Source: an uncultured Methanobrevibacter sp. (GTDB taxonomy: Archaea > Methanobacteriota > Methanobacteria > Methanobacteriales > Methanobacteriaceae). Taken from it: a stretch of DNA of 64,000 bases. Below are positions 1 to 64,000 of this stretch, one piece after another. The stretch lies in NCBI RefSeq assembly GCF_902784195.1, contig NZ_CACZTX010000002.1, positions 124,001-188,000 of the forward strand. The letters run 5' to 3'. The notes beneath the pieces were generated by a model. That model saw nothing but the letters and a program-made list of their open reading frames with translations. It was not told the DNA's origin and made no database searches. Each line of letters begins with the position of its first letter. Position 1 is the first letter of the stretch. Both the position numbers and the translations under genes were made by a program.

Positions 1-1
1 A

Positions 2-1024
2 CAATTAGCTAAATGGGCAGACGCAGATATTGTGGTATATATTGGATGTGGAGAACGTGGAAACGAAATGACTGAAGTACTTACCGAGTTCCCATTCCTT
101 ACTGACCCAAAAACTGGAAACCCAATTATGGATAGGACTGTTCTTATTGCAAACACTTCCAATATGCCCGTAGCAGCTCGTGAAGCATGTGTATACACTG
201 GTATTACTATTGCAGAATACTTCCGTGACCAAGGTTACGACGTAGCGCTCATGGCAGACTCAACTTCAAGATGGGCAGAAGCTATGAGAGAAATTTCAGG
301 AAGATTAGAAGAGATGCCTGGGGAAGAAGGTTACCCAGCATACTTAGCATCCAGACTTGCACAGTTCTACGAAAGAGCTGGAAGAGTAATCACTCTTGGT
401 CAAGATCCTAAAGAATCTTCCGTAACTGTAGTAGGTGCAGTATCACCTCCGGGTGGGGACTTATCCGAACCTGTTACTCAAAACACCTTACGTATTTGTA
501 AAGTATTTTGGGCATTGGATGCATCTCTTGCAGATAAACGTCACTTCCCTTCCATCAACTGGTTACAAAGTTATTCATTATACGTAGAAAGTATTACCAA
601 CTGGTGGCAAGAAAACGCTTCAGAAGAATGGAGAGCAAACAGGGATCAAGCTATGGTTCTCTTACAAAAAGAATCAGAACTTGAAGAAATTGTACAATTA
701 GTAGGTCCTGATGCATTACCTGATTCTGAACAAGTTGTATTGGAAACTACCCGTATGTTAAGAGAAGACTTCTTGCAACAAAACGCATACGACGATGTAG
801 ACACTTACTGTTCTCCAGCTAAACAAGCAGGTATGTTAGCAACTATTCTTAAATTCCACGAAGCAGCTAGTGCAGCTGTAGAACGTGGTGCAGATGTAAA
901 AGAAATTGCAGCTTTAACTGTTAAAGAGGACATTGCTAGAATGAAATACGTCCCAGAAGATGAATTTGAAGCAAGAGTAAAAGAAATTCAAGAAAAAGTT
1001 GTAACACAATGTGCTGAGGTATAA
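2..1024 (+). CDS. atpA: A-type ATP synthase catalytic subunit A (3' part)
   Basis: C-terminal part of the catalytic A subunit of the archaeal A1Ao ATP synthase, the peripheral rotor-stator head that makes ATP from the ion gradient. The reading frame is open from base 2, so the start and the Walker A loop lie outside the window. Visible family motifs are GCGERGNEM (about residue 16 of the visible part), [13 protein letters not shown], the [20 protein letters not shown] stretch and the SPPGGD loop. It ends 2 bases before atpB, so the two are translationally close in one operon. Use of AAC/TAC codons fits a highly expressed gene. The call is certain; only the N-terminus is missing. Confidence 0.97.
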
Positions 1025-1026
1025 AA

Positions 1027-2412
1027 ATGAATGCTGATATTAAAACAAGAGAATATACAACAGTTTCTGAAGTTTCTGGTCCTTTGATGGTAGTAGAAGG
1101 TGTTGAAGGTGTAGCTTATAACGAAATCGTAGAAATCGAAGCTCCTACCGGTGAACACAGAAGAGGACAAGTATTAGAAGTAAAAGACGATGTTGCTGTT
1201 GTTCAAGTATTCGAAGGTACTACTGACTTAAACACCTTAAACACTAAAGTAAGATTTACTGGTGAAACTGCTAAAATCGGTGTTTCTAAAGATATGATGG
1301 GTCGTATCTTCGACGGTACTGGAAAACCTATTGACGGTGGTCCAGAAATCATCCCAGAAAAAGAATTAGATATTAACGGTAACCCAATGAACCCTGCATC
1401 AAGAGAATTCCCTGCAGAGTTTATCCAAACCGGTATTTCCACTATTGATGGAATGAACACCCTCGTAAGAGGACAAAAATTACCTATCTTTTCAGGATCT
1501 GGTTTACCACACAACGATTTAGCTGCTCAAATTGCAAGACAAGCTAAAGTAGTAGGTTCCGACGACGACTTCGCAGTAATTTTCGCTGCTATGGGTATTA
1601 CTCACGAAGAAGCAAACTTCTTTATGAGAGATTTCGAAAGAACTGGAGCATTAGAAAAAGTAACTGTATTCATGAACTTAGCAGACGACCCTGCTATTGA
1701 AAGGATTCTTACTCCTAAAATGGCATTAACCACTGCTGAATACATGGCATTCGAACTTGGTATGCACGTATTGGTTATTCTTACTGACTTATCCAACTAC
1801 TGTGAAGCATTAAGGGAAATTTCCGCAGCTAGGGACGAAGTACCTGGTCGTAGAGGTTACCCTGGTTACATGTACACTGACTTAGCTGGTATTTACGAAC
1901 GTGCAGGACGTATTGCAGGTAAAGAAGGTTCTATTACTCAGATGCCTATCTTAGTTATGCCTCAAGACGATATTACTCACCCAATTCCTGACTTAACCGG
2001 ATATATTACTGAAGGACAAATCGTACTCAGTAGGGATATCCACAGGAAAGGTATTTATCCACCTGTAGACGTACTTCCATCCTTATCTCGTTTGATGAGT
2101 GGTGGTATCGGTGACGATAAGACCCGTGATGACCACAGTGGTGTATCTGACCAACTTTATTCTGCTTACGCAGAAGGACGTAACTTAAGAGACTTAGTTG
2201 CTGTAGTAGGGGAAGACGCTCTTACTGAAAGGGACCAAAGTTTCTTAGCATTTGCTCAAGCTTTCGAAGATGAGTTCATTACTCAAGCTAAAGATGAAGA
2301 CAGAAGTATTGTTGAAACTTTAGATCTTGGTTGGAAATTATTAACCATATTGCCTAAGACTGAACTTAAAAGAGTAAAAGATGAATTTATTGAAAAATAT
2401 TACCCAGAATAA
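1027..2412 (+). CDS. atpB: A-type ATP synthase regulatory subunit B
   Basis: 461-residue non-catalytic B subunit that alternates with subunit A in the A1 hexamer. The sequence shows the N-terminal beta-barrel ([19 protein letters not shown]), the FSGSGLPHN loop that replaces a true Walker A in this subunit, and [19 protein letters not shown]-type motifs (here [18 protein letters not shown]). Length is normal for archaea. The ATG is preceded by GAGGT at good distance, and the gene starts 2 bases after atpA. A 94-base gap separates it from atpD, which has its own strong ribosome site. Confidence is very high. Confidence 0.98.
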
Positions 2413-2506
2413 GTCTAATGTTTTATTAGATTCAATTCTAATATTTTAATTAAATTCATCACGAATTTAAGTTTTAATTAGGAATATTATCTTTTAGGAG
2501 GATAGT

Positions 2507-3196
2507 ATGGCAGAAGAAATACTTGATGGTATTAACCCAACCCGTATGGAGTTATTAGCTCTTAAAGATAGGGAAAAACTTGCAGTTAAAGGTCACAGTT
2601 TGTTAAAACAAAAAAGGGACGCTTTAATTAAAGAGTTCTTCGACATCTTGGATAGAGTTAAAGGTGCTAGAGAAAACGCAGAAACTAACCTTTCTGAAGC
2701 TTACGCAGCACTTACTGAAGCTCAAATTACAATGGGTGATTTAGCTGTTCAAAAAGCAGCTTTATCTGTTAAAGAATCTGTTAAAGTAGATATTTCTTCA
2801 AGAAGTATTATGGGTGTTAACGTACCTATAGCTGATATGGAAATGGAATCAAGAACTTTAGTTGACAGAGGATACGGTTTATCCGACACTTCCATCCAAT
2901 TAGACGAAGCAGCAAAGAAATTCGAAACTGCTTTGAAATACATTATTGAATTGGGGGAAATCGAAAAAACCATTTATCTTTTAGCTGATGAGATTGAAGC
3001 TACTAAACGTAGAGTAAACTCTCTTGAACACATTATGATTCCTAGATTCCAAGCTACTATTAAGTCCATTAATATGAAGCTTGAAGAAATGGAAAGGGAA
3101 AACTTCGTAAGAATGAAGATGATTAGATCTACTATCGAGAAAAACGAAGCAGAAGCTTTAGCAAAAGCTCAATTAAAAGCAGCTCAAAGTGAATAA
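2507..3196 (+). CDS. atpD: A-type ATP synthase subunit D (central stalk)
   Basis: 229-residue subunit D, the long alpha-helical central stalk that couples rotation of the membrane ring to the A/B head. The protein begins with the family signature [29 protein letters not shown] and is otherwise helical and charged, with a C-terminal coiled coil ([15 protein letters not shown] followed by Lys/Glu-rich helix). The ATG follows an AGGAGG ribosome site at about 2495-2500. It is the last ATP synthase gene here and is followed by T-rich sequence and a tRNA. Confidence 0.97.
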
Positions 3197-3452
3197 TTAA
3201 AATTTAGAATAAATGCAATTCATATTTCACTTGTTGAAATGGAATTTGTGTTTATATCTTAATTTTATTATTTTCAATTTTTTTATTTTATAATTTTAAA
3301 CTATTTTTATCTATTTTTATAAAATTTTTTTTATTTGTTTTATCCACTATTTTTTACAATTTTTATTTACTATTTTTTTATTATATCAATTTTTGATTTC
3401 TAATTTTAGTTAACTTTATATATTATGTTTAACATATTATAGTATGTTGTAT

Positions 3453-3524
3453 AGTCCCGTGGGGTAGTGGTAATCCTTCTAGGCTTTGGACCCGGAGACG
3501 GCGGTTCGACTCCGCTCGGGACTA
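3453..3524 (+). tRNA. tRNA-Gln (anticodon TTG)
   Basis: A 72-base cloverleaf can be folded: acceptor arms agtcccg/cgggact pair fully, the D arm is ggg...tcc, the T arm is gcgg-ttcgact-ccgc and the anticodon loop is ctttgga, giving TTG (reads CAA, Gln). The discriminator base is A at 3524 and no CCA is encoded. There is one probable mismatch in the anticodon stem. A TATA-rich stretch (about 3417-3442) precedes it. Length and loop make Gln the clear choice. Confidence 0.93.
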
Positions 3525-3682
3525 TCAATTTTTTTAGAGGATAATTATAACACTGTTATATTTTTAATGGCTATTTTTTTATTATAAAATATTTTTTTAA
3601 AACTAGTTTTTTAAGTAAAATTTAATAAGTTCTTTTATGATATATTATATTGTATTCAATAAAGTTTTAAAATGGTGAAATT

Positions 3683-3832
3683 ATGAGAAGAGACCCAATT
3701 CATCAATTTTTAAGAGATCCTGACAATAAGGCAAAATTATTCATGGGGATTACTGGTGCTATGATTATAACTACTTTCCTGGTGGTTATTGGTACTATCA
3801 TGCTTATTTTAATATTAGTAGGAGTAATCTAA
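3683..3832 (+). CDS. Small single-span membrane protein
   Basis: 49-residue protein starting MRRDPIHQFLRDPDNKAKLF, followed by one strongly hydrophobic segment (residues about 20-48: ITGAMIITTFLVV then LILILVGVI). The N-terminal half is charged, the C-terminal half is a membrane anchor with almost no tail. A GGTGA ribosome site sits just before the ATG. It lies between tRNA-Gln and an opposing gene, so it is probably monocistronic. I do not recognise a function; the clean ribosome site and codon pattern make it a real gene rather than a chance frame. Confidence 0.7.
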   Translation: MRRDPIHQFLRDPDNKAKLFMGITGAMIITTFLVVIGTIMLILILVGVI

Positions 3833-3887
3833 TTTTAGATTATTTTACTTTTTTTAATTATCTCTTTCTTTAATTCAATTTTTTTAA

Positions 3888-5132
3888 TTAGTCAATATTT
3901 TTATAAACTTCATCTTCCGCTATTTTTGCATCATCAATTGCAGTTTTCAAGTTTTCATTTGAGCTGATGATGGTTACTAAAGGCTGGTCTTTTTCTATTT
4001 TAACTCCTTCATAAGGAATGTCATATACATTTGGAATATTCAGATTTCCTATATTGACTTGTTTTCTTGCATAAATGATTTTCTTGATTGAATATTGGCT
4101 TGGATTTGGAATGTCTATGATTTCTCCTTCACATGCCTTTATGTGTGCATCCAAGAGATTTATGTCAAGTGAATTTTCAACCAGTTCATAAGTTCCCTGG
4201 AACCTTGGGTTGATTTCAATGATTTTCAACTTCCCATCCTTATCTAAAATATAGTCAACACCATTTGATCCAATAAGGTTGAACTGCTTGATCAAATCTT
4301 CAGATGTATCTTTCATCTCATCATTAAGTTCATCAGCATTAATTTCTGTTTGATTATCATTAAACATTCTAAAGCTATTTTCATCCAATGGCAAAATGTT
4401 TCCAGAATATTCATATGATTCATTTCCCAAGTCATGTTCAGTTATCAATCTTGAATTGATCAAATTTTTTCTATCATTTTGACTTGACAATACTGAGGAT
4501 GATACATTAGTTCCTTCAATATATTCCTGAAGTATATAGTTTTCAAGTGAAATATTTTCATAAATTTCATTCACTTGTTTTAATTCATTACAACTTTCAT
4601 TATTTAGCAAGAAAATTCCTAACCCTCCACTTCCTTGAAGGGGTTTTAAAATAAATTGATTGTTAGTGTATTGTTGCAAAATTTCATTGAGTTCCCCTAC
4701 ATCAGATGGTTGAAATGTAAGTGGGACATCAAATTTGTTTTTCAGCTTATTGTAAAATTTGAATTTATTATCAACACATTCAGTGTTCTTATTGCCACGA
4801 ACAATTTTTCTAAATTTTTTAAATTCTCCAGAAAAATTTTTTGCATTTATTCCAGTGGTGAGTACAATCTTATCAATTTCATTTTCATCATAATTTTGAA
4901 AAAGAAAATCTTTTGATAATTCAAGAATTTTCTTAGGTGAATAATTCTCTTCAAACCTTCCACAGGAAATGACACTTTCTTGATCTAAAACATGCTTCTC
5001 TCTATAAGGTACTTTAAAGTCAACAGTTTTAAAATAGCTTATGGAAAATATTTTGTAATCCAATTTCAGTGCTGAATTAACCATTGGTCTTGTGTCAATT
5101 CCCATAAGAAGTAAATTATCCATAATTTTCAT
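3888..5132 (-). CDS. ATP-grasp domain protein (predicted carboligase)
   Basis: 414-residue protein of the ATP-grasp superfamily, which activates a carboxylate as an acyl-phosphate for ligation to an amine or thiol. Visible features are the N-terminal pre-ATP-grasp region (LLLMGIDTRPMVNSALKL), the glycine-rich ATP loop PLQGSGGLGIF (about residue 160), EYIEGTNVSSSVL, and the metal-binding end KIIEINPRFQGTYE near residue 290. The pattern resembles archaeal COG2232-type enzymes; the substrate cannot be read from sequence. It starts just after the recombinase stop (2-base gap), so they are one transcript. A second ATG at 5123 has better spacing from the AGGG site and could be the true start. Confidence 0.8.
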   Translation of the reverse strand: MKIMDNLLLMGIDTRPMVNSALKLDYKIFSISYFKTVDFKVPYREKHVLDQESVISCGRFEENYSPKKILELSKDFLFQNYDENEIDKIVLTTGINAKNFSGEFKKFRKIVRGNKNTECVDNKFKFYNKLKNKFDVPLTFQPSDVGELNEILQQYTNNQFILKPLQGSGGLGIFLLNNESCNELKQVNEIYENISLENYILQEYIEGTNVSSSVLSSQNDRKNLINSRLITEHDLGNESYEYSGNILPLDENSFRMFNDNQTEINADELNDEMKDTSEDLIKQFNLIGSNGVDYILDKDGKLKIIEINPRFQGTYELVENSLDINLLDAHIKACEGEIIDIPNPSQYSIKKIIYARKQVNIGNLNIPNVYDIPYEGVKIEKDQPLVTIISSNENLKTAIDDAKIAEDEVYKNID

Positions 5133-5134
5133 CC

Positions 5135-6133
5135 CTAAATGTTATTTTCCTGTTCTCTTGCTTGATCATATACTGTTTTGATTGTGTCCATGTCTACACT
5201 GGTGTAAATCTGAGTTGTAGAAAGACTTGAATGTCCAAGGAGCTGTTGAATTACCCTTATATCCACTCCATTCTTTAAGAGATGTGTAGCAAATGAGTGT
5301 CTTAATACATGAGGGGTGACTTTCTTTTTGATTCCTGCTTCATCTGCATATTTCTTAATCATCATCTGAACATATCTGGGAGTGAGACTATTTCCATTCT
5401 TATTTACAAAAATATATTCTGAATCCTGTTTATCCACTTCAAGATAGTCCAATAAAAGCTCTTTTGTATGTTCATCAAAAAGAACAATCCTATCCTTATC
5501 CCCTTTACCTCTAACCCTAATGGTCCTTTCATCAAAATCAATATCTCTTTTCAATAGTTTTACAAGTTCTGAAATACGAAGCCCTGTAGAGTAAAGCAGT
5601 GTTAGTATGACCTTATCCCTTCTTTTAGACTTTTGTTTAAAAGGAGTGTCATTTTCATCAATAGATACAGCCTCTATCAAATCCTTCACTTCCTTTTCAT
5701 TTAAGGATTTAGGCAATGACTTTGTTCTCTTTGGATTTTTAATGTCCTCTAAAAAATAGATGTCATTGAATTCAAGGAATTTCTTTGAAACGACTGTAGT
5801 TAGGTAAATGTAATTTTGGGTAAGGTACTTGTCCCTTTTCAAGTCACGGATATACTTTCTGAAACTAGCTAAAAATCTTTTTCCATCATATAGGTTTTCC
5901 TCATTTTTCATATAATTGATTAGGTTATGAATGATGGAACTGTATGTTTTTACAGTATTTTCTGAATAGTTTCTAATCTCTAGTTCAATTAGATAATCTT
6001 CGAGCATGCTTTCAAAATCAAACACTTCCATCAAATGCTTTTTATCTCCATTTTCATCGATAACCGGCAGTTTAATTGGAGACTTTTGGATAGGTTCATT
6101 TGATAAGTTCAATTGCTCTGTAAAAAGATTCAT
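5135..6133 (-). CDS. xerA: Tyrosine site-specific recombinase, XerA-like
   Basis: 332-residue tyrosine recombinase. An N-terminal SAM-like core-binding domain (residues about 40-135, [20 protein letters not shown]) precedes the catalytic domain with the first Arg in [13 protein letters not shown], the Lys in [22 protein letters not shown] with the His-x-x-Arg pair, the [13 protein letters not shown] box and the nucleophile Tyr in that box. Archaeal single Xer proteins resolve chromosome dimers at dif; this chromosomal context beside an ATP-grasp gene, without phage genes, suits that role. A roughly 40-residue N-terminal extension precedes the usual Xer start. A dif site was not identified in the window. 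Confidence 0.85.
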
Positions 6134-6324
6134 ATAAATTCCTTCTTTAGATCTTTACCAAACCCATTAATCTAAATTTAGGATAATTCTTTAAAAAATT
6201 TCTTTTCTTAAAATTGATTATTCAATTTTTTATTATTAACTAATTAATTTATTAATTTTACTTCGTTATACCTAATTATATTCATGGTTTTATTTAAATA
6301 TTTTTAAAATTAGTTTATTGAATC

Positions 6325-6377
6325 AGTAAAATAAGTTAAATAAGTAAAATAAGTTAAATAAGTAAAATAAGTTAAAT
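6325..6377. repeat. Three tandem copies of an 18-bp AT-rich unit
   Basis: Three copies, the last nearly complete, of agtaaaataagttaaata lie in the spacer between the recombinase start and the dnaG end. The spacer (6134-6496) otherwise shows only AT-rich sequence and the dnaG terminator hairpin. Confidence 0.85.
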
Positions 6378-6421
6378 CGTAAACTGTAAAAATTCGTAAA
6401 AAAATTAAAATTGTTAAAAAA

Positions 6422-6463
6422 TAAAAAAAGAAAAAATATAGAAATAAAATTATTTATTTCTAT
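6422..6463 (-). terminator. Hairpin plus U-tract after dnaG
   Basis: An 11-bp perfect inverted repeat (6438-6448 with 6453-6463, 4-base loop) is followed, on the minus strand, by a run of T (complement of the A-run at 6422-6436). It lies 34 bases past the dnaG stop and would end that transcript. Confidence 0.65.
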
Positions 6464-6496
6464 TTGAATTTGGAATTAAATAGTCGAATAATCCAT

Positions 6497-7846
6497 TTAG
6501 TTTAAAGTAACTATTCTGAGCTTGTCAGGTCTTTTAATTACTCTGCTTGATTTAAAAGCAACTAAGGTTTTGATTCCTTTGGAGTATGCAATGTCGACTA
6601 ATCTTTGGCTGATTACACCATCGAAAATAACGGTGTCTGCATCAGGATTGTCTTGTTTTAAATCTTCGTAAAGGGTTTCAACATTAGTTTCTTTTAATAA
6701 GTTTAAAGAATCATCGTAGATTTCACTGTTTCCAGTTCCTTCTAAATCTTTTAACATGTTCTTTAATAATTTTATTCTACTATCTTGGATTCTGTCGTTT
6801 TGTCTGTCTCTACGGCCTCTGGAATTTCTATCTTTTCCTCTGCGATCGTTTCTGCCGTTTTTTCTTTCGAATTTGTCTTTGCGATCGTTTCTGCCGTTTT
6901 TGTTTCCGTGAAATTTATCGGATTTGTTTAAGTTTTTTGCTCTTCTATCACTAGTTTTGCTAGTTCTGTTGATTTTGTTTTTTCCCACTTTACCTTGAGT
7001 GTCTAAATTGAAATCAAGGTTGTTTATTACTTGTTCAGTAGGAGCTTTGTCTCTTAAAGCAATTAAAACTTCTTCTTTTTCTAAATCTTCAACTTCTTTG
7101 CCTCTTGGCGCTCTGGTAATGTAGTCCACATCTCCAACTTGCAAGAGTTCTTTTAAGATTAATTCTCCGCCACGGTCACCATCAACAAATGCAGTTACAG
7201 TTCTTTTTTTAGTTAATTCAGCTACACTGGTAGGGATATTAACTCCTTCAACTGCGACAGTGTTTTTAATTCCGTATTTTAATAAATTTAAAACATCATT
7301 TCTTCCTTCAACAACGATAATTGCATCGGAAGTGTGTACATTTGGACCTGCAGGAAGTCTTTCTGCTCCGAATTCAGAAATTTCATGAACTCTCATGGAT
7401 TCTCTGATTTCTTCAATCATTTTCATGCTTTCAGGAGAGACAGTTTCCATCATGCCCATATAAATTTCTTTTGCACGATTAATAACTTGTTGTCTTTTCA
7501 CAGCTCTTACGTCTTCAACTCTAAGAACTTCAATAGAAGCTTCACAAGGACCTACACGGTTAATGGTTTCTAAGGATGCTGCAAGGATAGCAGTTTCGAT
7601 TCTATCTAAGCTAGATGGAATTACGATTTCACCTTTTGCACGTCCGCCATTTGAGTGAATGATAACTTGGATCCTTCCTATTCTTCCAGTTCTTTGGAGC
7701 TCTCTTAAGTCTAAATCGTTACTTAAAAGGCCTTCAGTCTGTCCGAAAACCGCACCTACTACATCAGGTTTTTCTACGATTCCGTTTGCATTGATTTGAG
7801 CGTGAATAAGATATTTAGTTGTAGTTAATTCTACACCTTTTCCCAT
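6497..7846 (-). CDS. dnaG: Archaeal DnaG primase
   Basis: 449-residue archaeal DnaG-type protein: a Toprim-domain primase that also binds the RNA exosome in archaea. The N-terminus ([41 protein letters not shown]) is characteristic. The Toprim domain follows at about residues 170-250, with the catalytic Glu in VVEGRND and Asp residues in FVDGDRGG. A low-complexity Lys/Arg/Asn/Asp-rich linker (about residues 290-360) precedes a C-terminal domain. I chose the ATG at 7846 because AAAGGAGG stands 6 bases before it; a longer frame to 7918 lacks such a site. The gene is followed by a hairpin terminator. Confidence 0.95.
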
Positions 7847-7918
7847 AATAAGCCTCCTTTGAGCTTTGTAATAGGATAATTTAAGGCTAGTTTTTCGTAG
7901 AATTGTTATCATAACCAA

Positions 7919-8972
7919 TATCTATCATGATAATTTAAAACCTTTGATTATTTTTATCCATAACACATGAATAATCTTGTTTTTTTACATTCAGTTTTAA
8001 ACATTTATAATTAATAATACCTCATTTTCTTAATTAAGCTCATCTTGAGCAATGATTTAAAATTAATTAGTCTAATTAAGATTTAGCATAATAACAATTT
8101 TACTACTAGCTTAATTATAATTAATTTTAATTAATAAATTGTAATCTATAATTTGTTAATTTATAATTGATTATAATTTTAAATTATACTGTAATTTGTA
8201 ATAAATTGATTAATTAATTTTATAAATTAATTGATAAAAGCAGATACTATTTATTTATAGAATTTTTGAGTCTAAATAGACATTAGCTATTTAAAATCTT
8301 TGAAATATTCTATGATCAAATTCATATAAAAAAAGATATTTGTTTGATTAAAATTTAAAGAAAATCATTTAAATCCATAAATGGCATAAATGTTACCATT
8401 TTAATTTAGATTTGTTTTTTGTTTCTAAATTTGATAATGATCTTTTAATTAATCTCATGATTTTAATGATTGGTAAAAGTAGTTGAATATAATAGTTTAA
8501 TTTATTTTTATATAAGCTAATTCAAATAACTCAATGAATAATTGTTCTTTTTATCTTATAATTAATGTAATCGTTTATTTAAGTAAAGATTTATTCTGAA
8601 TTTATTTTATGATAATTAGTTTAATTTAATTAATAATAATCTATTTTCCTTTCACCTTAAGTCTTTAATTTTAATAATAATTGTAATAATCGTAATTAAT
8701 AATGAATTAATTAATGTTTGAATTAATTAATAATGTAATTATAATTTCTATTATAATCTAATATCATTTTTATATGATTTTAGTATCCACATAATAATAT
8801 CTTTATTATAATATATAAATTATTTTATATTTTTCTAATGAATTGAAAAATTCTTAAGAATTTTAGAAATATTTATTAAACATACTTTAGAAATTTAAGT
8901 GTAGATAATTAATTATTCTATTAATAATTTTTAATAATTTTTAATAATTTTATTTTTAAAAGAGGTGTTAAA
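7919..8972. other. 1-kb AT-rich non-coding spacer
   Basis: Between the divergent dnaG and RraA-like genes lies about 1.05 kb dominated by ATTAATT-type words. I see no credible reading frame with a ribosome site, no tRNA-like fold and no long repeat. It must contain both promoters. Its length is notable even for this genome. Confidence 0.6.
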
Positions 8973-9707
8973 TTGGCTAAGATCACTCCTAAGACTTTAT
9001 TGAAAAAATCATCCAAAGTGATTGACTTAGATGATGTAGATATTAGCAAATATGATTTTTCCATAGATGATTTGGATAATGAAAAAAGCAAGAATCATGC
9101 TTTATTGAAAAAGATTTTGGATTCAAGTTCTGCTTGTCAAGTGTCAGATGCTTACTCATCTGTCTCTGGCCGCAGCGGTGTTATTGATGGATTAAAACCT
9201 ATGAATGACAATAAGGTTTATGGTAAGATATTCACTGCAAAGACCAATACTGATGATTGGGGAACTTCATTGATGGCTATGGACAATGCAGAAAAAGGTG
9301 AAGTCCTATTCATTTACACTTATGGAAAGCCTGCTTCCGTTTGGGGAGAGCTTGCTTCAACCTGTGCAGGTGAGAAGGGAATCGCAGGAACTGTTTTATA
9401 CGGTTGGGCAAGGGATATGGATGCCCTTGTTGATTTGGATTATCCTGTATTTGCCCTTGATTATCTTCCAAATGCTGGAAAGGCATTAGGTCTTGGTGAA
9501 ATTAACGTTGATTTGGAAATTGATGATGACATTATAAAACCAGGAGACTTCGTATTTGGAGACCAAAATGGTGTAGTGGTGATTCCTAATGAACTGTTTC
9601 ATGAAACAATGGTGGCTACCTTTAACGTAAAGGTAAAGGAAAGCCATATCATTAAGGAATTGAAAAAAGGCAGATTATTATCTGAGATTATTGGTTTAAA
9701 TAGATAA
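8973..9707 (+). CDS. RraA-like / HMG aldolase-fold family protein
   Basis: 244-residue protein with the RraA fold shared by regulators of RNase E activity and 4-hydroxy-4-methyl-2-oxoglutarate aldolases. Family motifs are CQVSDAYS (residues about 50-57), GKIFTAKT, the GWARDMDAL stretch where RraA proteins have G..RD, and PGDFVFGDQNGVVVIPNEL near residue 195. The Asp-rich first 40 residues are extra. The start is TTG at 8973, supported by AGAGGTGT just upstream; there is no ATG in a suitable place. It is apparently monocistronic. Archaea lack RNase E, so an aldolase/decarboxylase role on a small keto-acid is more likely, but the substrate is unknown. Confidence 0.8.
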   Translation: MAKITPKTLLKKSSKVIDLDDVDISKYDFSIDDLDNEKSKNHALLKKILDSSSACQVSDAYSSVSGRSGVIDGLKPMNDNKVYGKIFTAKTNTDDWGTSLMAMDNAEKGEVLFIYTYGKPASVWGELASTCAGEKGIAGTVLYGWARDMDALVDLDYPVFALDYLPNAGKALGLGEINVDLEIDDDIIKPGDFVFGDQNGVVVIPNELFHETMVATFNVKVKESHIIKELKKGRLLSEIIGLNR

Positions 9708-9790
9708 TAATCTTTTTCTCTATTTTTTAAAGGCAAATTTTTCATTATTTTTTTATTTTATTTAATTTATTTTCTATTTTTATTCAATTA

Positions 9791-10543
9791 TTATTCTATT
9801 TTCGTCTGTTCTAAAGTTTCTCCAATAGCATCATTAATGACTAAACTTGCTAAATTGTCATAAGGAGTTTCGCTTTTATTGATTAAAACCAATTTTGAGC
9901 CATTGAAGTAATTTACCAATCCTGCAGCAGGATAAACGACTAGTGAAGTTCCTCCGATTATTAATGTGTCTGCATTAGCTATGTAATTGATGGATGAGCT
10001 TAAAACATCATTGTTCAACGGTTCTTCATAGAGAACGACATCTGGCTTGATTATTCCACCACATTCACATCTAGGAACTCCATCGCTTTTTAAGATGAAA
10101 TCCAAGTCGTATTCACTTTTGCAGAACTCGCAATAGTTTCTATGGATGCTTCCATGAAGCTCTAGAACATTTTTGCTTCCTGCCTTTTGGTGCAAGCCAT
10201 CAATGTTTTGAGTGATGACTGCCTTTATCTTTCCTGCCTTTTCAAGTTCAGCAATCTTTAAATGAGCAGGATTTGGCTTTGCATCCTTGAAAATGAGATT
10301 TTCCTTGTAATAATTGAAGAACTCTTCGGTATGGCTTAAGTAGTAACTATGAGAAACGAGATATTCTGGACTGTGCCCATATTTTTCCAAGCTTTTAAAC
10401 ACTCCATTTTCAGATCTGAAATCAGGTATTCCACTTTCTGTTGAAACTCCTGCCCCTCCGAAGAATACAATATTATCGCTATTGTCTATAATTTCCTGTA
10501 ACTCGCTAATTTTATTCATAATTTTATTTATGTTTTTGTTCAC
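9791..10543 (-). CDS. cobB: Sir2-family NAD-dependent protein deacylase
   Basis: 250-residue sirtuin that removes acyl groups from lysines using NAD. The NAD-binding GAGVSTESGIPDFRS (residues about 31-45), the TQNIDGLHQKAG motif, the catalytic His in LELHGSIH and a zinc ribbon with two Cys pairs (CEFC...CEC) are all present, followed by GTSLVVYPAAG. In archaea sirtuins act on chromatin proteins such as Alba. The start could be GTG at 10543 or ATG at 10519; neither has a strong ribosome site. A 56-bp tandem duplication lies immediately upstream, next to the GTG. Confidence 0.93.
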   Translation of the reverse strand: MNKNINKIMNKISELQEIIDNSDNIVFFGGAGVSTESGIPDFRSENGVFKSLEKYGHSPEYLVSHSYYLSHTEEFFNYYKENLIFKDAKPNPAHLKIAELEKAGKIKAVITQNIDGLHQKAGSKNVLELHGSIHRNYCEFCKSEYDLDFILKSDGVPRCECGGIIKPDVVLYEEPLNNDVLSSSINYIANADTLIIGGTSLVVYPAAGLVNYFNGSKLVLINKSETPYDNLASLVINDAIGETLEQTKIE

Positions 10544-10544
10544 T

Positions 10545-10656
10545 ATTATTTCTTATTATTCATCATTATTCTGATTATTGTCATTATTTCCTTTACTATC
10601 ATTATTTCTTATTATTCATCATTATTCTGATTATTGTCATTATTTCCTTTACTATC
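10545..10656. repeat. 56-bp tandem duplication upstream of the sirtuin gene
   Basis: Two head-to-tail copies (10545-10600 and 10601-10656) of a T-rich 56-bp sequence, with the beginning of a third. It lies in the leader/promoter of the minus-strand sirtuin gene and duplicates any signal within it. Confidence 0.85.
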
Positions 10657-10896
10657 ATTATCTCTTTTTATTCTCTATCTAATTCCATAATCTTTATATA
10701 TTACCCAATATAACTATTATTAATCAATTGTTTGTTGATTAGAGAATGAATATGGGATATATAAAGAGTTTTTATTAGGATTTTTTAGTAATCCTTTTTA
10801 AGAAGAAATTTTTTTATATATAAAGGCATCGAAATATTTATATACTATAATGTCATTATATTAAGATGTACTAATGTTTATTTTTAAGGTGATTTG

Positions 10897-11271
10897 ATGA
10901 AATTTTTAGGAAACATCTCACACCTTGCCAATTCTGGAAAATTAATTGTCAAAACCACAAAGACTCCTCCTGCAGGAGCTTTTGTTTTTACTAATGATAA
11001 GCAGAAAATAGGTAAGGTATATTCTATTTTTGGCCCAGTTAAAAATCCATATGTTTCCGTAAATATTTTTAGGTCAGTAAATAGAAGAGATCTTGAAAGT
11101 AGACATGGTGAAAAGCTATTTGTTTCCACTAAAAGTGAAATGGAAAAGATGAATAGAAAAAATAAGAACTCTAAGTCTAAAAAGGGTTCAAAAGCTAATT
11201 CCAGAAATTCCAGGAATTCAAAAAATTCTAGAAGTAGGAAATCTAATTCAAGAAAAAGAAGAAACAAATAG
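10897..11271 (+). CDS. gar1: H/ACA ribonucleoprotein subunit Gar1
   Basis: 124-residue Gar1, the small protein of H/ACA RNPs that guide pseudouridylation of rRNA. The N-terminal core shows the beta-barrel pattern GNISHLANSGKLIVKTTKTPPAGAFVF and GKVYSIFGPVKNPYVSV. The last 45 residues are a Lys/Arg/Asn/Ser-rich basic tail, typical of an RNA-binding extension. The ATG at 10897 has AAGGTGA five bases upstream; a TTG one codon earlier is less likely. It directly precedes tfb, a common methanogen arrangement, with repeated hairpins between them. Confidence 0.9.
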   Translation: MKFLGNISHLANSGKLIVKTTKTPPAGAFVFTNDKQKIGKVYSIFGPVKNPYVSVNIFRSVNRRDLESRHGEKLFVSTKSEMEKMNRKNKNSKSKKGSKANSRNSRNSKNSRSRKSNSRKRRNK

Positions 11272-11289
11272 TTTAATTTAAAAAACTTT

Positions 11290-11370
11290 TTTCTCTATTT
11301 ATTTCTTAGAGAAAATTAAAAGTTTTTCTCTATTCATTTCTTAGAGAAAATTAAAGGCATTTCTCTATTT
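11290..11370. repeat. 35-bp tandem repeats forming hairpins between gar1 and tfb
   Basis: Two copies and the start of a third of a 35-bp unit (starts about 11290, 11325, 11360). Each unit contains ttctcta...tagagaa, a perfect 7-bp inverted repeat in T-rich sequence, so the transcript would form repeated small hairpins after the gar1 stop. They could act as terminators or attenuators between the two genes. Confidence 0.75.
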
Positions 11371-11415
11371 TTAGGGATAAAACTTAGTCAAATTGATATA
11401 ATAGGAGAGATTAAC

Positions 11416-12405
11416 ACGAAAGAAGGATTATCTGATGAAGTTCTTCAAAATTCCAAAAGAACTTCAAGAAGAAGACAAAAAGATGACTCTGAGCCAGAAA
11501 AACAAACTGTATGTCCTCAATGTGGATCAACTGAATTGATTGGAGATTATGAAAGGGCAGAAGTGGTTTGTGCTAACTGTGGATTAGTTATTGATGAAAA
11601 CCTTGTAGATATGGGTCCTGAATGGAGAGCATTCGACCATGAACAAAGAGACAAACGTACAAGAGTAGGTGCTCCTATTACTTACACTATTCACGATAAA
11701 GGTTTAAGTACAATGATTGATTGGAGGAATAAGGACATCTATGGTAGAGATATTCCTGCAAGAAACAGAGCTCAATGGTACCGTTTAAGAAAATGGCAAA
11801 GAAAAATCAGAATTTCCGGTGCTACTGAACGTAACTTGGCTTTTGCATTAAGTGAATTAGACAGAGACTCTTCAAGATTAGGTCTTCCAAGAAGTGTAAG
11901 GGAAGCTGCTTCTGTTGTTTACAGAAGTGCAGTGGAAAACAAGCTTATCCGTGGAAGAAGTATTGAAGGAGTTGTAGCTGCTTCTTTATATGCAGCTTGT
12001 AGAAGATGTAAAGTACCTCGTACTTTAGATGAAATCGCTGAAGTTTCTAGAGTAAGTAAAAAAGAAGTTGGAAGAACTTACAGATTCTTAACAAGAGAAT
12101 TGAACATTAAATTACCTCCTACATCTCCAGTAGATTACGTTCCAAGATTCGCAAGTGAACTTGGTCTTTCTGGTGAAGTACAATCCAGATCCATTGAAAT
12201 CATTGAAAAGGCAATGGAAAAAGGATTAACTTCCGGTAGAGGTCCAACTGGTGTAGCAGCAGCTGCATTATACATTGCATCTGTTTTATTAGGTGAAAGA
12301 AAAACCCAAAGGGATGTTGCAGAAGTTGCAGGTGTAACTGAAGTGACTATCCGTAACAGATACAAAGAACTTACTGAACAATTAGAAATGGGTGTAACTT
12401 TATAA
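11416..12405 (+). CDS. tfb: Transcription initiation factor B (TFB), non-standard start codon
   Basis: Archaeal TFIIB homologue that bridges TBP at the TATA box and RNA polymerase. Visible are the N-terminal zinc ribbon (CPQCG then CANC about 15 residues later), the B-finger/linker with [17 protein letters not shown], and two cyclin folds ending [14 protein letters not shown]. The reading frame runs upstream of the zinc ribbon to a stop at 11317, but it contains no ATG, GTG or usable TTG before the ribbon. I place the start at ACG 11416, because GGAG lies 8 bases before it and the resulting N-terminus ([16 protein letters not shown]) is plausible. ATT at 11410 is the alternative. A TTG at 11536 would destroy the zinc ribbon. 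A sequencing error is possible. Confidence 0.93.
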
Positions 12406-12553
12406 CACTCAATTCTTTTCTTTTTTTATTTCGATCATTTCATTTTTCAAGCTTTTTTTATCACATATATTTTTATTCGTATATTATGAAACTATTAAAA
12501 AAATTAAAATCATTTCTTAAAAAATTAATTAAAAAAAATTGATTTCATGTAAA

Positions 12554-12569
12554 TCATGTAATTACATGA
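12554..12569. promoter_or_regulatory. 16-bp palindrome between convergent genes
   Basis: Perfect palindrome tcatgtaattacatga in the 222-bp spacer between the convergent tfb and glycosyltransferase genes, preceded by another ttcatgtaa. Position after both stops suggests an RNA-end structure or a protein site; function unknown. Confidence 0.4.
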
Positions 12570-12627
12570 AGTAAAAAATAGTTTATTAAAAAAATAAATA
12601 AAAAAGGCTTATTTTTCAATTCAGGCA

Positions 12628-14559
12628 CTAATAAAGCTTTGAATATTTTTCAATGCTTAAGTCAAGATCTTTTAGGATTTCAGTATTGTCCCATGGTTCG
12701 ACCTTGTTTAGGTTTTCCTGATACTTGTCAAGATTATCTAAAAAGCTTTCAATCTTATTGACATCCAAGTCATCATGGGATTCTCCAAATCCTAACTTTT
12801 CAACATAGAAACCATTCAATATCTGTTCAAAGTTCTTATGGGCAGGAGTGCAGTAGATAGGCTTTTTAAGATATATTGCCTCTGAAATCATAGTAAACCC
12901 TCCGTTCACTATAATTGCCTTAGCTGTTCTCATGTCCTCAAAGATCTGCTTTTCATTAAATGACCTGTAAGTCAAGTTCTCATCGACATCATCCTTGTTG
13001 AAGCCATAAACGATGAATTTGTAATCAAGTTTCTTAAGCTCTTCCATAAGGTTTATGCTTGATTCTGCTGTTTGATAAACCAAAACATGGTCTCCTCCAA
13101 CAGGTTCCAGTTTCATTATCTCTTCCCTTAATACTGGAGGGTAAAGTGCAGTCATGTTAGGATGCTTTAATGGAGGATAGAAGAATGTTGTGATTATGTG
13201 CCTTTTTGGTCTTAATATGTATGATTTGGTAACTGCCTTTGCAGTTAGCATATCCGCCCTGTGATGTGGAGGATAATCATATTCGCATTGGGTCAACATA
13301 TGGATGTTGTCAAGACTGATCAATGGGATGTTCATGAGCTTGCTTAGCATACTTGCATAGTTCTCAAAGTCGGATATGATTATATTAGGCTTTATTCTCT
13401 TGCATTCCTTATATAAAACATTGTATCCTTCCTTTAAGTTTGTAGGATTTGCCTTCAATGCCTTAAAGAATGTTTTCTTGGTTCTAACCACGTTGTTCTC
13501 ATAGACAGTATTGAATCCTCCAATCTCAAATACATTATCAAATTTATTGGATAGGAATTCATATGCCCTTTCACTGGAAAAGATATAAACATCATATTTT
13601 TTGGTTAAATGCTCTAGAATAACGCTGCTTCTGATTGCATGTCCCATTCCTTCTCCACAAACGGAATAGAAAATTCTTTTCCTGCCTTCAGAGCCTGCTG
13701 CCTCTTTAACGATAAGGCCAGTTTCCTCTTCACTGACTTCAATAAGTTCATTTTCTTTGATTTCTCTGTCCTTGAATTTATTGATTCTGTCTTTTAGCTT
13801 TCTGTTTCTGGATTTTTCAGCAATCTTTTCCATTTCAACACTATCAAGTGCAGATATTGGATCATGTCCAAACTCATAGCCTAAGTCCTCAGCTGAAGTT
13901 CTTTTTCCTCTAAAGTCATTTACAGTGCTTTTACCATATTGCTTAAGCAAGGTGTAAAGTCCTTCCTCTTCAAGTCTTCTGGTGGAAACACCGATTCTTG
14001 CATTTCTAAGAACTTTAAATTCACTGATTTCAGCAACACGTTCAATATAATCAGTGTCTTCTCCGAAGTTCAGGTTCTCATCAAAACCTCCAACTTCATC
14101 ATGCAATTCCTTTTTGGAGATTATTCCATAGCATCCCGCTCCATGAGGCTTTATGTTTTCAACAGCTATCATAAACCAGTTTGCAAGGTCATGAAGATAC
14201 TTGTCTCTTTTCTTTTCAGAAAGTGGGGTCATTTGGGTAATGGCTATTCCCAATTCCTCAGACTCAAACTCTTCAACTACATTGCTTAGGTAATTTTCAG
14301 TCAATTCCAAATCAGAATCTAAAAATAGTAATATTTCACCTTGGGCGACTTCTGCACCTCTATTTCTTCCAGGTCCCGGAAGCCCTCCTTCTACAACAAC
14401 ACAACCATAGTCTTTAGCAATCTCTCTAGTATTATCATCGGATTGTGCATCTGCAACAATAACTTCATAATCAGTAAAATCTTGGGATTTTATGCTTTCA
14501 AGCAATTTAGGAAGATATTCCTCTTCATTGTATGTGGGTATGATAATACTAATCTTCAT
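12628..14559 (-). CDS. Fused GT2 and MJ1255-type glycosyltransferase
   Basis: A 643-residue two-domain enzyme. Residues about 1-240 are a family 2 glycosyltransferase with SIIIPTYNEEEYL, the nucleotide-binding Asp in VADAQSDDN and the metal-binding LFLDSDLEL. After a charged linker (about 240-295) comes a second, GT-B fold module like MJ1255-type archaeal glycosyltransferases: CGEGMGHAIRS, the DFENYASM segment and the sugar-nucleotide region VNGGFTMISEAIYLKKP. Such proteins decorate envelope lipids or polymers; the sugar is unknown. The start is taken as ATG 14559; an ATG three codons earlier (14568) is possible. It stands alone, with long spacers on both sides. Confidence 0.85.
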   Translation of the reverse strand: MKISIIIPTYNEEEYLPKLLESIKSQDFTDYEVIVADAQSDDNTREIAKDYGCVVVEGGLPGPGRNRGAEVAQGEILLFLDSDLELTENYLSNVVEEFESEELGIAITQMTPLSEKKRDKYLHDLANWFMIAVENIKPHGAGCYGIISKKELHDEVGGFDENLNFGEDTDYIERVAEISEFKVLRNARIGVSTRRLEEEGLYTLLKQYGKSTVNDFRGKRTSAEDLGYEFGHDPISALDSVEMEKIAEKSRNRKLKDRINKFKDREIKENELIEVSEEETGLIVKEAAGSEGRKRIFYSVCGEGMGHAIRSSVILEHLTKKYDVYIFSSERAYEFLSNKFDNVFEIGGFNTVYENNVVRTKKTFFKALKANPTNLKEGYNVLYKECKRIKPNIIISDFENYASMLSKLMNIPLISLDNIHMLTQCEYDYPPHHRADMLTAKAVTKSYILRPKRHIITTFFYPPLKHPNMTALYPPVLREEIMKLEPVGGDHVLVYQTAESSINLMEELKKLDYKFIVYGFNKDDVDENLTYRSFNEKQIFEDMRTAKAIIVNGGFTMISEAIYLKKPIYCTPAHKNFEQILNGFYVEKLGFGESHDDLDVNKIESFLDNLDKYQENLNKVEPWDNTEILKDLDLSIEKYSKLY

Positions 14560-14668
14560 TATAATCATCTCTGAATAATTAGATATGGTTGAATTGTTTT
14601 GTTTTTGTTATATATTTATTTAATAAAATTATTGTTTATAAATAATGATGATTTTTTTCATAATCTAT

Positions 14669-15811
14669 TTATAAGTATGAATATATGTTCCAGCTAAGTG
14701 AGTACCAATCACATTTTCCATTCAAATCAATGGCTAAGTTATTTAACAATTCCATCTCATTATATTGATTTGAAAGATAAACTGTTGTTTTATTTTCATG
14801 ATCTGTTAAATTTAATACATCGTATTGATTTAATCCATCAAGATCATGTGGGTAGCCTACATCTAATTCATAAGAATCTGGACAAGCGCCATAAAATGCG
14901 ATTGAAAACCTTAATATGATGATTAGAATCAAAGCGATATGTGGAATCAAAATCTTCAAATACTTTTTAACTGATTTTCCGTTATCTCTCATTTTGCCTG
15001 ATAAAACAGATTTAATTGTGATCAGTTCTTCATTTAATTGGCTTTTAATTGCATCTCTTTTATATTTTTCAGTTATATAATCTGAAAATCCTTTAAGTAT
15101 TTCATTATTGTACATCAATATGAGTATCCCATAAATTCCTCCAACTGTTGGAGTTGCAAATAATCCTCCATCAATGAGTCCAATTATGCCGATTGTGATT
15201 GCAACTGCCAAAAAGATTCTTGGGGCTGCCTTTCGTCTTTGCAATGAAAGTACCATGACAATATAATTGATTGGAATTAATATGAATAGAAGACCAATTA
15301 AATCTGGAGTGTAAGCACTTAAGGAGCTTCCGGTATGGATTCCCGCTGGAATGTAAGTTAAAAGCATTCCAAGGATCATTCCAAATATTCCTTTGTATAA
15401 ATGGGAATGGAGAATGCTTGTGCTTGTTTCACTTGGATTCATGATTACAAGAATTGTGTTCCAGTCTATTCCAAGTGAATTCCTTAAGTAAAATTCCATG
15501 ATAATTCCTGCTATTGCAGTAAAGAGCAATATGATTAAGGATAACTTTAAGTAAAAATCCTTATCTTTCAGCATTTCTGGAATTTGGAGATTCTTAAAAT
15601 AGTTGTATATCTTTCCATTGTCTCCAAGTGTGGATAATATTATGGTAATTCCTAAAAGGACAAAAAAGAGAATGTCTTTTCCTTTTGATGATCCCATTAG
15701 AAGCGGTTGGGTAAATGGTCTTATGAATTGGTCTATTCCACTTAAGAAGAATAGGAGAGTTCCAAAAATGATTAGAATTATTCCAAAAGGAATGTATTTA
15801 TTTGTTTTCAT
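14669..15811 (-). CDS. Polytopic membrane protein of unknown function
   Basis: 380-residue protein with about seven hydrophobic spans: residues about 10-27, 47-64, 90-110, 140-158, 168-190, 198-215, 222-240, and one more near 290-308. It ends in an extracellular-looking tail of about 70 residues (CPDSYELDVGYPHD and later GKCDWYSLSWNIYS) with two Cys that might pair. I recognise no family. The fold could be a transporter-like or signalling membrane protein; nothing in the neighbours indicates a pathway. Confidence 0.75.
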   Translation of the reverse strand: MKTNKYIPFGIILIIFGTLLFFLSGIDQFIRPFTQPLLMGSSKGKDILFFVLLGITIILSTLGDNGKIYNYFKNLQIPEMLKDKDFYLKLSLIILLFTAIAGIIMEFYLRNSLGIDWNTILVIMNPSETSTSILHSHLYKGIFGMILGMLLTYIPAGIHTGSSLSAYTPDLIGLLFILIPINYIVMVLSLQRRKAAPRIFLAVAITIGIIGLIDGGLFATPTVGGIYGILILMYNNEILKGFSDYITEKYKRDAIKSQLNEELITIKSVLSGKMRDNGKSVKKYLKILIPHIALILIIILRFSIAFYGACPDSYELDVGYPHDLDGLNQYDVLNLTDHENKTTVYLSNQYNEMELLNNLAIDLNGKCDWYSLSWNIYSYL

Positions 15812-15979
15812 AAGAATTTCCCCATAGCAAAAGCCATTTTAATTTTTCAATTTCTAAAAATCCATATTTTCAAATATTTATTTAAAACATGAAATACAAT
15901 ATTATTATAAGTTTTATTAATCATATAATTTATAAATTTTTATATTTTAACTTGAATTATTATATTTTAAAGTGTTATC

Positions 15980-16810
15980 ATGTTTCCAATTAGCTTTTAT
16001 ATAGGTTTGATTTTAATAGGAATATTTGCAGGATTCGCTTCAGGATTGCTTGGAGTAGGTGGAGGATTCCTAATGGTTCCTCTGCAATTCTTCTTATTCA
16101 GTTCTGTAGGGGTTGACCCTTCACTTGCTATGATGGTGTCCTTGGGAACCAGTTTGGCAATTATCATTCCAACAGCATCCTCTGGAGCTTATCAGCATCA
16201 GAAAAAGAACAAATCAATCGTAAAACCAGCTATCAGATTAGCTGTTTTTGGAATTATTGGAGGATTTTGCGGTGGCCTTCTTGCAAATGTTGTTCCTTCA
16301 AGAATCTTGCAGATTATCTTTGCATGCCTACTCTTTATTGTAGCGTTGGATATGCTATTTGGCTCTCGAACTGATGGTGAAAAGGCATTGATTGATTTCA
16401 ATATATTGAGTGCAGCAATTGTAGGTTTTTCAATAGGTATAATCTCTGGATTGCTTGGTGTAGGTGGTGGTGTCTTCCTGATTCCTGCCCTTTGCATATT
16501 GTTTGGATTCAGCTTGATTCAAGCTATTGGAACATCTTCAGTCTTCATAGCCTTGACAGCTATTGGAGGGCTCATTTCATATATTTACACAGGTTGGTCA
16601 GTTAATCCAATGCCATATTCATTAGGTTATGTGAGTTTGGTGAATTTTGTTCTCATTGTACTGTTTTCAGTGCCTATGGCAACAGTTGGTGCAAAATTAG
16701 TTTATAAAATGCCTAAGGAAAGACTAAAACAGATATTTTCCATAATCCTGATTTATATGGCAATAAAAATGATCGGATTTGATCCAATAGCTATTCTATT
16801 GGGATTGTAA
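15980..16810 (+). CDS. TauE/SafE-family anion exporter
   Basis: 276-residue membrane protein of the TauE/SafE family, which moves sulfite, sulfonates or other organic anions across the membrane. It is an internal duplication: the signature GLLGVGGGFLMVP appears in the first half (about residue 22) and GLLGVGGGVFLIP in the second (about residue 158), each followed by three to four hydrophobic helices and a TSLA/TSSV box. Length and eight predicted spans are typical. It is divergent from the preceding membrane protein and convergent with the next, so monocistronic. Substrate unknown. Confidence 0.88.
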   Translation: MFPISFYIGLILIGIFAGFASGLLGVGGGFLMVPLQFFLFSSVGVDPSLAMMVSLGTSLAIIIPTASSGAYQHQKKNKSIVKPAIRLAVFGIIGGFCGGLLANVVPSRILQIIFACLLFIVALDMLFGSRTDGEKALIDFNILSAAIVGFSIGIISGLLGVGGGVFLIPALCILFGFSLIQAIGTSSVFIALTAIGGLISYIYTGWSVNPMPYSLGYVSLVNFVLIVLFSVPMATVGAKLVYKMPKERLKQIFSIILIYMAIKMIGFDPIAILLGL

Positions 16811-16887
16811 AAAATAGAATATCATAAAAAAAGTTAAAAAAAGTTAAAAAAAATAGTATGAGTAATTTATAAATTATTTTTTAGTAA

Positions 16888-17823
16888 TTATAAGGAACTC
16901 ACATCCTCTTTTTCTTCAAATACGACTCCAGTTCCTCTAATAACCACTTGAGATATGTTTTCTCCCATGCTTGGACCTAATGTTTCAATTGCCATATTCA
17001 TGTTCAATAGGCCATTGCATCCATCTGCCCTTAATTGCTTAATCAATTTCAACAATGCCTTATCTTCAGCAATTTTTGTACAAATAAGCAATTCCTTTTC
17101 TATTGAGTCTTCAATTCCAGATCTTATTTCTTCTCTTTGTTTAACGGAAAAGATATGGGTTGATTCGTAGACTCCTTTATATTCAATTATGTTCAATTCT
17201 TTAGGAGAATCTTCCATAGTCAATATCAAGACTCCTAAATTATTCATATCAAGTTCTCTGTCATAAAAACTGTGTATCTTTTTGGTTTGCTTTTCGTTAT
17301 ATGTCTCTTTAGTTTTTGGCTCTTTCTTGAAGATTTTCTCATATGTATTCCATAGGAAACGTGTAATCTTCTTGAAGACACCTGTAACGTGGGAGATAAT
17401 AGCTAAAATTGTTGCGATAAGGAAATAATTCACAGCAATAGGAAATGCAGCTTGAAGGATTATGACTATGCTTCCTGCTGTAATGACATTGAATCCTAAA
17501 GTTGGGTTTGCTATGATGAATCCATAGATAACTGTAATTAAGAAAAGAATAAATGCACTGATTGCACCGGTACTTTCTTCAAGATACCTTTTTGCAGCTA
17601 GGCTTTCAGCATATCCTGCAAAAAGCGGGGATAAGACCAATCCGAAATTCCATCCGTAAATGTCGAAATGAGTGTATAGGCAAATTACATAGGTGACTAT
17701 ACCTACTATTATCCCTATATCAATGCATCCTAGCTCTTTTAGGAATACTTTTCTCTCCTCTTCATCCTTGAGACGTTTAGAGATGGATAAATCGTTAACT
17801 TTCTGTTTGATTTTATTAAGCAT
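16888..17823 (-). CDS. Membrane protein with C-terminal YbjQ-like domain
   Basis: 311-residue protein. Residues about 30-165 contain four hydrophobic spans (GIIVGIVTYVICLYTHF, FILFLITVIYGFIIA and others). After a charged linker, the C-terminal 110 residues resemble the next gene's product: IIEYKGVYEST aligns with IVKYHGLVNGE, and LRADGCNGLLNM...LGPSMGENI with LGANGIIGLKI...LGGTMGNTI. I therefore read it as a diverged UPF0145/YbjQ domain fused to a membrane anchor. The function of YbjQ proteins is not established. The gene follows the YbjQ gene by 40 bases and is probably co-transcribed with it. Confidence 0.7.
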   Translation of the reverse strand: MLNKIKQKVNDLSISKRLKDEEERKVFLKELGCIDIGIIVGIVTYVICLYTHFDIYGWNFGLVLSPLFAGYAESLAAKRYLEESTGAISAFILFLITVIYGFIIANPTLGFNVITAGSIVIILQAAFPIAVNYFLIATILAIISHVTGVFKKITRFLWNTYEKIFKKEPKTKETYNEKQTKKIHSFYDRELDMNNLGVLILTMEDSPKELNIIEYKGVYESTHIFSVKQREEIRSGIEDSIEKELLICTKIAEDKALLKLIKQLRADGCNGLLNMNMAIETLGPSMGENISQVVIRGTGVVFEEKEDVSSL

Positions 17824-17863
17824 TTATTCACTCATTAAAAGTTGATTAAAAAATAGTTTAAGT

Positions 17864-18187
17864 TTATTTGTAACTTACAGCGGTTCCATATGCAGTTACT
17901 AAAATGGTGTTTCCCATAGTGCCTCCAAGGTTGTTATAGGATATCTTAAGCCCTATGATTCCGTTGGCACCAAGTTCCTTTGCCTTGTTTTCCATAATTT
18001 GGAATGCTTCATTTCTTGCTGATTCAAGCTCTTCAGCATAAGTGCTGGTTCTTCCTGCCACAACGTCTCTAACTCCAGAGAATAAGTCTTTATATATGTT
18101 GGATCCAATTAATGATTCTCCATTAACCAATCCATGATATTTTACAATGGTTTTGTTTTCTAAAGTACTTGTTGAGGACAATAACAT
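17864..18187 (-). CDS. UPF0145 (YbjQ) family protein
   Basis: 107-residue protein with the YbjQ/UPF0145 signature: an N-terminal strand VKYHGLVNGESLIG, the helix ESARNEAFQIMENKAKELGANGIIGLKISY and the terminal strand ILVTAYGTAVSY. The family is a small pentameric domain, sometimes labelled heavy-metal binding, but without a firm function. Its N-terminus is slightly shorter than usual. It heads a two-gene unit with the membrane-anchored diverged copy downstream. Confidence 0.88.
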   Translation of the reverse strand: MLLSSTSTLENKTIVKYHGLVNGESLIGSNIYKDLFSGVRDVVAGRTSTYAEELESARNEAFQIMENKAKELGANGIIGLKISYNNLGGTMGNTILVTAYGTAVSYK

Positions 18188-18321
18188 TTTATCACTTAAA
18201 ATTGTCTGATTTTAAAAAAATAATTATAATTTGACTTTTTGTTTTAAAAAACTATTGTTAGCTATTAAGTTTAATTAATAGCTATTTACTTGTTTTTTAA
18301 TTTTATTTATTAATAGTTAAT

Positions 18322-18510
18322 TTATTTAAAGAACATGAAATATGCCCATACGAGAATAAATACTACAATTACACCAAAGAGCATTATTCTGCTTTTTCTG
18401 ATGTTTTTCTGATTTTGTTCTAATACTTTTTGACAATCTGCAGAGCATACTCTTTCTTTCATTGGTATTGGGGTGCCGCATACTGGGCAATGTTTATGTG
18501 GTTCTACCAT
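18322..18510 (-). CDS. DUF2116-type zinc-ribbon membrane protein
   Basis: 62-residue protein with a treble-clef zinc ribbon, HCPVCGTPIPMKERVCSADCQ (two CxxC-like pairs), followed by a basic stretch and one C-terminal membrane span (IMLFGVIVVFILVWAYFMFF). This is the layout of archaeal DUF2116 proteins. The ATG at 18510 is chosen because AAGGTGAG stands seven bases before it. Function unknown; the zinc ribbon would face the cytoplasm. Confidence 0.8.
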   Translation of the reverse strand: MVEPHKHCPVCGTPIPMKERVCSADCQKVLEQNQKNIRKSRIMLFGVIVVFILVWAYFMFFK

Positions 18511-18658
18511 ATTTCTCACCTTTTTATTTTTTGATATTTAATTAGTTTAATAGTTTAATTAATTTAATTGATTATTAATTTAAATTTTAATTAATTATGT
18601 TCTATTATTTTAATATTAATTTAATATTATTTAAAAATTGTCTAAATTTAGTTTAAAC

Positions 18659-19453
18659 TTAGATATTAAAGAATTTTCTTGTTGTTTCACTTACCTTTTT
18701 GCCAAGCTCTTCACTATCCATTCCTTTGTACTCAGCTATTGTATTTAGGATATGTGGTAAGTATTCCGGTTTGTTTTTGTTTGATTTTGGCTTTTTAGGG
18801 AAGTTCCTTGGAATCAGGAATGGTGCATCAGTTTCTATCATCATCTTTTCAGGAGGAATCACGGTAACAGCTTCCTGCAGTGACTGGCCTCTTCTTTCAT
18901 CGCAAATCCAACCTGTCACTCCAATGGAGCAGCCTAATTCTAGGTATTTTTCAGCTTCCTCTTTAGTTCCTGTAAAGCAATGGACACAAGCCTTTTCACA
19001 CATATTTGGGTACTTTTCAAGTATTTTGACTAGATCTTCATGTGCTTCACGTTCATGTAAAAATAGTGGCATATCCAATTCATCTGCAAGCTTCACTTGC
19101 TCTTCAAACCATTTTCTTTGAACATCCTGTGGTGAATAGTTTCTGTTATAGTCAAGACCGCATTCTCCAATAGCAACCACACAGTCCTCTTTTGCAAATT
19201 CCCTTAAAGTTTCTATTGTGTTTTCATCACAGGTCTTAGCATCGTGAGGATGAACTCCTGCAGTTGAGAATAGAACTCCTTTAAACTGGTCTTGATTTGC
19301 GAAATTGAGAGCTGTTTCGCTTGAGTGGATATTGGTTCCAGTAATGATGAACTGGCTTACTCCAACATCATTTGCATTTTTTATGATCTCTTCTCTGTTT
19401 TTATCAAAGGATTTGTGCATTAAATTTAATCCTATATCAATTAATCCAGTCAT
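18659..19453 (-). CDS. tatD: TatD-family metal-dependent deoxyribonuclease
   Basis: 264-residue TIM-barrel nuclease (3'-5' DNA exonuclease family). Motifs: DIGLNLMHKSF at the N-terminus, STAGVHPHDAK with metal-binding His, AIGECGLDYNRNYSPQ with the bridging Glu, HCFTGTKEEAEKYLELG, ITGW-type GVTGWICDERRG, and IETDAPFLIPRNF with the catalytic Asp. The pattern follows bacterial TatD itself (DERRG, PxxLPHIL) rather than the more common archaeal YcfH-like relatives. Spacing to pyrH is about 100 bases. The function may be DNA repair or degradation. Confidence 0.92.
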   Translation of the reverse strand: MTGLIDIGLNLMHKSFDKNREEIIKNANDVGVSQFIITGTNIHSSETALNFANQDQFKGVLFSTAGVHPHDAKTCDENTIETLREFAKEDCVVAIGECGLDYNRNYSPQDVQRKWFEEQVKLADELDMPLFLHEREAHEDLVKILEKYPNMCEKACVHCFTGTKEEAEKYLELGCSIGVTGWICDERRGQSLQEAVTVIPPEKMMIETDAPFLIPRNFPKKPKSNKNKPEYLPHILNTIAEYKGMDSEELGKKVSETTRKFFNI

Positions 19454-19534
19454 TCAAATCACTTTAAATAAGAATTAATAAAAAAATAAAGTTGTTTTGT
19501 TAGTTTTTAAGATAATTTCTTTAGAAATAAAAAA

Positions 19535-19577
19535 TTTTAAAAAAAGTAAAAATGTGTTATTTATTCAGAAATAACAC
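19535..19577 (-). terminator. Hairpin plus U-tract at the end of pyrH
   Basis: A 9-bp inverted repeat (19554-19562 with 19569-19577) overlaps the pyrH stop and is followed on the minus strand by a T-rich tract (complement of 19535-19552). Confidence 0.6.
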
Positions 19578-20238
19578 GGGTTCCTATTTTTTCACCTTTA
19601 ATAGCTCTAATTAGGTTTTGAGGTTCATTACCATTAGCTATTACGGTTTCTAAATTGGAACGCTTGATCATTTGAATTGCAGTTGTATCAATGAATTCAT
19701 AGGTTCCTGCCTTGACATCATTTCCGCTGATGATTCCCATCATGTCAGAAGCGGTGATTTCTTCAATCAATTCTGCATCATCATATTTTTTAGGATCTTT
19801 AGTGTATAATCCATCTACTGCGGTTAAGTTAACTAAAAGGTCTGCTTGAACATACTCTGCCAAGATTGCAGAAACTGCATCAGTACTATGTGCAGGTTCA
19901 GTTCCACCCATAACGATTATTTTTCCGCTTGCAGAAAATTCCAAAGCTTCTTGGAAATTATGAGGAACTCTTTGGTAAGCTGCATCTCCAAGTGCAAGCA
20001 ATAAGAGTTTTGCATTGACTCTTGTAACTTCTATTCCAATATCATCACATTTAGCTTCTCCAGCACCGAGGTCTCTTACAACTCCGATGTATTCCCTTGC
20101 AGGTTTTCCACCACCTACAACAACAAATATTTCATGCTCTTCACTTTGTTCCTTCAAGAGCTTTGCATATTCCTTAAATCTTTCAGCGTTGTAGTCCTGT
20201 AATAATATTGATCCTCCGATAGCAGCTACGATTCTCAT
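19561..20238 (-). CDS. pyrH: Archaeal UMP kinase
   Basis: 225-residue amino-acid-kinase-fold enzyme that phosphorylates UMP to UDP. Motifs: AAIGGSILL at the N-terminus, [40 protein letters not shown], and [15 protein letters not shown] near residue 145. These match archaeal rather than bacterial PyrH. The ATG at 20238 is preceded by a GGTGA-like site (aaaaggtga). The gene is apparently single, ending in a hairpin terminator. Confidence 0.95.
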
Positions 20239-20393
20239 AAATTCACCTTTTAATTAAATAGTTTAATAGTTTTTATTTAGTTTTAATTTTTAGTAGATTA
20301 AGTTTTTTTTAGTAAATTTAAATTTATAAAAAAATTTTGTAAAATAACTTAATTTATTACTTTAATTTATCTATTTAATTATATTTAAATTTA

Positions 20394-21292
20394 CTATTGG
20401 ATTGCTCTAAACCAACTGAAATTCTCTCCACCAAAATAGCTTACTAAAATTGATGTGATTATTTCAAGAATCAGGGTTATGAGTGCAGATTGGGGAGCAA
20501 AGAATATGGATAATATGATTGCTAAAACGCATAATGCATAGAATATTGCTTTTGTATTTTCTTTTCCATTATCATTTAGGATTGTTAGAATTCCTAAAAC
20601 CACTGGAGCGAAGATAAGTCCAAGTATTATCCATAAGCATTCTCCTAATGGGACTAAATTGTAAACTGGCAAATTAAGCAAATCCATGTATAAGTAAGCT
20701 TCCAATACAGTCATGACAAGTCCAAACACTCCTCCTGCAATTGCTTGAGCCATTGTGTGCTTTTTAAGTGTGAATCTGCTCCAAATGAGTACTGGATAAA
20801 GCAATCCAACTAAAGCGCCTATAGGTCCAAGAAGCATTATCAATGCAGCTACTGGTCCAGTAAGCCCAGTTGTATGGATGCTGATTTTCCATTTGGTAGT
20901 GATGAGCATTACAATGAATGTGTTAACAGCATAACAAAGTATTAGAACAATCAGGAAATTGGAGCAATAAGTGGAACGAAACGATCTTCACGGTTGGAAA
21001 TGTCCTTGTCTGTATCCAATTTTCTGGCCCAATGAAGGATGATTGCCATTGGCAATATGGATGCAAAGACAAGTGAAATAAGTTCTGTTATTATGAATTG
21101 GGTCCAATTAAAGCTGAATCCGCTTGTAAATGGAGTTCCATCACATGCAAGGATTATACAGATAATCAGGAATAATGGAATTGTGATTATAGGAGGATTT
21201 GTAAAAATAGATATTGTATCAGCTATCTTAAGTTTCTTCTCATCAGTTTCATCATATCTGTTTTCCGTATTGATGTCCTTTAAGCCAAACAA
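20394..21292 (-). pseudogene. PAP2-like membrane phosphatase, frameshifted
   Basis: Two adjacent frames make one protein. The first (21292-20951, TTG start behind AAGGAGG) encodes 113 residues with two spans and ends ...NREDRFVPLIAPIS. The second frame continues through 20950-20394: NFLIVLILCYAVNTFIV precedes TTKWKISIHTTGLTGP, then WSRFTLKKHTMAQAIAGGVFG. Together they give about 285 residues resembling PAP2 membrane phosphatases or lipid phosphotransferases (R..P, IHTTG in place of SGH, SR-x5-H). The frames differ by minus one between about 20951 and 20985, as from loss of one base. Either the gene is dead, the sequence has an error, or ribosomes shift frame; no slippery site is obvious. Confidence 0.7.
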
Positions 21293-21469
21293 TTACTTTC
21301 CTCCTTAACTTAATAAAAATAGTCTTATAAAATACGTTTAATTAATATTATTCAAATAATCTTATATCCTTTCAATTATTAATATTTTCTTAAAAAAAAT
21401 TTTTGAAAGGGATTATTTCCAATGGTCCGATTTTCTAATTTTTTTCTTAAAAATTTTTAATTTTCATCA

Positions 21470-21485
21470 TTACTTATATAAGTAA
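21470..21485. promoter_or_regulatory. 16-bp palindrome in the divergent promoter region
   Basis: Perfect palindrome ttacttatataagtaa in the 420-bp spacer between the minus-strand PAP2-like gene and prf1. It contains a TATA-like core, so it may be part of a promoter or an operator. Confidence 0.35.
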
Positions 21486-21711
21486 CTTATACCAATATAT
21501 AATATATTATATCAATTTAAGGTTATTATTATGGTTTGACAGAAATTTCTATTTTAGTGAAAATAATGTTTTAAAAGTTACGTTTTCAGTAATTTTTCTT
21601 AAAGATTTTATTTTAAAGTTTTGAATAATCTTAAATTATATTGTTTTATTTTAATTTTTTATACTAATTACTTATCAAAAAGTTATTTATCAATTTTATC
21701 AGGTGTTATAA

Positions 21712-22956
21712 ATGAGTGAGGTATCCTCAAAGGAATTATATGAGTTTAAAAAGTCATTGAAGGAATTGGCGGAAAAGAAAGGAAAGGGAACAGAACTCGT
21801 TTCCATGTACGTTCCTCCAACTAAACAATTAAGTGATATCATCAAGCAGATGAGGGATGAATTGGGACAAAGTGCTAACATCAAGAGCAAAACCACTCGT
21901 AAGAATGTTCAATCAGCTATTGAGGTAATCATGCAAAGAATCCGTATGATTACAAACGACAACAAGGAATTGCCGAATGGTTTTGTATTGTTCGTTGGTA
22001 TGATTCCTAAAGGCGGTCCTGGTACTGAAAAGATGGAAACTGTAGTTATCGAACCTCCTGAAGAGATCCAAACTTACAGATACATTTGTGACAGCACATT
22101 TTTCCTTGAGCCATTAGAAGACATGATTGCTTCAAAGGAAGTTTACGGTATTGCTGTAATTGACAGAAATGAGGCAACCATCGCTACTTTGAAAGGTAAA
22201 AGAATCAATGTTGTAGCAAACTTAACCAGTGGTGTTCCTGGAAAGCATAAGGCAGGGGGACAATCACAAAGAAGGTTCGATAGGGTCATTGACCAATTGG
22301 CTCACGAATTCCTGAAAAGGATAGGCACTCACATGGATGATGAATTCCTTCCAATCAAGGATGACTTGAAGGGAATTGTTCTTGGTGGTCCTGGAGGAAC
22401 TAAAGAGGATTACTATAATGGAGATTACATGCATTATGAGCTTAAGGATAAGGTAATCACCACTGTAGACACTTCCTATACTGGAGAATTCGGTATCAGG
22501 GAAACCATTGACAAGGCATCTGGTGCTTTAGAGGAATTAGGAGTTATCCAAGAGAAAAAGCTAGTCCAAAGATTCCTTGCTGAGCTTAGGGATGACCACG
22601 GTTTATACTCTTATGGTGAAAAGGAAGTAAGAACCAATTTGCAGATGGGTGCTGTAGACATTCTTTTGCTTAGTGAAGACTTAAAATCCAAAAGGTTAAC
22701 CTTGGATTGTCAAGCTTGCGGATTCCATGCAGAAGTCACTCAAAAGGAAGGTCAAAAGGTAGAGGATTTGACTTGTCCTCAATGTAATGAGAAAATGAAA
22801 ATCACTCAAGAGGAAGATTTAATAGAAGATTTGGCTAATATTGCTGAGGATTTAGGTTCTAGCGTAGAAATCATTTCCACTGAAACTGAAGAGGGAAGCC
22901 AATTGTATAGGGCTTTCGGTGGAATCGGTGCTATCTTAAGGTATAACGTAAGATAA
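21712..22956 (+). CDS. prf1: Peptide chain release factor aRF1
   Basis: 414-residue archaeal/eukaryotic-type release factor that recognises all three stop codons and releases the peptide. The stop-recognition domain has [15 protein letters not shown] (the NIKS motif, about residue 61), the middle domain has the GGQ in [13 protein letters not shown] (about residue 180), and the C-terminal domain carries two CxxC pairs (CQAC...CPQC). Length is normal. The spacer upstream is 420 bases; the next gene starts 18 bases after its stop, so the two are likely one operon. Confidence 0.97.
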
Positions 22957-22974
22957 TTTCCGGGGGTGTTTTTT

Positions 22975-23622
22975 ATGAAAAATGAAAATTTCGGTTTGGT
23001 TTTAAGCACTAAAGACAGTGATGAAAAAAAGACTGCCCGTATTATTGGAACAGATTACTTCATATTGATGGATTTGGACTTGAATGATGATGTTGAAGTT
23101 AAGGTTCAAGACAAGATTCCTCTTGGAAAGGATAGTGAATTTGTCAAGCAGGAAAGAGCTCATTTAAGTTATGATGACTTAAGCAAGGAACAGGAATTCG
23201 AAACTGAAAAGGCTGTTCACAGCATTGTAATTGCCAATGAACCTAAGTATGTAAAGTTCTTCAATGAGCAAAGCAAGGAAGCAAGCAAATTGCACTTCTT
23301 AGATGGAATCAGCAGAAAGTTAGGATCTAAAATCTTAACTGAGAAAGAGCTTAACGGTGACTTTGAAAGCTTTGAAGACATTGACAATAGAATCAGCTTT
23401 ATTGAAAGCTCTGAGGAATTGATTGTAAAAAGAGTTCTTTATGAATTGGCTGAGCTTCCTAAAGAGAAAAAGGGAAGGCCTTCATATCTCTTTACAATTG
23501 TCAAAAGATCCAATAAAAAAGAAGTTCAAGAGTATGATGAATTCGTTACAGATGACAGTCGTTTCATTGAAATGATTAAGGAAAAAGGACTTCTTGAAAA
23601 AGAGGGAAAACGTATCAGATAA
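22975..23622 (+). CDS. DUF655 (COG1491) predicted nucleic-acid-binding protein
   Basis: 215-residue protein with the DUF655 pattern: an N-terminal beta domain (ARIIGTDYFILMDLDLNDDVEVKVQDKIPLGKD), AHLSYDDLSKEQEFETEKAV, then FFNEQSKEASKLHFLDGISRKLGSKIL and FESFEDIDNRISF, which correspond to the helix-hairpin-helix region of the family. DUF655 is an archaeal family linked to RNA metabolism by context only. The ATG at 22975 has GGGGGTG six bases upstream. The position directly behind prf1 suggests a translation or RNA role. The hairpin is less canonical than usual. Confidence 0.75.
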   Translation: MKNENFGLVLSTKDSDEKKTARIIGTDYFILMDLDLNDDVEVKVQDKIPLGKDSEFVKQERAHLSYDDLSKEQEFETEKAVHSIVIANEPKYVKFFNEQSKEASKLHFLDGISRKLGSKILTEKELNGDFESFEDIDNRISFIESSEELIVKRVLYELAELPKEKKGRPSYLFTIVKRSNKKEVQEYDEFVTDDSRFIEMIKEKGLLEKEGKRIR

Positions 23623-23689
23623 TTGTTTTTCTCTTTTATTTTTTATTTTTATTCTATTTTTAGATATTTTTTATAATTCAACGGTTTTT

Positions 23690-23830
23690 TTTATTTAATG
23701 CTATTTTTTTATAATTCATGGCTGTTTTTTTTATTTAATGCTATTCTTGTCTGTTTTTTTATTTAATGCTATTTTTTTATAATTCATGGCTGTTTTTTTT
23801 TATTTAATGCTATTTTTTTATAATTCTTAA
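23690..23830. repeat. Degenerate T-rich direct repeats after the prf1 operon
   Basis: A roughly 35-65 bp pattern of tttttttataattcatggctg and ttttatttaatgctat is repeated three to four times with small changes downstream of the DUF655 gene. It probably arose by slippage and may serve for transcript ends. The rest of 23623-24320 holds the inverted-repeat element listed next and the promoter of the following gene. Confidence 0.6.
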
Positions 23831-23893
23831 ACTATTTTTTAATACTATTTATTATTTTTTTAATTTTCAAAATTAGTCCTCTTTTTAATAGGG

Positions 23894-24038
23894 GGTGTGG
23901 GGATTAACAAATATATTGAGTTTAGGGTTTTTGTCAAATATGTAATTATTGAGTTTGATTCATTGAGTGAATAAATGCTTAATAAGTTGTTTAGTTTAAA
24001 ATTCTTTAAAGGTATTTTATAAATGTTAATCCCATACC
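23894..24038. mobile_element. 145-bp element with terminal inverted repeats (MITE-like)
   Basis: The left end ggtgtggggattaaca (from 23894) is matched by the inverted right end tgttaatcccatacc (to 24038): a perfect 10-bp core plus outer GGTRTGG, separated by AT-rich sequence with no reading frame. G-rich ends stand out sharply in this AT-rich spacer. This looks like a small non-autonomous element or a decayed one. No clear target-site duplication is visible, and a structured RNA is an alternative. Confidence 0.45.
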
Positions 24039-24320
24039 TTATTCTGTCATTATTCTAATTTAAATCTTTCTATTTGATTTCTAAACGATTATAATTTCTT
24101 CTTTTTGTCTAAAAATTAATTTTAATTTGTTATTTTTATTTTAATTAGCATATTGATTTTATTTCATTATTTTTATTCAGATTATTATATTGATGTCATT
24201 TTGTAAATTATGTTGATGATTTAGTAAATTGTGGATGTTATTAGTAAATTTTGATTTGATAAAATTTATATTTATAAAAAATTATAAAAAGATATATAAA
24301 TTCAATATAAGAGGCTTTTT

Positions 24321-24746
24321 ATGTCTAATCTAAACACATGTTCTAATGAAAAGTTATCATTTAAATACAGTGATGAATGGGAATTGGAAGAAGTCCCATT
24401 GGAAAACAATCCTGATTGCATAGCTACTTTAAGCTATGAGGATGGCAGTTTATTGAATGTAATTGCATTCCAATCTGAGATGCCTTCACTTGAGGATTTC
24501 AAGGAAATCATTGAAGAAAGCCTATTGAATGATAACGCTCAAATAGTATCTTCTGAAATTGCAAATGTTGGCAAAAGGAAAAGCATTCAGACACATTCAA
24601 GGATTTCAATTCCCGAAATTGATTTTGAAATGTTTTCAGTTGTATTTTTAGAGGATGGTTTTGTTTATATATTTGAACTTAGGACAGTTAGTGATATAGT
24701 TTCCAAATTTATGGAAATAGTCAGAACTTTTGAAATAATCGAATAA
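24321..24746 (+). CDS. Small PsbP-like protein, paralogue 1
   Basis: 141-residue soluble acidic protein. The opening LSFKYSDEWELEEV, a central strand-rich part (SLLNVIAFQSEMPSLEDFKEIIEESL) and the end FVYIFELRTVSDIVSKFMEIVRTFEII give the outline of PsbP/MOG1-type small alpha-beta domains. Two paralogues lie at 27912 and 28444 with the same opening (FKY/FRY...NW) and ending (YVFEL...I..TLEF). No catalytic residues are evident. AGAGG precedes the ATG. It lies 35 bases before the esterase gene and may be co-transcribed. Function unknown. Confidence 0.65.
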   Translation: MSNLNTCSNEKLSFKYSDEWELEEVPLENNPDCIATLSYEDGSLLNVIAFQSEMPSLEDFKEIIEESLLNDNAQIVSSEIANVGKRKSIQTHSRISIPEIDFEMFSVVFLEDGFVYIFELRTVSDIVSKFMEIVRTFEIIE

Positions 24747-24781
24747 ATTCTGTTTTTTAAACAATTGGTTGTGGTGTGATT

Positions 24782-26551
24782 ATGAAAAGATCAAATAAAC
24801 TTATTTTGCTTATAGCTGTAGTGATTGCAATACTCACATTATTGATTGCTGCAAGTGAAATGGGATTATTAACTGATACTAATAATTATAATGTTAATCT
24901 CACAGAGTTGAATGATGAGTTAACCATTGATATGTCCAATTGGAAGTATGATGAGAAAAACAATATCTACTATCAAATTGGGCTTGTGTACTGTACAGAC
25001 CCTGAAGCTACTGAATATGAGTCTTTAGGAATTTATGTTCCTGGAGATTACTTTAAAAGCGAACGGAATGATAATGGAACTTATACCTGTACAGTAATAG
25101 ACTGTCATGTTGGAAATTATTCTGCATCTAATGCACCTATTGTAATGCCTATCAACACTGCAGGATATTCCGCTCAAAAAGCCCCAACAAGATATAATGC
25201 GAATGAAGTGAAAGATTACACAGATGCAGGTTTCATTTATGTTAATGCAGGTTGCAGAGGTAGAGAAAAAGGAGGAACCTACTCTGGTGGGGCTCCTTGG
25301 GGAGTTACTGATTTAAAGGCAGCAGTCCTTTACTTGAAATTCAATGACGATACACTTCCTGGAGACAGCCAAAGGATCTTTTCATTTGGTCACAGTGGCG
25401 GTGGAGCTCAAAGTGCAATCTTAGGTGCAAGCGGTGACAGTGAATTGTACACACCATACCTAGAATCCATTGGAGCGGCTCTTATAGACAGAAATGGAAA
25501 CAAGTTATCTGACAGCATCTGCGGAGCAATGTGCTGGTGTCCTATCACTTCTCTAGATACAGCTGATGAGGCTTATGAATGGGCTATGGGACAATACACT
25601 ACAGATGGAACACGTGGAAGCGGCACTTGGACTGGTGCGTTATCCGATGATTTGGCTAGTGCATATGCCAATTACATTAATGATTTAGGCCTTAGAAGTC
25701 CTAATGGAAGGCCTTTAAGTCTTGAAGAGTCTGAAGATGGAATTTACACAGCAGGATCATATTATGATTATATGCTTAAAACTGTAGAGGATTCCTTAAA
25801 CAATTTCTTGAATGAAACCAGTTTCCCATACTCTCCAAGTTCTGGAGAGGGCATGGGCATGGGGCCTTTACCTGATGGTGTCTCTCTTTCAAGTGATGTT
25901 ACTGGATCAAGTTCAGGAACTTACAGAACTCCACAGGAATATATTGATTCATTAAATGGTGATGAGGAATGGATCATTTATAACAGTTCAACAAACACTG
26001 CAGAAATCACAAGCCTTGAAGCATTTGTTAAACATTGCAAATCCCCAACTAAAGATGTTGGCGCTTTTGATGATTTAGGAAAAGACCAGGCTGAAAATGA
26101 GTTATTCGGTACTGATGAGGATGAATCATTGCACTTTGATAGCATTATGGCAAATGTTCTAAATGAAAATTCAGACAATTACTCTGCATTCTCTGATTAT
26201 GACTCATCTAAAGCAAGCAGCTATGCAAATGATTTGAGAATATTGGACAGGTTCAATTACACAACTCTAAACCGTTCCAATATGTATAATCCTTTGTATT
26301 ATGTTTCCCCTTATTATGATGGAGTGGGATCATCACAGCTTGCTAAATATTGGAGAATAAATGCAGGAATTGAACAGACAGACACTTCATTTACTGTTGA
26401 AACCAATTTGGCTCTTGCTTTGATGCAGATTGGTGATGTGGAAAGTGTGGAATTCAATGAAGTTTGGGGTCAAGGCCACACCCAAGCTGAAAGATCAGGT
26501 TCCGCTAATGGAAACTTCATAAATTGGGTCAATAAATGCATGAGCAACTAA
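24782..26551 (+). CDS. Secreted alpha/beta-hydrolase, tannase/feruloyl-esterase-like
   Basis: 589-residue serine esterase. An N-terminal signal/anchor (residues about 5-25, KLILLIAVVIAILTLLIAAS) indicates export. The nucleophile sits in FGHSGGGAQSA (Ser about residue 210), preceded by AGCRGREKGGTYSGGAPWG, and a C-terminal WGQGHTQAE supplies the likely catalytic His. The large insertion between nucleophile and His (about 320 residues) and the GHSGGG box resemble subtype-B tannases and feruloyl-type esterases. Such enzymes are usual in gut Firmicutes, so transfer is plausible, and plant phenolic esters are candidate substrates. The ATG at 24782 is preceded by GGTGTG. Confidence 0.7.
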   Translation: MKRSNKLILLIAVVIAILTLLIAASEMGLLTDTNNYNVNLTELNDELTIDMSNWKYDEKNNIYYQIGLVYCTDPEATEYESLGIYVPGDYFKSERNDNGTYTCTVIDCHVGNYSASNAPIVMPINTAGYSAQKAPTRYNANEVKDYTDAGFIYVNAGCRGREKGGTYSGGAPWGVTDLKAAVLYLKFNDDTLPGDSQRIFSFGHSGGGAQSAILGASGDSELYTPYLESIGAALIDRNGNKLSDSICGAMCWCPITSLDTADEAYEWAMGQYTTDGTRGSGTWTGALSDDLASAYANYINDLGLRSPNGRPLSLEESEDGIYTAGSYYDYMLKTVEDSLNNFLNETSFPYSPSSGEGMGMGPLPDGVSLSSDVTGSSSGTYRTPQEYIDSLNGDEEWIIYNSSTNTAEITSLEAFVKHCKSPTKDVGAFDDLGKDQAENELFGTDEDESLHFDSIMANVLNENSDNYSAFSDYDSSKASSYANDLRILDRFNYTTLNRSNMYNPLYYVSPYYDGVGSSQLAKYWRINAGIEQTDTSFTVETNLALALMQIGDVESVEFNEVWGQGHTQAERSGSANGNFINWVNKCMSN

Positions 26552-26783
26552 TCTGATTTCTTCTTAATAGATTTTTTTAATTAGGTTTTTAGAAATAATT
26601 TTATTTTTAATTATTTCTTACTTTATTTTTTAGTTATTTTTTAATTTTTCTTTCTTTATTTTTTTTAGTTATTTTTTAATTTTTCTTTTTTAATATTTTT
26701 TTAAATTCTTTCAATAATTTTTTAGTTTTTTTCATAAATTTTTTCACATCTTTTTTAGCAATTTTCATTACATGAATTTATTG

Positions 26784-26797
26784 CATGAAATTTCATG
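26784..26797. promoter_or_regulatory. 14-bp palindrome in a spacer rich in CATGAA/TTCATG
   Basis: catgaaatttcatg is a perfect palindrome, flanked by attacatgaa (26767-26776) and ttcatttcatgta (26799-26811). The 404-bp spacer 26552-26955 is otherwise T-rich and without genes. The same CATGTAA/TTACATG words occur at 12546-12569. Confidence 0.35.
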
Positions 26798-26955
26798 TTC
26801 ATTTCATGTACTTTGTTTTAATTTATTTGTTTTTAGCTATTTTTCACAAATTATTGTTTATTTTTTCATTTTTATTTTAAAATCGCTTTAATTTTTATAT
26901 AATTTTTTTAAATTAAATAATAACCTTTATAAAGGCATAAATCATATTATTAAAT

Positions 26956-27756
26956 ATGATTATCAAGACTGGGAAAATTAATAAATCAAGAGGTAATATA
27001 AGTCTCACTATCGGTAAGGAAGATGTGAAAAAACATAATCTTGAAGAGGGAGATTTTGTAATCTTGACTCCTCAGGAATATGAGGAATTGAAAACTTCTT
27101 CTGAAATCGAAGTGTCCACTATGGAAGTAATCCCAGACGATGAAGCTGTTGTAAAATTAGAATACGATCTTAAGGAAGCAAAGTCTAAAGAAAAGATTCT
27201 TTTCTCAAAAGTGGAAGAGTTGGAGAACATTAATTTGGAGCTTACCACTAAATTGTCCCAACTTGAAAAAGCGAATTATATAAACAGCAGTGTTTTATCC
27301 GATTCTGAATCTAATTCTCTCATTGACGAAGTTAAAAAGTTAAATGGAGATATCGATGATTTGAATTCTGAAATCAAGCAATTGAATAAGGATTTGAATG
27401 AATCAAATGAAGAAAGAATTGAATTATTGCAGGATATGAATGTCTTGAAGACTAAAATGAGTTTTGATGCTGGAGAATTGTCAAGACTTAGAGAGCGAGA
27501 AGACAAGCATAGGGAAATCTTGGAGATAATCCTAAGAACAAACAAGAACATGCTTGATGAGGTTGTAAACAAGACATTGACTGCCACTATCAATGAGATA
27601 AATAAGGAATTAGGTGAAACCAGCATATTAAGAAGAATTAGAGGGTTGACCATTGTGAAAGAACCTGAAATTCACAAGTCCGCTATTTCAAGCAAGGCTT
27701 ACACTCAATTGGAAGAGTTAATTCCAGATGAATATTTGCTTGAAAGTGGAGAATAA
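26956..27756 (+). CDS. Coiled-coil protein with AbrB-like N-terminus
   Basis: 266-residue protein. Residues 1-45 (KTGKINKSRGNISLTIGKEDVKKHNLEEGDFVILTP) have the swapped-hairpin pattern of AbrB/SpoVT DNA-binding domains. Residues about 65-175 form a long charged coiled coil (EELENINLELTTKLSQLEKA, then DDLNSEIKQLNKDL). The last 80 residues are helical. It may be a DNA-binding or structural scaffold protein; no known family name is certain. A short TATA-rich region precedes the ATG, with no clear ribosome site, so it may be leaderless. Confidence 0.6.
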   Translation: MIIKTGKINKSRGNISLTIGKEDVKKHNLEEGDFVILTPQEYEELKTSSEIEVSTMEVIPDDEAVVKLEYDLKEAKSKEKILFSKVEELENINLELTTKLSQLEKANYINSSVLSDSESNSLIDEVKKLNGDIDDLNSEIKQLNKDLNESNEERIELLQDMNVLKTKMSFDAGELSRLREREDKHREILEIILRTNKNMLDEVVNKTLTATINEINKELGETSILRRIRGLTIVKEPEIHKSAISSKAYTQLEELIPDEYLLESGE

Positions 27757-27911
27757 GTTTCCTTAATTTTTTATAATTTCTAATTTGCCTAGTCTATCTA
27801 ATCTAAAATTTTTCAAAAATTTTTAATATTAAGCATTAATTCATATTATTCAATTATTCATATATTTCATATTTATATAGTTTATTGGGTATCAATTAAA
27901 ATGGTGATTCT

Positions 27912-28349
27912 ATGGATGAAATCCAATTTGATGAAGAAGGAATCAAATTCAGATATTTAAGTAATTGGAAAGAACAGAATAAAGAAATGATTGGTCCAAA
28001 TTGTATCAAGGCTTTAGTGAAAGTGGTGGAAGGAAATCCATCCACCATTACAGTTTATAAAAATGATGCTGGAGAAGCTGAAGCAGTTGCACAAATTGAA
28101 GAGGCTTTTAAGGAAAGCTTTGAAGCTCAAGGTTGGACTATAGTCGAATCCAGAATTCTAAACCTTAATGGCATGCCTGTTTACAATATCATTACAAGCG
28201 CTGACGAAGGTGGAAGAACTTTAGAAAACAATACTTCTGCATTGATCAATGATGGAAACATGTATGTGTTTGAATTGATGCACTTCAAGGAATTCCCATA
28301 TGCTTACAATGATTATTTAGCGATTATGGATTCCATTGAATTCGATTAA
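27912..28349 (+). CDS. Small PsbP-like protein, paralogue 2
   Basis: 145-residue relative of the proteins at 24321 and 28444. It opens EGIKFRYLSNWKEQN, has a middle EAVAQIEEAFKESFEAQGWTIVES and closes with NMYVFELMHFKEFPYAYNDYLAIMDSIEFD. Predicted cytoplasmic, acidic and without obvious active-site residues. GGTGAT lies before the ATG. It is separated from the next paralogue by about 95 T-rich bases; the pair probably arose by tandem duplication. Function unknown. Confidence 0.65.
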   Translation: MDEIQFDEEGIKFRYLSNWKEQNKEMIGPNCIKALVKVVEGNPSTITVYKNDAGEAEAVAQIEEAFKESFEAQGWTIVESRILNLNGMPVYNIITSADEGGRTLENNTSALINDGNMYVFELMHFKEFPYAYNDYLAIMDSIEFD

Positions 28350-28443
28350 TATCTATAATTAGATAATTATTCTTTTTTCTATTTTTTTATTTTACTTTTT
28401 AATTTATTTTTATTTTACAATATCTTTTTTAAAGGAGTTTAAC

Positions 28444-28866
28444 ATGTCCAATATATTTAAAAACTATGAATTAAGTTTTAAGTATCCAAATAATTGGAAA
28501 TTGCTTGAAGCGGATGATATTGAAAATTGCATAGCAGTACTTGACTGTGACAGCAAATTCAGCAGAGTTATGGTGTTCAAGTATCCTCAGGAAGGATTGT
28601 CTATGGAATATCTTAAGAATGCAATTGAAGACATTCCAAGGGAAGACAGCCTAATTGTTGAAGATTCTCATTTAACTATCATTGGAAACAAGGAAACTCA
28701 CGAGCTCATAGCAAAGGATACAAGCCATGAACCTCCTTTGAATACCCATTCTCTCTCAACAATCAATGATAGGGATGCATATAGCTTTAATTTCTTCGGT
28801 TTTGGAGAAGATAATCCAGATAAAGAAGGATTCATGATGATGTATAGGACTTTAGAATTTTTATAG
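28444..28866 (+). CDS. Small PsbP-like protein, paralogue 3
   Basis: 140-residue relative of the two proteins upstream, opening YELSFKYPNNWKLLEADD and closing DAYSFNFFGFGEDNPDKEGFMMMYRTLEFL. The ATG follows AAAGGAG. The three genes keep the same length and strand pattern but have diverged strongly, which argues for separate targets. It precedes the cyclo-ligase gene by 60 bases. Function unknown. Confidence 0.65.
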   Translation: MSNIFKNYELSFKYPNNWKLLEADDIENCIAVLDCDSKFSRVMVFKYPQEGLSMEYLKNAIEDIPREDSLIVEDSHLTIIGNKETHELIAKDTSHEPPLNTHSLSTINDRDAYSFNFFGFGEDNPDKEGFMMMYRTLEFL

Positions 28867-28925
28867 TGATTTTTTAGTTATTTTCATTTTACTTTATTTT
28901 ACTTATTTTTATCTAATTTGATATT

Positions 28926-29558
28926 ATGTCTTTAAAGGAAGAAAAGGATTCTATTAGAAAATCAATTTATGATAAATTGTTTAAGGAAGGCCAGTCTCTT
29001 AGACCTAATGGGGATTATGGCAAGATTCCTGATTTTAAAGGATCAGATATTGCAGCTGAATTGCTGGCGAGCACTGATGAATGGATAAATTCAAAAACTA
29101 TTTTTTGCAGTCCTGATTCTGCTCAGATTCCAGTTCGATTCCTTGCTTTAAAGGAAAATAAGAATCTCATTATGGCAAGCCCTAACCTTGAACATGGATA
29201 TCTCTTTCTTGAGGGAAACAAGTTAGATGGAAAAGAAAGAGAAGCATCAACAAAGGAGGGGGCATTCGATCATTGCTCTAAGTTTTTTGATTTCGGTAAA
29301 GGAAGTTCATTTGACATAGCTATTGATATGGTAGTGGAAGGATCCGTTGGTGCAGATAGGTGCGGAAATAGGATTGGAAAAGGAAAGGGATACGGAGATA
29401 GGGAAATCGAAGACCTTTTCAATAAGAATCTCATTAATGAAGAGACTCCTTTAGTCACTACTATTCATCCGTTTCAATTGATTGATCATATTCCAATGGA
29501 AAGCCATGACAGAAGATTGAATATGATTGTAAGCACTGATGAAGTTATCAGGATTTGA
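28926..29558 (+). CDS. 5-formyltetrahydrofolate cyclo-ligase family protein
   Basis: 210-residue member of the cyclo-ligase family, which closes 5-formyl-(tetrahydro)folate or -pterin to the methenyl form with ATP. Motifs: EEKDSIRKSIYDKL at the N-terminus, a central VGADRCGNRIGKGKGYGDREIE (the GxGKGxYDR-type ATP loop) and the C-terminal PMESHDRRLNMIVSTDEVI. In methanogens the substrate may be a methanopterin derivative. The loop has GYGDRE where bacterial enzymes have YYDR. Start ATG at 28926 has no strong ribosome site. Confidence 0.82.
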   Translation: MSLKEEKDSIRKSIYDKLFKEGQSLRPNGDYGKIPDFKGSDIAAELLASTDEWINSKTIFCSPDSAQIPVRFLALKENKNLIMASPNLEHGYLFLEGNKLDGKEREASTKEGAFDHCSKFFDFGKGSSFDIAIDMVVEGSVGADRCGNRIGKGKGYGDREIEDLFNKNLINEETPLVTTIHPFQLIDHIPMESHDRRLNMIVSTDEVIRI

Positions 29559-29758
29559 TTTTTTTACTCTTTAAACTCTTTTTACTCTTTTCAAAACCCT
29601 CACTTTTTTTTAGTCTTTTAACTCTTTTTAAAACCCCCATTTTTTTAACTTTTTTAACTCTTTTTTTAATTTTTTATTTTTTTCATTATCACTCATTTTT
29701 TATTATATATAAAATATTTTAGAAATATTTATTAACATTCAAAACTAAAATAGTTTTA

Positions 29759-29774
29759 AGTAGTTTAAACTACT
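29759..29774. promoter_or_regulatory. 16-bp palindrome upstream of rubrerythrin
   Basis: Perfect palindrome agtagtttaaactact, about 60 bases before the rubrerythrin ATG and downstream of TATA-like sequence at 29701-29714. A candidate operator for a redox-responsive regulator. Confidence 0.5.
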
Positions 29775-29798
29775 ACTGAATTCTTATTAATTTAAGAA

Positions 29799-29814
29799 TT
29801 AACACATGTGTTAA
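29799..29814. promoter_or_regulatory. Second 16-bp palindrome in the rubrerythrin leader
   Basis: Perfect palindrome ttaacacatgtgttaa, 19 bases before the rubrerythrin ATG. It could be an operator near the transcription start or a hairpin in the leader RNA. Confidence 0.5.
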
Positions 29815-29833
29815 AAAAATTTAGGTGATTATA

Positions 29834-30379
29834 ATGGCAGATTTAAAAGGTACTAAAACCGAAGCTAACTTAGCAGCAGCTTTTGCTGGTGAATCTCAAG
29901 CTCATGCTAAATACCAATATTTCGCAAGTAAAGCTAAAAAAGAAGGATACGTACAAATCCACGATATCTTTATGGAAACTTCCAAAAACGAAAAAGAACA
30001 TGCAAAAATCTGGTTCAAACTTTTACACGATGGAGAAGTTCCAGACACTATTGCTAACTTAAACGCAGCAGCTGATGGTGAAAACGAAGAATGGACTGCA
30101 ATGTACAAAGAATTCGCAGAAACCGCAAGAGAAGAAGGTTTCGATGAAATCGCAGGTTTATTCACCATGGTTGGTAACATCGAAAAAGAACATGAAGAAA
30201 GATACAGAGCTTTACTCGCTAATGTTGAAGGCGAAACTGTATTCAAAAAAGAAGAAGAAATTGAATGGAAATGTATTAACTGTGGTCACATAATTAAAGG
30301 AACCGATGCTCCTGTAATTTGCCCAGTATGTAAACACCCTCAATCTTACTTCGAAGAAAGAGCAACCAACTTCAAATAA
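29834..30379 (+). CDS. rbr: Rubrerythrin
   Basis: 181-residue peroxide-reducing non-haem iron protein that protects strict anaerobes from oxidative stress. The diiron four-helix domain has the family's metal-binding Glu residues in [28 protein letters not shown], and [14 protein letters not shown]. The C-terminal rubredoxin-like iron site has two pairs of Cys (CINCG and CPVCKHP). The ATG at 29834 follows GGTGAT. Codon use is that of highly expressed genes. Two palindromes lie in the leader and a strong hairpin terminator follows. Confidence 0.96.
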
Positions 30380-30393
30380 GTTGATTGATTTTC

Positions 30394-30428
30394 GCTATTA
30401 ATGATTTATTCATTAATAGCATTTTTTT
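30394..30428 (+). terminator. Rubrerythrin terminator
   Basis: Perfect 11-bp stem (30394-30404 with 30410-30420, 5-base loop) followed by attttttt, 14 bases past the rubrerythrin stop. Confidence 0.8.
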
Positions 30429-30533
30429 ATATTTTTTAGCTATTTTTATTAAATTTCATTTAATATTTAAAAACAGTAATTATTTTAAAATTATTTAGGA
30501 TTATTTAAGATTATTTTAAATCTATTTTTGGTG

Positions 30534-30698
30534 ATGAAAGTGTCTAAAGATGATAATTGTCAAATTGATGGAAATTGTTCTAATGGTACTTGCGCACCAG
30601 TAAGTCCATTTTCAAAAGAAGGGGCTTTATTTTTAGTTTTCATTGCTGTTTTATTAGTTATTCTATTTTTTGTTTTATCAGTTAGTGGTTACATTTAA
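30534..30698 (+). CDS. Small Cys-containing single-span membrane protein
   Basis: 54-residue protein: a short hydrophilic N-terminus with three Cys (DNCQIDGNCSNGTCAP) and one hydrophobic segment (residues about 28-50, GALFLVFIAVLLVILFFVLSV). It follows the rubrerythrin terminator on the same strand, with GGTGAT overlapping the start; a GTG at 30540 could be the real start. The three Cys could bind metal or form a redox pair, and the position beside rubrerythrin hints at oxidative stress, but this is inference. Function unknown. Confidence 0.55.
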   Translation: MKVSKDDNCQIDGNCSNGTCAPVSPFSKEGALFLVFIAVLLVILFFVLSVSGYI

Positions 30699-30862
30699 TG
30701 ATTTTAATATTGGTACATCTATCAGTAGTGTTCATTAAATTAAAAATTAGATATTTCATTTAAAATAATTGATTAGATCATCCACTAAATAATGATTTTT
30801 TAAGGAAAATGTATTTTTAATTAATTGATGATTTAATTATTTTATATTGAATTTTTTATCCA

Positions 30863-31360
30863 TTAATCCATATTTTCATCTTCAAGCATTTCCTCTTCAA
30901 TCTCTTTCATAAGGTCTTCAAATTCCCTTTCCTCATCAAAGAGACTTAAGAACTCATCAATGCTTATCTTGTATTCATTTTCTGCACTCGGATTAATGAT
31001 GATTTGGTCAAAGCTGTCTTGTATTGGAAGTATAGACTTGTACAAGTCTCTCATGAATAGTGATCCGACTGTTGTGTTCATTTGAACATCTTGAATGTTT
31101 TCCTCATCGGTAAAAATAGGTATGACTTTAATCTCATTTGGACCTATAAATGACTTTAAGTGAAACTTGACCTCTTTATTGATTTCATTCAATCCATCAA
31201 GATTCATGTTTTCAAGGTCTAATGAATCAAGTTCAATTTGAAGAGGAACCAATAATTCTGATTTTCTGAATTCATTCAAGAAGTGTTCATTCTCCTCTTC
31301 GCTCATTTCTGATTGTATTTTCATTAATTCTTCAAGTTTATCATTATAGAGTATGCTCAT
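30863..31360 (-). CDS. SseB-domain protein 1
   Basis: 165-residue acidic protein with one SseB N-terminal-type domain: FLNEFRKSELLVPLQIELD, VIPIFTDEENIQ, VGSLFMRDLYKSI and DQIIINPSAENEYKISIDEFLSLF. The strand-helix order and the IIINP...Y.I...E motif recur in its two neighbours. The ATG at 31360 has GTGAT before it. It lies 28 bases after the second SseB gene, so they form one unit. SseB domains occur in many bacteria and some archaea, without a settled function. Confidence 0.7.
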   Translation of the reverse strand: MSILYNDKLEELMKIQSEMSEEENEHFLNEFRKSELLVPLQIELDSLDLENMNLDGLNEINKEVKFHLKSFIGPNEIKVIPIFTDEENIQDVQMNTTVGSLFMRDLYKSILPIQDSFDQIIINPSAENEYKISIDEFLSLFDEEREFEDLMKEIEEEMLEDENMD

Positions 31361-31388
31361 TTTTATCACGGGAATTAAGAATCAATAT

Positions 31389-31796
31389 TTAAAAGTTATT
31401 TTTCTCTAAAAATTCATCAAAGTCTATCTTATATGAATCAACGCTGTATGGATTTATTACAATATAATTGAAATCAATGTCAAACTGTGCCAATATGAGA
31501 GATAATTCCATCACATTTACAGCTATTGACTTGATTTGGTATCTTGCCTTTTCCAGTTCGTTTGTATCTGTAAACAGGTATATGTTGCGGTCTCCGTTTT
31601 CCTCATCAAAGAAGCCAATCTGCAAGTCAAGTGTGTCTCCATCGCTTAGTGATTCCTCATTTTCCATTGCAATGACTGGAACGAAAACTTCTGATTTTAA
31701 GAATTCCTTATAGAACATATCAGGGTTCTGTTCTATCTTAACTCTTGACTTTGATTTCAATAGTTTTTTAAGTTTTTTATTATTTAAGTTAGTCAT
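31389..31796 (-). CDS. SseB-domain protein 2
   Basis: 135-residue protein reduced to a single SseB-like domain: FYKEFLKSEVFVPVIAMENEE, IYLFTDTNELEKARYQ, IAVNVMELSLILAQF and NYIVINPYSVDSYKIDFDEFLEKN. It begins with a Lys-rich stretch (NNKKLKKLLKSKSRVK). It is the first gene of the pair and lies opposite the toxin-antitoxin module that separates it from the third paralogue. Function unknown. Confidence 0.7.
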   Translation of the reverse strand: MTNLNNKKLKKLLKSKSRVKIEQNPDMFYKEFLKSEVFVPVIAMENEESLSDGDTLDLQIGFFDEENGDRNIYLFTDTNELEKARYQIKSIAVNVMELSLILAQFDIDFNYIVINPYSVDSYKIDFDEFLEKNNF

Positions 31797-32142
31797 TTTA
31801 ATCAGTAATCAATTTTTTAATATTTTATCCAATCTTATTTATGAAATCAATTATATTTATTTATATGCTAAAGGTTCCACTTAAAGCGAGATCTTAAATT
31901 TATAAAGATTAAAATTTGCTATAAATTTTTCATTTTCAATTAATTTTCTATTTTATAATCAATTTTTTATTTTTTTATTTTTTTATTATTTTTTAATTTT
32001 AAGTCAATATTGATGTTATATTATTATTTAAAGCTTTAAAAATAGTTTAATTTATATATATGCATCTATAAACTTTTTAATTGGAATTTAAAGAATATTT
32101 GATTATTCATTTCTATTCTTTTAGATTTTTTAGAAAGTTTTT

Positions 32143-32165
32143 TATAGTATACTGAGTATACTATA
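32143..32165 (+). promoter_or_regulatory. Operator of the toxin-antitoxin pair
   Basis: Perfect 10-bp inverted repeat (tatagtatac - tga - gtatactata) ending 12 bases before the antitoxin start and overlapping TATA-like sequence. This is the expected place for autoregulatory binding by an antitoxin-toxin complex. Confidence 0.7.
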
Positions 32166-32177
32166 AAATGTGGTATA

Positions 32178-32441
32178 ATGATGAATAAAACTATTAAAAT
32201 CTCTCAAGCCAACCATAATTCTTTATCAAAATTAGCTTCTAAAAATGATACTTTCAATGATGTTATAAGTTTTTTAATAGAGTATTATTACACTCATGAG
32301 GAATTTAGTGATGAAGAAGGTAAATTTTATAATGAAGAGATAGAAAAATTCGAAAATGGCAATTTAGAAAACGTTAAAGAATTAACTCTAGAAAGTTTAG
32401 AAGAAAGAATTAATAAACTGGAACTTGAGTTAAAAAGATGA
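32178..32441 (+). CDS. Antitoxin of a RelE/ParE-type module
   Basis: 87-residue (or 86, from the second ATG) acidic protein. The N-terminal half IKISQANHNSLSKLASKNDTFNDVISFLIEYY is a ribbon-helix-helix or VapB-like DNA-binding pattern; the C-terminal half is a charged helix that would wrap the toxin. It overlaps the toxin gene by four bases (ATGA), which couples their translation. A perfect inverted repeat upstream is the likely operator. Function inferred from gene order and motifs. Confidence 0.8.
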   Translation: MMNKTIKISQANHNSLSKLASKNDTFNDVISFLIEYYYTHEEFSDEEGKFYNEEIEKFENGNLENVKELTLESLEERINKLELELKR

Positions 32442-32713
32442 GCTATAGATTATATGAACATGAAAAGGCAGAGAAATTTCTTAATAAGCATAAGAATGAT
32501 AAAAAGTTATTGTTGAGGATTAATGAGAAAATTTTGGAAATTCTAAATAATCCTCATAATCCTAATTTTAAAGAATTAAAAAGCAATAAATGTCCTAAAT
32601 GTCAAAGAGCAAAGGTAGGGGACTATAGAATTATTTTTTATGTATCCGAAAGAAATCAGAGCATTGAAATAATTGATATAATTCCCAGAAAAAATAATTA
32701 TAGGTTGTTTTAA
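32438..32713 (+). CDS. RelE/ParE-family toxin
   Basis: 91-residue basic protein of the RelE/ParE superfamily: YEHEKAEKFLNKHKNDKKLLLRINEKILEILNNP at the N-terminus, then AKVGDYRIIFYVSERNQSIEIIDIIPRKNNYR, the characteristic (G)DYRI-Y...I..I-PR-x3-Y ending. It also contains CPKCQ in the mid-loop, which is unusual for the family. RelE members cut mRNA at the ribosome, ParE members poison gyrase; sequence alone does not decide, though the ending is RelE-like. Confidence 0.85.
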   Translation: MSYRLYEHEKAEKFLNKHKNDKKLLLRINEKILEILNNPHNPNFKELKSNKCPKCQRAKVGDYRIIFYVSERNQSIEIIDIIPRKNNYRLF

Positions 32714-32760
32714 AGTTTGTATTAAGTAAAAAATTTATGAATCAAATTAAGATAATCATC

Positions 32761-32861
32761 TAATCATTCCTCAGCATCTTCTTCTTCAATATTATCATAG
32801 AATGGCGGTTTTAATCATTCCTCAGCATCTTCTTCTTCAATATTATCATAGAATGGCTGTT
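32761..32861. repeat. 51-bp tandem duplication over the 3' end of SseB gene 3
   Basis: Two nearly identical 50-51 bp copies (32761-32810 and 32812-32861). The second contains the last codons and stop of the minus-strand SseB gene 3. Since 51 is a multiple of three, the extra copy encodes the same tail and stop again beyond the used stop. Confidence 0.85.
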
Positions 32862-33687
32862 TAATGCATCTCCATACTGAGGTGTCACCATCTTCATCAT
32901 AGAACTTTTGGAATTCGCATCCAGGAGCAATCAATACATTGAAATCAGTAACTTCCTCGCTTTTGCCAGTGTACAATATTTTTTGGCCTTCATATATCAT
33001 TATCTTATGCAATATTGGGAGATTGGATTGGAAATTAGGATCTGTGCATGCTCGCAGTGGCATTTTTGCTGTAAATATTCCATCTACAGCCTCATTTTCC
33101 ATGAATTCATAATCTGAACGGATAAAGAACATGTAATGATTGTCAAGTTTCACTGAATTGCTCTTCAATGTAGCTAAAGTTTGTTCAAGTGAAGCAATAA
33201 ACGGATTTTTTGCCTTTTCCTTAAATAGGCCTATAAGTGTGGAAGCGTTGACTATGATGGAATGCTCAGTTTGTGGATTGATGATGATTGATGAGAATGT
33301 GTCGCCAAATCCATACAAGATCTTGGCAAGATCTCTCATATTCATTATGATATGGTCTTTCTTAAGCTTGATTTCCTTCATGATTTCCTTTCTTGTGAAT
33401 GCTACAAGCGCTCTTTCATTGTCGTTGACACTAAGTGAAATGAAATTGAATCCAAGTGGAGGCACAGGCTTAATAACATCTACAACGCTTTGGTCTTCAA
33501 TATTAAATACCTCTTCCTTTTCCCAATGAATTGGAATGAATAGTTTAGCCTCTTTGAGTAGTCTGAAGAATTCCTCCTCATCTGCAATGGTCATCATGCC
33601 GGGCTCTATTAGCATTATGTCTTCCAGTTCGCTGTTGTCTATTTCAATTTCTGCATTAACATTATAGTTGTCTATGATTTCATTCAT
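32815..33687 (-). CDS. SseB-domain protein 3 (long form)
   Basis: 290-residue protein: an acidic N-terminus, an SseB-like domain (FFRLLKEAKLFIPIHW, ALVAFTRKEIMKEI, IIMNMRDLAKILYGFGD, SSIIINPQTEHSIIVNASTLIGLF) and an additional C-terminal domain of about 120 residues (YMFFIRSDYEFMENEAVDG and later LHKIMIYEGQKILYTGKSEEVTDF). It is the full-length relative of the two shorter proteins. The ATG at 33687 is preceded by AAGGTGA. The toxin-antitoxin pair lies between this gene and the other two. Confidence 0.7.
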   Translation of the reverse strand: MNEIIDNYNVNAEIEIDNSELEDIMLIEPGMMTIADEEEFFRLLKEAKLFIPIHWEKEEVFNIEDQSVVDVIKPVPPLGFNFISLSVNDNERALVAFTRKEIMKEIKLKKDHIIMNMRDLAKILYGFGDTFSSIIINPQTEHSIIVNASTLIGLFKEKAKNPFIASLEQTLATLKSNSVKLDNHYMFFIRSDYEFMENEAVDGIFTAKMPLRACTDPNFQSNLPILHKIMIYEGQKILYTGKSEEVTDFNVLIAPGCEFQKFYDEDGDTSVWRCIKQPFYDNIEEEDAEE

Positions 33688-33906
33688 TGCATTCACCTTT
33701 TCCACTTCTGATTAATGATTTGTATTTTAACTTAAAAATAGTTTGTTAAAATGTTTTAATGATTATTATAAAATGAATGCATATTTTTTAAAAATAGATT
33801 TTTGGGCTGAAACTTAATATTAATATTTTTCTTTATAAAATCTTTAAAAAAACTACTTTTTTTAAAATTAGAAACTTTTTTATATATGTCAAAAATAGAG
33901 TATATT

Positions 33907-33924
33907 TGTGGTTTTAAAACCACA
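33907..33924. promoter_or_regulatory. 18-bp perfect palindrome before a small ORF and RelE-like gene
   Basis: tgtggttttaaaaccaca is a perfect palindrome 18 bases before the ATG of the 33-residue frame at 33943. It is a likely operator for the two-gene unit downstream. Confidence 0.5.
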
Positions 33925-33942
33925 GAAATATCGGAGTTAATC

Positions 33943-34044
33943 ATGTCTTTTTTAAACACAAAAACTGGTAAAAAGTACAGAGTGGTTGAATTAGATAAAG
34001 GCATATACTGCCTAAGCGATATTTTAGGAGGAAGAAAGACTTAA
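33943..34044 (+). CDS. 33-residue protein upstream of RelE-like gene
   Basis: Short frame encoding MSFLNTKTGKKYRVVELDKG and then IYCLSDILGGRKT. It lies between an 18-bp palindrome and a RelE-like gene, the place of an antitoxin, but is much shorter than any antitoxin I know, so it may be a truncated one or a leader peptide. TCGGAG lies before the ATG at fair distance. Confidence 0.4.
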   Translation: MSFLNTKTGKKYRVVELDKGIYCLSDILGGRKT

Positions 34045-34062
34045 AGTCTTGTAGTTTGTTAG

Positions 34063-34401
34063 GTGATTATCAAGATCTATGCATCTTGCCCTAATAAAAT
34101 TAGAAATGAAAGTCAGCTTAATGCTGTGCTTCAAGAGATTTTAGGCGAATCATTAATGGAATGGATATATAGAAAAGATTTCTTCAAATCTCTAAAGAAA
34201 TTGGATAAAAGCGTTTTATCTCAATTATTGAAGAAGATTAAACAAATCTTTCAAAATCCTGATGTGGGCAAGCATTTGTCTTCTAACCGTAAAGGTCAGC
34301 AAGAAGTTTATCTTGCAGATTCATTCAGGTTATATTATTCATTTTGTAAAAAAGAGAATAGAATTGAGTTCCTTGAGTTTTCACACAAGAAACATCAATG
34401 A
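34063..34401 (+). CDS. RelE/YoeB-like toxin, orphan
   Basis: Up to 112 residues. The C-terminal 80 (MEWIYRKDFFKSLKKLDKSV to EFSHKKHQ) have the RelE/YoeB pattern: a basic N-terminal helix pair, QEVYLADSFRLYYSF and a final strand with FLEFSHKK. The frame opens with GTG at 34063; the ATG at 34156 would give a more typical 81-residue toxin. The sequence NESQLNAVLQEILGESL before it may be a remnant of the antitoxin C-terminus joined in frame. Without a full antitoxin it may be inactive or held by the small upstream protein. Confidence 0.6.
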   Translation: MIIKIYASCPNKIRNESQLNAVLQEILGESLMEWIYRKDFFKSLKKLDKSVLSQLLKKIKQIFQNPDVGKHLSSNRKGQQEVYLADSFRLYYSFCKKENRIEFLEFSHKKHQ

Positions 34402-34980
34402 TATTTTTCTTTTTTTCTTCCTCTTTTCTTGTTTTTGTTTCTTTTTTTAAAATTTTTTTGAAATATTTTGCACCCTAAAATTAAAGTTTAAAAAAGCAGT
34501 GTTAATTAATTAAAGGGAAATTTTTTGGTGATGTGTATGGTTTTTGAGAATTCCCCCTTTAACATATGTTTTTTTGATGTATGTTATAGTTTGTAATAAT
34601 TAATATATAAACTTTTTGTTTTTATATTACAAATTTATTTATTATTAAATTTTAAATTTTTTTAATTTATTAAATAAGGATATTTTATTAAAAAAAGTAT
34701 TTATATTATTTTAATTTTATTATTTTTTATTAATAATAATTTTTTATTAAAAATATTGATTATTTATTAAAATCATAATTAAATAATTATTTTAATTAAT
34801 TATTACAAAATTATTTTGATTATTTTTATTTTAATTCTTTTTATTTTATTTATTTTGCTTTAAAGATAATATAAACTCTATATAATTATTTATTTTAGAT
34901 TTTAAGATTTAAAATTAATCAAAAGTTATATATGCTAATATTAATAAACTTTTTATTATATTTTTGAATAGGGTGATGAT
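34402..34980. other. 580-bp AT-rich non-coding spacer
   Basis: T-rich sequence after the RelE-like gene, then long ATTTATTA-type stretches and TATA-rich sequence before the DUF2779 gene. I see only a 19-codon frame near 34538, which I do not call, and a short palindrome aacatatgtt at 34561. Confidence 0.6.
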
Positions 34981-36480
34981 ATGAACAACATATATTTATC
35001 AAAATCAAAGTATTGCAGATGTGTGCAATGTCAAAAGATTCTTTGGTTAGAAAAGTACAAACCCGATTGTGCAAAACCTGAGGATAAGACAGTTATTTTT
35101 GAAAACGGTCATAAGGTAGGTGAACTTGCAAAAGGATTGTTCGGAGATTATGAGGACATTCCATTTGACAAGACAATCACTCCAATGATTAAACAGACAG
35201 AGGAGCTAATGCCAAAAAAGCCAAATGTCATTACAGAAGCTTCATTTGATTATGATCACAATTTCTGCAGTGTGGATGTCCTGAAGAATGATGTCGACGG
35301 TGTGGAAATCTATGAGGTTAAGAGCTCTACAAAAGTAAAGGACATCTACTTGGATGATGCTGCATACCAATACTATGTATTGTCCAATCTAGGATACAAT
35401 GTAAAGAAAGTCTGCATTGTATATGTTAACAATGAATATGTTAAAGGAGAACTTCCTGTTGAAGATGAATTGGACCAATACTTCAATATTGAGGATGTGA
35501 CTGATATAGCACTCTCAAAGCAGGATGAGATTCAAAGCAACATTGATGAGATAAACAGATTCATGGAACAGTATGGCGAGGACAACGAACCTCCTACATG
35601 TCTGGAACTGAAATGCTTCAATCCTTATGATTGCGATTTCTGGCAGTACTGTACAAGAGACTTGCCAAAACCTAATGTCTTTGATGTGGCAGGAATGTGG
35701 AAAAGCAAAAAGTTCGAGAAATACAATGAAGGAAAAGTGTCTTTTGAAGATTTATTATATGAGGACTTGAATCCAAAATATATAGAGCAAGTGGATTTTG
35801 AAGTAAATGATAAGGAGCCTAAAATCAATAAGGCAGCTATTGCTAGAACTTTAAACTCCTTGGAATATCCATTGTATTTCATTGATTATGAAACATACAA
35901 CCAACCTATACCTGAAGTGGAAGGAACCAAGCCATATCAGCAATTGCCTTTCCAATACTCTTTGCATATCATTGAAGAGGAAGGAGCTCCAATAGAACAT
36001 AAGGAATTTTTGGCGGAAGTTGATGATGAGGATTTCATAAGGACTTTTGCAGAAAGCATGATAAGCAATCTTCCTGAAGACGGAAGCGTGATTGTATACA
36101 ATAAGTCATTTGAATCAAGCGTAAACAGGAAAATAGCAGAGCTCTATCCTGATTTAGCGGATGAAATGGCTAGGATAAACCATAATATGGTGGATTTCAT
36201 GGTTCCATTTAAAAACAGAGATTATTATATGAAAGAAATGGAAGGGTCCTATTCAATCAAGTATGTATTGCCTGCACTATACCCAGATGATCCTGAATTG
36301 AATTATGATAATTTGCCTTTGGTTCACAATGGTGGAGAAGCTTCTGAAACTTTTGTCGGCTTGAAGAGCAAGTCAAAAGAAGAGCAAGAATCAATAAGGA
36401 ATGCTTTGCTGTTATATTGTGGACTTGACACTTATGCTATGGTAAAATTATGGGAGAAATTTATTGAAGTTATACAATAA
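34981..36480 (+). CDS. DUF2779 protein: Cas4-like nuclease plus DEDD exonuclease
   Basis: 499 residues in two parts. The first resembles Cas4/RecB iron-sulfur nucleases: Cys12, then a PD-(D/E)XK site formed by Asp99, Glu112 and Lys114 (SVDVL...YEVKSS), Gln130, and a Cys cluster near residues 205-222 (CLELKCFNPYDCDFWQYC). The second has the DEDD exonuclease pattern: FIDYET (Asp302, Glu304), VIVYNKSFE near 373 and YCGLDTYAM (Asp483). This matches the DUF2779 architecture, with two predicted DNA-cutting domains in one chain. The gene stands alone in a region of restriction and toxin genes, so a role in defence or DNA processing is likely but unproven. Confidence 0.75.
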   Translation: MNNIYLSKSKYCRCVQCQKILWLEKYKPDCAKPEDKTVIFENGHKVGELAKGLFGDYEDIPFDKTITPMIKQTEELMPKKPNVITEASFDYDHNFCSVDVLKNDVDGVEIYEVKSSTKVKDIYLDDAAYQYYVLSNLGYNVKKVCIVYVNNEYVKGELPVEDELDQYFNIEDVTDIALSKQDEIQSNIDEINRFMEQYGEDNEPPTCLELKCFNPYDCDFWQYCTRDLPKPNVFDVAGMWKSKKFEKYNEGKVSFEDLLYEDLNPKYIEQVDFEVNDKEPKINKAAIARTLNSLEYPLYFIDYETYNQPIPEVEGTKPYQQLPFQYSLHIIEEEGAPIEHKEFLAEVDDEDFIRTFAESMISNLPEDGSVIVYNKSFESSVNRKIAELYPDLADEMARINHNMVDFMVPFKNRDYYMKEMEGSYSIKYVLPALYPDDPELNYDNLPLVHNGGEASETFVGLKSKSKEEQESIRNALLLYCGLDTYAMVKLWEKFIEVIQ

Positions 36481-36599
36481 TGCTATAATTTTAATGCAAT
36501 GCTTAAAATATATTTTTTGGATATGTAAAACAAATGCCTTTATGAACAGAATGAAATCGGTTAAAAGAGGATTTATATAATGTAAATTGTTTATTGTTG

Positions 36600-36701
36600 A
36601 TGAATACTAGAAAATACGTTTTGGGTAGCTATGGCACTTCTGCTAACGGACACAGGGAGAATAAGTTTTCACAGGAGTACATGGCTATTCAAAGGAGATG
36701 A
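36600..36701 (+). CDS. Orphan 33-residue ORF, possible gene remnant
   Basis: Short frame encoding MNTRKYVLGSYGTSANGHRE then NKFSQEYMAIQRR. Its composition is protein-like (few hydrophobic runs, no AT-driven Lys/Asn bias), unlike the AT-rich spacer around it, but it has no clear ribosome site. It may be a fragment of a lost gene. Low confidence. Confidence 0.25.
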   Translation: MNTRKYVLGSYGTSANGHRENKFSQEYMAIQRR

Positions 36702-36779
36702 AAAGGATAGGATTAAAAAGATAATCCTATCATTTACTTTTCTCAAATAATTAATTTTTTTACTAATCTTATATGTTCC

Positions 36780-39700
36780 TTAATTTTCTTGATGTAAGTC
36801 TCTTAAATAATTTTCTAATTTAATAGTTTCTTCAAGTAAACCAACAATATTTACTATATGATCAAAATTATCAATATTTAATAATTCTCCCTTATGTTCT
36901 TTAAACCATTTATTTATTACTTTATATCCTCCAATTTGGTAGTTCCATACATCTTCAGGAATTCCTAATATTTGTTTGCGTTTATTAAGGTGGAGAATTC
37001 CTTTTTTATATTTTATAGAGCCTATTTCTAAATCATCAGAATTATTAGGTTCAAGTATCAATTGTGCAGGTATTTTTGAATCCATCAAATGTAGTTTTCG
37101 CAACTTAGAACCTGTTGCTATATATTCCTTAAATAAGTCTTCACTAACGAAAAAGGCCTTATCTTCATTTTCTATGCTTTTATCATTTATTACAGGTACT
37201 CTTGGGAAGTCTTTGCATAAATATTCTTCGTACTGTTCGGAATATGTTGGATCGTGAAGAATGCCATAAACATAATCAAATACTTCTATTGGAGAAGGTT
37301 TTTCTTGAATATATTCTGTTAATTTATTATAAGTTTTTTCATCGATATTAGCGTCCCATGTTTCTACACCTCGTTCATCAGTTGATACTAAATACAATGG
37401 TGCAACATAAGTTATTTCACACTTAGCTGAAAACAAACGGTGAGCAATTATTTTCTTTGAGACAAATGGTGAGAAAGATTGTGTTGATGTTCTGCCAAAT
37501 ACCAATCCTATGTTCTCACCTATTGGAGAAGTAGGTTTAGCTAGTAAATGTCCCATTGTGCTTTTTTCACGAGGCCAAAGAAGCCAACCACAAGAATTTC
37601 CTGTATAATAAGTCCAACGTGAATCGAAAGGTCTATATGAAATTTCTGTTATTTTTCCATTAGAAATCACATCTTCTTTGATTTTCTGTGCGCTCTGTCC
37701 ACGACTAAATTTAGTCCATAAACTTAGAATTTCGTTATCATCTGTGGCATGTTTAACTTTATCCATTCTTTCAATGAGTATATCTCGTGTTGGAGCTAAG
37801 GCGACTTTGTCTTTTCCTGACTGAACTCCTGTAACATTGGTTGGAAACAATTCAGTTATACTAACTCCTGCATCATAATATTCCTTATCATCACTTCCAA
37901 ATGGAACAAAGTATGCCATTTTTTTATCTATTGTCAACTCAGTGAAGTCTAAACCTCCTTTTTCTAAGGTATTTAACTTATAATCTTTTGTACCCCATAA
38001 ATCAGTATAATATACTTTTGCCCAATCGTCTGTATCTGTTTTTTTAACTCCGATGAAAAGGGACACACCCACCATTATGTCAAATATATTTTCATCTTTT
38101 TCACCGTCAGGAGTGGTTTCCTGTTTATTTGCACTTCCATGTAGGTTTACAATCCAAATTTTATCAAATGTTCTTAATAAGCTTCCACGCATTCCTCTAA
38201 ATGTAGGATTTTGTAAATAACCATTATTTGAAACGAAAGCAAGAATTCCACTATCCTCTTTATTTATGATTTGTTCTGCGAAATGGAAGAATTTTACATA
38301 ATCATCATTCAACAAATGTTTCTTTTCGCCGAAATCAGTAATTCCATCAGTTTCTTTTTTGTATGTAGAAATGTCATAAGGGTTTGAAGATGTGGAAAGC
38401 CATGGGGGATTCCCTATAACAACTTTTATAGGGCGGCGTGCCTTCCAAGTATCTGCATGATATGCTTCATCAGTTATTGCTGCTGAAAAATCGAACAAAG
38501 TCAGTTGTTCTCCTCTTTCAGTATTTGACATAGGTGGAGCAAGAGAATTAGTCAGAAAAATATTTATAGGTAACTGAGCATAAGGAGCATGACCTAATGT
38601 TGATTTCACCATACGGCGCAACTTAAGGTGTGCGACAACATAGCTAGTCATCATAATCTCAAAACCAATAACACGAGACAATAATCCGTTTTTGTCTTGA
38701 ATGTACTCTTCATAAAATGCTTCTCTTCCATCAGAAAAGTATTTGTCCTTAATTACTTTAATTATCTCTGCTCCAAATGAACCTGTTCCACATGCAGGGT
38801 CAAGGATAGCTATGCGAGGCACTATAATCTCCTCTTCTGTCACCCATTTTCCTTTTTTAATTTCTTTTGGTTTGCATGGAACGATTGTTGATATTTGTTC
38901 ATTATTTGAGAGACCTTTATCAACATTTAGTTCATTCACCAGAATTTCATCCACCATATTTACCAGATAGTGCACTGTTTGAACAGGAGTGTAGAAAACA
39001 CCTAAATCTTTCCTTAATTTAGGGTCATAATATGTAAGAAACTCTTCATAAAAATGAACGATAGGGTCATTGTGGTCATCTTCTGCAAGTAAAAGTGATA
39101 TATCACATATTTTATATAGTTCACATAACTTATCTACAACATTATCAAGAGTTGGATGTGTTTTTCCTGTAGTAATGTGTGTAAAGAATTGTTTCAACAA
39201 TTCAGACTCTTCTTGCAAATTGCCGAGAGCTTCATATTTATTAAATGTGTCCAATGTTTTATCATTGTATCTTGCAATGAAAAGTCCGTATACTATAGTC
39301 TGAGCGTACATGTCTGAAAATTTTTTTGTTTTCATTGAAGGATCTAATTCAGTCTTGATTTTATTGTAAAGCCCATATAATTCCAGAAACATTGGAAGTT
39401 TCTTCTGTGTATCATTAAGTAAAGGCATTCCTTTTTCATCTTCTTTTAGTATTCCTTTAACGATACTACGAATAGACTGCCCATGAATAGCCATATATTC
39501 AGCAAGTTTAGTGGATGATTTGATTTGTGTTGGGTCCTTAAGCAGAAAATCCTTTAATAAACTTATAAATAAATCAACATTTTCTTTATTAAGACTTAAT
39601 TCTCCATTTTTTAACTCCAAAAGTTGTATTTCAGCATACATTTCAGTATTGCCATCACACCAGAATTTCCACTCCAAATTGTCAGTTAATATGGCATTGC

Positions 39701-40007
39701 CGAAGCTATTTACTTCAATTATTATTTGTGATTTTGCGCGTTCGTCAATACCGCCAATCTTCTTAACTTCTATTCCGCCAAATGGTTCTATTTCAGTTAC
39801 TTCGCTTTCATTATGCCACAATTTAATATCAATGTTTTCTCCTCTTTTACCTATTCTTTGACCTGATAAATCTCTAGCGGCACAGCCAAATTCAGTAATC
39901 ATTTTGATGATTGGAGGATTATAAGAAGATTCAACATTTCCAAGTTCATATGCTTCGCGAACTTCATTGTAGTATTCTTTAATAATTGCTGAATATTTTT
40001 TGTCCAT
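36780..40007 (-). CDS. Type IIG/ISP-like restriction-modification enzyme
   Basis: 1075-residue single-chain enzyme. Near residue 75 a PD-(D/E)XK-like site (GGIEVKKIGG) suggests the endonuclease. The N6-adenine methyltransferase core follows: motif I DPACGTGSFGAEI at about residue 400 and motif IV NPPW at about 534. The C-terminus (VWNYQIGGYKVINKWFKEHKG, about residue 1025 on) matches the specificity domain of type ISP enzymes, but I see no helicase motifs, so it is closer to type IIG. It would methylate and cut the same recognised sequence. The ATG at 40007 is preceded by GGTG. No separate methylase or specificity gene adjoins it; a decayed integrase lies next door, consistent with transfer. 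Confidence 0.85.
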   Translation of the reverse strand: MDKKYSAIIKEYYNEVREAYELGNVESSYNPPIIKMITEFGCAARDLSGQRIGKRGENIDIKLWHNESEVTEIEPFGGIEVKKIGGIDERAKSQIIIEVNSFGNAILTDNLEWKFWCDGNTEMYAEIQLLELKNGELSLNKENVDLFISLLKDFLLKDPTQIKSSTKLAEYMAIHGQSIRSIVKGILKEDEKGMPLLNDTQKKLPMFLELYGLYNKIKTELDPSMKTKKFSDMYAQTIVYGLFIARYNDKTLDTFNKYEALGNLQEESELLKQFFTHITTGKTHPTLDNVVDKLCELYKICDISLLLAEDDHNDPIVHFYEEFLTYYDPKLRKDLGVFYTPVQTVHYLVNMVDEILVNELNVDKGLSNNEQISTIVPCKPKEIKKGKWVTEEEIIVPRIAILDPACGTGSFGAEIIKVIKDKYFSDGREAFYEEYIQDKNGLLSRVIGFEIMMTSYVVAHLKLRRMVKSTLGHAPYAQLPINIFLTNSLAPPMSNTERGEQLTLFDFSAAITDEAYHADTWKARRPIKVVIGNPPWLSTSSNPYDISTYKKETDGITDFGEKKHLLNDDYVKFFHFAEQIINKEDSGILAFVSNNGYLQNPTFRGMRGSLLRTFDKIWIVNLHGSANKQETTPDGEKDENIFDIMVGVSLFIGVKKTDTDDWAKVYYTDLWGTKDYKLNTLEKGGLDFTELTIDKKMAYFVPFGSDDKEYYDAGVSITELFPTNVTGVQSGKDKVALAPTRDILIERMDKVKHATDDNEILSLWTKFSRGQSAQKIKEDVISNGKITEISYRPFDSRWTYYTGNSCGWLLWPREKSTMGHLLAKPTSPIGENIGLVFGRTSTQSFSPFVSKKIIAHRLFSAKCEITYVAPLYLVSTDERGVETWDANIDEKTYNKLTEYIQEKPSPIEVFDYVYGILHDPTYSEQYEEYLCKDFPRVPVINDKSIENEDKAFFVSEDLFKEYIATGSKLRKLHLMDSKIPAQLILEPNNSDDLEIGSIKYKKGILHLNKRKQILGIPEDVWNYQIGGYKVINKWFKEHKGELLNIDNFDHIVNIVGLLEETIKLENYLRDLHQEN

Positions 40008-40226
40008 ATTTACACCCGTCATATATGCTTTTTTTTGATATGGTTTTACTTAATTTAACATTATATTTTTCTTATATATAATAACTTTGTAGAATAACTT
40101 TATTTATATCATATATTAAAGAAAATAATATTTTTTCATAAAATGCATCTGTTTATTTTTTCTAATTGTAGTGACTTATTTTTTTATATATTTTAAGTGA
40201 TTATATGTATAAAATGATGAATTAAT

Positions 40227-40719
40227 GCTAGAAAATTTTATTAAAACAAGGGAGTTATCTTTAAGAACAAAACATGGATATAAAAATTCTCTAATAAATA
40301 TACTTTTTTCAAAAAGATTCTTTTACCAACTTATTAAAAGAAGCAGATCATAAGAGGAAACTGGGATTCGATGAAAAATAGCAAATTAAAAATCATATGA
40401 TAAATTATTTAAAATTAATTTAGACTATTTAAATAGCTATTTTGGAAAAATAAATAAATCATCTGGGTTTAGAAAGGCAAAAACTTATAATGGATTTAGA
40501 AGTCATATGTTAAGAAAATTCTATGGCTCTACATTATATGATGCTGAAAATGAATTAAGTTTAGATGAAATTAATACTTTACAAGATAGAAAGAAAGATA
40601 ATACACATTCTTCTTATTTTATGGAAAATCTTAAAATTCATACAATTTTTGAATATTACTTTTCAATTGCTCTTACAAATATTTTATTTTATATAAATAT
40701 CATATTAATGTTTAGGTGA
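40227..40719 (+). pseudogene. Decayed tyrosine integrase
   Basis: Remnants of a phage/plasmid-type integrase in changing frames. From 40229, ENFIKTRELSLRTKHGYKNS resembles the N-terminal core-binding helix and stops near 40343. Further on, DYLNSYFGKINKSSG and FRSHMLRKFYGSTLY (about 40420-40545) carry the catalytic His/Arg region, and SSYFM (about 40611-40625) the nucleophile Tyr. The central catalytic part is mostly deleted. It marks an old integration event at this place, next to the restriction gene on one side and the nuclease pair on the other. Confidence 0.7.
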
Positions 40720-41660
40720 TAATTATTTATCAAGAATTCATCAAAAATCAATCAAAAAATAAATTTATGAAAGTAATTAATTCAGATGATAAAACTTTAA
40801 GTACAAATATCAATATTTTATTGGCTTTTTTAAATGAAAATTTTATTACTAAAACTATTATTGACGAATTAAGGTTAAATCCTAATTATAACCCTGAATG
40901 GAATTTCACTCAATTAGGTGGTATGCATGGGTCTGTTGATCTTAATTTACCTAATGATGAAGAAGGTTATGCTGCATTGTCATTATCTATTCTAGAGAAA
41001 TATGTGAATGATACAAGGTCTTTAATTAATTTATTTTATAGATTTGTTAGAAAACAGCCTATTAGATATTTTAATAATATTTTTACTAAAAAATTGATGG
41101 AATATATAGATATGAGAATAGATGAAGGAAATATTATTCTTTATATTTTAAACAAATACAAAGTTTATTGTGAGTGGTTCAATAAAGAAGAATTAATGCA
41201 AGAATATATGAATAACACTATTAGAGGAGAGGATTTATTAACTAGGGATTTGAGAAAATATTTATTTAATCAAGGTATTGATTTTCCATTTTCAGAGCCA
41301 AGCACTCCCTCAGGGAAACCGGATTTAATTTATGGTATTGATACTCAAGATCCATTGGCATTAGAAGTTAAATTATTTGGAGGTCAAAACAATTATAACA
41401 AAGATTATATTAAGAAAGGCTTTAAACAAGCATATCACTATGCAAAAGATTATAACAAAGAATATGGTTATTTGTTGATTTTTAATTTAGGAGAAAATAT
41501 TTTATCATTTAATTTAAACAATAAAGACGACTTTCTATCGGTTCAATATGGTAATAAGATTATTTTTTTAATAGTGGTTAATCTGAATATTAATAAATCT
41601 GCAAGCCAGAATAAAAATTTAGAAAATGTTATTATTGATGAAAATTATTTAGTTTCATAG
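40716..41660 (+). CDS. PD-(D/E)XK-like putative nuclease
   Basis: Up to 314 residues. The N-terminal 190 are helical, without recognised motif. The C-terminal third has a restriction-endonuclease-like core: SGKPDLIYGIDTQDPLALEVKLFGG, with Asp203, Glu217 and Lys219 as likely metal and catalytic residues, followed by a helix rich in aromatic and Lys residues. I cannot name the family. The frame opens with GTG overlapping the integrase remnant; ATG at 40767 is an alternative. The next gene begins 11 bases after its stop behind a strong AGGAGG, so the two are a unit. A defence role fits the neighbourhood but is inference. Confidence 0.6.
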   Translation: MIIIYQEFIKNQSKNKFMKVINSDDKTLSTNINILLAFLNENFITKTIIDELRLNPNYNPEWNFTQLGGMHGSVDLNLPNDEEGYAALSLSILEKYVNDTRSLINLFYRFVRKQPIRYFNNIFTKKLMEYIDMRIDEGNIILYILNKYKVYCEWFNKEELMQEYMNNTIRGEDLLTRDLRKYLFNQGIDFPFSEPSTPSGKPDLIYGIDTQDPLALEVKLFGGQNNYNKDYIKKGFKQAYHYAKDYNKEYGYLLIFNLGENILSFNLNNKDDFLSVQYGNKIIFLIVVNLNINKSASQNKNLENVIIDENYLVS

Positions 41661-41671
41661 GAGGATTTTTA

Positions 41672-41977
41672 ATGAAAATTGATTTTAAGGGATTAAATGA
41701 ATTATCAAAAAGAGCAAAAAAACTTGATGGAGAGAATATTGTTTCTATAGATGAATTATTTTCAAAAGAGTTTTTAGAAAAATATTCTGCTTTCTCCAGT
41801 TTTGATGAAATGATTGATATGTCTGGTTTTAAATTAGAAAATGAAGAGGATTTTTCTAAACTTTCTGAAAATGAAGATTGGGAATTTTTTATTATAAAAA
41901 ATACCTCATTTAATTCATTTGAAGAAATGGAAAATGAAGCTGCTAAAGAATATGTTTTTAATCAACTTTTCAAATAA
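41672..41977 (+). CDS. Small acidic protein paired with the putative nuclease
   Basis: 101-residue protein rich in Glu, Asp and Phe: FKGLNELSKRAKKLDGENIV, SIDELFSKEFLEKYSAFSSF and FFIIKNTSFNSFEEMENEA. The pattern DELF...F..KY..F.SFDE resembles small proteins common on mobile elements, whose function is unknown to me. The ATG follows GGAGG. As the second gene of a two-gene unit, it could be an inhibitor or partner of the nuclease-like protein. Confidence 0.6.
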   Translation: MKIDFKGLNELSKRAKKLDGENIVSIDELFSKEFLEKYSAFSSFDEMIDMSGFKLENEEDFSKLSENEDWEFFIIKNTSFNSFEEMENEAAKEYVFNQLFK

Positions 41978-42031
41978 TTCTTTTTTAGAATTTTAAAAAC
42001 ATTTAAAAACTTAATACTATAACAAACTGTT

Positions 42032-42754
42032 CTATCCAAAATCTCCATCACACATCTCTTTATAAAAGCAATATTTACATAAAAATCCTTTTTCTTTCTT
42101 GAAATAATTCTTATCAATAGTCTCATACAAATTATCAACTATCGTCTCCACATAATCAAAGTCACCATCACCAATATCCTCTTTTGACTGTGACTTGAAG
42201 TAATCTCCACTATGAGAACCAAAATTAGCTATTCTATATGCGGCAGAACTTGTAAAGTAAATTCCTGCAGAGACAACATTAAGATCAAGATACTTGGATT
42301 CCAATAATATCTTATAAACACACAATTCCAATTTATATTTGTCAATATTCCTTGGCTTTCCGGTCTTATAATCAAAGATTATAAGTTCATCCCTACTATT
42401 CTTTATGACTATATCAACGATTCCATTCATATTGCTCTCATCATCAACAATGTACTCCTCAACGCTAAAGATCTCATAGCCATTTGAATATATGTCCTTG
42501 AAGAATTTCTCCAATCCACGTATATGGTCTTCCAGTTTTTCATCATATTCAAGGTTTAAGAACACATCATCAATCTCGTTTCCTTCCATTAATTCAATAG
42601 CTATTTCTTCAGCTATTTCATGAACTTCTGTTCCAAGGAGCATGTATTTATTTGCCTCTTCAGTTATCTCATCAATGTATCTGTATTTGAATTTACGAGG
42701 ACATTCAATGAATGTATTGATTTTGGATTTGGATAAAGTCAATTTATTTGCCAT
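42032..42754 (-). CDS. Stand-alone Cas4/RecB-like iron-sulfur nuclease
   Basis: 240-residue PD-(D/E)XK nuclease of the RecB/Cas4 type. SKINTFIECPRKFKYRY supplies the first Cys, GTEVHEIAEEIA the His, NGIVDIVIKN the Asp, LIIFDYKTGKPR the Asp-x-Lys active site and the Tyr/Gln helix KLELCVYKIL follows. The C-terminal LCKYCFYKEMC completes a four-Cys iron-sulfur site. There is no cas gene or CRISPR array in the window, so this is a solitary Cas4-like exonuclease. The ATG has GGGTGTG upstream. Confidence 0.85.
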   Translation of the reverse strand: MANKLTLSKSKINTFIECPRKFKYRYIDEITEEANKYMLLGTEVHEIAEEIAIELMEGNEIDDVFLNLEYDEKLEDHIRGLEKFFKDIYSNGYEIFSVEEYIVDDESNMNGIVDIVIKNSRDELIIFDYKTGKPRNIDKYKLELCVYKILLESKYLDLNVVSAGIYFTSSAAYRIANFGSHSGDYFKSQSKEDIGDGDFDYVETIVDNLYETIDKNYFKKEKGFLCKYCFYKEMCDGDFG

Positions 42755-43165
42755 AAGTTCACACCCTTTAATTATAACTATTGTTTTAATTGTTTAATAA
42801 AATTAAACTTTTTTTAACTTTTTCTATTTTTCCACTAAGTTTAAATACTAATTAATTTAAATTAATAATTAGACTTTATTTTAAAAATAAAACTCAAATA
42901 ACTATCAAAATAAAAAATTAAAACTATACAATCATTATTTTCATATATGGTAAACTATACATAAAAAAATATAAAATCAAAGCAAAATAAATGATTATAA
43001 TTTACATTTTAATTATATTATCTTAATTTAATTATTAAACTACAATCAACTTGTAAAATTGATTTTAAAGTGTAAATAACTCTTTAATTAACCAATAAGT
43101 TTATATGCTACTTTATTAATAGAATGCAACTATAAGGAGGAGAAAAAAAGTATTGGTGTAAAAAG
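42755..43165. other. 410-bp divergent promoter spacer
   Basis: AT-rich sequence between the Cas4-like gene and the Rpn-like gene. An AGGAGGAG at 43135-43142 is too far from the ATG at 43166 to be its ribosome site; the nearer GGTGT probably serves. No gene or repeat seen. Confidence 0.5.
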
Positions 43166-44023
43166 ATGAAGAGAATAGATAAGCCTGATGATAAATTTAG
43201 AAAAATAAGCCATAGTCAGCTTGGAAAGACAGTGCATAAATACTTTGGGCTTCCAGGCAAATTCATCGGAACCCTATTGAATGAAATACCAGATGGGGAA
43301 AATAAGGAAAAGAGAACTGATGGTGGATACAAGGTGGAATTGGATGGTGATGAAATGATAATTCTCATAGAGGATGAGAGTTCTGGAGTGAATAAGGAAG
43401 AATTATTGAAAATCTTCGGATACTCTGTAACAATGAGATATCTTTCTTCTTTGCCTGTCTTTTCTGTAATCACCACAACCGTTCCATTAGAGGGATGCGA
43501 TCAGTATGTTTTCTCATCACCAACAAACAAGTTCTTGCCAATCATTATATCCTTCAATGAATTTGATGGCAATCAAAGATTGGAAAAAGCCAGAATTAAG
43601 GTAAGGAATAATGAATGGTGGAATGATGTTGAAGGGTATGACTTGGTGAACATTCCAAAGATGTTTGATGATGGAAACGACATGATTCTGGAAGAGGTTT
43701 GTGTATTGTTTTCTAAAATGAGAATGGAGAATAAATATATTAAATATGCATTGGGCAGATGTTTGAGATGTATGATCAGTAAGTACGCAATCACATTGGA
43801 TGATGTGGCTCGATTGGAAGGAGTGATAGATATGTTTAAGTTGAAAGGAGATGCAGATGCTTATCTTGAAGAGATTCGTGAAGAAGGTAGAGTTGAAGGT
43901 AGAGTGGAAGGTAGAGTGGAAGAGAGAGTGGATTTGGCTAGAAAAATTGCTGAAAGATTAGGTATGGCTGAAGCTGTTGAAATCAGTGGATTAAGTGAAG
44001 ATCAAATTCTAAACAGTCCGTAA
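43166..44023 (+). CDS. Rpn-family (PD-(D/E)XK transposase-like) protein
   Basis: 285-residue relative of the Rpn/TIGR01784 group, DNA nucleases once called transposases or invertases. The nuclease core is at residues about 50-110: YKVELDGDEMIILIEDESS, then a helix and FSVITTTVP. The C-terminal region has 12-bp tandem repeats coding EGRV (four units), then a helix EERVDLARKIAERLGMAEAV and a short helical motif SGLSEDQIL. The repeats are prone to slippage. The 3' third is duplicated just downstream. Rpn proteins may promote recombination; a defence role has been suggested for relatives. Confidence 0.75.
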   Translation: MKRIDKPDDKFRKISHSQLGKTVHKYFGLPGKFIGTLLNEIPDGENKEKRTDGGYKVELDGDEMIILIEDESSGVNKEELLKIFGYSVTMRYLSSLPVFSVITTTVPLEGCDQYVFSSPTNKFLPIIISFNEFDGNQRLEKARIKVRNNEWWNDVEGYDLVNIPKMFDDGNDMILEEVCVLFSKMRMENKYIKYALGRCLRCMISKYAITLDDVARLEGVIDMFKLKGDADAYLEEIREEGRVEGRVEGRVEERVDLARKIAERLGMAEAVEISGLSEDQILNSP

Positions 44024-44057
44024 TCTTAATATGGATTGGAGGATATGGTTTTCCAAT

Positions 44058-44299
44058 ATGTTTGAGATGTATGATCAGTAAGTACGCAATCACATTGGAT
44101 GATGTGGCTCGATTGGAAGGAGTGATAGATATGTTTAAGTTGAAAGGAGATGCGGATGCTTATCTTGAAGAGATTCGTGAAGAAGGTAGAGTGGAAGGTA
44201 GAGTGGATTTGGCTAGAAAAATTGCTGAAAGATTAGGCATGGCTGAAGCTGTTGAAATCAGTGGATTAAGTGAAGATCAAATTCTAAACAGCCCTTAAT
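44058..44299 (+). pseudogene. Duplicated 3' end of the Rpn-like gene
   Basis: Nearly identical copy of 43759-44022, about 299 bases downstream, lacking two 12-bp EGRV units. A 78-codon frame remains open from 44062, coding LRCMISKYAITLDDVARLEG onward. It lacks the nuclease core. It is either a recombination leftover or an internal duplication that supplies alternative C-termini. Confidence 0.8.
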
Positions 44300-44358
44300 C
44301 AAAAACATTTATTAACTCCCATTACAATACTACTATTAAAGTAAAGGGAGGAATTAAT

Positions 44359-44541
44359 ATGCAATGCCCATTCTGTGGAGAACATGTAACAGGTGGAGAC
44401 TTGACCTGCCCACATTGCGGAGCGGATCTAAGCTCCTTCGATGACGAATGTCCTTTTTGTGGTGTGCTTATAGATAGTTCTGAAATTCTTTGCCCTAATT
44501 GTGGGGTTAATATATGCGAGTATTGGTACGGTGAACGCTAA
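44359..44541 (+). CDS. Double zinc-ribbon protein
   Basis: 60-residue protein made of four CxxC motifs: CPFCGE, CPHCGAD, CPFCGV and CPNCGVN, i.e. two zinc ribbons of the type seen in DZR domains. AGGGAGG precedes the ATG. Its stop overlaps the start of the next gene (taATG), so the two are translationally coupled. Probably a nucleic-acid or protein-binding adaptor; function unknown. Confidence 0.7.
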   Translation: MQCPFCGEHVTGGDLTCPHCGADLSSFDDECPFCGVLIDSSEILCPNCGVNICEYWYGER

Positions 44542-45011
44542 TGGATAGGAAAGACATAATTATCATAATTCTCTCACTCATAATAATAGCTCTTCTAGCT
44601 ATTGGCGCCTATAATCAGGCTAGAGAAGATCAAATCATATACCACACTGTAAACATAACAGATACATTTTCATTGGATGTTCCAATATCTGACAATGTAA
44701 CAAAGACTCAAGTAAGCCCACATATGCATATTGTAAACGATTCCCAAAATGGAATTGAGATAACATCATTCAATATGGGAAATGAATCTACATTTGACCT
44801 GATAGAGGATGGGTCCCAATACATATACACACAGGAATCATATAAGCTTGGAGCTGAACAGATCACCTTGTCCAATCATACCGTATGGTACAATAGAAAA
44901 GATAAAAATTACATTGCATTCTTTTCTCCAGAGAATACAAATGACAATGTAATAATTGTATGCAAGGACAATGAAACCATGGCTCGTATGATCAGCACAG
45001 TCAGATATTGA
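44541..45011 (+). CDS. Membrane-anchored protein with PsbP-like outer domain
   Basis: 156-residue protein. Residues about 5-25 (IIIIILSLIIIALLAIGAY) anchor it, and the rest is predicted outside: VNITDTFSLDVPISDNVTKT, GIEITSFNMGNE, a helix, then VIIVCKDNETMARMISTVRY. The strand order and the final helix resemble the small PsbP-like proteins at 24321-28866, which is inference. It is coupled to the zinc-ribbon gene in front of it. Confidence 0.6.
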   Translation: MDRKDIIIIILSLIIIALLAIGAYNQAREDQIIYHTVNITDTFSLDVPISDNVTKTQVSPHMHIVNDSQNGIEITSFNMGNESTFDLIEDGSQYIYTQESYKLGAEQITLSNHTVWYNRKDKNYIAFFSPENTNDNVIIVCKDNETMARMISTVRY

Positions 45012-45234
45012 TTTTTTTCACTATTTTTATAATATTATAATCAAATTAAAATATTGTATGAACTTGAAATATTAAAATAAGGCTGTAAAATTAGAATTAA
45101 ATTAAACTAACTAATTTAAATACTTGTTTCAACAAATTAAGATTAAACAATAATTTGTTGGAGGTGTTAAGGCAGTATTTCATATTTATGATTGCATTTT
45201 CAAGAATATCTTTGACACCTATCCTCAAGGGATA

Positions 45235-46152
45235 TTGGACATTGTCAATGATGTGATTGCAGAAAACTTTCCAGAGCTGATTATGGACTTTTATCCAAAG
45301 GCATTTTGGAACACTTTTCCCCAAGAGATTCTTAATGCATGTCCTGATGATTTAATGAAAAACGATTTGTTCAGATTCAATTTCAAGCAGAAACTGGAAA
45401 CTGAATTTTTCACAAAAGATGGAAAAAGATTTATTCCGGACTGTCCCTTTGACACTTTCGAGGATTTGGTCATTGGCCTTGAGTTCCAGTCATCAAGATT
45501 GGATTATAAAAGAAAAACAGTGTTTTACGAATATCAGGCCAATTTACATTTTAAGCATAAGAAAGATGTACGAATGGTTGTTTTTAGCACGGTTCACAAT
45601 AATCACAAACTTTTCAGACATAGGGTAGGTCCTTGTGAAGAGTTTACTATGCTTATAATATCGTTAAAGGCTTTAAATCAAAAACAAACTTTAAATAATA
45701 GTTTATATAAAATAAGAAACAAGTTTAGGTTGTCAGATAAGGAAAAGGCTTTGTTTTTAGCAAGTCCGATGATGGATTCAAAGAATAAGGCTGAAGCTAT
45801 AAATGTGCTTTTGAATAATTTTTACGGAATAAATGATATCTCTCATGAGGAATATGAGGATATGATCAAGATTGTATTGATTTATGCCAATAAATGGTGT
45901 TATAAGGAAGTTGAAAATAGTTATGGAGGTTCTGATATGGTTGTTTTGACTCCTGGCGCTCAAAAGCTTTATGAAAGATTAGTGAATGAAGGTATTGAGC
46001 AGGGTATTGAGCAGGGTATTGAGCAGGGTATTGAGCAAGGTATTGATATCATTGCTGTTAATATGATTAAGGAAGGTTTTTCATTGGAAGACACTTCTAG
46101 AGCCACAGGTTTGCCTAAAGCCAAGATTGCCCAGTTATGCAAATCTAAATAA
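45235..46152 (+). CDS. Rpn-like protein, start codon unclear
   Basis: 305 residues from TTG 45235, but similar-looking coding sequence extends upstream (AVFHIYDCIFKNIFDTYPQG from about 45172) to a stop at 45151 with no ATG, GTG or TTG in frame, although GGAGGTG stands at 45160. The nuclease core is FIPDCPFDTFEDLVIGLEFQ followed by SSRLDYKRKTVFYEYQANLH. The C-terminal tail has four 12-bp tandem repeats coding GIEQ (45991-46038) and ends with a helix-turn-helix-like DTSRATGLPKAKIAQL. It may be a gene that has lost its start. Function as for Rpn-family proteins. Confidence 0.6.
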   Translation: MDIVNDVIAENFPELIMDFYPKAFWNTFPQEILNACPDDLMKNDLFRFNFKQKLETEFFTKDGKRFIPDCPFDTFEDLVIGLEFQSSRLDYKRKTVFYEYQANLHFKHKKDVRMVVFSTVHNNHKLFRHRVGPCEEFTMLIISLKALNQKQTLNNSLYKIRNKFRLSDKEKALFLASPMMDSKNKAEAINVLLNNFYGINDISHEEYEDMIKIVLIYANKWCYKEVENSYGGSDMVVLTPGAQKLYERLVNEGIEQGIEQGIEQGIEQGIDIIAVNMIKEGFSLEDTSRATGLPKAKIAQLCKSK

Positions 46153-46375
46153 TTCTTTTTTAAATTTTTTCTTTTTTTACTTTTATATCATTGCAAACTT
46201 TTTTTAAAGAGCATTGGATTCAAAATGCTTAGATTTAATCCCTTTTGAAAAATTTTGATTAGAACATTACTTTCCACATGCTCTTGTTTTTTATTTATAA
46301 GCAATTAAATCCAACATTAATTTACATATGGTTAACTTTTTTTTAAAATGGGTTAATTTATTTAGGAGGCTTTCT

Positions 46376-46627
46376 ATGAGAAGAATAGATGAATTAACTT
46401 CAGAAATCAATGAAGCTACCTTGCAACTGCAAATCATAAAGGAACAGATGAGCAAGCAATTCAAGGAAATCTGGAAACTTCAATGCAATAAGGAAATGGG
46501 AAAGGAGTACGATAAGGAAAGATATGATGATTTGATGTACAATCATAAGCTGCTTCAAATGAAAAGAAGACAGTTGATCACACATATAAATTACTTGAAT
46601 AAAGAGTTCTTTGAAGTGTTGATGTAG
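46376..46627 (+). CDS. Small coiled-coil protein
   Basis: 83-residue highly charged, helical protein (RRIDELTSEINEATLQLQII, later YNHKLLQMKRRQLITHINYL) with heptad spacing. An AGGAGG eight bases before the ATG at 46376 sets the start; a longer frame from 46328 lacks a ribosome site. Function unknown; likely oligomeric. Confidence 0.6.
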   Translation: MRRIDELTSEINEATLQLQIIKEQMSKQFKEIWKLQCNKEMGKEYDKERYDDLMYNHKLLQMKRRQLITHINYLNKEFFEVLM

Positions 46628-46771
46628 ATTACCTATTGGATTTAATTAAGAAAAAATATTAATATTAATTAAATTAAATATTTTCTTAATTAAAATCAAT
46701 AATTTAACTTAAAAATATTATTTAATTAACCATTTTTTCAAGTATTTCATATCAAATTTCAGGGCCATAAA

Positions 46772-47335
46772 ATGAATGATTTCTACAAGATAGCAAATGA
46801 GATTCTACAGATTCCAGAGGAAAACCTGTCATGGGAAGAGAGGTTAAATGAATTAGTCAAATTCAGAGCATATCTTAAAGAGTATTATGATTCATACAAT
46901 GATGATTATCTCTCATTTTTAGAAAAAATAGGAAGCGAAAATGACTTGGAGGAAAAATACATTCTGGAATATGACTTCAAGAAGGAAGTTTTAAGCAAGG
47001 ACTATGATTTGGATGGATTGAATTATCTTCTTGTAAATATTCTATTCAAATACAAATTGGCTATTGAAGACTATAATGAGTATGTAAATCTGCTTAAGGA
47101 AAAGCATGATGTAGAGCTTAAGGCAGATTGGGAGAAAATACTTTCGAAAAAGGATTTGGATTTGCTTGAAGCCTTAAGCTTATTGACATTTTTACAAAGA
47201 TCTGATTATTGGGATTATGAGCATATGCCACTTTCCTATGCTATTTTTGATGGAACTATTGACAATATTCTAGAAAGCATTGAAAATCACATCGATAAGG
47301 AAAACATAGAGTTTTTAGAGATTTTTGTAAAATAA
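46772..47335 (+). CDS. Uncharacterised acidic helical protein
   Basis: 187-residue soluble protein, rich in Glu, Asp, Leu and Tyr (EERLNELVKFRAYLKEYYDS, KKDLDLLEALSLLTFLQRSD). No recognised motif, signal or membrane span. AGGG precedes the ATG. It closes the accessory region. Function unknown. Confidence 0.5.
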   Translation: MNDFYKIANEILQIPEENLSWEERLNELVKFRAYLKEYYDSYNDDYLSFLEKIGSENDLEEKYILEYDFKKEVLSKDYDLDGLNYLLVNILFKYKLAIEDYNEYVNLLKEKHDVELKADWEKILSKKDLDLLEALSLLTFLQRSDYWDYEHMPLSYAIFDGTIDNILESIENHIDKENIEFLEIFVK

Positions 47336-47730
47336 TTACTTTTTTTTTTTTTAATTGACTTTAATATTCTAATTAAACTGTATTTTACGAAATGACTTTG
47401 TCATTACTTTTATTTTAGAAAAACTTTATATAGTTACAAATTAATATTATAATTGAAAAGGATTTATTTCCTTTAAAATACAAAACCTAAAAGTTTTGGC
47501 CGAATAAATTGTTATTTGAATTCTATTTAGAATTCATTTAACATTTTTTGAATAGTTTACTATTTTTAACTTTTTTTAAGCATTTTTAACATTTTTTCAA
47601 ATGCCATAATCTCATTTTAACAAACTTATTATACCATTAAAAAAATATCTATAAGATAAGTGCATTAAACTTGACTGATGGAAATCAAATTGATTAACCG
47701 AATTAGTTAAAAACCATTGGAGGTTTTTCT
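47336..47730. other. 395-bp spacer with a 7-bp inverted repeat
   Basis: AT-rich sequence before the glutamate synthase-like gene. It contains tgaattc-tattta-gaattca (47517-47536), a possible operator, and a strong GGAGGT ribosome site at the end. No gene seen. Confidence 0.5.
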
Positions 47731-49212
47731 ATGGCAATATATAAATGTAGTGTCTGTGGACATGTATTTGATGAAGAAAAGGAAAACAAGTCTTTCAGTG
47801 AACTTGAAAGATGTCCTGTTTGTAAGCATCCAGCTAATGTATTCAATAAGGTTGTTGAAGGTTCTGGGGATTATAATGCTGAATCTACAGGTGAAGTTGT
47901 TGAAGGTTCTGGGGATTATAATGCTGAATCTACAGGTGAAGTTGTTGAAGGTTCAGGGAATCACAAGAATGGTGGGGATTCATTTTCTAGTTTGGAATAT
48001 CCTAAAGAAACCGCACGTCTTGATGATTCAATTCCTCACATGTCTGATATTCATGAAATGGCTGTGACTGGAAATTCCATAATAGGGGCAATGGCAACTC
48101 AACTTCCTATGCCTGATTGGGATGATATGCTCATTATTGCAAATCAGCTCAATCCATTCCCTTTGGATGAGCATGCGGAAGTCAAGACAAGAACAGTCAT
48201 TGGTAAAAATGCCAAAAAGCCAATGGTTCTTGAAAGTCCCATTTACATTTCTCACATGTCATTCGGAGCTTTGTCTTATGAAACTAAGATAGCTCTTGCC
48301 AAAGGAAGCGCAATGGCCAAGACTGCCATGTGCAGTGGTGAAGGGGGAATATTGGCTGATGAGATGGATAGCAGTTATAAGTATATTTTTGAATATGTTC
48401 CGAACCATTATAGCTTAACAAAAGAGAACTTATTGAATTGCGATGCAATTGAAATTAAAATAGGGCAGGGAACCAAACCTGGTATGGGAGGACATTTGCC
48501 TGCTGAAAAGATTACTGAAGAGATAGCGGAAATCAGGGGAAAACCTATGGGTGAGGATATTATAAGCCCATCATTATATGATGAGATCAAATCTAAGGAG
48601 GATTTGAAAGATCTTATAACTTATTTGCGTGAAGAATCTGATGGAAGGCCGATAGGTGTTAAAATTGCAGCAGGTAGGATTGAAGAGGATTTGGAATTCA
48701 TATGCTTTGCTGAGCCTGACTTCATTACTATTGATGGCAGAGGAGGGGCAACAGGTGCAAGCCCTAAGATCATACGTGATGCAAGTTCAGTTCCAACAGT
48801 ATATGCATTATCCAGAGCAAGGAAATATTTGGATGAAAATGGTATTGGCATTGATTTGGTAATTACAGGTGGCTTGAGGGTATCCTCTGATTTTGCAAAG
48901 GCATTATCCTTAGGTGCTGATGCAATAGCCGTCGCAACAGCTGCATTGATGGCCGCAGGATGTCAGCAGTATCGTATTTGTGGCAGTGGCAATTGTCCTG
49001 TAGGCATTGCCACTCAAAATAAGGACTTAAGAAAGAGGCTGGACATTGATTTGGCTTCTAAAAGAGTATATAACTATTTGAATGTTTCATTGGAGGAAAT
49101 TAAGACATTTGCAAGAATTACTGGGCATGATGATATTCATGATTTGTCCTTGGATAATTTAGCAACATTTAATAGTGAAATATCAAATTTCACTGATATT
49201 TCCCATGTTTAA
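47731..49212 (+). CDS. FMN glutamate synthase-like protein with rubredoxin domain
   Basis: 493 residues. Residues 1-40 are a rubredoxin-like iron site (CSVCGHVF...CPVCKHP). A linker of 45-bp tandem repeats follows (VVEGSGDYNAESTGE, residues about 41-75). Then comes the FMN-binding synthase domain of glutamate synthases: MSFGALSYETKIALAKGSA, SGEGG, IKIGQGTKPGMGGHLP, IDGRGGATGASP, ITGGLRVSSDFAKAL and the iron-sulfur Cys box CGSGNCPVGIATQ. It lacks the glutaminase domain, as archaeal stand-alone GltB domains do. It would transfer amino groups to 2-oxoglutarate or act on a related substrate, with electrons passing through rubredoxin. Confidence 0.85.
   Translation: MAIYKCSVCGHVFDEEKENKSFSELERCPVCKHPANVFNKVVEGSGDYNAESTGEVVEGSGDYNAESTGEVVEGSGNHKNGGDSFSSLEYPKETARLDDSIPHMSDIHEMAVTGNSIIGAMATQLPMPDWDDMLIIANQLNPFPLDEHAEVKTRTVIGKNAKKPMVLESPIYISHMSFGALSYETKIALAKGSAMAKTAMCSGEGGILADEMDSSYKYIFEYVPNHYSLTKENLLNCDAIEIKIGQGTKPGMGGHLPAEKITEEIAEIRGKPMGEDIISPSLYDEIKSKEDLKDLITYLREESDGRPIGVKIAAGRIEEDLEFICFAEPDFITIDGRGGATGASPKIIRDASSVPTVYALSRARKYLDENGIGIDLVITGGLRVSSDFAKALSLGADAIAVATAALMAAGCQQYRICGSGNCPVGIATQNKDLRKRLDIDLASKRVYNYLNVSLEEIKTFARITGHDDIHDLSLDNLATFNSEISNFTDISHV
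47851..47957. repeat. 45-bp in-frame tandem repeat in the linker
   Basis: Two full copies (47851-47895 and 47896-47940) plus a partial third, each coding VVEGSGDYNAESTGE, between the rubredoxin-like and FMN domains. Slippage would lengthen the linker without breaking the frame. Confidence 0.9.
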
Positions 49213-49355
49213 TTGCTTTTATTTTTTTATTTTTTTTTTTTTAATCATATTTTGATTTTATAATGATGTGCCATGATTAGGAAAATCTTATAAAATGGCA
49301 AAGATTTATAAATGAGCAAATGTATAAATTCTGTATTAAAATATGGGGTTATGTA

Positions 49356-50612
49356 ATGGAAGAGGAATATATTTCAGTGTCTCAGCTTACAGACTATATA
49401 AAGAAACTGATCAATTCAGACTCTAGATTGAAGCAAGTCTATGTAAGAGGAGAAATATCTAATTTTAAGCGTTATTCGTCTGGGCATTGCTATTTCAGCC
49501 TAAAGGATGAAGGTAGTGTTATTCCGGGGGTCATGTTTTACGGATTTGCCTCTAAACTTAAATTTGAACCTAAAAATGGAATGAAGGTTTTGGTTAGAGG
49601 ATATGTGGATGTTTATAAATCACGTGGAAACTATCAATTGTACGCTCAAAGGATTACTGAAGATGGATTAGGCGAATTGCATATTGCATTTGAGCAATTA
49701 AAGAAGGAACTGGAAAGCAAAGGCTATTTTGATGATGATTTGAAAAAGCCAATACCTAAGTTTCCTAAAAAGGTAGGGGTTGTCACTGCTGCTACTGGAG
49801 CAGCCATTAGGGATATTGTAACAACAATAAAGAGAAGATGGCCTTTATGCGAAATCATTTTATTCCCATCTCTTGTTCAAGGAAATTTGGCAGCAAACAA
49901 TATTGTAAGGCAAATATTTGTTGCTGACAATGAATTTGAGCTGGACACTCTTATTGTAGGGAGAGGTGGAGGAAGCATAGAGGATTTATGGGCATTTAAT
50001 GAAAGGATTGTTGCAAAGGCAATACTTGTATGTAAAACTCCTGTAATAAGTGCTGTAGGACATGAAATCGATTGGACCATTGCAGACTATGTTGCAGATA
50101 AGAGGGCAGCAACTCCAACTGCAGCTGCAGAAATTGCTGTTCCGGACATTAGAGAGATAAGTTCAAAAGTGGATGATTTTAATTCAAGAGCAAACAATGT
50201 GATGGCCAAGCAACTAAATGATAATCTTGATAAATTCGAAAGGATAAAAAATAGGCCTTTATTCAAGAATCCATATATGATTCATGAAAGGAAAGTGATG
50301 GATTTGGATTTTATTAAAGGTAGATTAGTCTCTTCTTCAAGAGAAATGATTCATTCAAATCAAATGAGATTATCTAAAGTCAAGAATTCTAATGTTTTTA
50401 GAGATCCCCAATCAATTTTAGATGAGAAAACCAATACCTTATCCAGGAATATTGATAAATTAAAGGTTTTAAATCCTTTATTGACCATACAAAGAGGATA
50501 TGCAGTGGCAAGATCTAAAGGAAGGGTAGTGTCACATGCAAAAGACTTAAATAAAGATGATGAAGTGGAATTGCGATTCAAGGATGGCAAAGTGAATACA
50601 AGAGTTTTATAA
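49356..50612 (+). CDS. xseA: Exonuclease VII large subunit
   Basis: 418-residue catalytic subunit of exonuclease VII, a single-strand DNA exonuclease known mainly from bacteria. The N-terminal OB domain (VYVRGEISNFKRYSSGHCYFSLKD), then PKKVGVVTAATGAAIRDI, LIVGRGGGSIEDLWAFNE and VISAVGHEIDWTIADYVADKRAATPTAAAE are all present. A coiled coil and the C-terminal IQRGYAVARSKGRVV complete it. The ATG at 49356 is preceded by GGGGTT. xseB follows 43 bases later, so both subunits are here; archaeal occurrence implies bacterial transfer. Confidence 0.95.
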   Translation: MEEEYISVSQLTDYIKKLINSDSRLKQVYVRGEISNFKRYSSGHCYFSLKDEGSVIPGVMFYGFASKLKFEPKNGMKVLVRGYVDVYKSRGNYQLYAQRITEDGLGELHIAFEQLKKELESKGYFDDDLKKPIPKFPKKVGVVTAATGAAIRDIVTTIKRRWPLCEIILFPSLVQGNLAANNIVRQIFVADNEFELDTLIVGRGGGSIEDLWAFNERIVAKAILVCKTPVISAVGHEIDWTIADYVADKRAATPTAAAEIAVPDIREISSKVDDFNSRANNVMAKQLNDNLDKFERIKNRPLFKNPYMIHERKVMDLDFIKGRLVSSSREMIHSNQMRLSKVKNSNVFRDPQSILDEKTNTLSRNIDKLKVLNPLLTIQRGYAVARSKGRVVSHAKDLNKDDEVELRFKDGKVNTRVL

Positions 50613-50655
50613 TTTTAGAATTGATATTAAAAAAGATTAAATCAAAGGTGATATG

Positions 50656-50886
50656 ATGGTAGAAGAAAAGGAAAATTTTAGCTTTGAGGAAAAATTGGCA
50701 GAATTGGAAAAAATCGTGAACAACTTGGAAACAGGTGAAGTTTCTTTAGATGATGCAATAGAGGAGTTTAAGAAAGCAATGGTTTTAGTCAAGGAATGTG
50801 ACGAAAAACTAAACAGTGCGCAGGAAGCTATTGCAAAAATAGTGAATAATAATAAAGAAGTAGTTGATTTTGAAATAAAAGAATAA
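50656..50886 (+). CDS. xseB: Exonuclease VII small subunit
   Basis: 76-residue helical small subunit that binds the coiled coil of the large subunit. FSFEEKLAELEKIVNNLETGEVSLDDAIEEFKKAM is the family signature. Two adjacent ATGs (50653, 50656) follow AAAGGTGA; the second has better spacing. It completes the two-gene exonuclease VII operon. Confidence 0.93.
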   Translation: MVEEKENFSFEEKLAELEKIVNNLETGEVSLDDAIEEFKKAMVLVKECDEKLNSAQEAIAKIVNNNKEVVDFEIKE

Positions 50887-50989
50887 TTTTTAAAAATAGA
50901 AATAAGAAGATATTAATCTTCTTTTTTTAATTTATTTTAACTTTTTTTAATAAACTTAAACGACACCTAATAATATATTTTATAGATTT

Positions 50990-51724
50990 TTAATAGACTT
51001 GAGTATACTCCAATAAATACTCTGAGTAATTCTTATCAAGTATCCTTAATGCAGAGGCATACTGTGGGCTTGTAGCAGACCTTTCCTCTACAAGGTTTCT
51101 CAAGCTGCTGTTTTTCATGTGTTCCCTAACTTCCCTTAAGACGAAGTCAATTGTATTCTTGTTGTATGCTTCAAGCTCTTCCCTACTCATTTCATAAAGA
51201 TTGTAGCTTTCTAAATCATAGTTCTTGGTTGGGCTCATAAGCACATTGATATAACTGTAATACTCTCCTATGTCATCGAAGAAAGCATCCACTCCCATAT
51301 ATGCAAGAAGGGGAATGAATTGGGCTTCAGCAAATGGGAATATCAGATAACTGGATGGTTTCATGTTTTGCCTTAGTGCAACAATCAAGTCAACCAAATC
51401 CCTCGGATGGAGAAGGAGATCATCTGCATTGGCTATAATGAATCCATTGTATCCAAGTTCCTCAAGTTCCTTTAGACATTTGATTCTCAAGTCAATGTAT
51501 TTGCTTCCTTGAATGACAGCTATTTCCTTATCTTCAACTAGCTTTGCTTTTTCAATGGTTTGATTAACGCTCCACTGTGCTATTTCCTTTTCAACATCAT
51601 AAGCTGAGGATTCATCATCAGCTATGGAAAAGTCATTCTTGTTGATTATTGCTGGAGTTTCCAAATCTCCAAGTTTCCCATATCTTCCAGGTCCGTCATG
51701 GCTTTTGATTTCAAATTGTTTCAT
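50990..51724 (-). CDS. TGT/ArcS-like domain protein (archaeosine pathway relative)
   Basis: 244 residues. The start FEIKSHDGPGRYGKLGDLETPAII matches the opening of archaeal tRNA-guanine transglycosylase/archaeosine synthase proteins, and LLLHPRDLVDLIVALRQNMKPSSYLIFPFAEAQFIPLLAYMGVDAFFDD matches their barrel region. It lacks the PUA domain and is far shorter than TgtA (about 650 residues) or full ArcS, so it may be a split or specialised subunit of archaeosine modification of tRNA. AAGGA precedes the ATG. It stands alone, opposite xseB and marR. Confidence 0.6.
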   Translation of the reverse strand: MKQFEIKSHDGPGRYGKLGDLETPAIINKNDFSIADDESSAYDVEKEIAQWSVNQTIEKAKLVEDKEIAVIQGSKYIDLRIKCLKELEELGYNGFIIANADDLLLHPRDLVDLIVALRQNMKPSSYLIFPFAEAQFIPLLAYMGVDAFFDDIGEYYSYINVLMSPTKNYDLESYNLYEMSREELEAYNKNTIDFVLREVREHMKNSSLRNLVEERSATSPQYASALRILDKNYSEYLLEYTQVY

Positions 51725-52042
51725 TTTATCCTTGATTCCTTAATTTATAATGATTCAATTAATTATCTATATCTTTTTATAATTAATGTTTTTGTAAGTT
51801 TTTTTTATTCGGATTTTCTGTTTACTATATGTATGATTGAATAATTTTTAATATTTTTATAATATATTTATAAATTGGTTAATAATAATTAAAATTAATT
51901 TACATAGTTCATATTCAGTTAACTAAATTTATACTTAATTCAATTAATTTAGTAAACTTTTTATATAGTGAAGAATATATTATCTATAATACATATTATT
52001 AATACTAACTACAAATGATTCCCTTAATTAGGGGGGATTTTT

Positions 52043-52495
52043 ATGAATGAAAATGAAACAATTGTTCCAGAACACGTAAATTACTTAATGAGCCTATTGA
52101 AAAGCTATGAATTCTTTTTTAAAAAAAACATGGAAAATATTGATATAAACATTGGGGAAATACCAATTCTATTGGAAATTTATGCAAACGAAGGTCTCAA
52201 TCAAATAGATCTTGTAAGAAGATTCCATGTGACTGAAGCTAACATAAGTAAAACCACTAAAAACCTATTGATTAAAGGTTTAATCACTAAAACTATTGAT
52301 GCTGAAAACAACACTAAAAAAATATTATTGTTGACAGAAGATGGAAAAGAAGCTTGTCAAATTTTACTTTACATATTTGATCAATGGAAAGAAGCAATAA
52401 GGGGAGACCTTACTAGTGATGAGATGATTGCATTTTCCAAAACTTTGAAAAAGCTTTCTGATAATTCAGTTGATTTATTATCTAAAGACAATTAA
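52043..52495 (+). CDS. MarR-family transcriptional regulator
   Basis: 150-residue winged-helix dimer. IGEIPILLEIYANEGLNQIDLVRRFHVTEANISKTTKNLLIKGLITKT contains the helix-turn-helix, followed by the wing with KKILLLTEDGKEACQ. Helices at both ends would form the dimer. GGGGGG stands before the ATG. Between this gene and hdrC, 190 bases downstream, lies a perfect inverted repeat of the size such proteins bind. A link to hdrCB control is therefore plausible, but not proven. Confidence 0.85.
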   Translation: MNENETIVPEHVNYLMSLLKSYEFFFKKNMENIDINIGEIPILLEIYANEGLNQIDLVRRFHVTEANISKTTKNLLIKGLITKTIDAENNTKKILLLTEDGKEACQILLYIFDQWKEAIRGDLTSDEMIAFSKTLKKLSDNSVDLLSKDN

Positions 52496-52686
52496 TTTTT
52501 TTAATTTTTTCTATTTTTATTTTCTTATTTTTATCTATTTTTTAATTAAACTCTATTATTTAAATTCATTAGTTTCATCTCTTTCATTTTATGAAAATCT
52601 ATTTTTTTTTAAAATTTTCCTGATTTTTTATCTCTATTTTAATCGATTATTTTTTTAATTTAAGGCTAACCTAAACTTTATCAAAT

Positions 52687-52709
52687 AGTGTAACCTTTTA
52701 GGTTACACT
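52687..52709. promoter_or_regulatory. 9-bp inverted repeat upstream of hdrC
   Basis: agtgtaacc - tttta - ggttacact, a perfect inverted repeat, directly upstream of TATA-like sequence (52730-52737) in the hdrC promoter. A candidate operator for the adjacent MarR-type protein. Confidence 0.6.
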
Positions 52710-52802
52710 TTCAAAATTTTTCAAAACCTTTATATACTATTCTAATATAATTATAATTAAGGACGTGAGGTAAACCTATGATTGTCCTAGGTGTGTTTTT
52801 CA

Positions 52803-53792
52803 ATGTCTGTGTTAGATACTCTTAAATCCCTCATCGGTAGGGCAAATAAAGATATAGAAGAGAATTTATCTAAAGAAGCAGAGTCTGTTGAAGAAGCTGC
52901 TGACGCTATACAGACATCTTCAGAAGAGGAAATTGAAACCAAATCTGATTCTGAAACTATTTCTGAAGAAGAAGTTGCTGAAGAAGTAGCTGAAACTGAA
53001 GAAGAAGTTGCTGAAGAAGTAGCTGAAGCTGAAGAAGTAGCTGAAGCTGAAGAGGCTCCTGTTGAAGAAGAAGCTGTTGAAGAAGCAGTTGAAGAGGTTC
53101 CTGAAGAGGAAGTTTCTTTAGATAATGCGGAAGAATCAATTGATGATAAACTTTCAGAAGATGAAGAGTCTTTAGAAGTAGCTATTGAAGAAGTTGCGGA
53201 AGAAGAAGCTTCAGAAGAAAATGAAGAGAGCGATAATATGACTTTATTAAAAGAAAATGATATATATTCAATGGATGATATTGATAAAGAATTTACTCAA
53301 AAATTCGTTGATGCTGGAATTGAAACTGTAGACCACTGTTTCCAATGTGGTACCTGTGGTGGAGGATGTCCTTCTGGTAGAAGAACTCCTTACAGAGTAA
53401 GACAAATTGTAAGAAAATGTTTATTAGGACTCAGAGAAGAAGTAGTATCTGATCCTGCATTATGGATGTGTACCACCTGTTACACCTGTCAAGAAAGATG
53501 TCCTAGAAGTGTAAAAATCGTAGACATCATCAAAATGGCACGTAACGAAGCAGCTAAAGCTGGATACATGGCAGATGCACACAAAGCAACTGGTTCATTC
53601 GTAATTAAATTTGGTCACGGTGTACCAATCAACGACAAAACCAAAGAGTTAAGAAAAGCTATTGGACTTGACGAATTACCTCCAACAGTACATTCTTTCC
53701 CTGAAGCTTTAGAAGAAGTCCAAAAAATCTGTGCAGCATGTGAATTTGATAAATTAATCGGTTTCAACATGGAAACTGGAGAATTAGAATAA
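52803..53792 (+). CDS. hdrC: Heterodisulfide reductase subunit C with acidic N-terminal extension
   Basis: HdrC carries two [4Fe-4S] clusters that pass electrons to HdrB for reduction of CoM-S-S-CoB at the end of methanogenesis. The core starts at MTLLKENDIYSMDDIDKEFT (ATG 53238) and shows both cluster motifs: CFQCGTCGGGCPSG and CTTCYTCQERCPRS. In front of it an open frame adds about 145 residues, nearly all Glu, Ala, Val and Ser (EEVAEEVAE-type repeats), starting with MSVLDTLKSLIGRANKDIEE at ATG 52803. AGGTGTG six bases before that ATG supports it as the true start. Normal HdrC is about 185 residues. Either start could be used. hdrB follows 22 bases later. Confidence 0.93.
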   Translation: MSVLDTLKSLIGRANKDIEENLSKEAESVEEAADAIQTSSEEEIETKSDSETISEEEVAEEVAETEEEVAEEVAEAEEVAEAEEAPVEEEAVEEAVEEVPEEEVSLDNAEESIDDKLSEDEESLEVAIEEVAEEEASEENEESDNMTLLKENDIYSMDDIDKEFTQKFVDAGIETVDHCFQCGTCGGGCPSGRRTPYRVRQIVRKCLLGLREEVVSDPALWMCTTCYTCQERCPRSVKIVDIIKMARNEAAKAGYMADAHKATGSFVIKFGHGVPINDKTKELRKAIGLDELPPTVHSFPEALEEVQKICAACEFDKLIGFNMETGELE

Positions 53793-53814
53793 ACATATTG
53801 AAGGAGTTATTATT

Positions 53815-54699
53815 ATGGAGATTGCATATTTCTTAGGTTGTATTATGAACAACCGTTACCCTGGTATCGAAAAAGCAACCAGAATCTTATTCGATAAATT
53901 AGACATTGAATTAAAAGACATGGAAGGAGCTTCCTGTTGTCCTGCACCTGGTGTATTCGGATCCTTTGACCAAACCACTTGGGCAACTATTGCAGCACGT
54001 AACCTCGCTATTGCAGAAGAAATGGGTGCAGACATCATGACCGAATGTAACGGATGTTTCGGTTCCTTACGTGAATGTGACCACTTATTAAAAGAAAACC
54101 CAGCTAAAAAAGACGAAATTAACGCTATCTTAGCTGAAACCACTGACAAACAATACAAAGGTGAAACTAGAGTAAGACACTTTGCAGAAATTTTATACAA
54201 CGACGTAGGTCTTGACAAATTATCTGAAATGTTCACCAAAGACTTAGGCATTAATGTTGCAGTACACTACGGATGTCACTTCTTAAAACCTACCGCAGAA
54301 GTAGGTATTGAAGAATCTGCAGAAAACCCAACTATCTTAGATGAATTAGTAGAAATCACCGGTGCTAAATCTGTACCTTACAAAAACAAAATGATGTGCT
54401 GTGGTGCAGGTGGAGGTTTAAGAGCTAGAGATATTGACGTAACCTTAAGTTACACCAAAGAAAAACTCGATGCTATGGCTGAAGCTGGTGTAGATGCTAT
54501 TGTAGAAGTTTGTCCATTCTGTCACTTACAATTCGATGTAGGTCAAACTGAAGTTAACGCAAAATACGGAACTGACTTCGCATTCCCTGTAATGCACTTA
54601 GCTCAATTATACGGATTAGCTATGGGATTAAGCGCAGACGAATTAACTTTCGACGCACAATTAATCGACGCAACTCCAGTTCTCGAAAAATTAGAATAA
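53815..54699 (+). CDS. hdrB: Heterodisulfide reductase subunit B
   Basis: 294-residue catalytic subunit with non-cubane iron-sulfur clusters that split the CoM-CoB disulfide. The two cysteine-rich CCG domains are visible: ECNGCFGSLRECDH with GASCCPAPGVF in the first half, and HYGCHFLKP, MMCCGAGGGLRARD and VCPFCHLQFD in the second. Codon use is that of highly expressed genes. It is the second gene of the hdrCB operon and ends in a hairpin terminator. HdrA is not in the window. Confidence 0.97.
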   Translation: MEIAYFLGCIMNNRYPGIEKATRILFDKLDIELKDMEGASCCPAPGVFGSFDQTTWATIAARNLAIAEEMGADIMTECNGCFGSLRECDHLLKENPAKKDEINAILAETTDKQYKGETRVRHFAEILYNDVGLDKLSEMFTKDLGINVAVHYGCHFLKPTAEVGIEESAENPTILDELVEITGAKSVPYKNKMMCCGAGGGLRARDIDVTLSYTKEKLDAMAEAGVDAIVEVCPFCHLQFDVGQTEVNAKYGTDFAFPVMHLAQLYGLAMGLSADELTFDAQLIDATPVLEKLE

Positions 54700-54738
54700 G
54701 TAGTTTAATTACTACTTATCATTTTCTTTTTTTTTAAA
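54696..54738 (+). terminator. hdrB terminator
   Basis: Perfect 9-bp stem (54696-54704 with 54711-54719, 6-base loop) that includes the hdrB stop, followed by a T-tract. The remainder of the spacer to 55062 is AT-rich and holds the next promoter. Confidence 0.75.
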
Positions 54739-55062
54739 CAATTTTTTTAGTTCGTATATTTACTAATTATTTTAATTATTTTACTAATTATTCAAACTAC
54801 TATTTTTTAAATTTTATTTGCACATGTGATCAAAAATAATTAGTATATTACTAAACTGATTTAATAAAATTGAATTATTACATTGTATAAAAATTATTAG
54901 TATAATAATAAACTATATTAATTACAATAACTAAAAATATATTCATATAATTTAATAATATAAAAATTATATGAGATTTGGATAATAATTAAACTAGTTT
55001 TGCTGGTATGATTACTGGTCTTGCTAGATGATTTTAATAAATTAAGAATTTGGAGAAATAAT

Positions 55063-55332
55063 ATGTTTATTGCAATTTTAGGCGGAATATTTAAATTTAA
55101 AGACCTTCCTGAAGAATATGGTCCTTATGTACAATTTAAAGCGGCTATTGAAGGTAGAGATGAAATTGATGATAATGATGAAATCGCTATTTTAGACATT
55201 ACCGGCACTGGTAGTCATCATGTTCTCTTTTTAGACAAATACACTAATCTTAATGAAATCAAAAGAGAGTTAAGAGAAGCAGACGCAAAAGTTAATGTTA
55301 CTACCTTAAAAATATTGGAAGGACATTTATGA
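55063..55332 (+). CDS. DUF749 family protein
   Basis: 89-residue methanogen protein with the DUF749 pattern: MFIAILGGIFKFKDLPEEYGPYV, DDNDEIAILDITGTGSHHVLFL. TTTGGAGA stands before the ATG at 55063; a longer frame from 55021 has no ribosome site. It overlaps the next gene by four bases (ATGA). Position behind hdrCB is suggestive of a methanogen-specific role, but the function is unknown. Confidence 0.75.
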   Translation: MFIAILGGIFKFKDLPEEYGPYVQFKAAIEGRDEIDDNDEIAILDITGTGSHHVLFLDKYTNLNEIKRELREADAKVNVTTLKILEGHL

Positions 55333-55856
55333 GTACATTGCCTATAGAACAATCCTGGTTAGTTATCGCTAACCTTTCTTCTGAGTTACACAAGAAAGGC
55401 ATTCCAATTCCAAAGGAATTGAATAAGGACTTAGGTTTGGTAAAATCTCAAATCGGGTTTTATAAGAAAGACCCTTCTCATCCAGATATGATTAATGAGA
55501 TGGCTAAAGCTGATATGTCCTTAAATGAAATTCAAGGAGTATTGCTCTCTCTTGCAGAAAGTTATGACAAGGACTTTTATGAGGAATGGTTAGATAAGCT
55601 TCAAAGAGCAAATAGGGGAGAAGAGATCTTTAAGATTTCAGATACCCAATCTAGATTCATTCAAAATGTTCCTCCAGGATTATCATATGCAAAGATTACT
55701 TTAAGAAATCCAATTGCAGAAGATAGAGTACAGGAAATAGCCGAATATTATGGGCTTATAATGGAATTTGACACTGATTCAACAATTGCATTGTATGGTG
55801 AAAAGTCAAATATCCAATTGGCTTTAAAGGAAATGGCTCCGTTTTTCGCTGAATAA
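55329..55856 (+). CDS. DUF2096-like archaeal protein
   Basis: 175-residue protein (PIEQSWLVIANLSSELHKKG, LGLVKSQIGFYKKDPSHPD, then RNPIAEDRVQEIAEYYGLI). This resembles the archaeal DUF2096 family. It is translationally coupled to the DUF749 gene by an ATGA overlap. Helical first part, alpha-beta end; no catalytic motif. Function unknown. Confidence 0.6.
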   Translation: MSTLPIEQSWLVIANLSSELHKKGIPIPKELNKDLGLVKSQIGFYKKDPSHPDMINEMAKADMSLNEIQGVLLSLAESYDKDFYEEWLDKLQRANRGEEIFKISDTQSRFIQNVPPGLSYAKITLRNPIAEDRVQEIAEYYGLIMEFDTDSTIALYGEKSNIQLALKEMAPFFAE

Positions 55857-55973
55857 ACATAATGATAAACTGAAAAAATAATAAAAGTTAATCTTTTTTT
55901 ATAATTATCTTTTTAAAATTATAATTTTTAGTCAATTTTACGTTGAATTTTAAAGTTTTAAGGTCGTTTTAAA

Positions 55974-56693
55974 ATGAAAATTTTAGCAATTAGTGATGTA
56001 CACGGTAAAAAGAGTGAAAGCTTAATCAATTACTTAAAACAAAATGATGATATTTCTTTAGTATTGATTGCTGGAGATATTACAGATTTCAGCATTACTG
56101 AATTTGAACCTTTAAGTTTTGTAAAACCATTCATTGATGAACTCGTTGAAGAATGTGACGTGGATGTATTTGCAATTCCTGGTAATTGTGACCCTGCAGG
56201 AATCTGTAATGCAATTAAGGAAAGTGGTCCTGATGAAAAACCTGCTTTCTGTTTGCATAATCAATTGATAGCATATGAGAATGTGGTTATCATGGGTTAT
56301 GGGGGATCAAATCCAACTCCTTTCAACACTCCTGGAGAAATTGATGATGATAAGATTTATCTCCATGTATATGAGCTTTTAGCTGAGTATGACTATATTG
56401 GAAACGATGCAGTTCCTAGAGTAACCATTTTACTTACTCATGCACCTCCTTATGACACTAAAGCAGATACCATTGAAAGTGGTGCTCATGTAGGAAGTCA
56501 AGGTGTTAAGAAACCTATTCATGAATTCCAGCCTAACATAAACATCTGTGGTCATGTGCACGAAGCATGCTCCATTGACATGGTGGGAAATACCACAGTT
56601 GCAAACCCTGGAAGACTTGAAGATGGACATGCAGTTTTAATCGAAGTGGATGAAAATGCTATGTACACTATAGGAATTGTTTCCTTGGAGTAA
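55974..56693 (+). CDS. Metallophosphoesterase (Icc-related)
   Basis: 239-residue calcineurin-type phosphoesterase with the full set of metal ligands: ISDVHGK (Asp, His), IAGDITDF (Asp), IPGNCD (Asn), LLTHAPPYDT (His) and ICGHVHEAC (His-x-His). It resembles archaeal COG2129 proteins related to Icc. Substrate unknown: cyclic nucleotides, phosphodiesters or nucleic acid ends. Single gene with its own terminator. Confidence 0.88.
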   Translation: MKILAISDVHGKKSESLINYLKQNDDISLVLIAGDITDFSITEFEPLSFVKPFIDELVEECDVDVFAIPGNCDPAGICNAIKESGPDEKPAFCLHNQLIAYENVVIMGYGGSNPTPFNTPGEIDDDKIYLHVYELLAEYDYIGNDAVPRVTILLTHAPPYDTKADTIESGAHVGSQGVKKPIHEFQPNINICGHVHEACSIDMVGNTTVANPGRLEDGHAVLIEVDENAMYTIGIVSLE

Positions 56694-56715
56694 ATTTACT
56701 CCTTTTTCTTTTTTT
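56687..56715 (+). terminator. Phosphoesterase terminator
   Basis: ggagtaaatttactcc, an uninterrupted 16-bp palindrome spanning the stop codon, followed by a T-run from 56703. Confidence 0.6.
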
Positions 56716-57092
56716 ATTATTTTAAACTTTTTTACTATTTTTTACTATTTTTAAATTATCTTTAATTATTTTTAGACTATTTTTCACTATTTTCACTATT
56801 TTTAGATTATATTTAATTTTTGATTATTTTTCACTATTTTTTACTATTTTTAAAATTCAAATTTTTCATACAAAAATCAAATATAAAAATTTATAAAATG
56901 TTAATAGTAAATATTATTAATAATTAAAGACATATCTATATTTTCAAAATTTAACTATTTTTGCTTTTATTTAGTATGGGCTTTAAATTAAATGATTTAT
57001 GGCTTATTTTTCAATTTATTAGTTAATTAATAGTTAAATGGAGAAAAGACAATCTATAATTCTTTGCATTATGTCAATTAAGGTGTGATTTT
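56716..57092. other. Spacer with degenerate T-rich repeats
   Basis: Between 56716 and 56860 the pattern tttttactattttt / tttttcactattttt recurs six or more times with variation. After 56870 the sequence is the promoter of the next gene. No gene seen. Confidence 0.5.
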
Positions 57093-58010
57093 ATGATTCT
57101 AGTTCGCAGAGAACTCAAAGGGAAAGTCTATACGGAACCTTTTTCAAAAGGGATTCTATCACGAACACTTATTCGTGCAGAATTAAATCCCAGCAAAGCT
57201 TATGAAATAGCTAATAAGATAGAATCAGATTTGATAGAAAATGATATTTCTTCAATTTTCACCGAAGATATAGTTAAAAGAATTGTAGATTTATTGGAGG
57301 AAGAAGATCCTTTAATTGCTGAGAATTATCTGAATTGGAGAAAGATACGGAAGACAGATGCTCCACTAATCATTTTAATTGGCGGTGTTTCTGGTGTCGG
57401 AACTTCATCCATATCATATGAGATATCCAGGAAACTGGGTATTGAAAGTATGATGAATACTGATATGATTAGGGAAGTAATGCGTAAGATTGTATCTAAG
57501 GAATTAAGCCCTGTAATCCATCAATCCTCATTCATTGCTCATGAAGCCTTAAGGGTGGCTCCTCCACCTGAATTCGATTATGTTTTGGCAGGTTTTAAAG
57601 ATCATGTTGGAACAGTAAGCGTTGGTGTTGAAGCCGTTATTGAAAGGGCATTGACTGAAGGAATAAGCATTATCATTGAGGGAGTGCATATAGTTCCGGG
57701 ATTTATCCGTAAGGACTTGATGGAAAAGGATAATGTTTTGATGTTTGTATTGTCTCTTGAAGATGAGGAAATGCATAAAAGCAGACTTTATTCACGTTGC
57801 AGTGATGGCTGGGCCCATAGGTCCCTTCAGAAGTATTTGGATAACTTCGATGCAATTAGAAAAATCCAAATGTATATTAAAGACCAAGGAAATAAGGAAG
57901 GAGTTCCCGTAATTGAAAATATAGACAGAATAACAACTATAGATTTTATAATTAATTCAATCGCTGAAACTTATGGAGGTTTGAATAATGTTAGAAAAGA
58001 CAAAAGTTAA
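57093..58010 (+). CDS. pgk2: 2-phosphoglycerate kinase
   Basis: 305-residue enzyme that makes 2,3-bisphosphoglycerate, precursor of cyclic 2,3-diphosphoglycerate, an osmolyte and phosphate store of Methanobacteriales. The N-terminal 90 residues (VYTEPFSKGILSRTLIRAEL) form an ATP-cone-like domain. The P-loop is GGVSGVGTSSISYEI (about residue 97), with NTDMIREVMR, IIEGVHIVPGFI and the RSLQKYLDNFDAIRKIQ stretch following. GGTGAT precedes the ATG. It overlaps the next gene by 23 bases. Confidence 0.92.
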   Translation: MILVRRELKGKVYTEPFSKGILSRTLIRAELNPSKAYEIANKIESDLIENDISSIFTEDIVKRIVDLLEEEDPLIAENYLNWRKIRKTDAPLIILIGGVSGVGTSSISYEISRKLGIESMMNTDMIREVMRKIVSKELSPVIHQSSFIAHEALRVAPPPEFDYVLAGFKDHVGTVSVGVEAVIERALTEGISIIIEGVHIVPGFIRKDLMEKDNVLMFVLSLEDEEMHKSRLYSRCSDGWAHRSLQKYLDNFDAIRKIQMYIKDQGNKEGVPVIENIDRITTIDFIINSIAETYGGLNNVRKDKS

Positions 58011-58389
58011 AGATTTAATGACAAAAGATGTTTTAACAGTTGAATGTGAAGAAGCAACTGTTTTCGCTTTTGAAAAGTTAATGAAGCATAAGATAAGTGC
58101 AATGCCTGTTGTTGACAATGGAAAAATGGTTGGTATCGTAACCGCTACAGACTTAGGCCATAACTTGATTTTAGACCATTATCAATATGGTACCAAAGTG
58201 AAATCCGCTATGGTTAAGGATGTTGCATGTGTGTCTTCTGAAGATACCATTAAAGATGCAGTTTCTGTAATGTTTGATAAGGCTCCTGGAGATAGCATTA
58301 TTAACCAATTGCCTGTTGTTGATGATGGTGAGCTTGTAGGTATCATATCTGATGGAGATATTATTAAGATATTAAAAGAATACTTATAA
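57988..58389 (+). CDS. CBS-domain pair protein
   Basis: 133-residue protein of two CBS motifs (residues about 8-60 and 70-130): VKDLMTKDVLTVECEEA, SAMPVVDNGKMVGIVTATDLG, then VKSAMVKDVACVSSEDT and LPVVDDGELVGIISDGDIIKIL. Such pairs bind adenosine nucleotides and sense energy state. GGAGG lies before the ATG inside the end of pgk2, so translation is coupled; it may regulate the kinase or act on another partner. Confidence 0.88.
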   Translation: MLEKTKVKDLMTKDVLTVECEEATVFAFEKLMKHKISAMPVVDNGKMVGIVTATDLGHNLILDHYQYGTKVKSAMVKDVACVSSEDTIKDAVSVMFDKAPGDSIINQLPVVDDGELVGIISDGDIIKILKEYL

Positions 58390-58464
58390 ATTTCTTTTTT
58401 GTTTATTTCCTTATTTTAATTATATTTCCATTTCTTCTTATCTTTAATTAATTCTATTTTTATA

Positions 58465-58520
58465 AATTCTATTTTATCAATCCTATTTTATTAATTCTAT
58501 TTTATCAATCCTATTTTATT
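58465..58520. repeat. 28-bp tandem repeat
   Basis: Two copies of aattctattttatcaatcc plus attttatt lie in the 320-bp T-rich spacer between the CBS gene and the SRP RNA gene. The rest of the spacer carries the SRP RNA promoter. Confidence 0.75.
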
Positions 58521-58710
58521 AATCATATTTTTATCAATTTCATTATTCTAATTCAATTTTTTTAATCTATTTTTCGCTGTTTTAGTGTCAATTTTATTTT
58601 AATTTTTATAAGACTCCCATTATGCTACTGTTTTTTTAAATAAAGCCATTTTAATTGAAATATTTTTTAATTAATAAACTTTATATAAGATTAATATAAT
58701 ATATTATAAT

Positions 58711-59018
58711 TGGCTAGACTGGAGGGTTAGGAGTCCTCTGTAAGCACAAATCTCCTTTGGTGCAGTCGAAATGAAGGAGGCGGCATTTGGAGCCAATCAT
58801 GGCCTGTGAAGCTGATGTCGAAGCCTCGTCCTGCAGGATCAATGGTGTCAGGGATATTACTGGAGGGTAATATTTAATTGGCTTTATTGTGGGAACGTGT
58901 CAGGCCTGGAAAGGAGCAGCTCTACCGCTTACAGCTGATGCTTGTAGAACCGCGGGGTGGAGTTAGTTTTTCAGATAACTATGCTTGATGAAGGATGTCC
59001 ACTCCTTTATGTGCCACT
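58711..59018 (+). ncRNA. Signal recognition particle RNA (7S)
   Basis: About 308 bases, much richer in G+C than its flanks. The conserved S-domain is visible: gtcaggcctggaaaggagca with the GGAA-type tetraloop of helix 8, and gatgcttgtagaaccgc on the other strand of that helix. The ends pair (tggc at 58711 with gcca near 59014), as does ggagg with the ccactcc near 58999, forming helix 1. TATA-like tttatataa lies about 30 bases upstream, and a T-run follows. It binds SRP19 and SRP54 to target membrane proteins. Ends are accurate to a few bases. Confidence 0.95.
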
Positions 59019-59164
59019 TAAATGACTTTTTTTAATATTTTTAATCAATTCGACTAAAGATAAAAATATCTAATTCTTAAAAAGAAAAAGTTTATATAAT
59101 AAGTAAATATAAAATAGTAATGTTGTATTTTATACACAAGTTTATAACTTTTTTTTAATTTATA

Positions 59165-59248
59165 GTCGGGATGGCCCAGCCTGGTACGGCGTCGGACTGC
59201 TAATCCGATGATCAATAGATCGCCGGGGTTCAAATCCCCGTCCCGGCG
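59165..59248 (+). tRNA. tRNA-Ser (anticodon GCT)
   Basis: 84-base class II tRNA. Acceptor arms gtcggga/tcccggc, anticodon loop ctgctaa (GCT, reads AGC/AGT), a long variable arm (gatgatcaatagatcgc region) and T arm ggggttcaaatcccc. A T-run follows. No CCA is encoded. Confidence 0.96.
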
Positions 59249-59407
59249 CTTTTTTAAACTTTTTTTATTTCTATTATTTTAAAAAAACTTTCAATTATTT
59301 TAACAGAACTATTTTAAATAAATTTTTATTAAAAAAATAAGAGTTTTAATCAATTATTATGCTTAATAATCAATTAAAACTTAAGATTAATATTTTTAAC
59401 AGGAGAT

Positions 59408-61021
59408 CTAAAAGTTTATGGAACTGAACTGCCCATATAACTTATAGTTTTTTGTATTCCAATTTTTTATTTTTCCCAAACTGTTCCTATGGCTTGTTGT
59501 ATCTGCAACCACCCATTTATTGTTTATATACATTTGAGTCCATATGTGGCCGGAAACATAGCCATTGCTAAACTTGCAATTGCCTCCCTTGACATATCTT
59601 GCAGGAATTCCTGACGCTCTTGATAATGCAATCAATAAATGGCTTTGGTCAACACAATTGCCTTTTTTTGTTTGTAGAGTCTTTACAGCACCTCTTCGAG
59701 TGTTTCGATATTTTTTGTATTGGATGTTGTCACGGACCCAATTGAATAGCTTTTTGCCCTTTTCATAATCTGATTTGAGTTTGGATGTAAGTGTTTTGGC
59801 CAAATCCTGAATAGATTTATTCTTCACTTGGCAGTTTTTACTGCTTGAAAGATATTTCATTAAGGATTCAGTAATTGAAGCCTTATTCGAATTCACTGTC
59901 TTAGTTTTAGCCTTTGAAACGCTAGATTTTGTTTTATTTGTTTTAGCTTTGCTTGCAGTGGATTTCTTACTTGTTGCCTTTGTTGCATTTTTAGCAGAAA
60001 CCTTGACATTGACTGTTGATTTTCCATTTATGTCAACATTGATTTTGCTGGTATTTAACTTAAGGTTAGCCTCATCAGATTTGGTCAGATCCAATTGGTA
60101 TTTGCTGGGATCCAGTCTATAGAGAATATTATTTAAAATATTATTGATGCTATTTAGAGTCCTTTCAACTAAACTGGAATTTTTTGAAGACTTATCATCT
60201 TTATTGGGTGCTGTATTTGTTGTTGTGTTCCTTGTTTTATTTGTATTGGTCTTTACAATATTACTTGTGGTTTTATTCACTGTTTTGTTTGCTGTTTGTT
60301 TTTTTATTTTTACACTAGCATTTGAGGGGTTTTTGGTTTTATTCCTATTTAATTTAGAATTTATTTTATCCAAATCCAGATCATCAAGCCTTATTGAGTT
60401 AGGCAATCTATTGTTCTTATTGAAATAATCTAGACATTTGCTGTATGAAAGAATCAATTGATTGTAAGGAATGTTTCCCTTTGATGATGAAACCCAATTT
60501 GGGGCTCTTTTGTTTTTATCGATAAATTTTCTGGTTTTGCTGGCTATCTTGACATACTCTGTCTTGTTCAAAGTTCCTTTTACAGATTTTGAATTTGTAT
60601 TATTGTATCTTTTAACTAAATTCCTCTTTATTTCAATCTTTGAATTTGAGTTGTTTTCAACAGCCTTCGTCATCAGATACAAGTATTCTGTATTTGAATA
60701 ATTCTTATTGCTGATTTTCACTTTAGGGAATTTTCCATTCTTTTCCACATGGTTCATAAAGCTTGTAGATGTTTTTGCCAATGTTTTCCTATTAATTGTT
60801 GTTGTATTCGCTTTTGTTTTGCTTGTGCTTATTTTATTATTGCTTGTTTTCTTTGTAGAATTTGCTTTGGCTTTTATGCTAATATTCTTATCAGTTGCAT
60901 TTTTGCTTAAAGAGCATGATTTAAGAATCTTCTCATCCAAATCATCAGAATCATTTACACTTTGAGCGCTGATGCTGCTTATGCTAAAAAATAGCACTAC
61001 AAGTAAAGCCAAAATAATCAT
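59408..61021 (-). CDS. Secreted pseudomurein-binding transglutaminase-like protein
   Basis: 537 residues. A signal peptide (IILALLVVLFFSISSISAQS) is followed by a Thr/Ser/Lys/Asn-rich segment. Two pseudomurein-binding-like repeats lie around residues 85-135 (FMNHVEKNGKFPKVKI) and 155-210 (TRKFIDKNKRAPNWVSSSKG). After another low-complexity linker comes a C-terminal transglutaminase-like cysteine peptidase domain: KKGNCVDQSHLLIALSR (Cys), VSGHIWTQMYI (His) and WVVADTTSHRN (Asp). This is the architecture of pseudomurein endoisopeptidases such as PeiW/PeiP, so it may trim the cell's own wall. Many Asn/Thr/Ser residues suggest glycosylation. Confidence 0.8.
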   Translation of the reverse strand: MIILALLVVLFFSISSISAQSVNDSDDLDEKILKSCSLSKNATDKNISIKAKANSTKKTSNNKISTSKTKANTTTINRKTLAKTSTSFMNHVEKNGKFPKVKISNKNYSNTEYLYLMTKAVENNSNSKIEIKRNLVKRYNNTNSKSVKGTLNKTEYVKIASKTRKFIDKNKRAPNWVSSSKGNIPYNQLILSYSKCLDYFNKNNRLPNSIRLDDLDLDKINSKLNRNKTKNPSNASVKIKKQTANKTVNKTTSNIVKTNTNKTRNTTTNTAPNKDDKSSKNSSLVERTLNSINNILNNILYRLDPSKYQLDLTKSDEANLKLNTSKINVDINGKSTVNVKVSAKNATKATSKKSTASKAKTNKTKSSVSKAKTKTVNSNKASITESLMKYLSSSKNCQVKNKSIQDLAKTLTSKLKSDYEKGKKLFNWVRDNIQYKKYRNTRRGAVKTLQTKKGNCVDQSHLLIALSRASGIPARYVKGGNCKFSNGYVSGHIWTQMYINNKWVVADTTSHRNSLGKIKNWNTKNYKLYGQFSSINF

Positions 61022-61415
61022 TTTGCTTCTAATGTTAACACCTCATTTTTCTTTATTCTCCTCCTTTTATTCTCTAAACTATCTTTAAAATAACTGTTTT
61101 TTATTTTAAGGATTAGTTAATTCTTATTTAACTTTTTTAATTTAAATATATTTTCTAAATGTGATTTTGTGCAATATCACAGTTTTATTTCCATAAAAAA
61201 GCTTATATATTACTTATATTCTGATATAAATATGAAAATGAGATTTAAATTTACCTTATGGTTATTAAATTGATTTTATTTCGTAAATTTGATTTAAAAA
61301 AAGATAGAAGTTAGATTTTATTCAATGTTCAAAGCCATAGTAAAATTTATTATATTTGTATAAACAAACTTTATATTGATTTTAATAAAAACAAGTATTT
61401 TACAAGGATTAAAGC
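61022..61415. other. 390-bp divergent promoter spacer
   Basis: AT-rich region between the secreted protein and the radical SAM gene. TATA-like sequence (about 61204-61214 and 61362-61376) is present. No gene seen. Confidence 0.5.
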
Positions 61416-63224
61416 ATGTTTAAAGAAAGAAATATAATTATAAAAAATCCACTTAGGGCAGATATACGTTTTGGGTTAGTCTATCCCAATGTCTATAAAA
61501 CTGCAATGAGTTCCTTAGGCTATCAGATTATTTATAATTATATCAATGAAAGGGAGGATACATACTCTGAAAGAATAATCTATCCTTCTACAAGAAGTTT
61601 GGAGACAAACAGTCCATTGGCTGACTTTGACATTGTCTCATTTTCCCTTCAATATGAACAGGACTATTTCCATGTATTGGAAATCTTGAGGGAAGCGGGA
61701 ATTCCATTCAGAAGGGAAGACAGGACATCTGATGATCCTTTAATCATTGCTGGTGGTCCTTGCGCTAGTGCTAACCCATTGCCATTATCTGACTTTATTG
61801 ATATTTTTGTTGTTGGAGAGGCTGAAGCTGTTCTGTACGACTTTTTGGATTTGTATTCCTCATTGAACCTGTCTAAAAAGAGTAAAAAGGATAAAAGCAA
61901 TAAAAGTAATTGGAGCAATAGAACCAATATAAGCAATAAAATCAATAAAAATGATGAATTCATAGATTATGAAAAAATTGATTTGTCTCCCTTTTTAGAC
62001 ATTGAAGGTTTATACATTCCTGAATTCAACAATCAAACAAATATAGTGCTATCAGAGAATATGGAAAGCATATATCATTTAACTTGTCCAATCGTTACAG
62101 AAACCGATGATAAGGATTTCATTCCGGCATTTTCAAATTCCATTCTATTGAATGTTTCAAGGGCATGTACAAGGGGATGCAGATTCTGCATGTCCAGCTA
62201 TTTATACAGGCCTCTTAGGGAAACTGATTTGAATGATCTTTTTTCAATTGCTGAAGAAGCTAGAGAAAATACCGGATTGAATAAGATATCATTGATTGGT
62301 GCAGCTGTATCTGATTACTCCAGAATAAATGAATTGACAGAAGGATTGGAGGAAAGGGGCTTTCAGGTATCAACCCCTTCCATGAGAATTGAATCAATCA
62401 CACATGAGACCTTGACTGCACTTAAGTCAAGTGGGTTGAAGACATTGACAATAGCTCCTGAATCAATTTATTCACTAAGGTGCAGAATCAATAAGGACAT
62501 CAAGGATGAAGAAGTCCTAAGGGTAATAAGTGATGCTGTTGAACTAGGTTTTAATATTAAATTGTATTTTTTAATCGGTTTGCCCTATGAGTCTGAAGAC
62601 GATATTAAAGAACTTGCAAACATGATGAAGCAAATTGATTCTATGAAGTATGGAATTGATTCAAATTTATCATCTTCAATTAAATTAAACGACAATTCAA
62701 TTAAATCAATGTCTAATTCATTATCAGAAAATGATAGTCTTTCAAGCGGATCAAAATCCAAAAAATCCAAGAAAAATGATAAAAGAATCAAGTCTAGAAG
62801 AAAACCTAAAGTTTCAATCAGCTTCAGTGTCAATCCTGTCATTCCAAAGCCACATACCCCTCTTCAATGGGAAAGTTATGACATGAAGGAAATCAAGTCA
62901 AAGATAAAGTATCTCAAAAAGAATCTAAAGGGATTGGACATTAAGTTTGACAGTGTTAAGATGGGACTCATACAATATGTTCTATCCTGTGGAGACAAGG
63001 ATATTGGAAACCTGATTGAAAGGTCCTTAAATGAGAAGATAAGTATTCGTGAGTGGGCTCAAAATGCTCCAAGTTATGATTTGGATGATGAATTGCCATG
63101 GGATTCAATAGATGTAAGTGTAAGCAAGGAGTTTCTAAAATCAGAATATGAAAAGATAAAGACAAGTGAGCAAACTCCATGGTGTGAAGATGGCCCATGC
63201 TACAATTGTGGAGCTTGCAATTAA
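61416..63224 (+). CDS. B12-binding-type radical SAM protein
   Basis: 602 residues. The N-terminus (IRFGLVYPNVYKTAMSSLGY to AGGPCASANP) has a B12-binding-like fold found in many methyltransferase-like radical SAM proteins. The [4Fe-4S]-SAM motif is CTRGCRFCMS, near residue 251. Extra Cys at the C-terminus (WCEDGPCYNCGACN) probably bind a second cluster. Two low-complexity insertions of Lys/Ser/Asn (about residues 150-180 and 430-465) interrupt the fold. The reaction is unknown. ATG at 61416, with AAGGATTAAAGC before it. Confidence 0.82.
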   Translation: MFKERNIIIKNPLRADIRFGLVYPNVYKTAMSSLGYQIIYNYINEREDTYSERIIYPSTRSLETNSPLADFDIVSFSLQYEQDYFHVLEILREAGIPFRREDRTSDDPLIIAGGPCASANPLPLSDFIDIFVVGEAEAVLYDFLDLYSSLNLSKKSKKDKSNKSNWSNRTNISNKINKNDEFIDYEKIDLSPFLDIEGLYIPEFNNQTNIVLSENMESIYHLTCPIVTETDDKDFIPAFSNSILLNVSRACTRGCRFCMSSYLYRPLRETDLNDLFSIAEEARENTGLNKISLIGAAVSDYSRINELTEGLEERGFQVSTPSMRIESITHETLTALKSSGLKTLTIAPESIYSLRCRINKDIKDEEVLRVISDAVELGFNIKLYFLIGLPYESEDDIKELANMMKQIDSMKYGIDSNLSSSIKLNDNSIKSMSNSLSENDSLSSGSKSKKSKKNDKRIKSRRKPKVSISFSVNPVIPKPHTPLQWESYDMKEIKSKIKYLKKNLKGLDIKFDSVKMGLIQYVLSCGDKDIGNLIERSLNEKISIREWAQNAPSYDLDDELPWDSIDVSVSKEFLKSEYEKIKTSEQTPWCEDGPCYNCGACN

Positions 63225-63406
63225 ATTTAAGTAAATTAAATATATAAAATATTAATTCCAATATAATAATGTAAATATAGAATTTATAGTTAATGTAATT
63301 ATAGAATTTATTTTTCAATTGTTTATTTCATAACAATTCAATATTTGATTCAAAAATTATTTTATATTGCTTATTATCAATTATTTTTATTTTAAAAGGT
63401 GTTATT

Positions 63407-64000
63407 ATGTTAAATTCTGCAAAAAGAGTTGAAACTATAGAATTGTCTCTAATTAGAAAAATGTTTGAAGTCACTAATCCTGATGCAGTCAATTTAGGAA
63501 TTGGGGAACCTGACTTTGATGTTCCTCAAAATATCAAGGATGCAATGAAAGTAGCTATTGATGAAGGATACACTAAGTACACTTCCAATAAGGGCTTGAT
63601 TGAACTTAGGGAAGCTATTGTAGAAAAGCTTGCTAAAGATAACAATATAAAGACTGATGCCGAAAACGTCATAGTCACTTGTGGTGCAAGTGAATCCTTA
63701 TACGCTGCTGCACAAGCTTTGTTTGAAAAAGGAGACAATGTGCTTGTTCCAAATCCAGGATTTTTATCATATTACACCTGTGTGCAATTAGCTGAAGCCA
63801 ATGTTGTTGAAGTTACCACCCCTATGGAAAACGAGTTTAAGATGAAAGTGGAAGATGTTCAGGAAAGGATTGACAAGAACACCAAAGGTCTGATTATTAA
63901 CTCCCCTTCAAATCCAACTGGTGCAGTGATGGATAAGGAGGATATCAAGGGAATTGCTGACTTGGCAACAGATCATGATTTCTATATCATTTCAGATGAA
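63407..64000 (+). CDS. Class I/II aminotransferase (5' part)
   Basis: First 198 codons of a PLP-dependent aminotransferase of the aspartate type; the gene runs beyond the window. Visible are NLGIGEPDFDVP, YTSNKGLIELREAIVEKL (the substrate-contacting Y-T-x-N/P-G region), VTCGASESLYAAAQAL and INSPSNPTGAVM with the conserved Asn, then ISDE at the edge, where the PLP-ring Asp lies. The PLP lysine is outside. AAAAGGTG precedes the ATG. Substrate could be aspartate or another acid. Confidence 0.93.
   Translation, partial: MLNSAKRVETIELSLIRKMFEVTNPDAVNLGIGEPDFDVPQNIKDAMKVAIDEGYTKYTSNKGLIELREAIVEKLAKDNNIKTDAENVIVTCGASESLYAAAQALFEKGDNVLVPNPGFLSYYTCVQLAEANVVEVTTPMENEFKMKVEDVQERIDKNTKGLIINSPSNPTGAVMDKEDIKGIADLATDHDFYIISDE

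Follow-up and report, generated by a model that had tools for sequence, protein, structure and literature searches.

A stretch of 64,000 nucleotides from an uncultured Methanobrevibacter species (referred to as the window) carries two closely spaced genes behind the remains of an integrase, and the question is what these genes encode and whether they belong together. The initial annotation described them as a PD-(D/E)XK-like protein with a small acidic partner and suggested a nuclease with its inhibitor. The explanation that accounts best for the data, and that is on balance probable, assigns the 314-aa protein to a PDC-M14-like anti-phage system as its effector subunit, with a RecB/Cas4-type nuclease end, and regards the small protein as independent cargo. 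The features of the locus are listed in table 1.

Table 1. Features of the locus (window positions)
Feature	Position	Strand	Details
Inserted 5.55-kb segment	36481..42031		Flanked by two convergent backbone genes (DUF2779, Cas4-like); backbone aligns to both edges in comparison with genome G015 (L094)
Type IIG restriction-modification enzyme, in insert	36780..40022	-	PADLOC REase_MTase_IIG, E 4e-174
Tyrosine integrase remnant	40210..40716	+	C-terminal part, with stops and frameshifts; match to L051 integrase
99.5% identical block	40214..42055		Window genome versus M. olleyae SIG14 genome, 10 differences
314-aa protein, nuclease gene	40716..41660	+	314 codons from GTG start to stop (open reading frame list); N-terminal helical PDC-M14B-like domain ~6-141, C-terminal RecB/Cas4-motif PD-(D/E)XK domain ~165-310 (family alignments)
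Catalytic motif codons G200-x-x-D203, E217-x-K219, Q238-x-x-x-Y242	41313..41442	+	Invariant or D/E-only in 14/14 members
11-base gap	41661..41671	+	Shine–Dalgarno AGGAGG, overlapping the nuclease stop codon (sequence)
101-aa acidic protein, phrog_2211 family	41672..41977	+	101 codons from ATG start (open reading frame list); all-helical; 14-residue internal repeat 34-47 / 73-86
Cas4-like PD-(D/E)XK protein, backbone gene outside insert	42032..42754	-	Pfam PDDEXK_1, E 1e-21

The physical description of the unit in the initial annotation was borne out by the open reading frame list: the gap between the genes is 11 bases, the second gene encodes an acidic protein of 101 residues, and its strong ribosome site is an AGGAGG motif about seven bases upstream of the ATG. 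The GTG start of the nuclease gene is backed by the N-terminal family alignment, and no Shine–Dalgarno sequence was found upstream of it. No methanogen-type BRE/TATA match with at most one mismatch is present upstream of the nuclease gene. Over the whole window, the methanogen BRE/TATA-like pattern AAANNTTTATATA occurs at 39 sites at up to one mismatch, compared with 16.7 expected. Scans for sigma-70 promoters and terminators gave chance-level results, such scans being unsuited to an archaeon.

Comparison with related genomes placed both genes in a 5.55-kb insert that also contains a type IIG restriction-modification gene and the integrase remnant. The boundary between the DUF2779 gene (34981-36480) and the orphan Cas4-like gene is the insertion site of this segment, and the relative G015 shows the empty site, where only about 25 bases separate this convergent pair. 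Because these neighbors of the G015 chromosome lie 5.55 kb apart in the window, the Cas4-like gene is old backbone and no partner of the nuclease; 8 out of 19 Methanobrevibacter genomes have it at E ≤ 1e-60. The unit does lie between a restriction-modification gene and a Cas4-like gene, as was first noted, but the latter is outside the insert.

The initial annotation was also right about the integrase remnant directly before the unit: 76 residues match an intact archaeal integrase (L051) at 47% identity (E 1e-18), the identity to the L048 integrase is 43%, and the remnant is a decayed tyrosine integrase. The same nuclease block is carried by M. olleyae isolate SIG14 (L026). Since the block is 99.5% identical between the two genomes and the sequences on both sides are only about 93-94% identical, the integrase remnant, the nuclease gene, and the small gene have spread together recently as one block. 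A search for att-like direct repeats around the block returned just AT-rich repeats without clear meaning. Elsewhere in the window, the 3' end of a 285-aa gene (43166-44023) is duplicated directly downstream (43759-44025 and 44058-44300) with a variable EGRVEGRV repeat, which the EQGIEQGI repeat of the gene at 45235-46152 resembles.

The 314-aa protein belongs to an unnamed, mostly bacterial family with members in the Bacillota, Bacteroidota, Pseudomonadota, and Actinomycetota. It was identified at 19 genome loci, among them loci of Neobacillus and Chitinophaga at 38-40% identity, and a tblastn search found plasmid proteins of Streptomyces, Kitasatospora, and Polaromonas. The family is rare. 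In genome samples that each included the respective query genome, the full-length nuclease was present in 2 out of 152 Methanobacteriota, and the nuclease was present in 1 out of 349 genomes of the Achromobacter order, 1 out of 399 genomes of the Neobacillus order (plus the locus L104 described below), and 2 out of 395 genomes of the Chitinophaga class. A pattern search of viral contigs and phage records revealed no related loci with the nuclease.

An alignment of 14 members displayed invariant residues that include E172, G200, D203, K219, Q238, Y242, and D245, whereas position 217 holds D in some members and E in the others. The Asp203, Glu217, and Lys219 residues on which the initial annotation based its nuclease reading are therefore in place and conserved. 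The motifs GxxD, [DE]xK, and QxxxY in this order are the established signature of RecB/Cas4-type PD-(D/E)XK nucleases, and members of the PD-(D/E)XK superfamily are known to be in part too divergent for profile searches to detect. Searches of the 314-aa protein against Pfam, PADLOC, PHROGs, and NCBIfam gave nothing above noise, the family as a whole has no significant Pfam or PDB match, and an hhalign comparison with a shallow Cas4-like set found no match. Sub-significant Pfam families among the members included RAI1-like PD-(D/E)XK (2 of 13 members, E 0.12) and XisH. AlphaFold2 modeled the nuclease too poorly to show the fold (pLDDT 65.8, pTM 0.49), and among PDB structures the model came closest to the PD-(D/E)XK enzyme PspGI, at E 0.32. 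Several copies adjoin defence genes: L027 has QatA, QatB, and QatC, L044 has type I restriction, and an AbiJ-like gene lies beside L104. With motifs conserved across four bacterial phyla and neighbors of the defence type, the nuclease reading is supported and, as far as sequence can tell, highly probable; the fold and profile searches gave no confirmation of a nuclease fold.

In 16 out of 19 intact bacterial loci the nuclease gene is immediately preceded by a zinc-ribbon gene. At 15 loci this is a small open reading frame with two CxxC pairs that ends at or overlaps the nuclease start, L106 is the sixteenth, and four cysteines are invariant among the aligned zinc-ribbon proteins. Four broken Streptomyces copies were left out of the 19, and no zinc-ribbon gene is visible in the intact loci L015, L016, and L032. 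The zinc-ribbon gene may not be essential, as L015 and L016 lack it.

In Streptomyces (L029, L037, and L040) the zinc-ribbon and nuclease genes come after genes for TniB and for a TniQ protein that carries helicase-associated repeats. The nuclease copies L040-L043 are frameshifted or truncated, and the site is a likely transposon cargo site. The arrangement, most explicit in L029 where TniB (E 8e-12) and TniQ-HA genes are directly 5' of the zinc-ribbon and nuclease genes, could suggest that the family is a component of transposition. However, no Tni genes adjoin the nuclease in the Bacillota, Bacteroidota, Pseudomonadota, or the archaeon, and cargo beside TniQ is ordinary for such transposons, which makes a transposition function very improbable.

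The zinc-ribbon pairing connects the family to a candidate defence system. The locus L104, found by the nuclease profile with a match that covers positions 6-141 only (E 2.4e-14), consists of a 144-aa zinc-ribbon gene immediately 5' of a gene for a 271-aa protein that has the N-terminal domain of the nuclease family and a different tail. It is a full PDC-M14 locus (PDC-M14A, E 8e-51; PDC-M14B, E 3e-101). Six nuclease-type members match PDC-M14B through the N-terminal domain (E 1.2e-5 to 1e-3), and the zinc-ribbon protein of L106 matches PDC-M14A (E 0.0011). The PDC-M14B profile has no match in the window protein itself, so that the link runs through its relatives, and no nuclease-type member matches PDC-M14B over its full length: the similarity is limited to the N-terminal domain and the C-terminal half differs. 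Because the N-terminal domain matches PDC-M14B and a zinc-ribbon gene lies upstream in the same way as PDC-M14A precedes PDC-M14B, the 314-aa family can be classified from sequence comparison as a nuclease-tailed variant of PDC-M14, and the first gene of the unit is very likely the nuclease effector of a PDC-M14-like defence system. The PDC systems, listed in PADLOC as phage defence candidates, originate from guilt-by-embedding and were described as unvalidated (PMC12988326, PMC11811056); a literature search on PDC-M14 returned no paper.

A screening of the window genome and of genome G016 with PDC-M14A and the zinc-ribbon alignment found only zinc ribbons inside unrelated genes, one of them a release factor at about 22.7 kb in the window. 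The archaeal nuclease copy thus appears to have lost its zinc-ribbon gene. This loss, the dead integrase, the GTG start without a Shine–Dalgarno sequence, and the missing BRE/TATA match in a window otherwise rich in such sites would agree with a decaying passenger that arrived without its partner and without a good promoter or start signal and is non-functional in the archaeon. Such decay is nevertheless doubtful, since two genomes have both reading frames undamaged, no residue of the catalytic motifs has been lost, and leaderless expression is possible. As a nuclease-tailed PDC-M14 variant and as an archaeal orphan, such an effector would be new.

The small protein matches phrog_2211 over residues 6-100 of its 101 amino acids (E 5e-17), covering the C-terminal part of the profile. 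No fused protein of the kind suggested by the 395-position phrog_2211 profile was seen among the loci. Relatives were identified in 26 phage records, 23 plasmid records, and 25 viral contigs (the contigs by a degenerate DNA pattern) as well as in about 14 out of 150 genomes of the order to which the window organism belongs, and the hosts of the family are Bacillota, Pseudomonadota, Spirochaetota, Bacteroidota, haloarchaea, and methanogens. In temperate phages (Javan231, IME-SA4, phiOH2, and Javan371) the gene is typically alone, facing the early operon near the antirepressor, and forms a transcription unit of its own with opposite-strand genes on its flanks. Plasmid copies adjoin N6 DNA methylases in L019 and, in L018, a TIR gene accompanied by a toxin-antitoxin pair, and in other methanogens (L048 and L051) the small gene lies beside intact integrases related to the remnant in the window. 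The small protein is independent cargo carried by phages and integrase cassettes, and it probably serves the mobile element as an accessory for protection or maintenance.

Two further contexts were observed for the small family. Four Methanobacteriales (L052-L055, in genomes G063, G023, G128, and G100) contain a shorter chromosomal form of about 79 aa beside the same 405-408 aa methyltransferase-like gene, as if the gene had been domesticated. In the viral contigs L084, L067, and L065 the small gene is found near a conserved 193-aa gene whose product starts with MNILTQYGKE or alike, and in L084 it also adjoins an opposite-strand P-loop NTPase gene; these sites are possible phage accessory-gene hotspots.

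The AlphaFold2 model of the small protein is confident and all-helical (pLDDT 83.5, pTM 0.72). Segment 34-47 is repeated as 73-86, the top-scoring of about 2,700 segment pairs tested, and a helical repeat fold is confidently predicted. A PDB fold search with the model found no counterpart; a single viral protein is predicted to adopt this same fold (TM 0.89). A relationship to AcrIIC5 (profile match E 0.5) was rejected, since AcrIIC5 did not turn up in the PDB fold search at E ≤ 10. The acidity emphasized in the initial annotation is real for the window protein (net charge -11, pI 4.4) but is not a family trait, with relatives in Javan231 and IME-SA4 at pI 7.9. DNA mimicry by acidity was rejected as a family feature, as some members are neutral or basic.

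The distribution of the two families bears on the question of whether the genes belong together. The nuclease and the small gene occur together only in the window genome and in the one close relative with the same block. The small family is absent genome-wide from the tested bacterial genomes that contain the nuclease (0/15) and from all nuclease loci except those of Methanobrevibacter; conversely, more than 70 records from phages, plasmids, and chromosomes contain it but not the nuclease. The two genes are thus associated locally and do not form a conserved module, the conserved partner of the nuclease being the zinc-ribbon protein. The lack of the pair outside this block is an outcome that the initial annotation had named as refuting its reading, and the inhibitor role that it proposed was not supported: the small gene is a phage and plasmid gene that adjoins the nuclease gene by chance here. 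A toxin-inhibitor pair, in which the nuclease is bound and held inactive by the 101-aa protein until an infection takes this inhibitor away, would fit the acidity of this member, the short gap and strong Shine–Dalgarno sequence that imply co-expression, and the joint travel of both genes in one near-identical block. It is unlikely, however, because the nuclease exists without the small family in all 15 bacterial genomes, so that the small protein cannot be an obligatory antitoxin, the phage copies of the small gene usually stand alone between opposite-strand genes, and acidity is not conserved.

A related possibility is that in the archaea the phage-derived small protein took over the sensor or regulator role of the lost zinc-ribbon protein. 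The zinc-ribbon gene is missing from both archaeal genomes, the small gene is tightly coupled downstream of the nuclease gene, and the block spread as a unit. On the other hand, the association is confined to one lineage at 99.5% identity and has no evolutionary depth, the two proteins show no sequence likeness, and the gene order is opposite (zinc-ribbon gene upstream, small gene downstream), so that a replacement of this kind seems improbable. The same low probability applies to a general scheme of modular defence: effectors would be exchangeable (a PD-(D/E)XK nuclease here, another tail in PDC-M14B) and driven by a zinc-ribbon sensor together with a helical adaptor domain common to all, and in an archaeal lineage the phage-derived small protein would have replaced the sensor as the new regulator.

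Under the preferred reading, a nuclease effector with unrelated cargo, the bacterial nuclease would act with the small zinc-ribbon protein encoded just upstream. The zinc-ribbon protein and the common N-terminal helical domain might recognize the invader or its nucleic acid, and recognition would release the C-terminal nuclease to cut DNA. In Methanobrevibacter the nuclease would have come in an integrase cassette without the zinc-ribbon gene, and it may act alone, recruit another sensor, or have lost control.

These results give an uncharacterized nuclease family a context, namely a zinc-ribbon partner and a domain that also occurs in a candidate defence system, the effector end of which appears swappable. 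PDC-M14 can thereby be tested as a system of sensor, adaptor, and effector, and the bacterial form with the nuclease is its readable version. The small family is widespread, wholly unannotated, and common to phages and plasmids of bacteria and archaea; with a predicted fold not seen in the PDB, it is a promising candidate for an accessory protein that may act in counter-defence.

Among known systems, RecB/Cas4-type PD-(D/E)XK nucleases have the same three conserved motifs in the same order, but no sequence or profile similarity to them was detected and the 314-aa protein has an extra N-terminal helical domain. The Qat system adjoins the nuclease in L027, but its genes are separate (gap of about 310 bases) and no components are in common. 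Type II toxin-antitoxin systems likewise consist of two adjacent, tightly spaced genes, whereas here the nuclease gene precedes the small gene, which the nuclease family as a whole can do without. The small protein shares homology with phrog_2211, a phage family of unknown function, and differs from the phage members, mostly lone genes, by its position in an operon with a nuclease. The closest system is PDC-M14, which also has two adjacent genes, zinc-ribbon first and effector second, with a homologous effector N-terminal domain; the nuclease family differs in a PD-(D/E)XK C-terminal half in place of the PDC-M14B tail, in a shorter zinc-ribbon protein (~75 aa compared with 144-152), and, in the archaeal copy, in having a nuclease without any zinc-ribbon gene.
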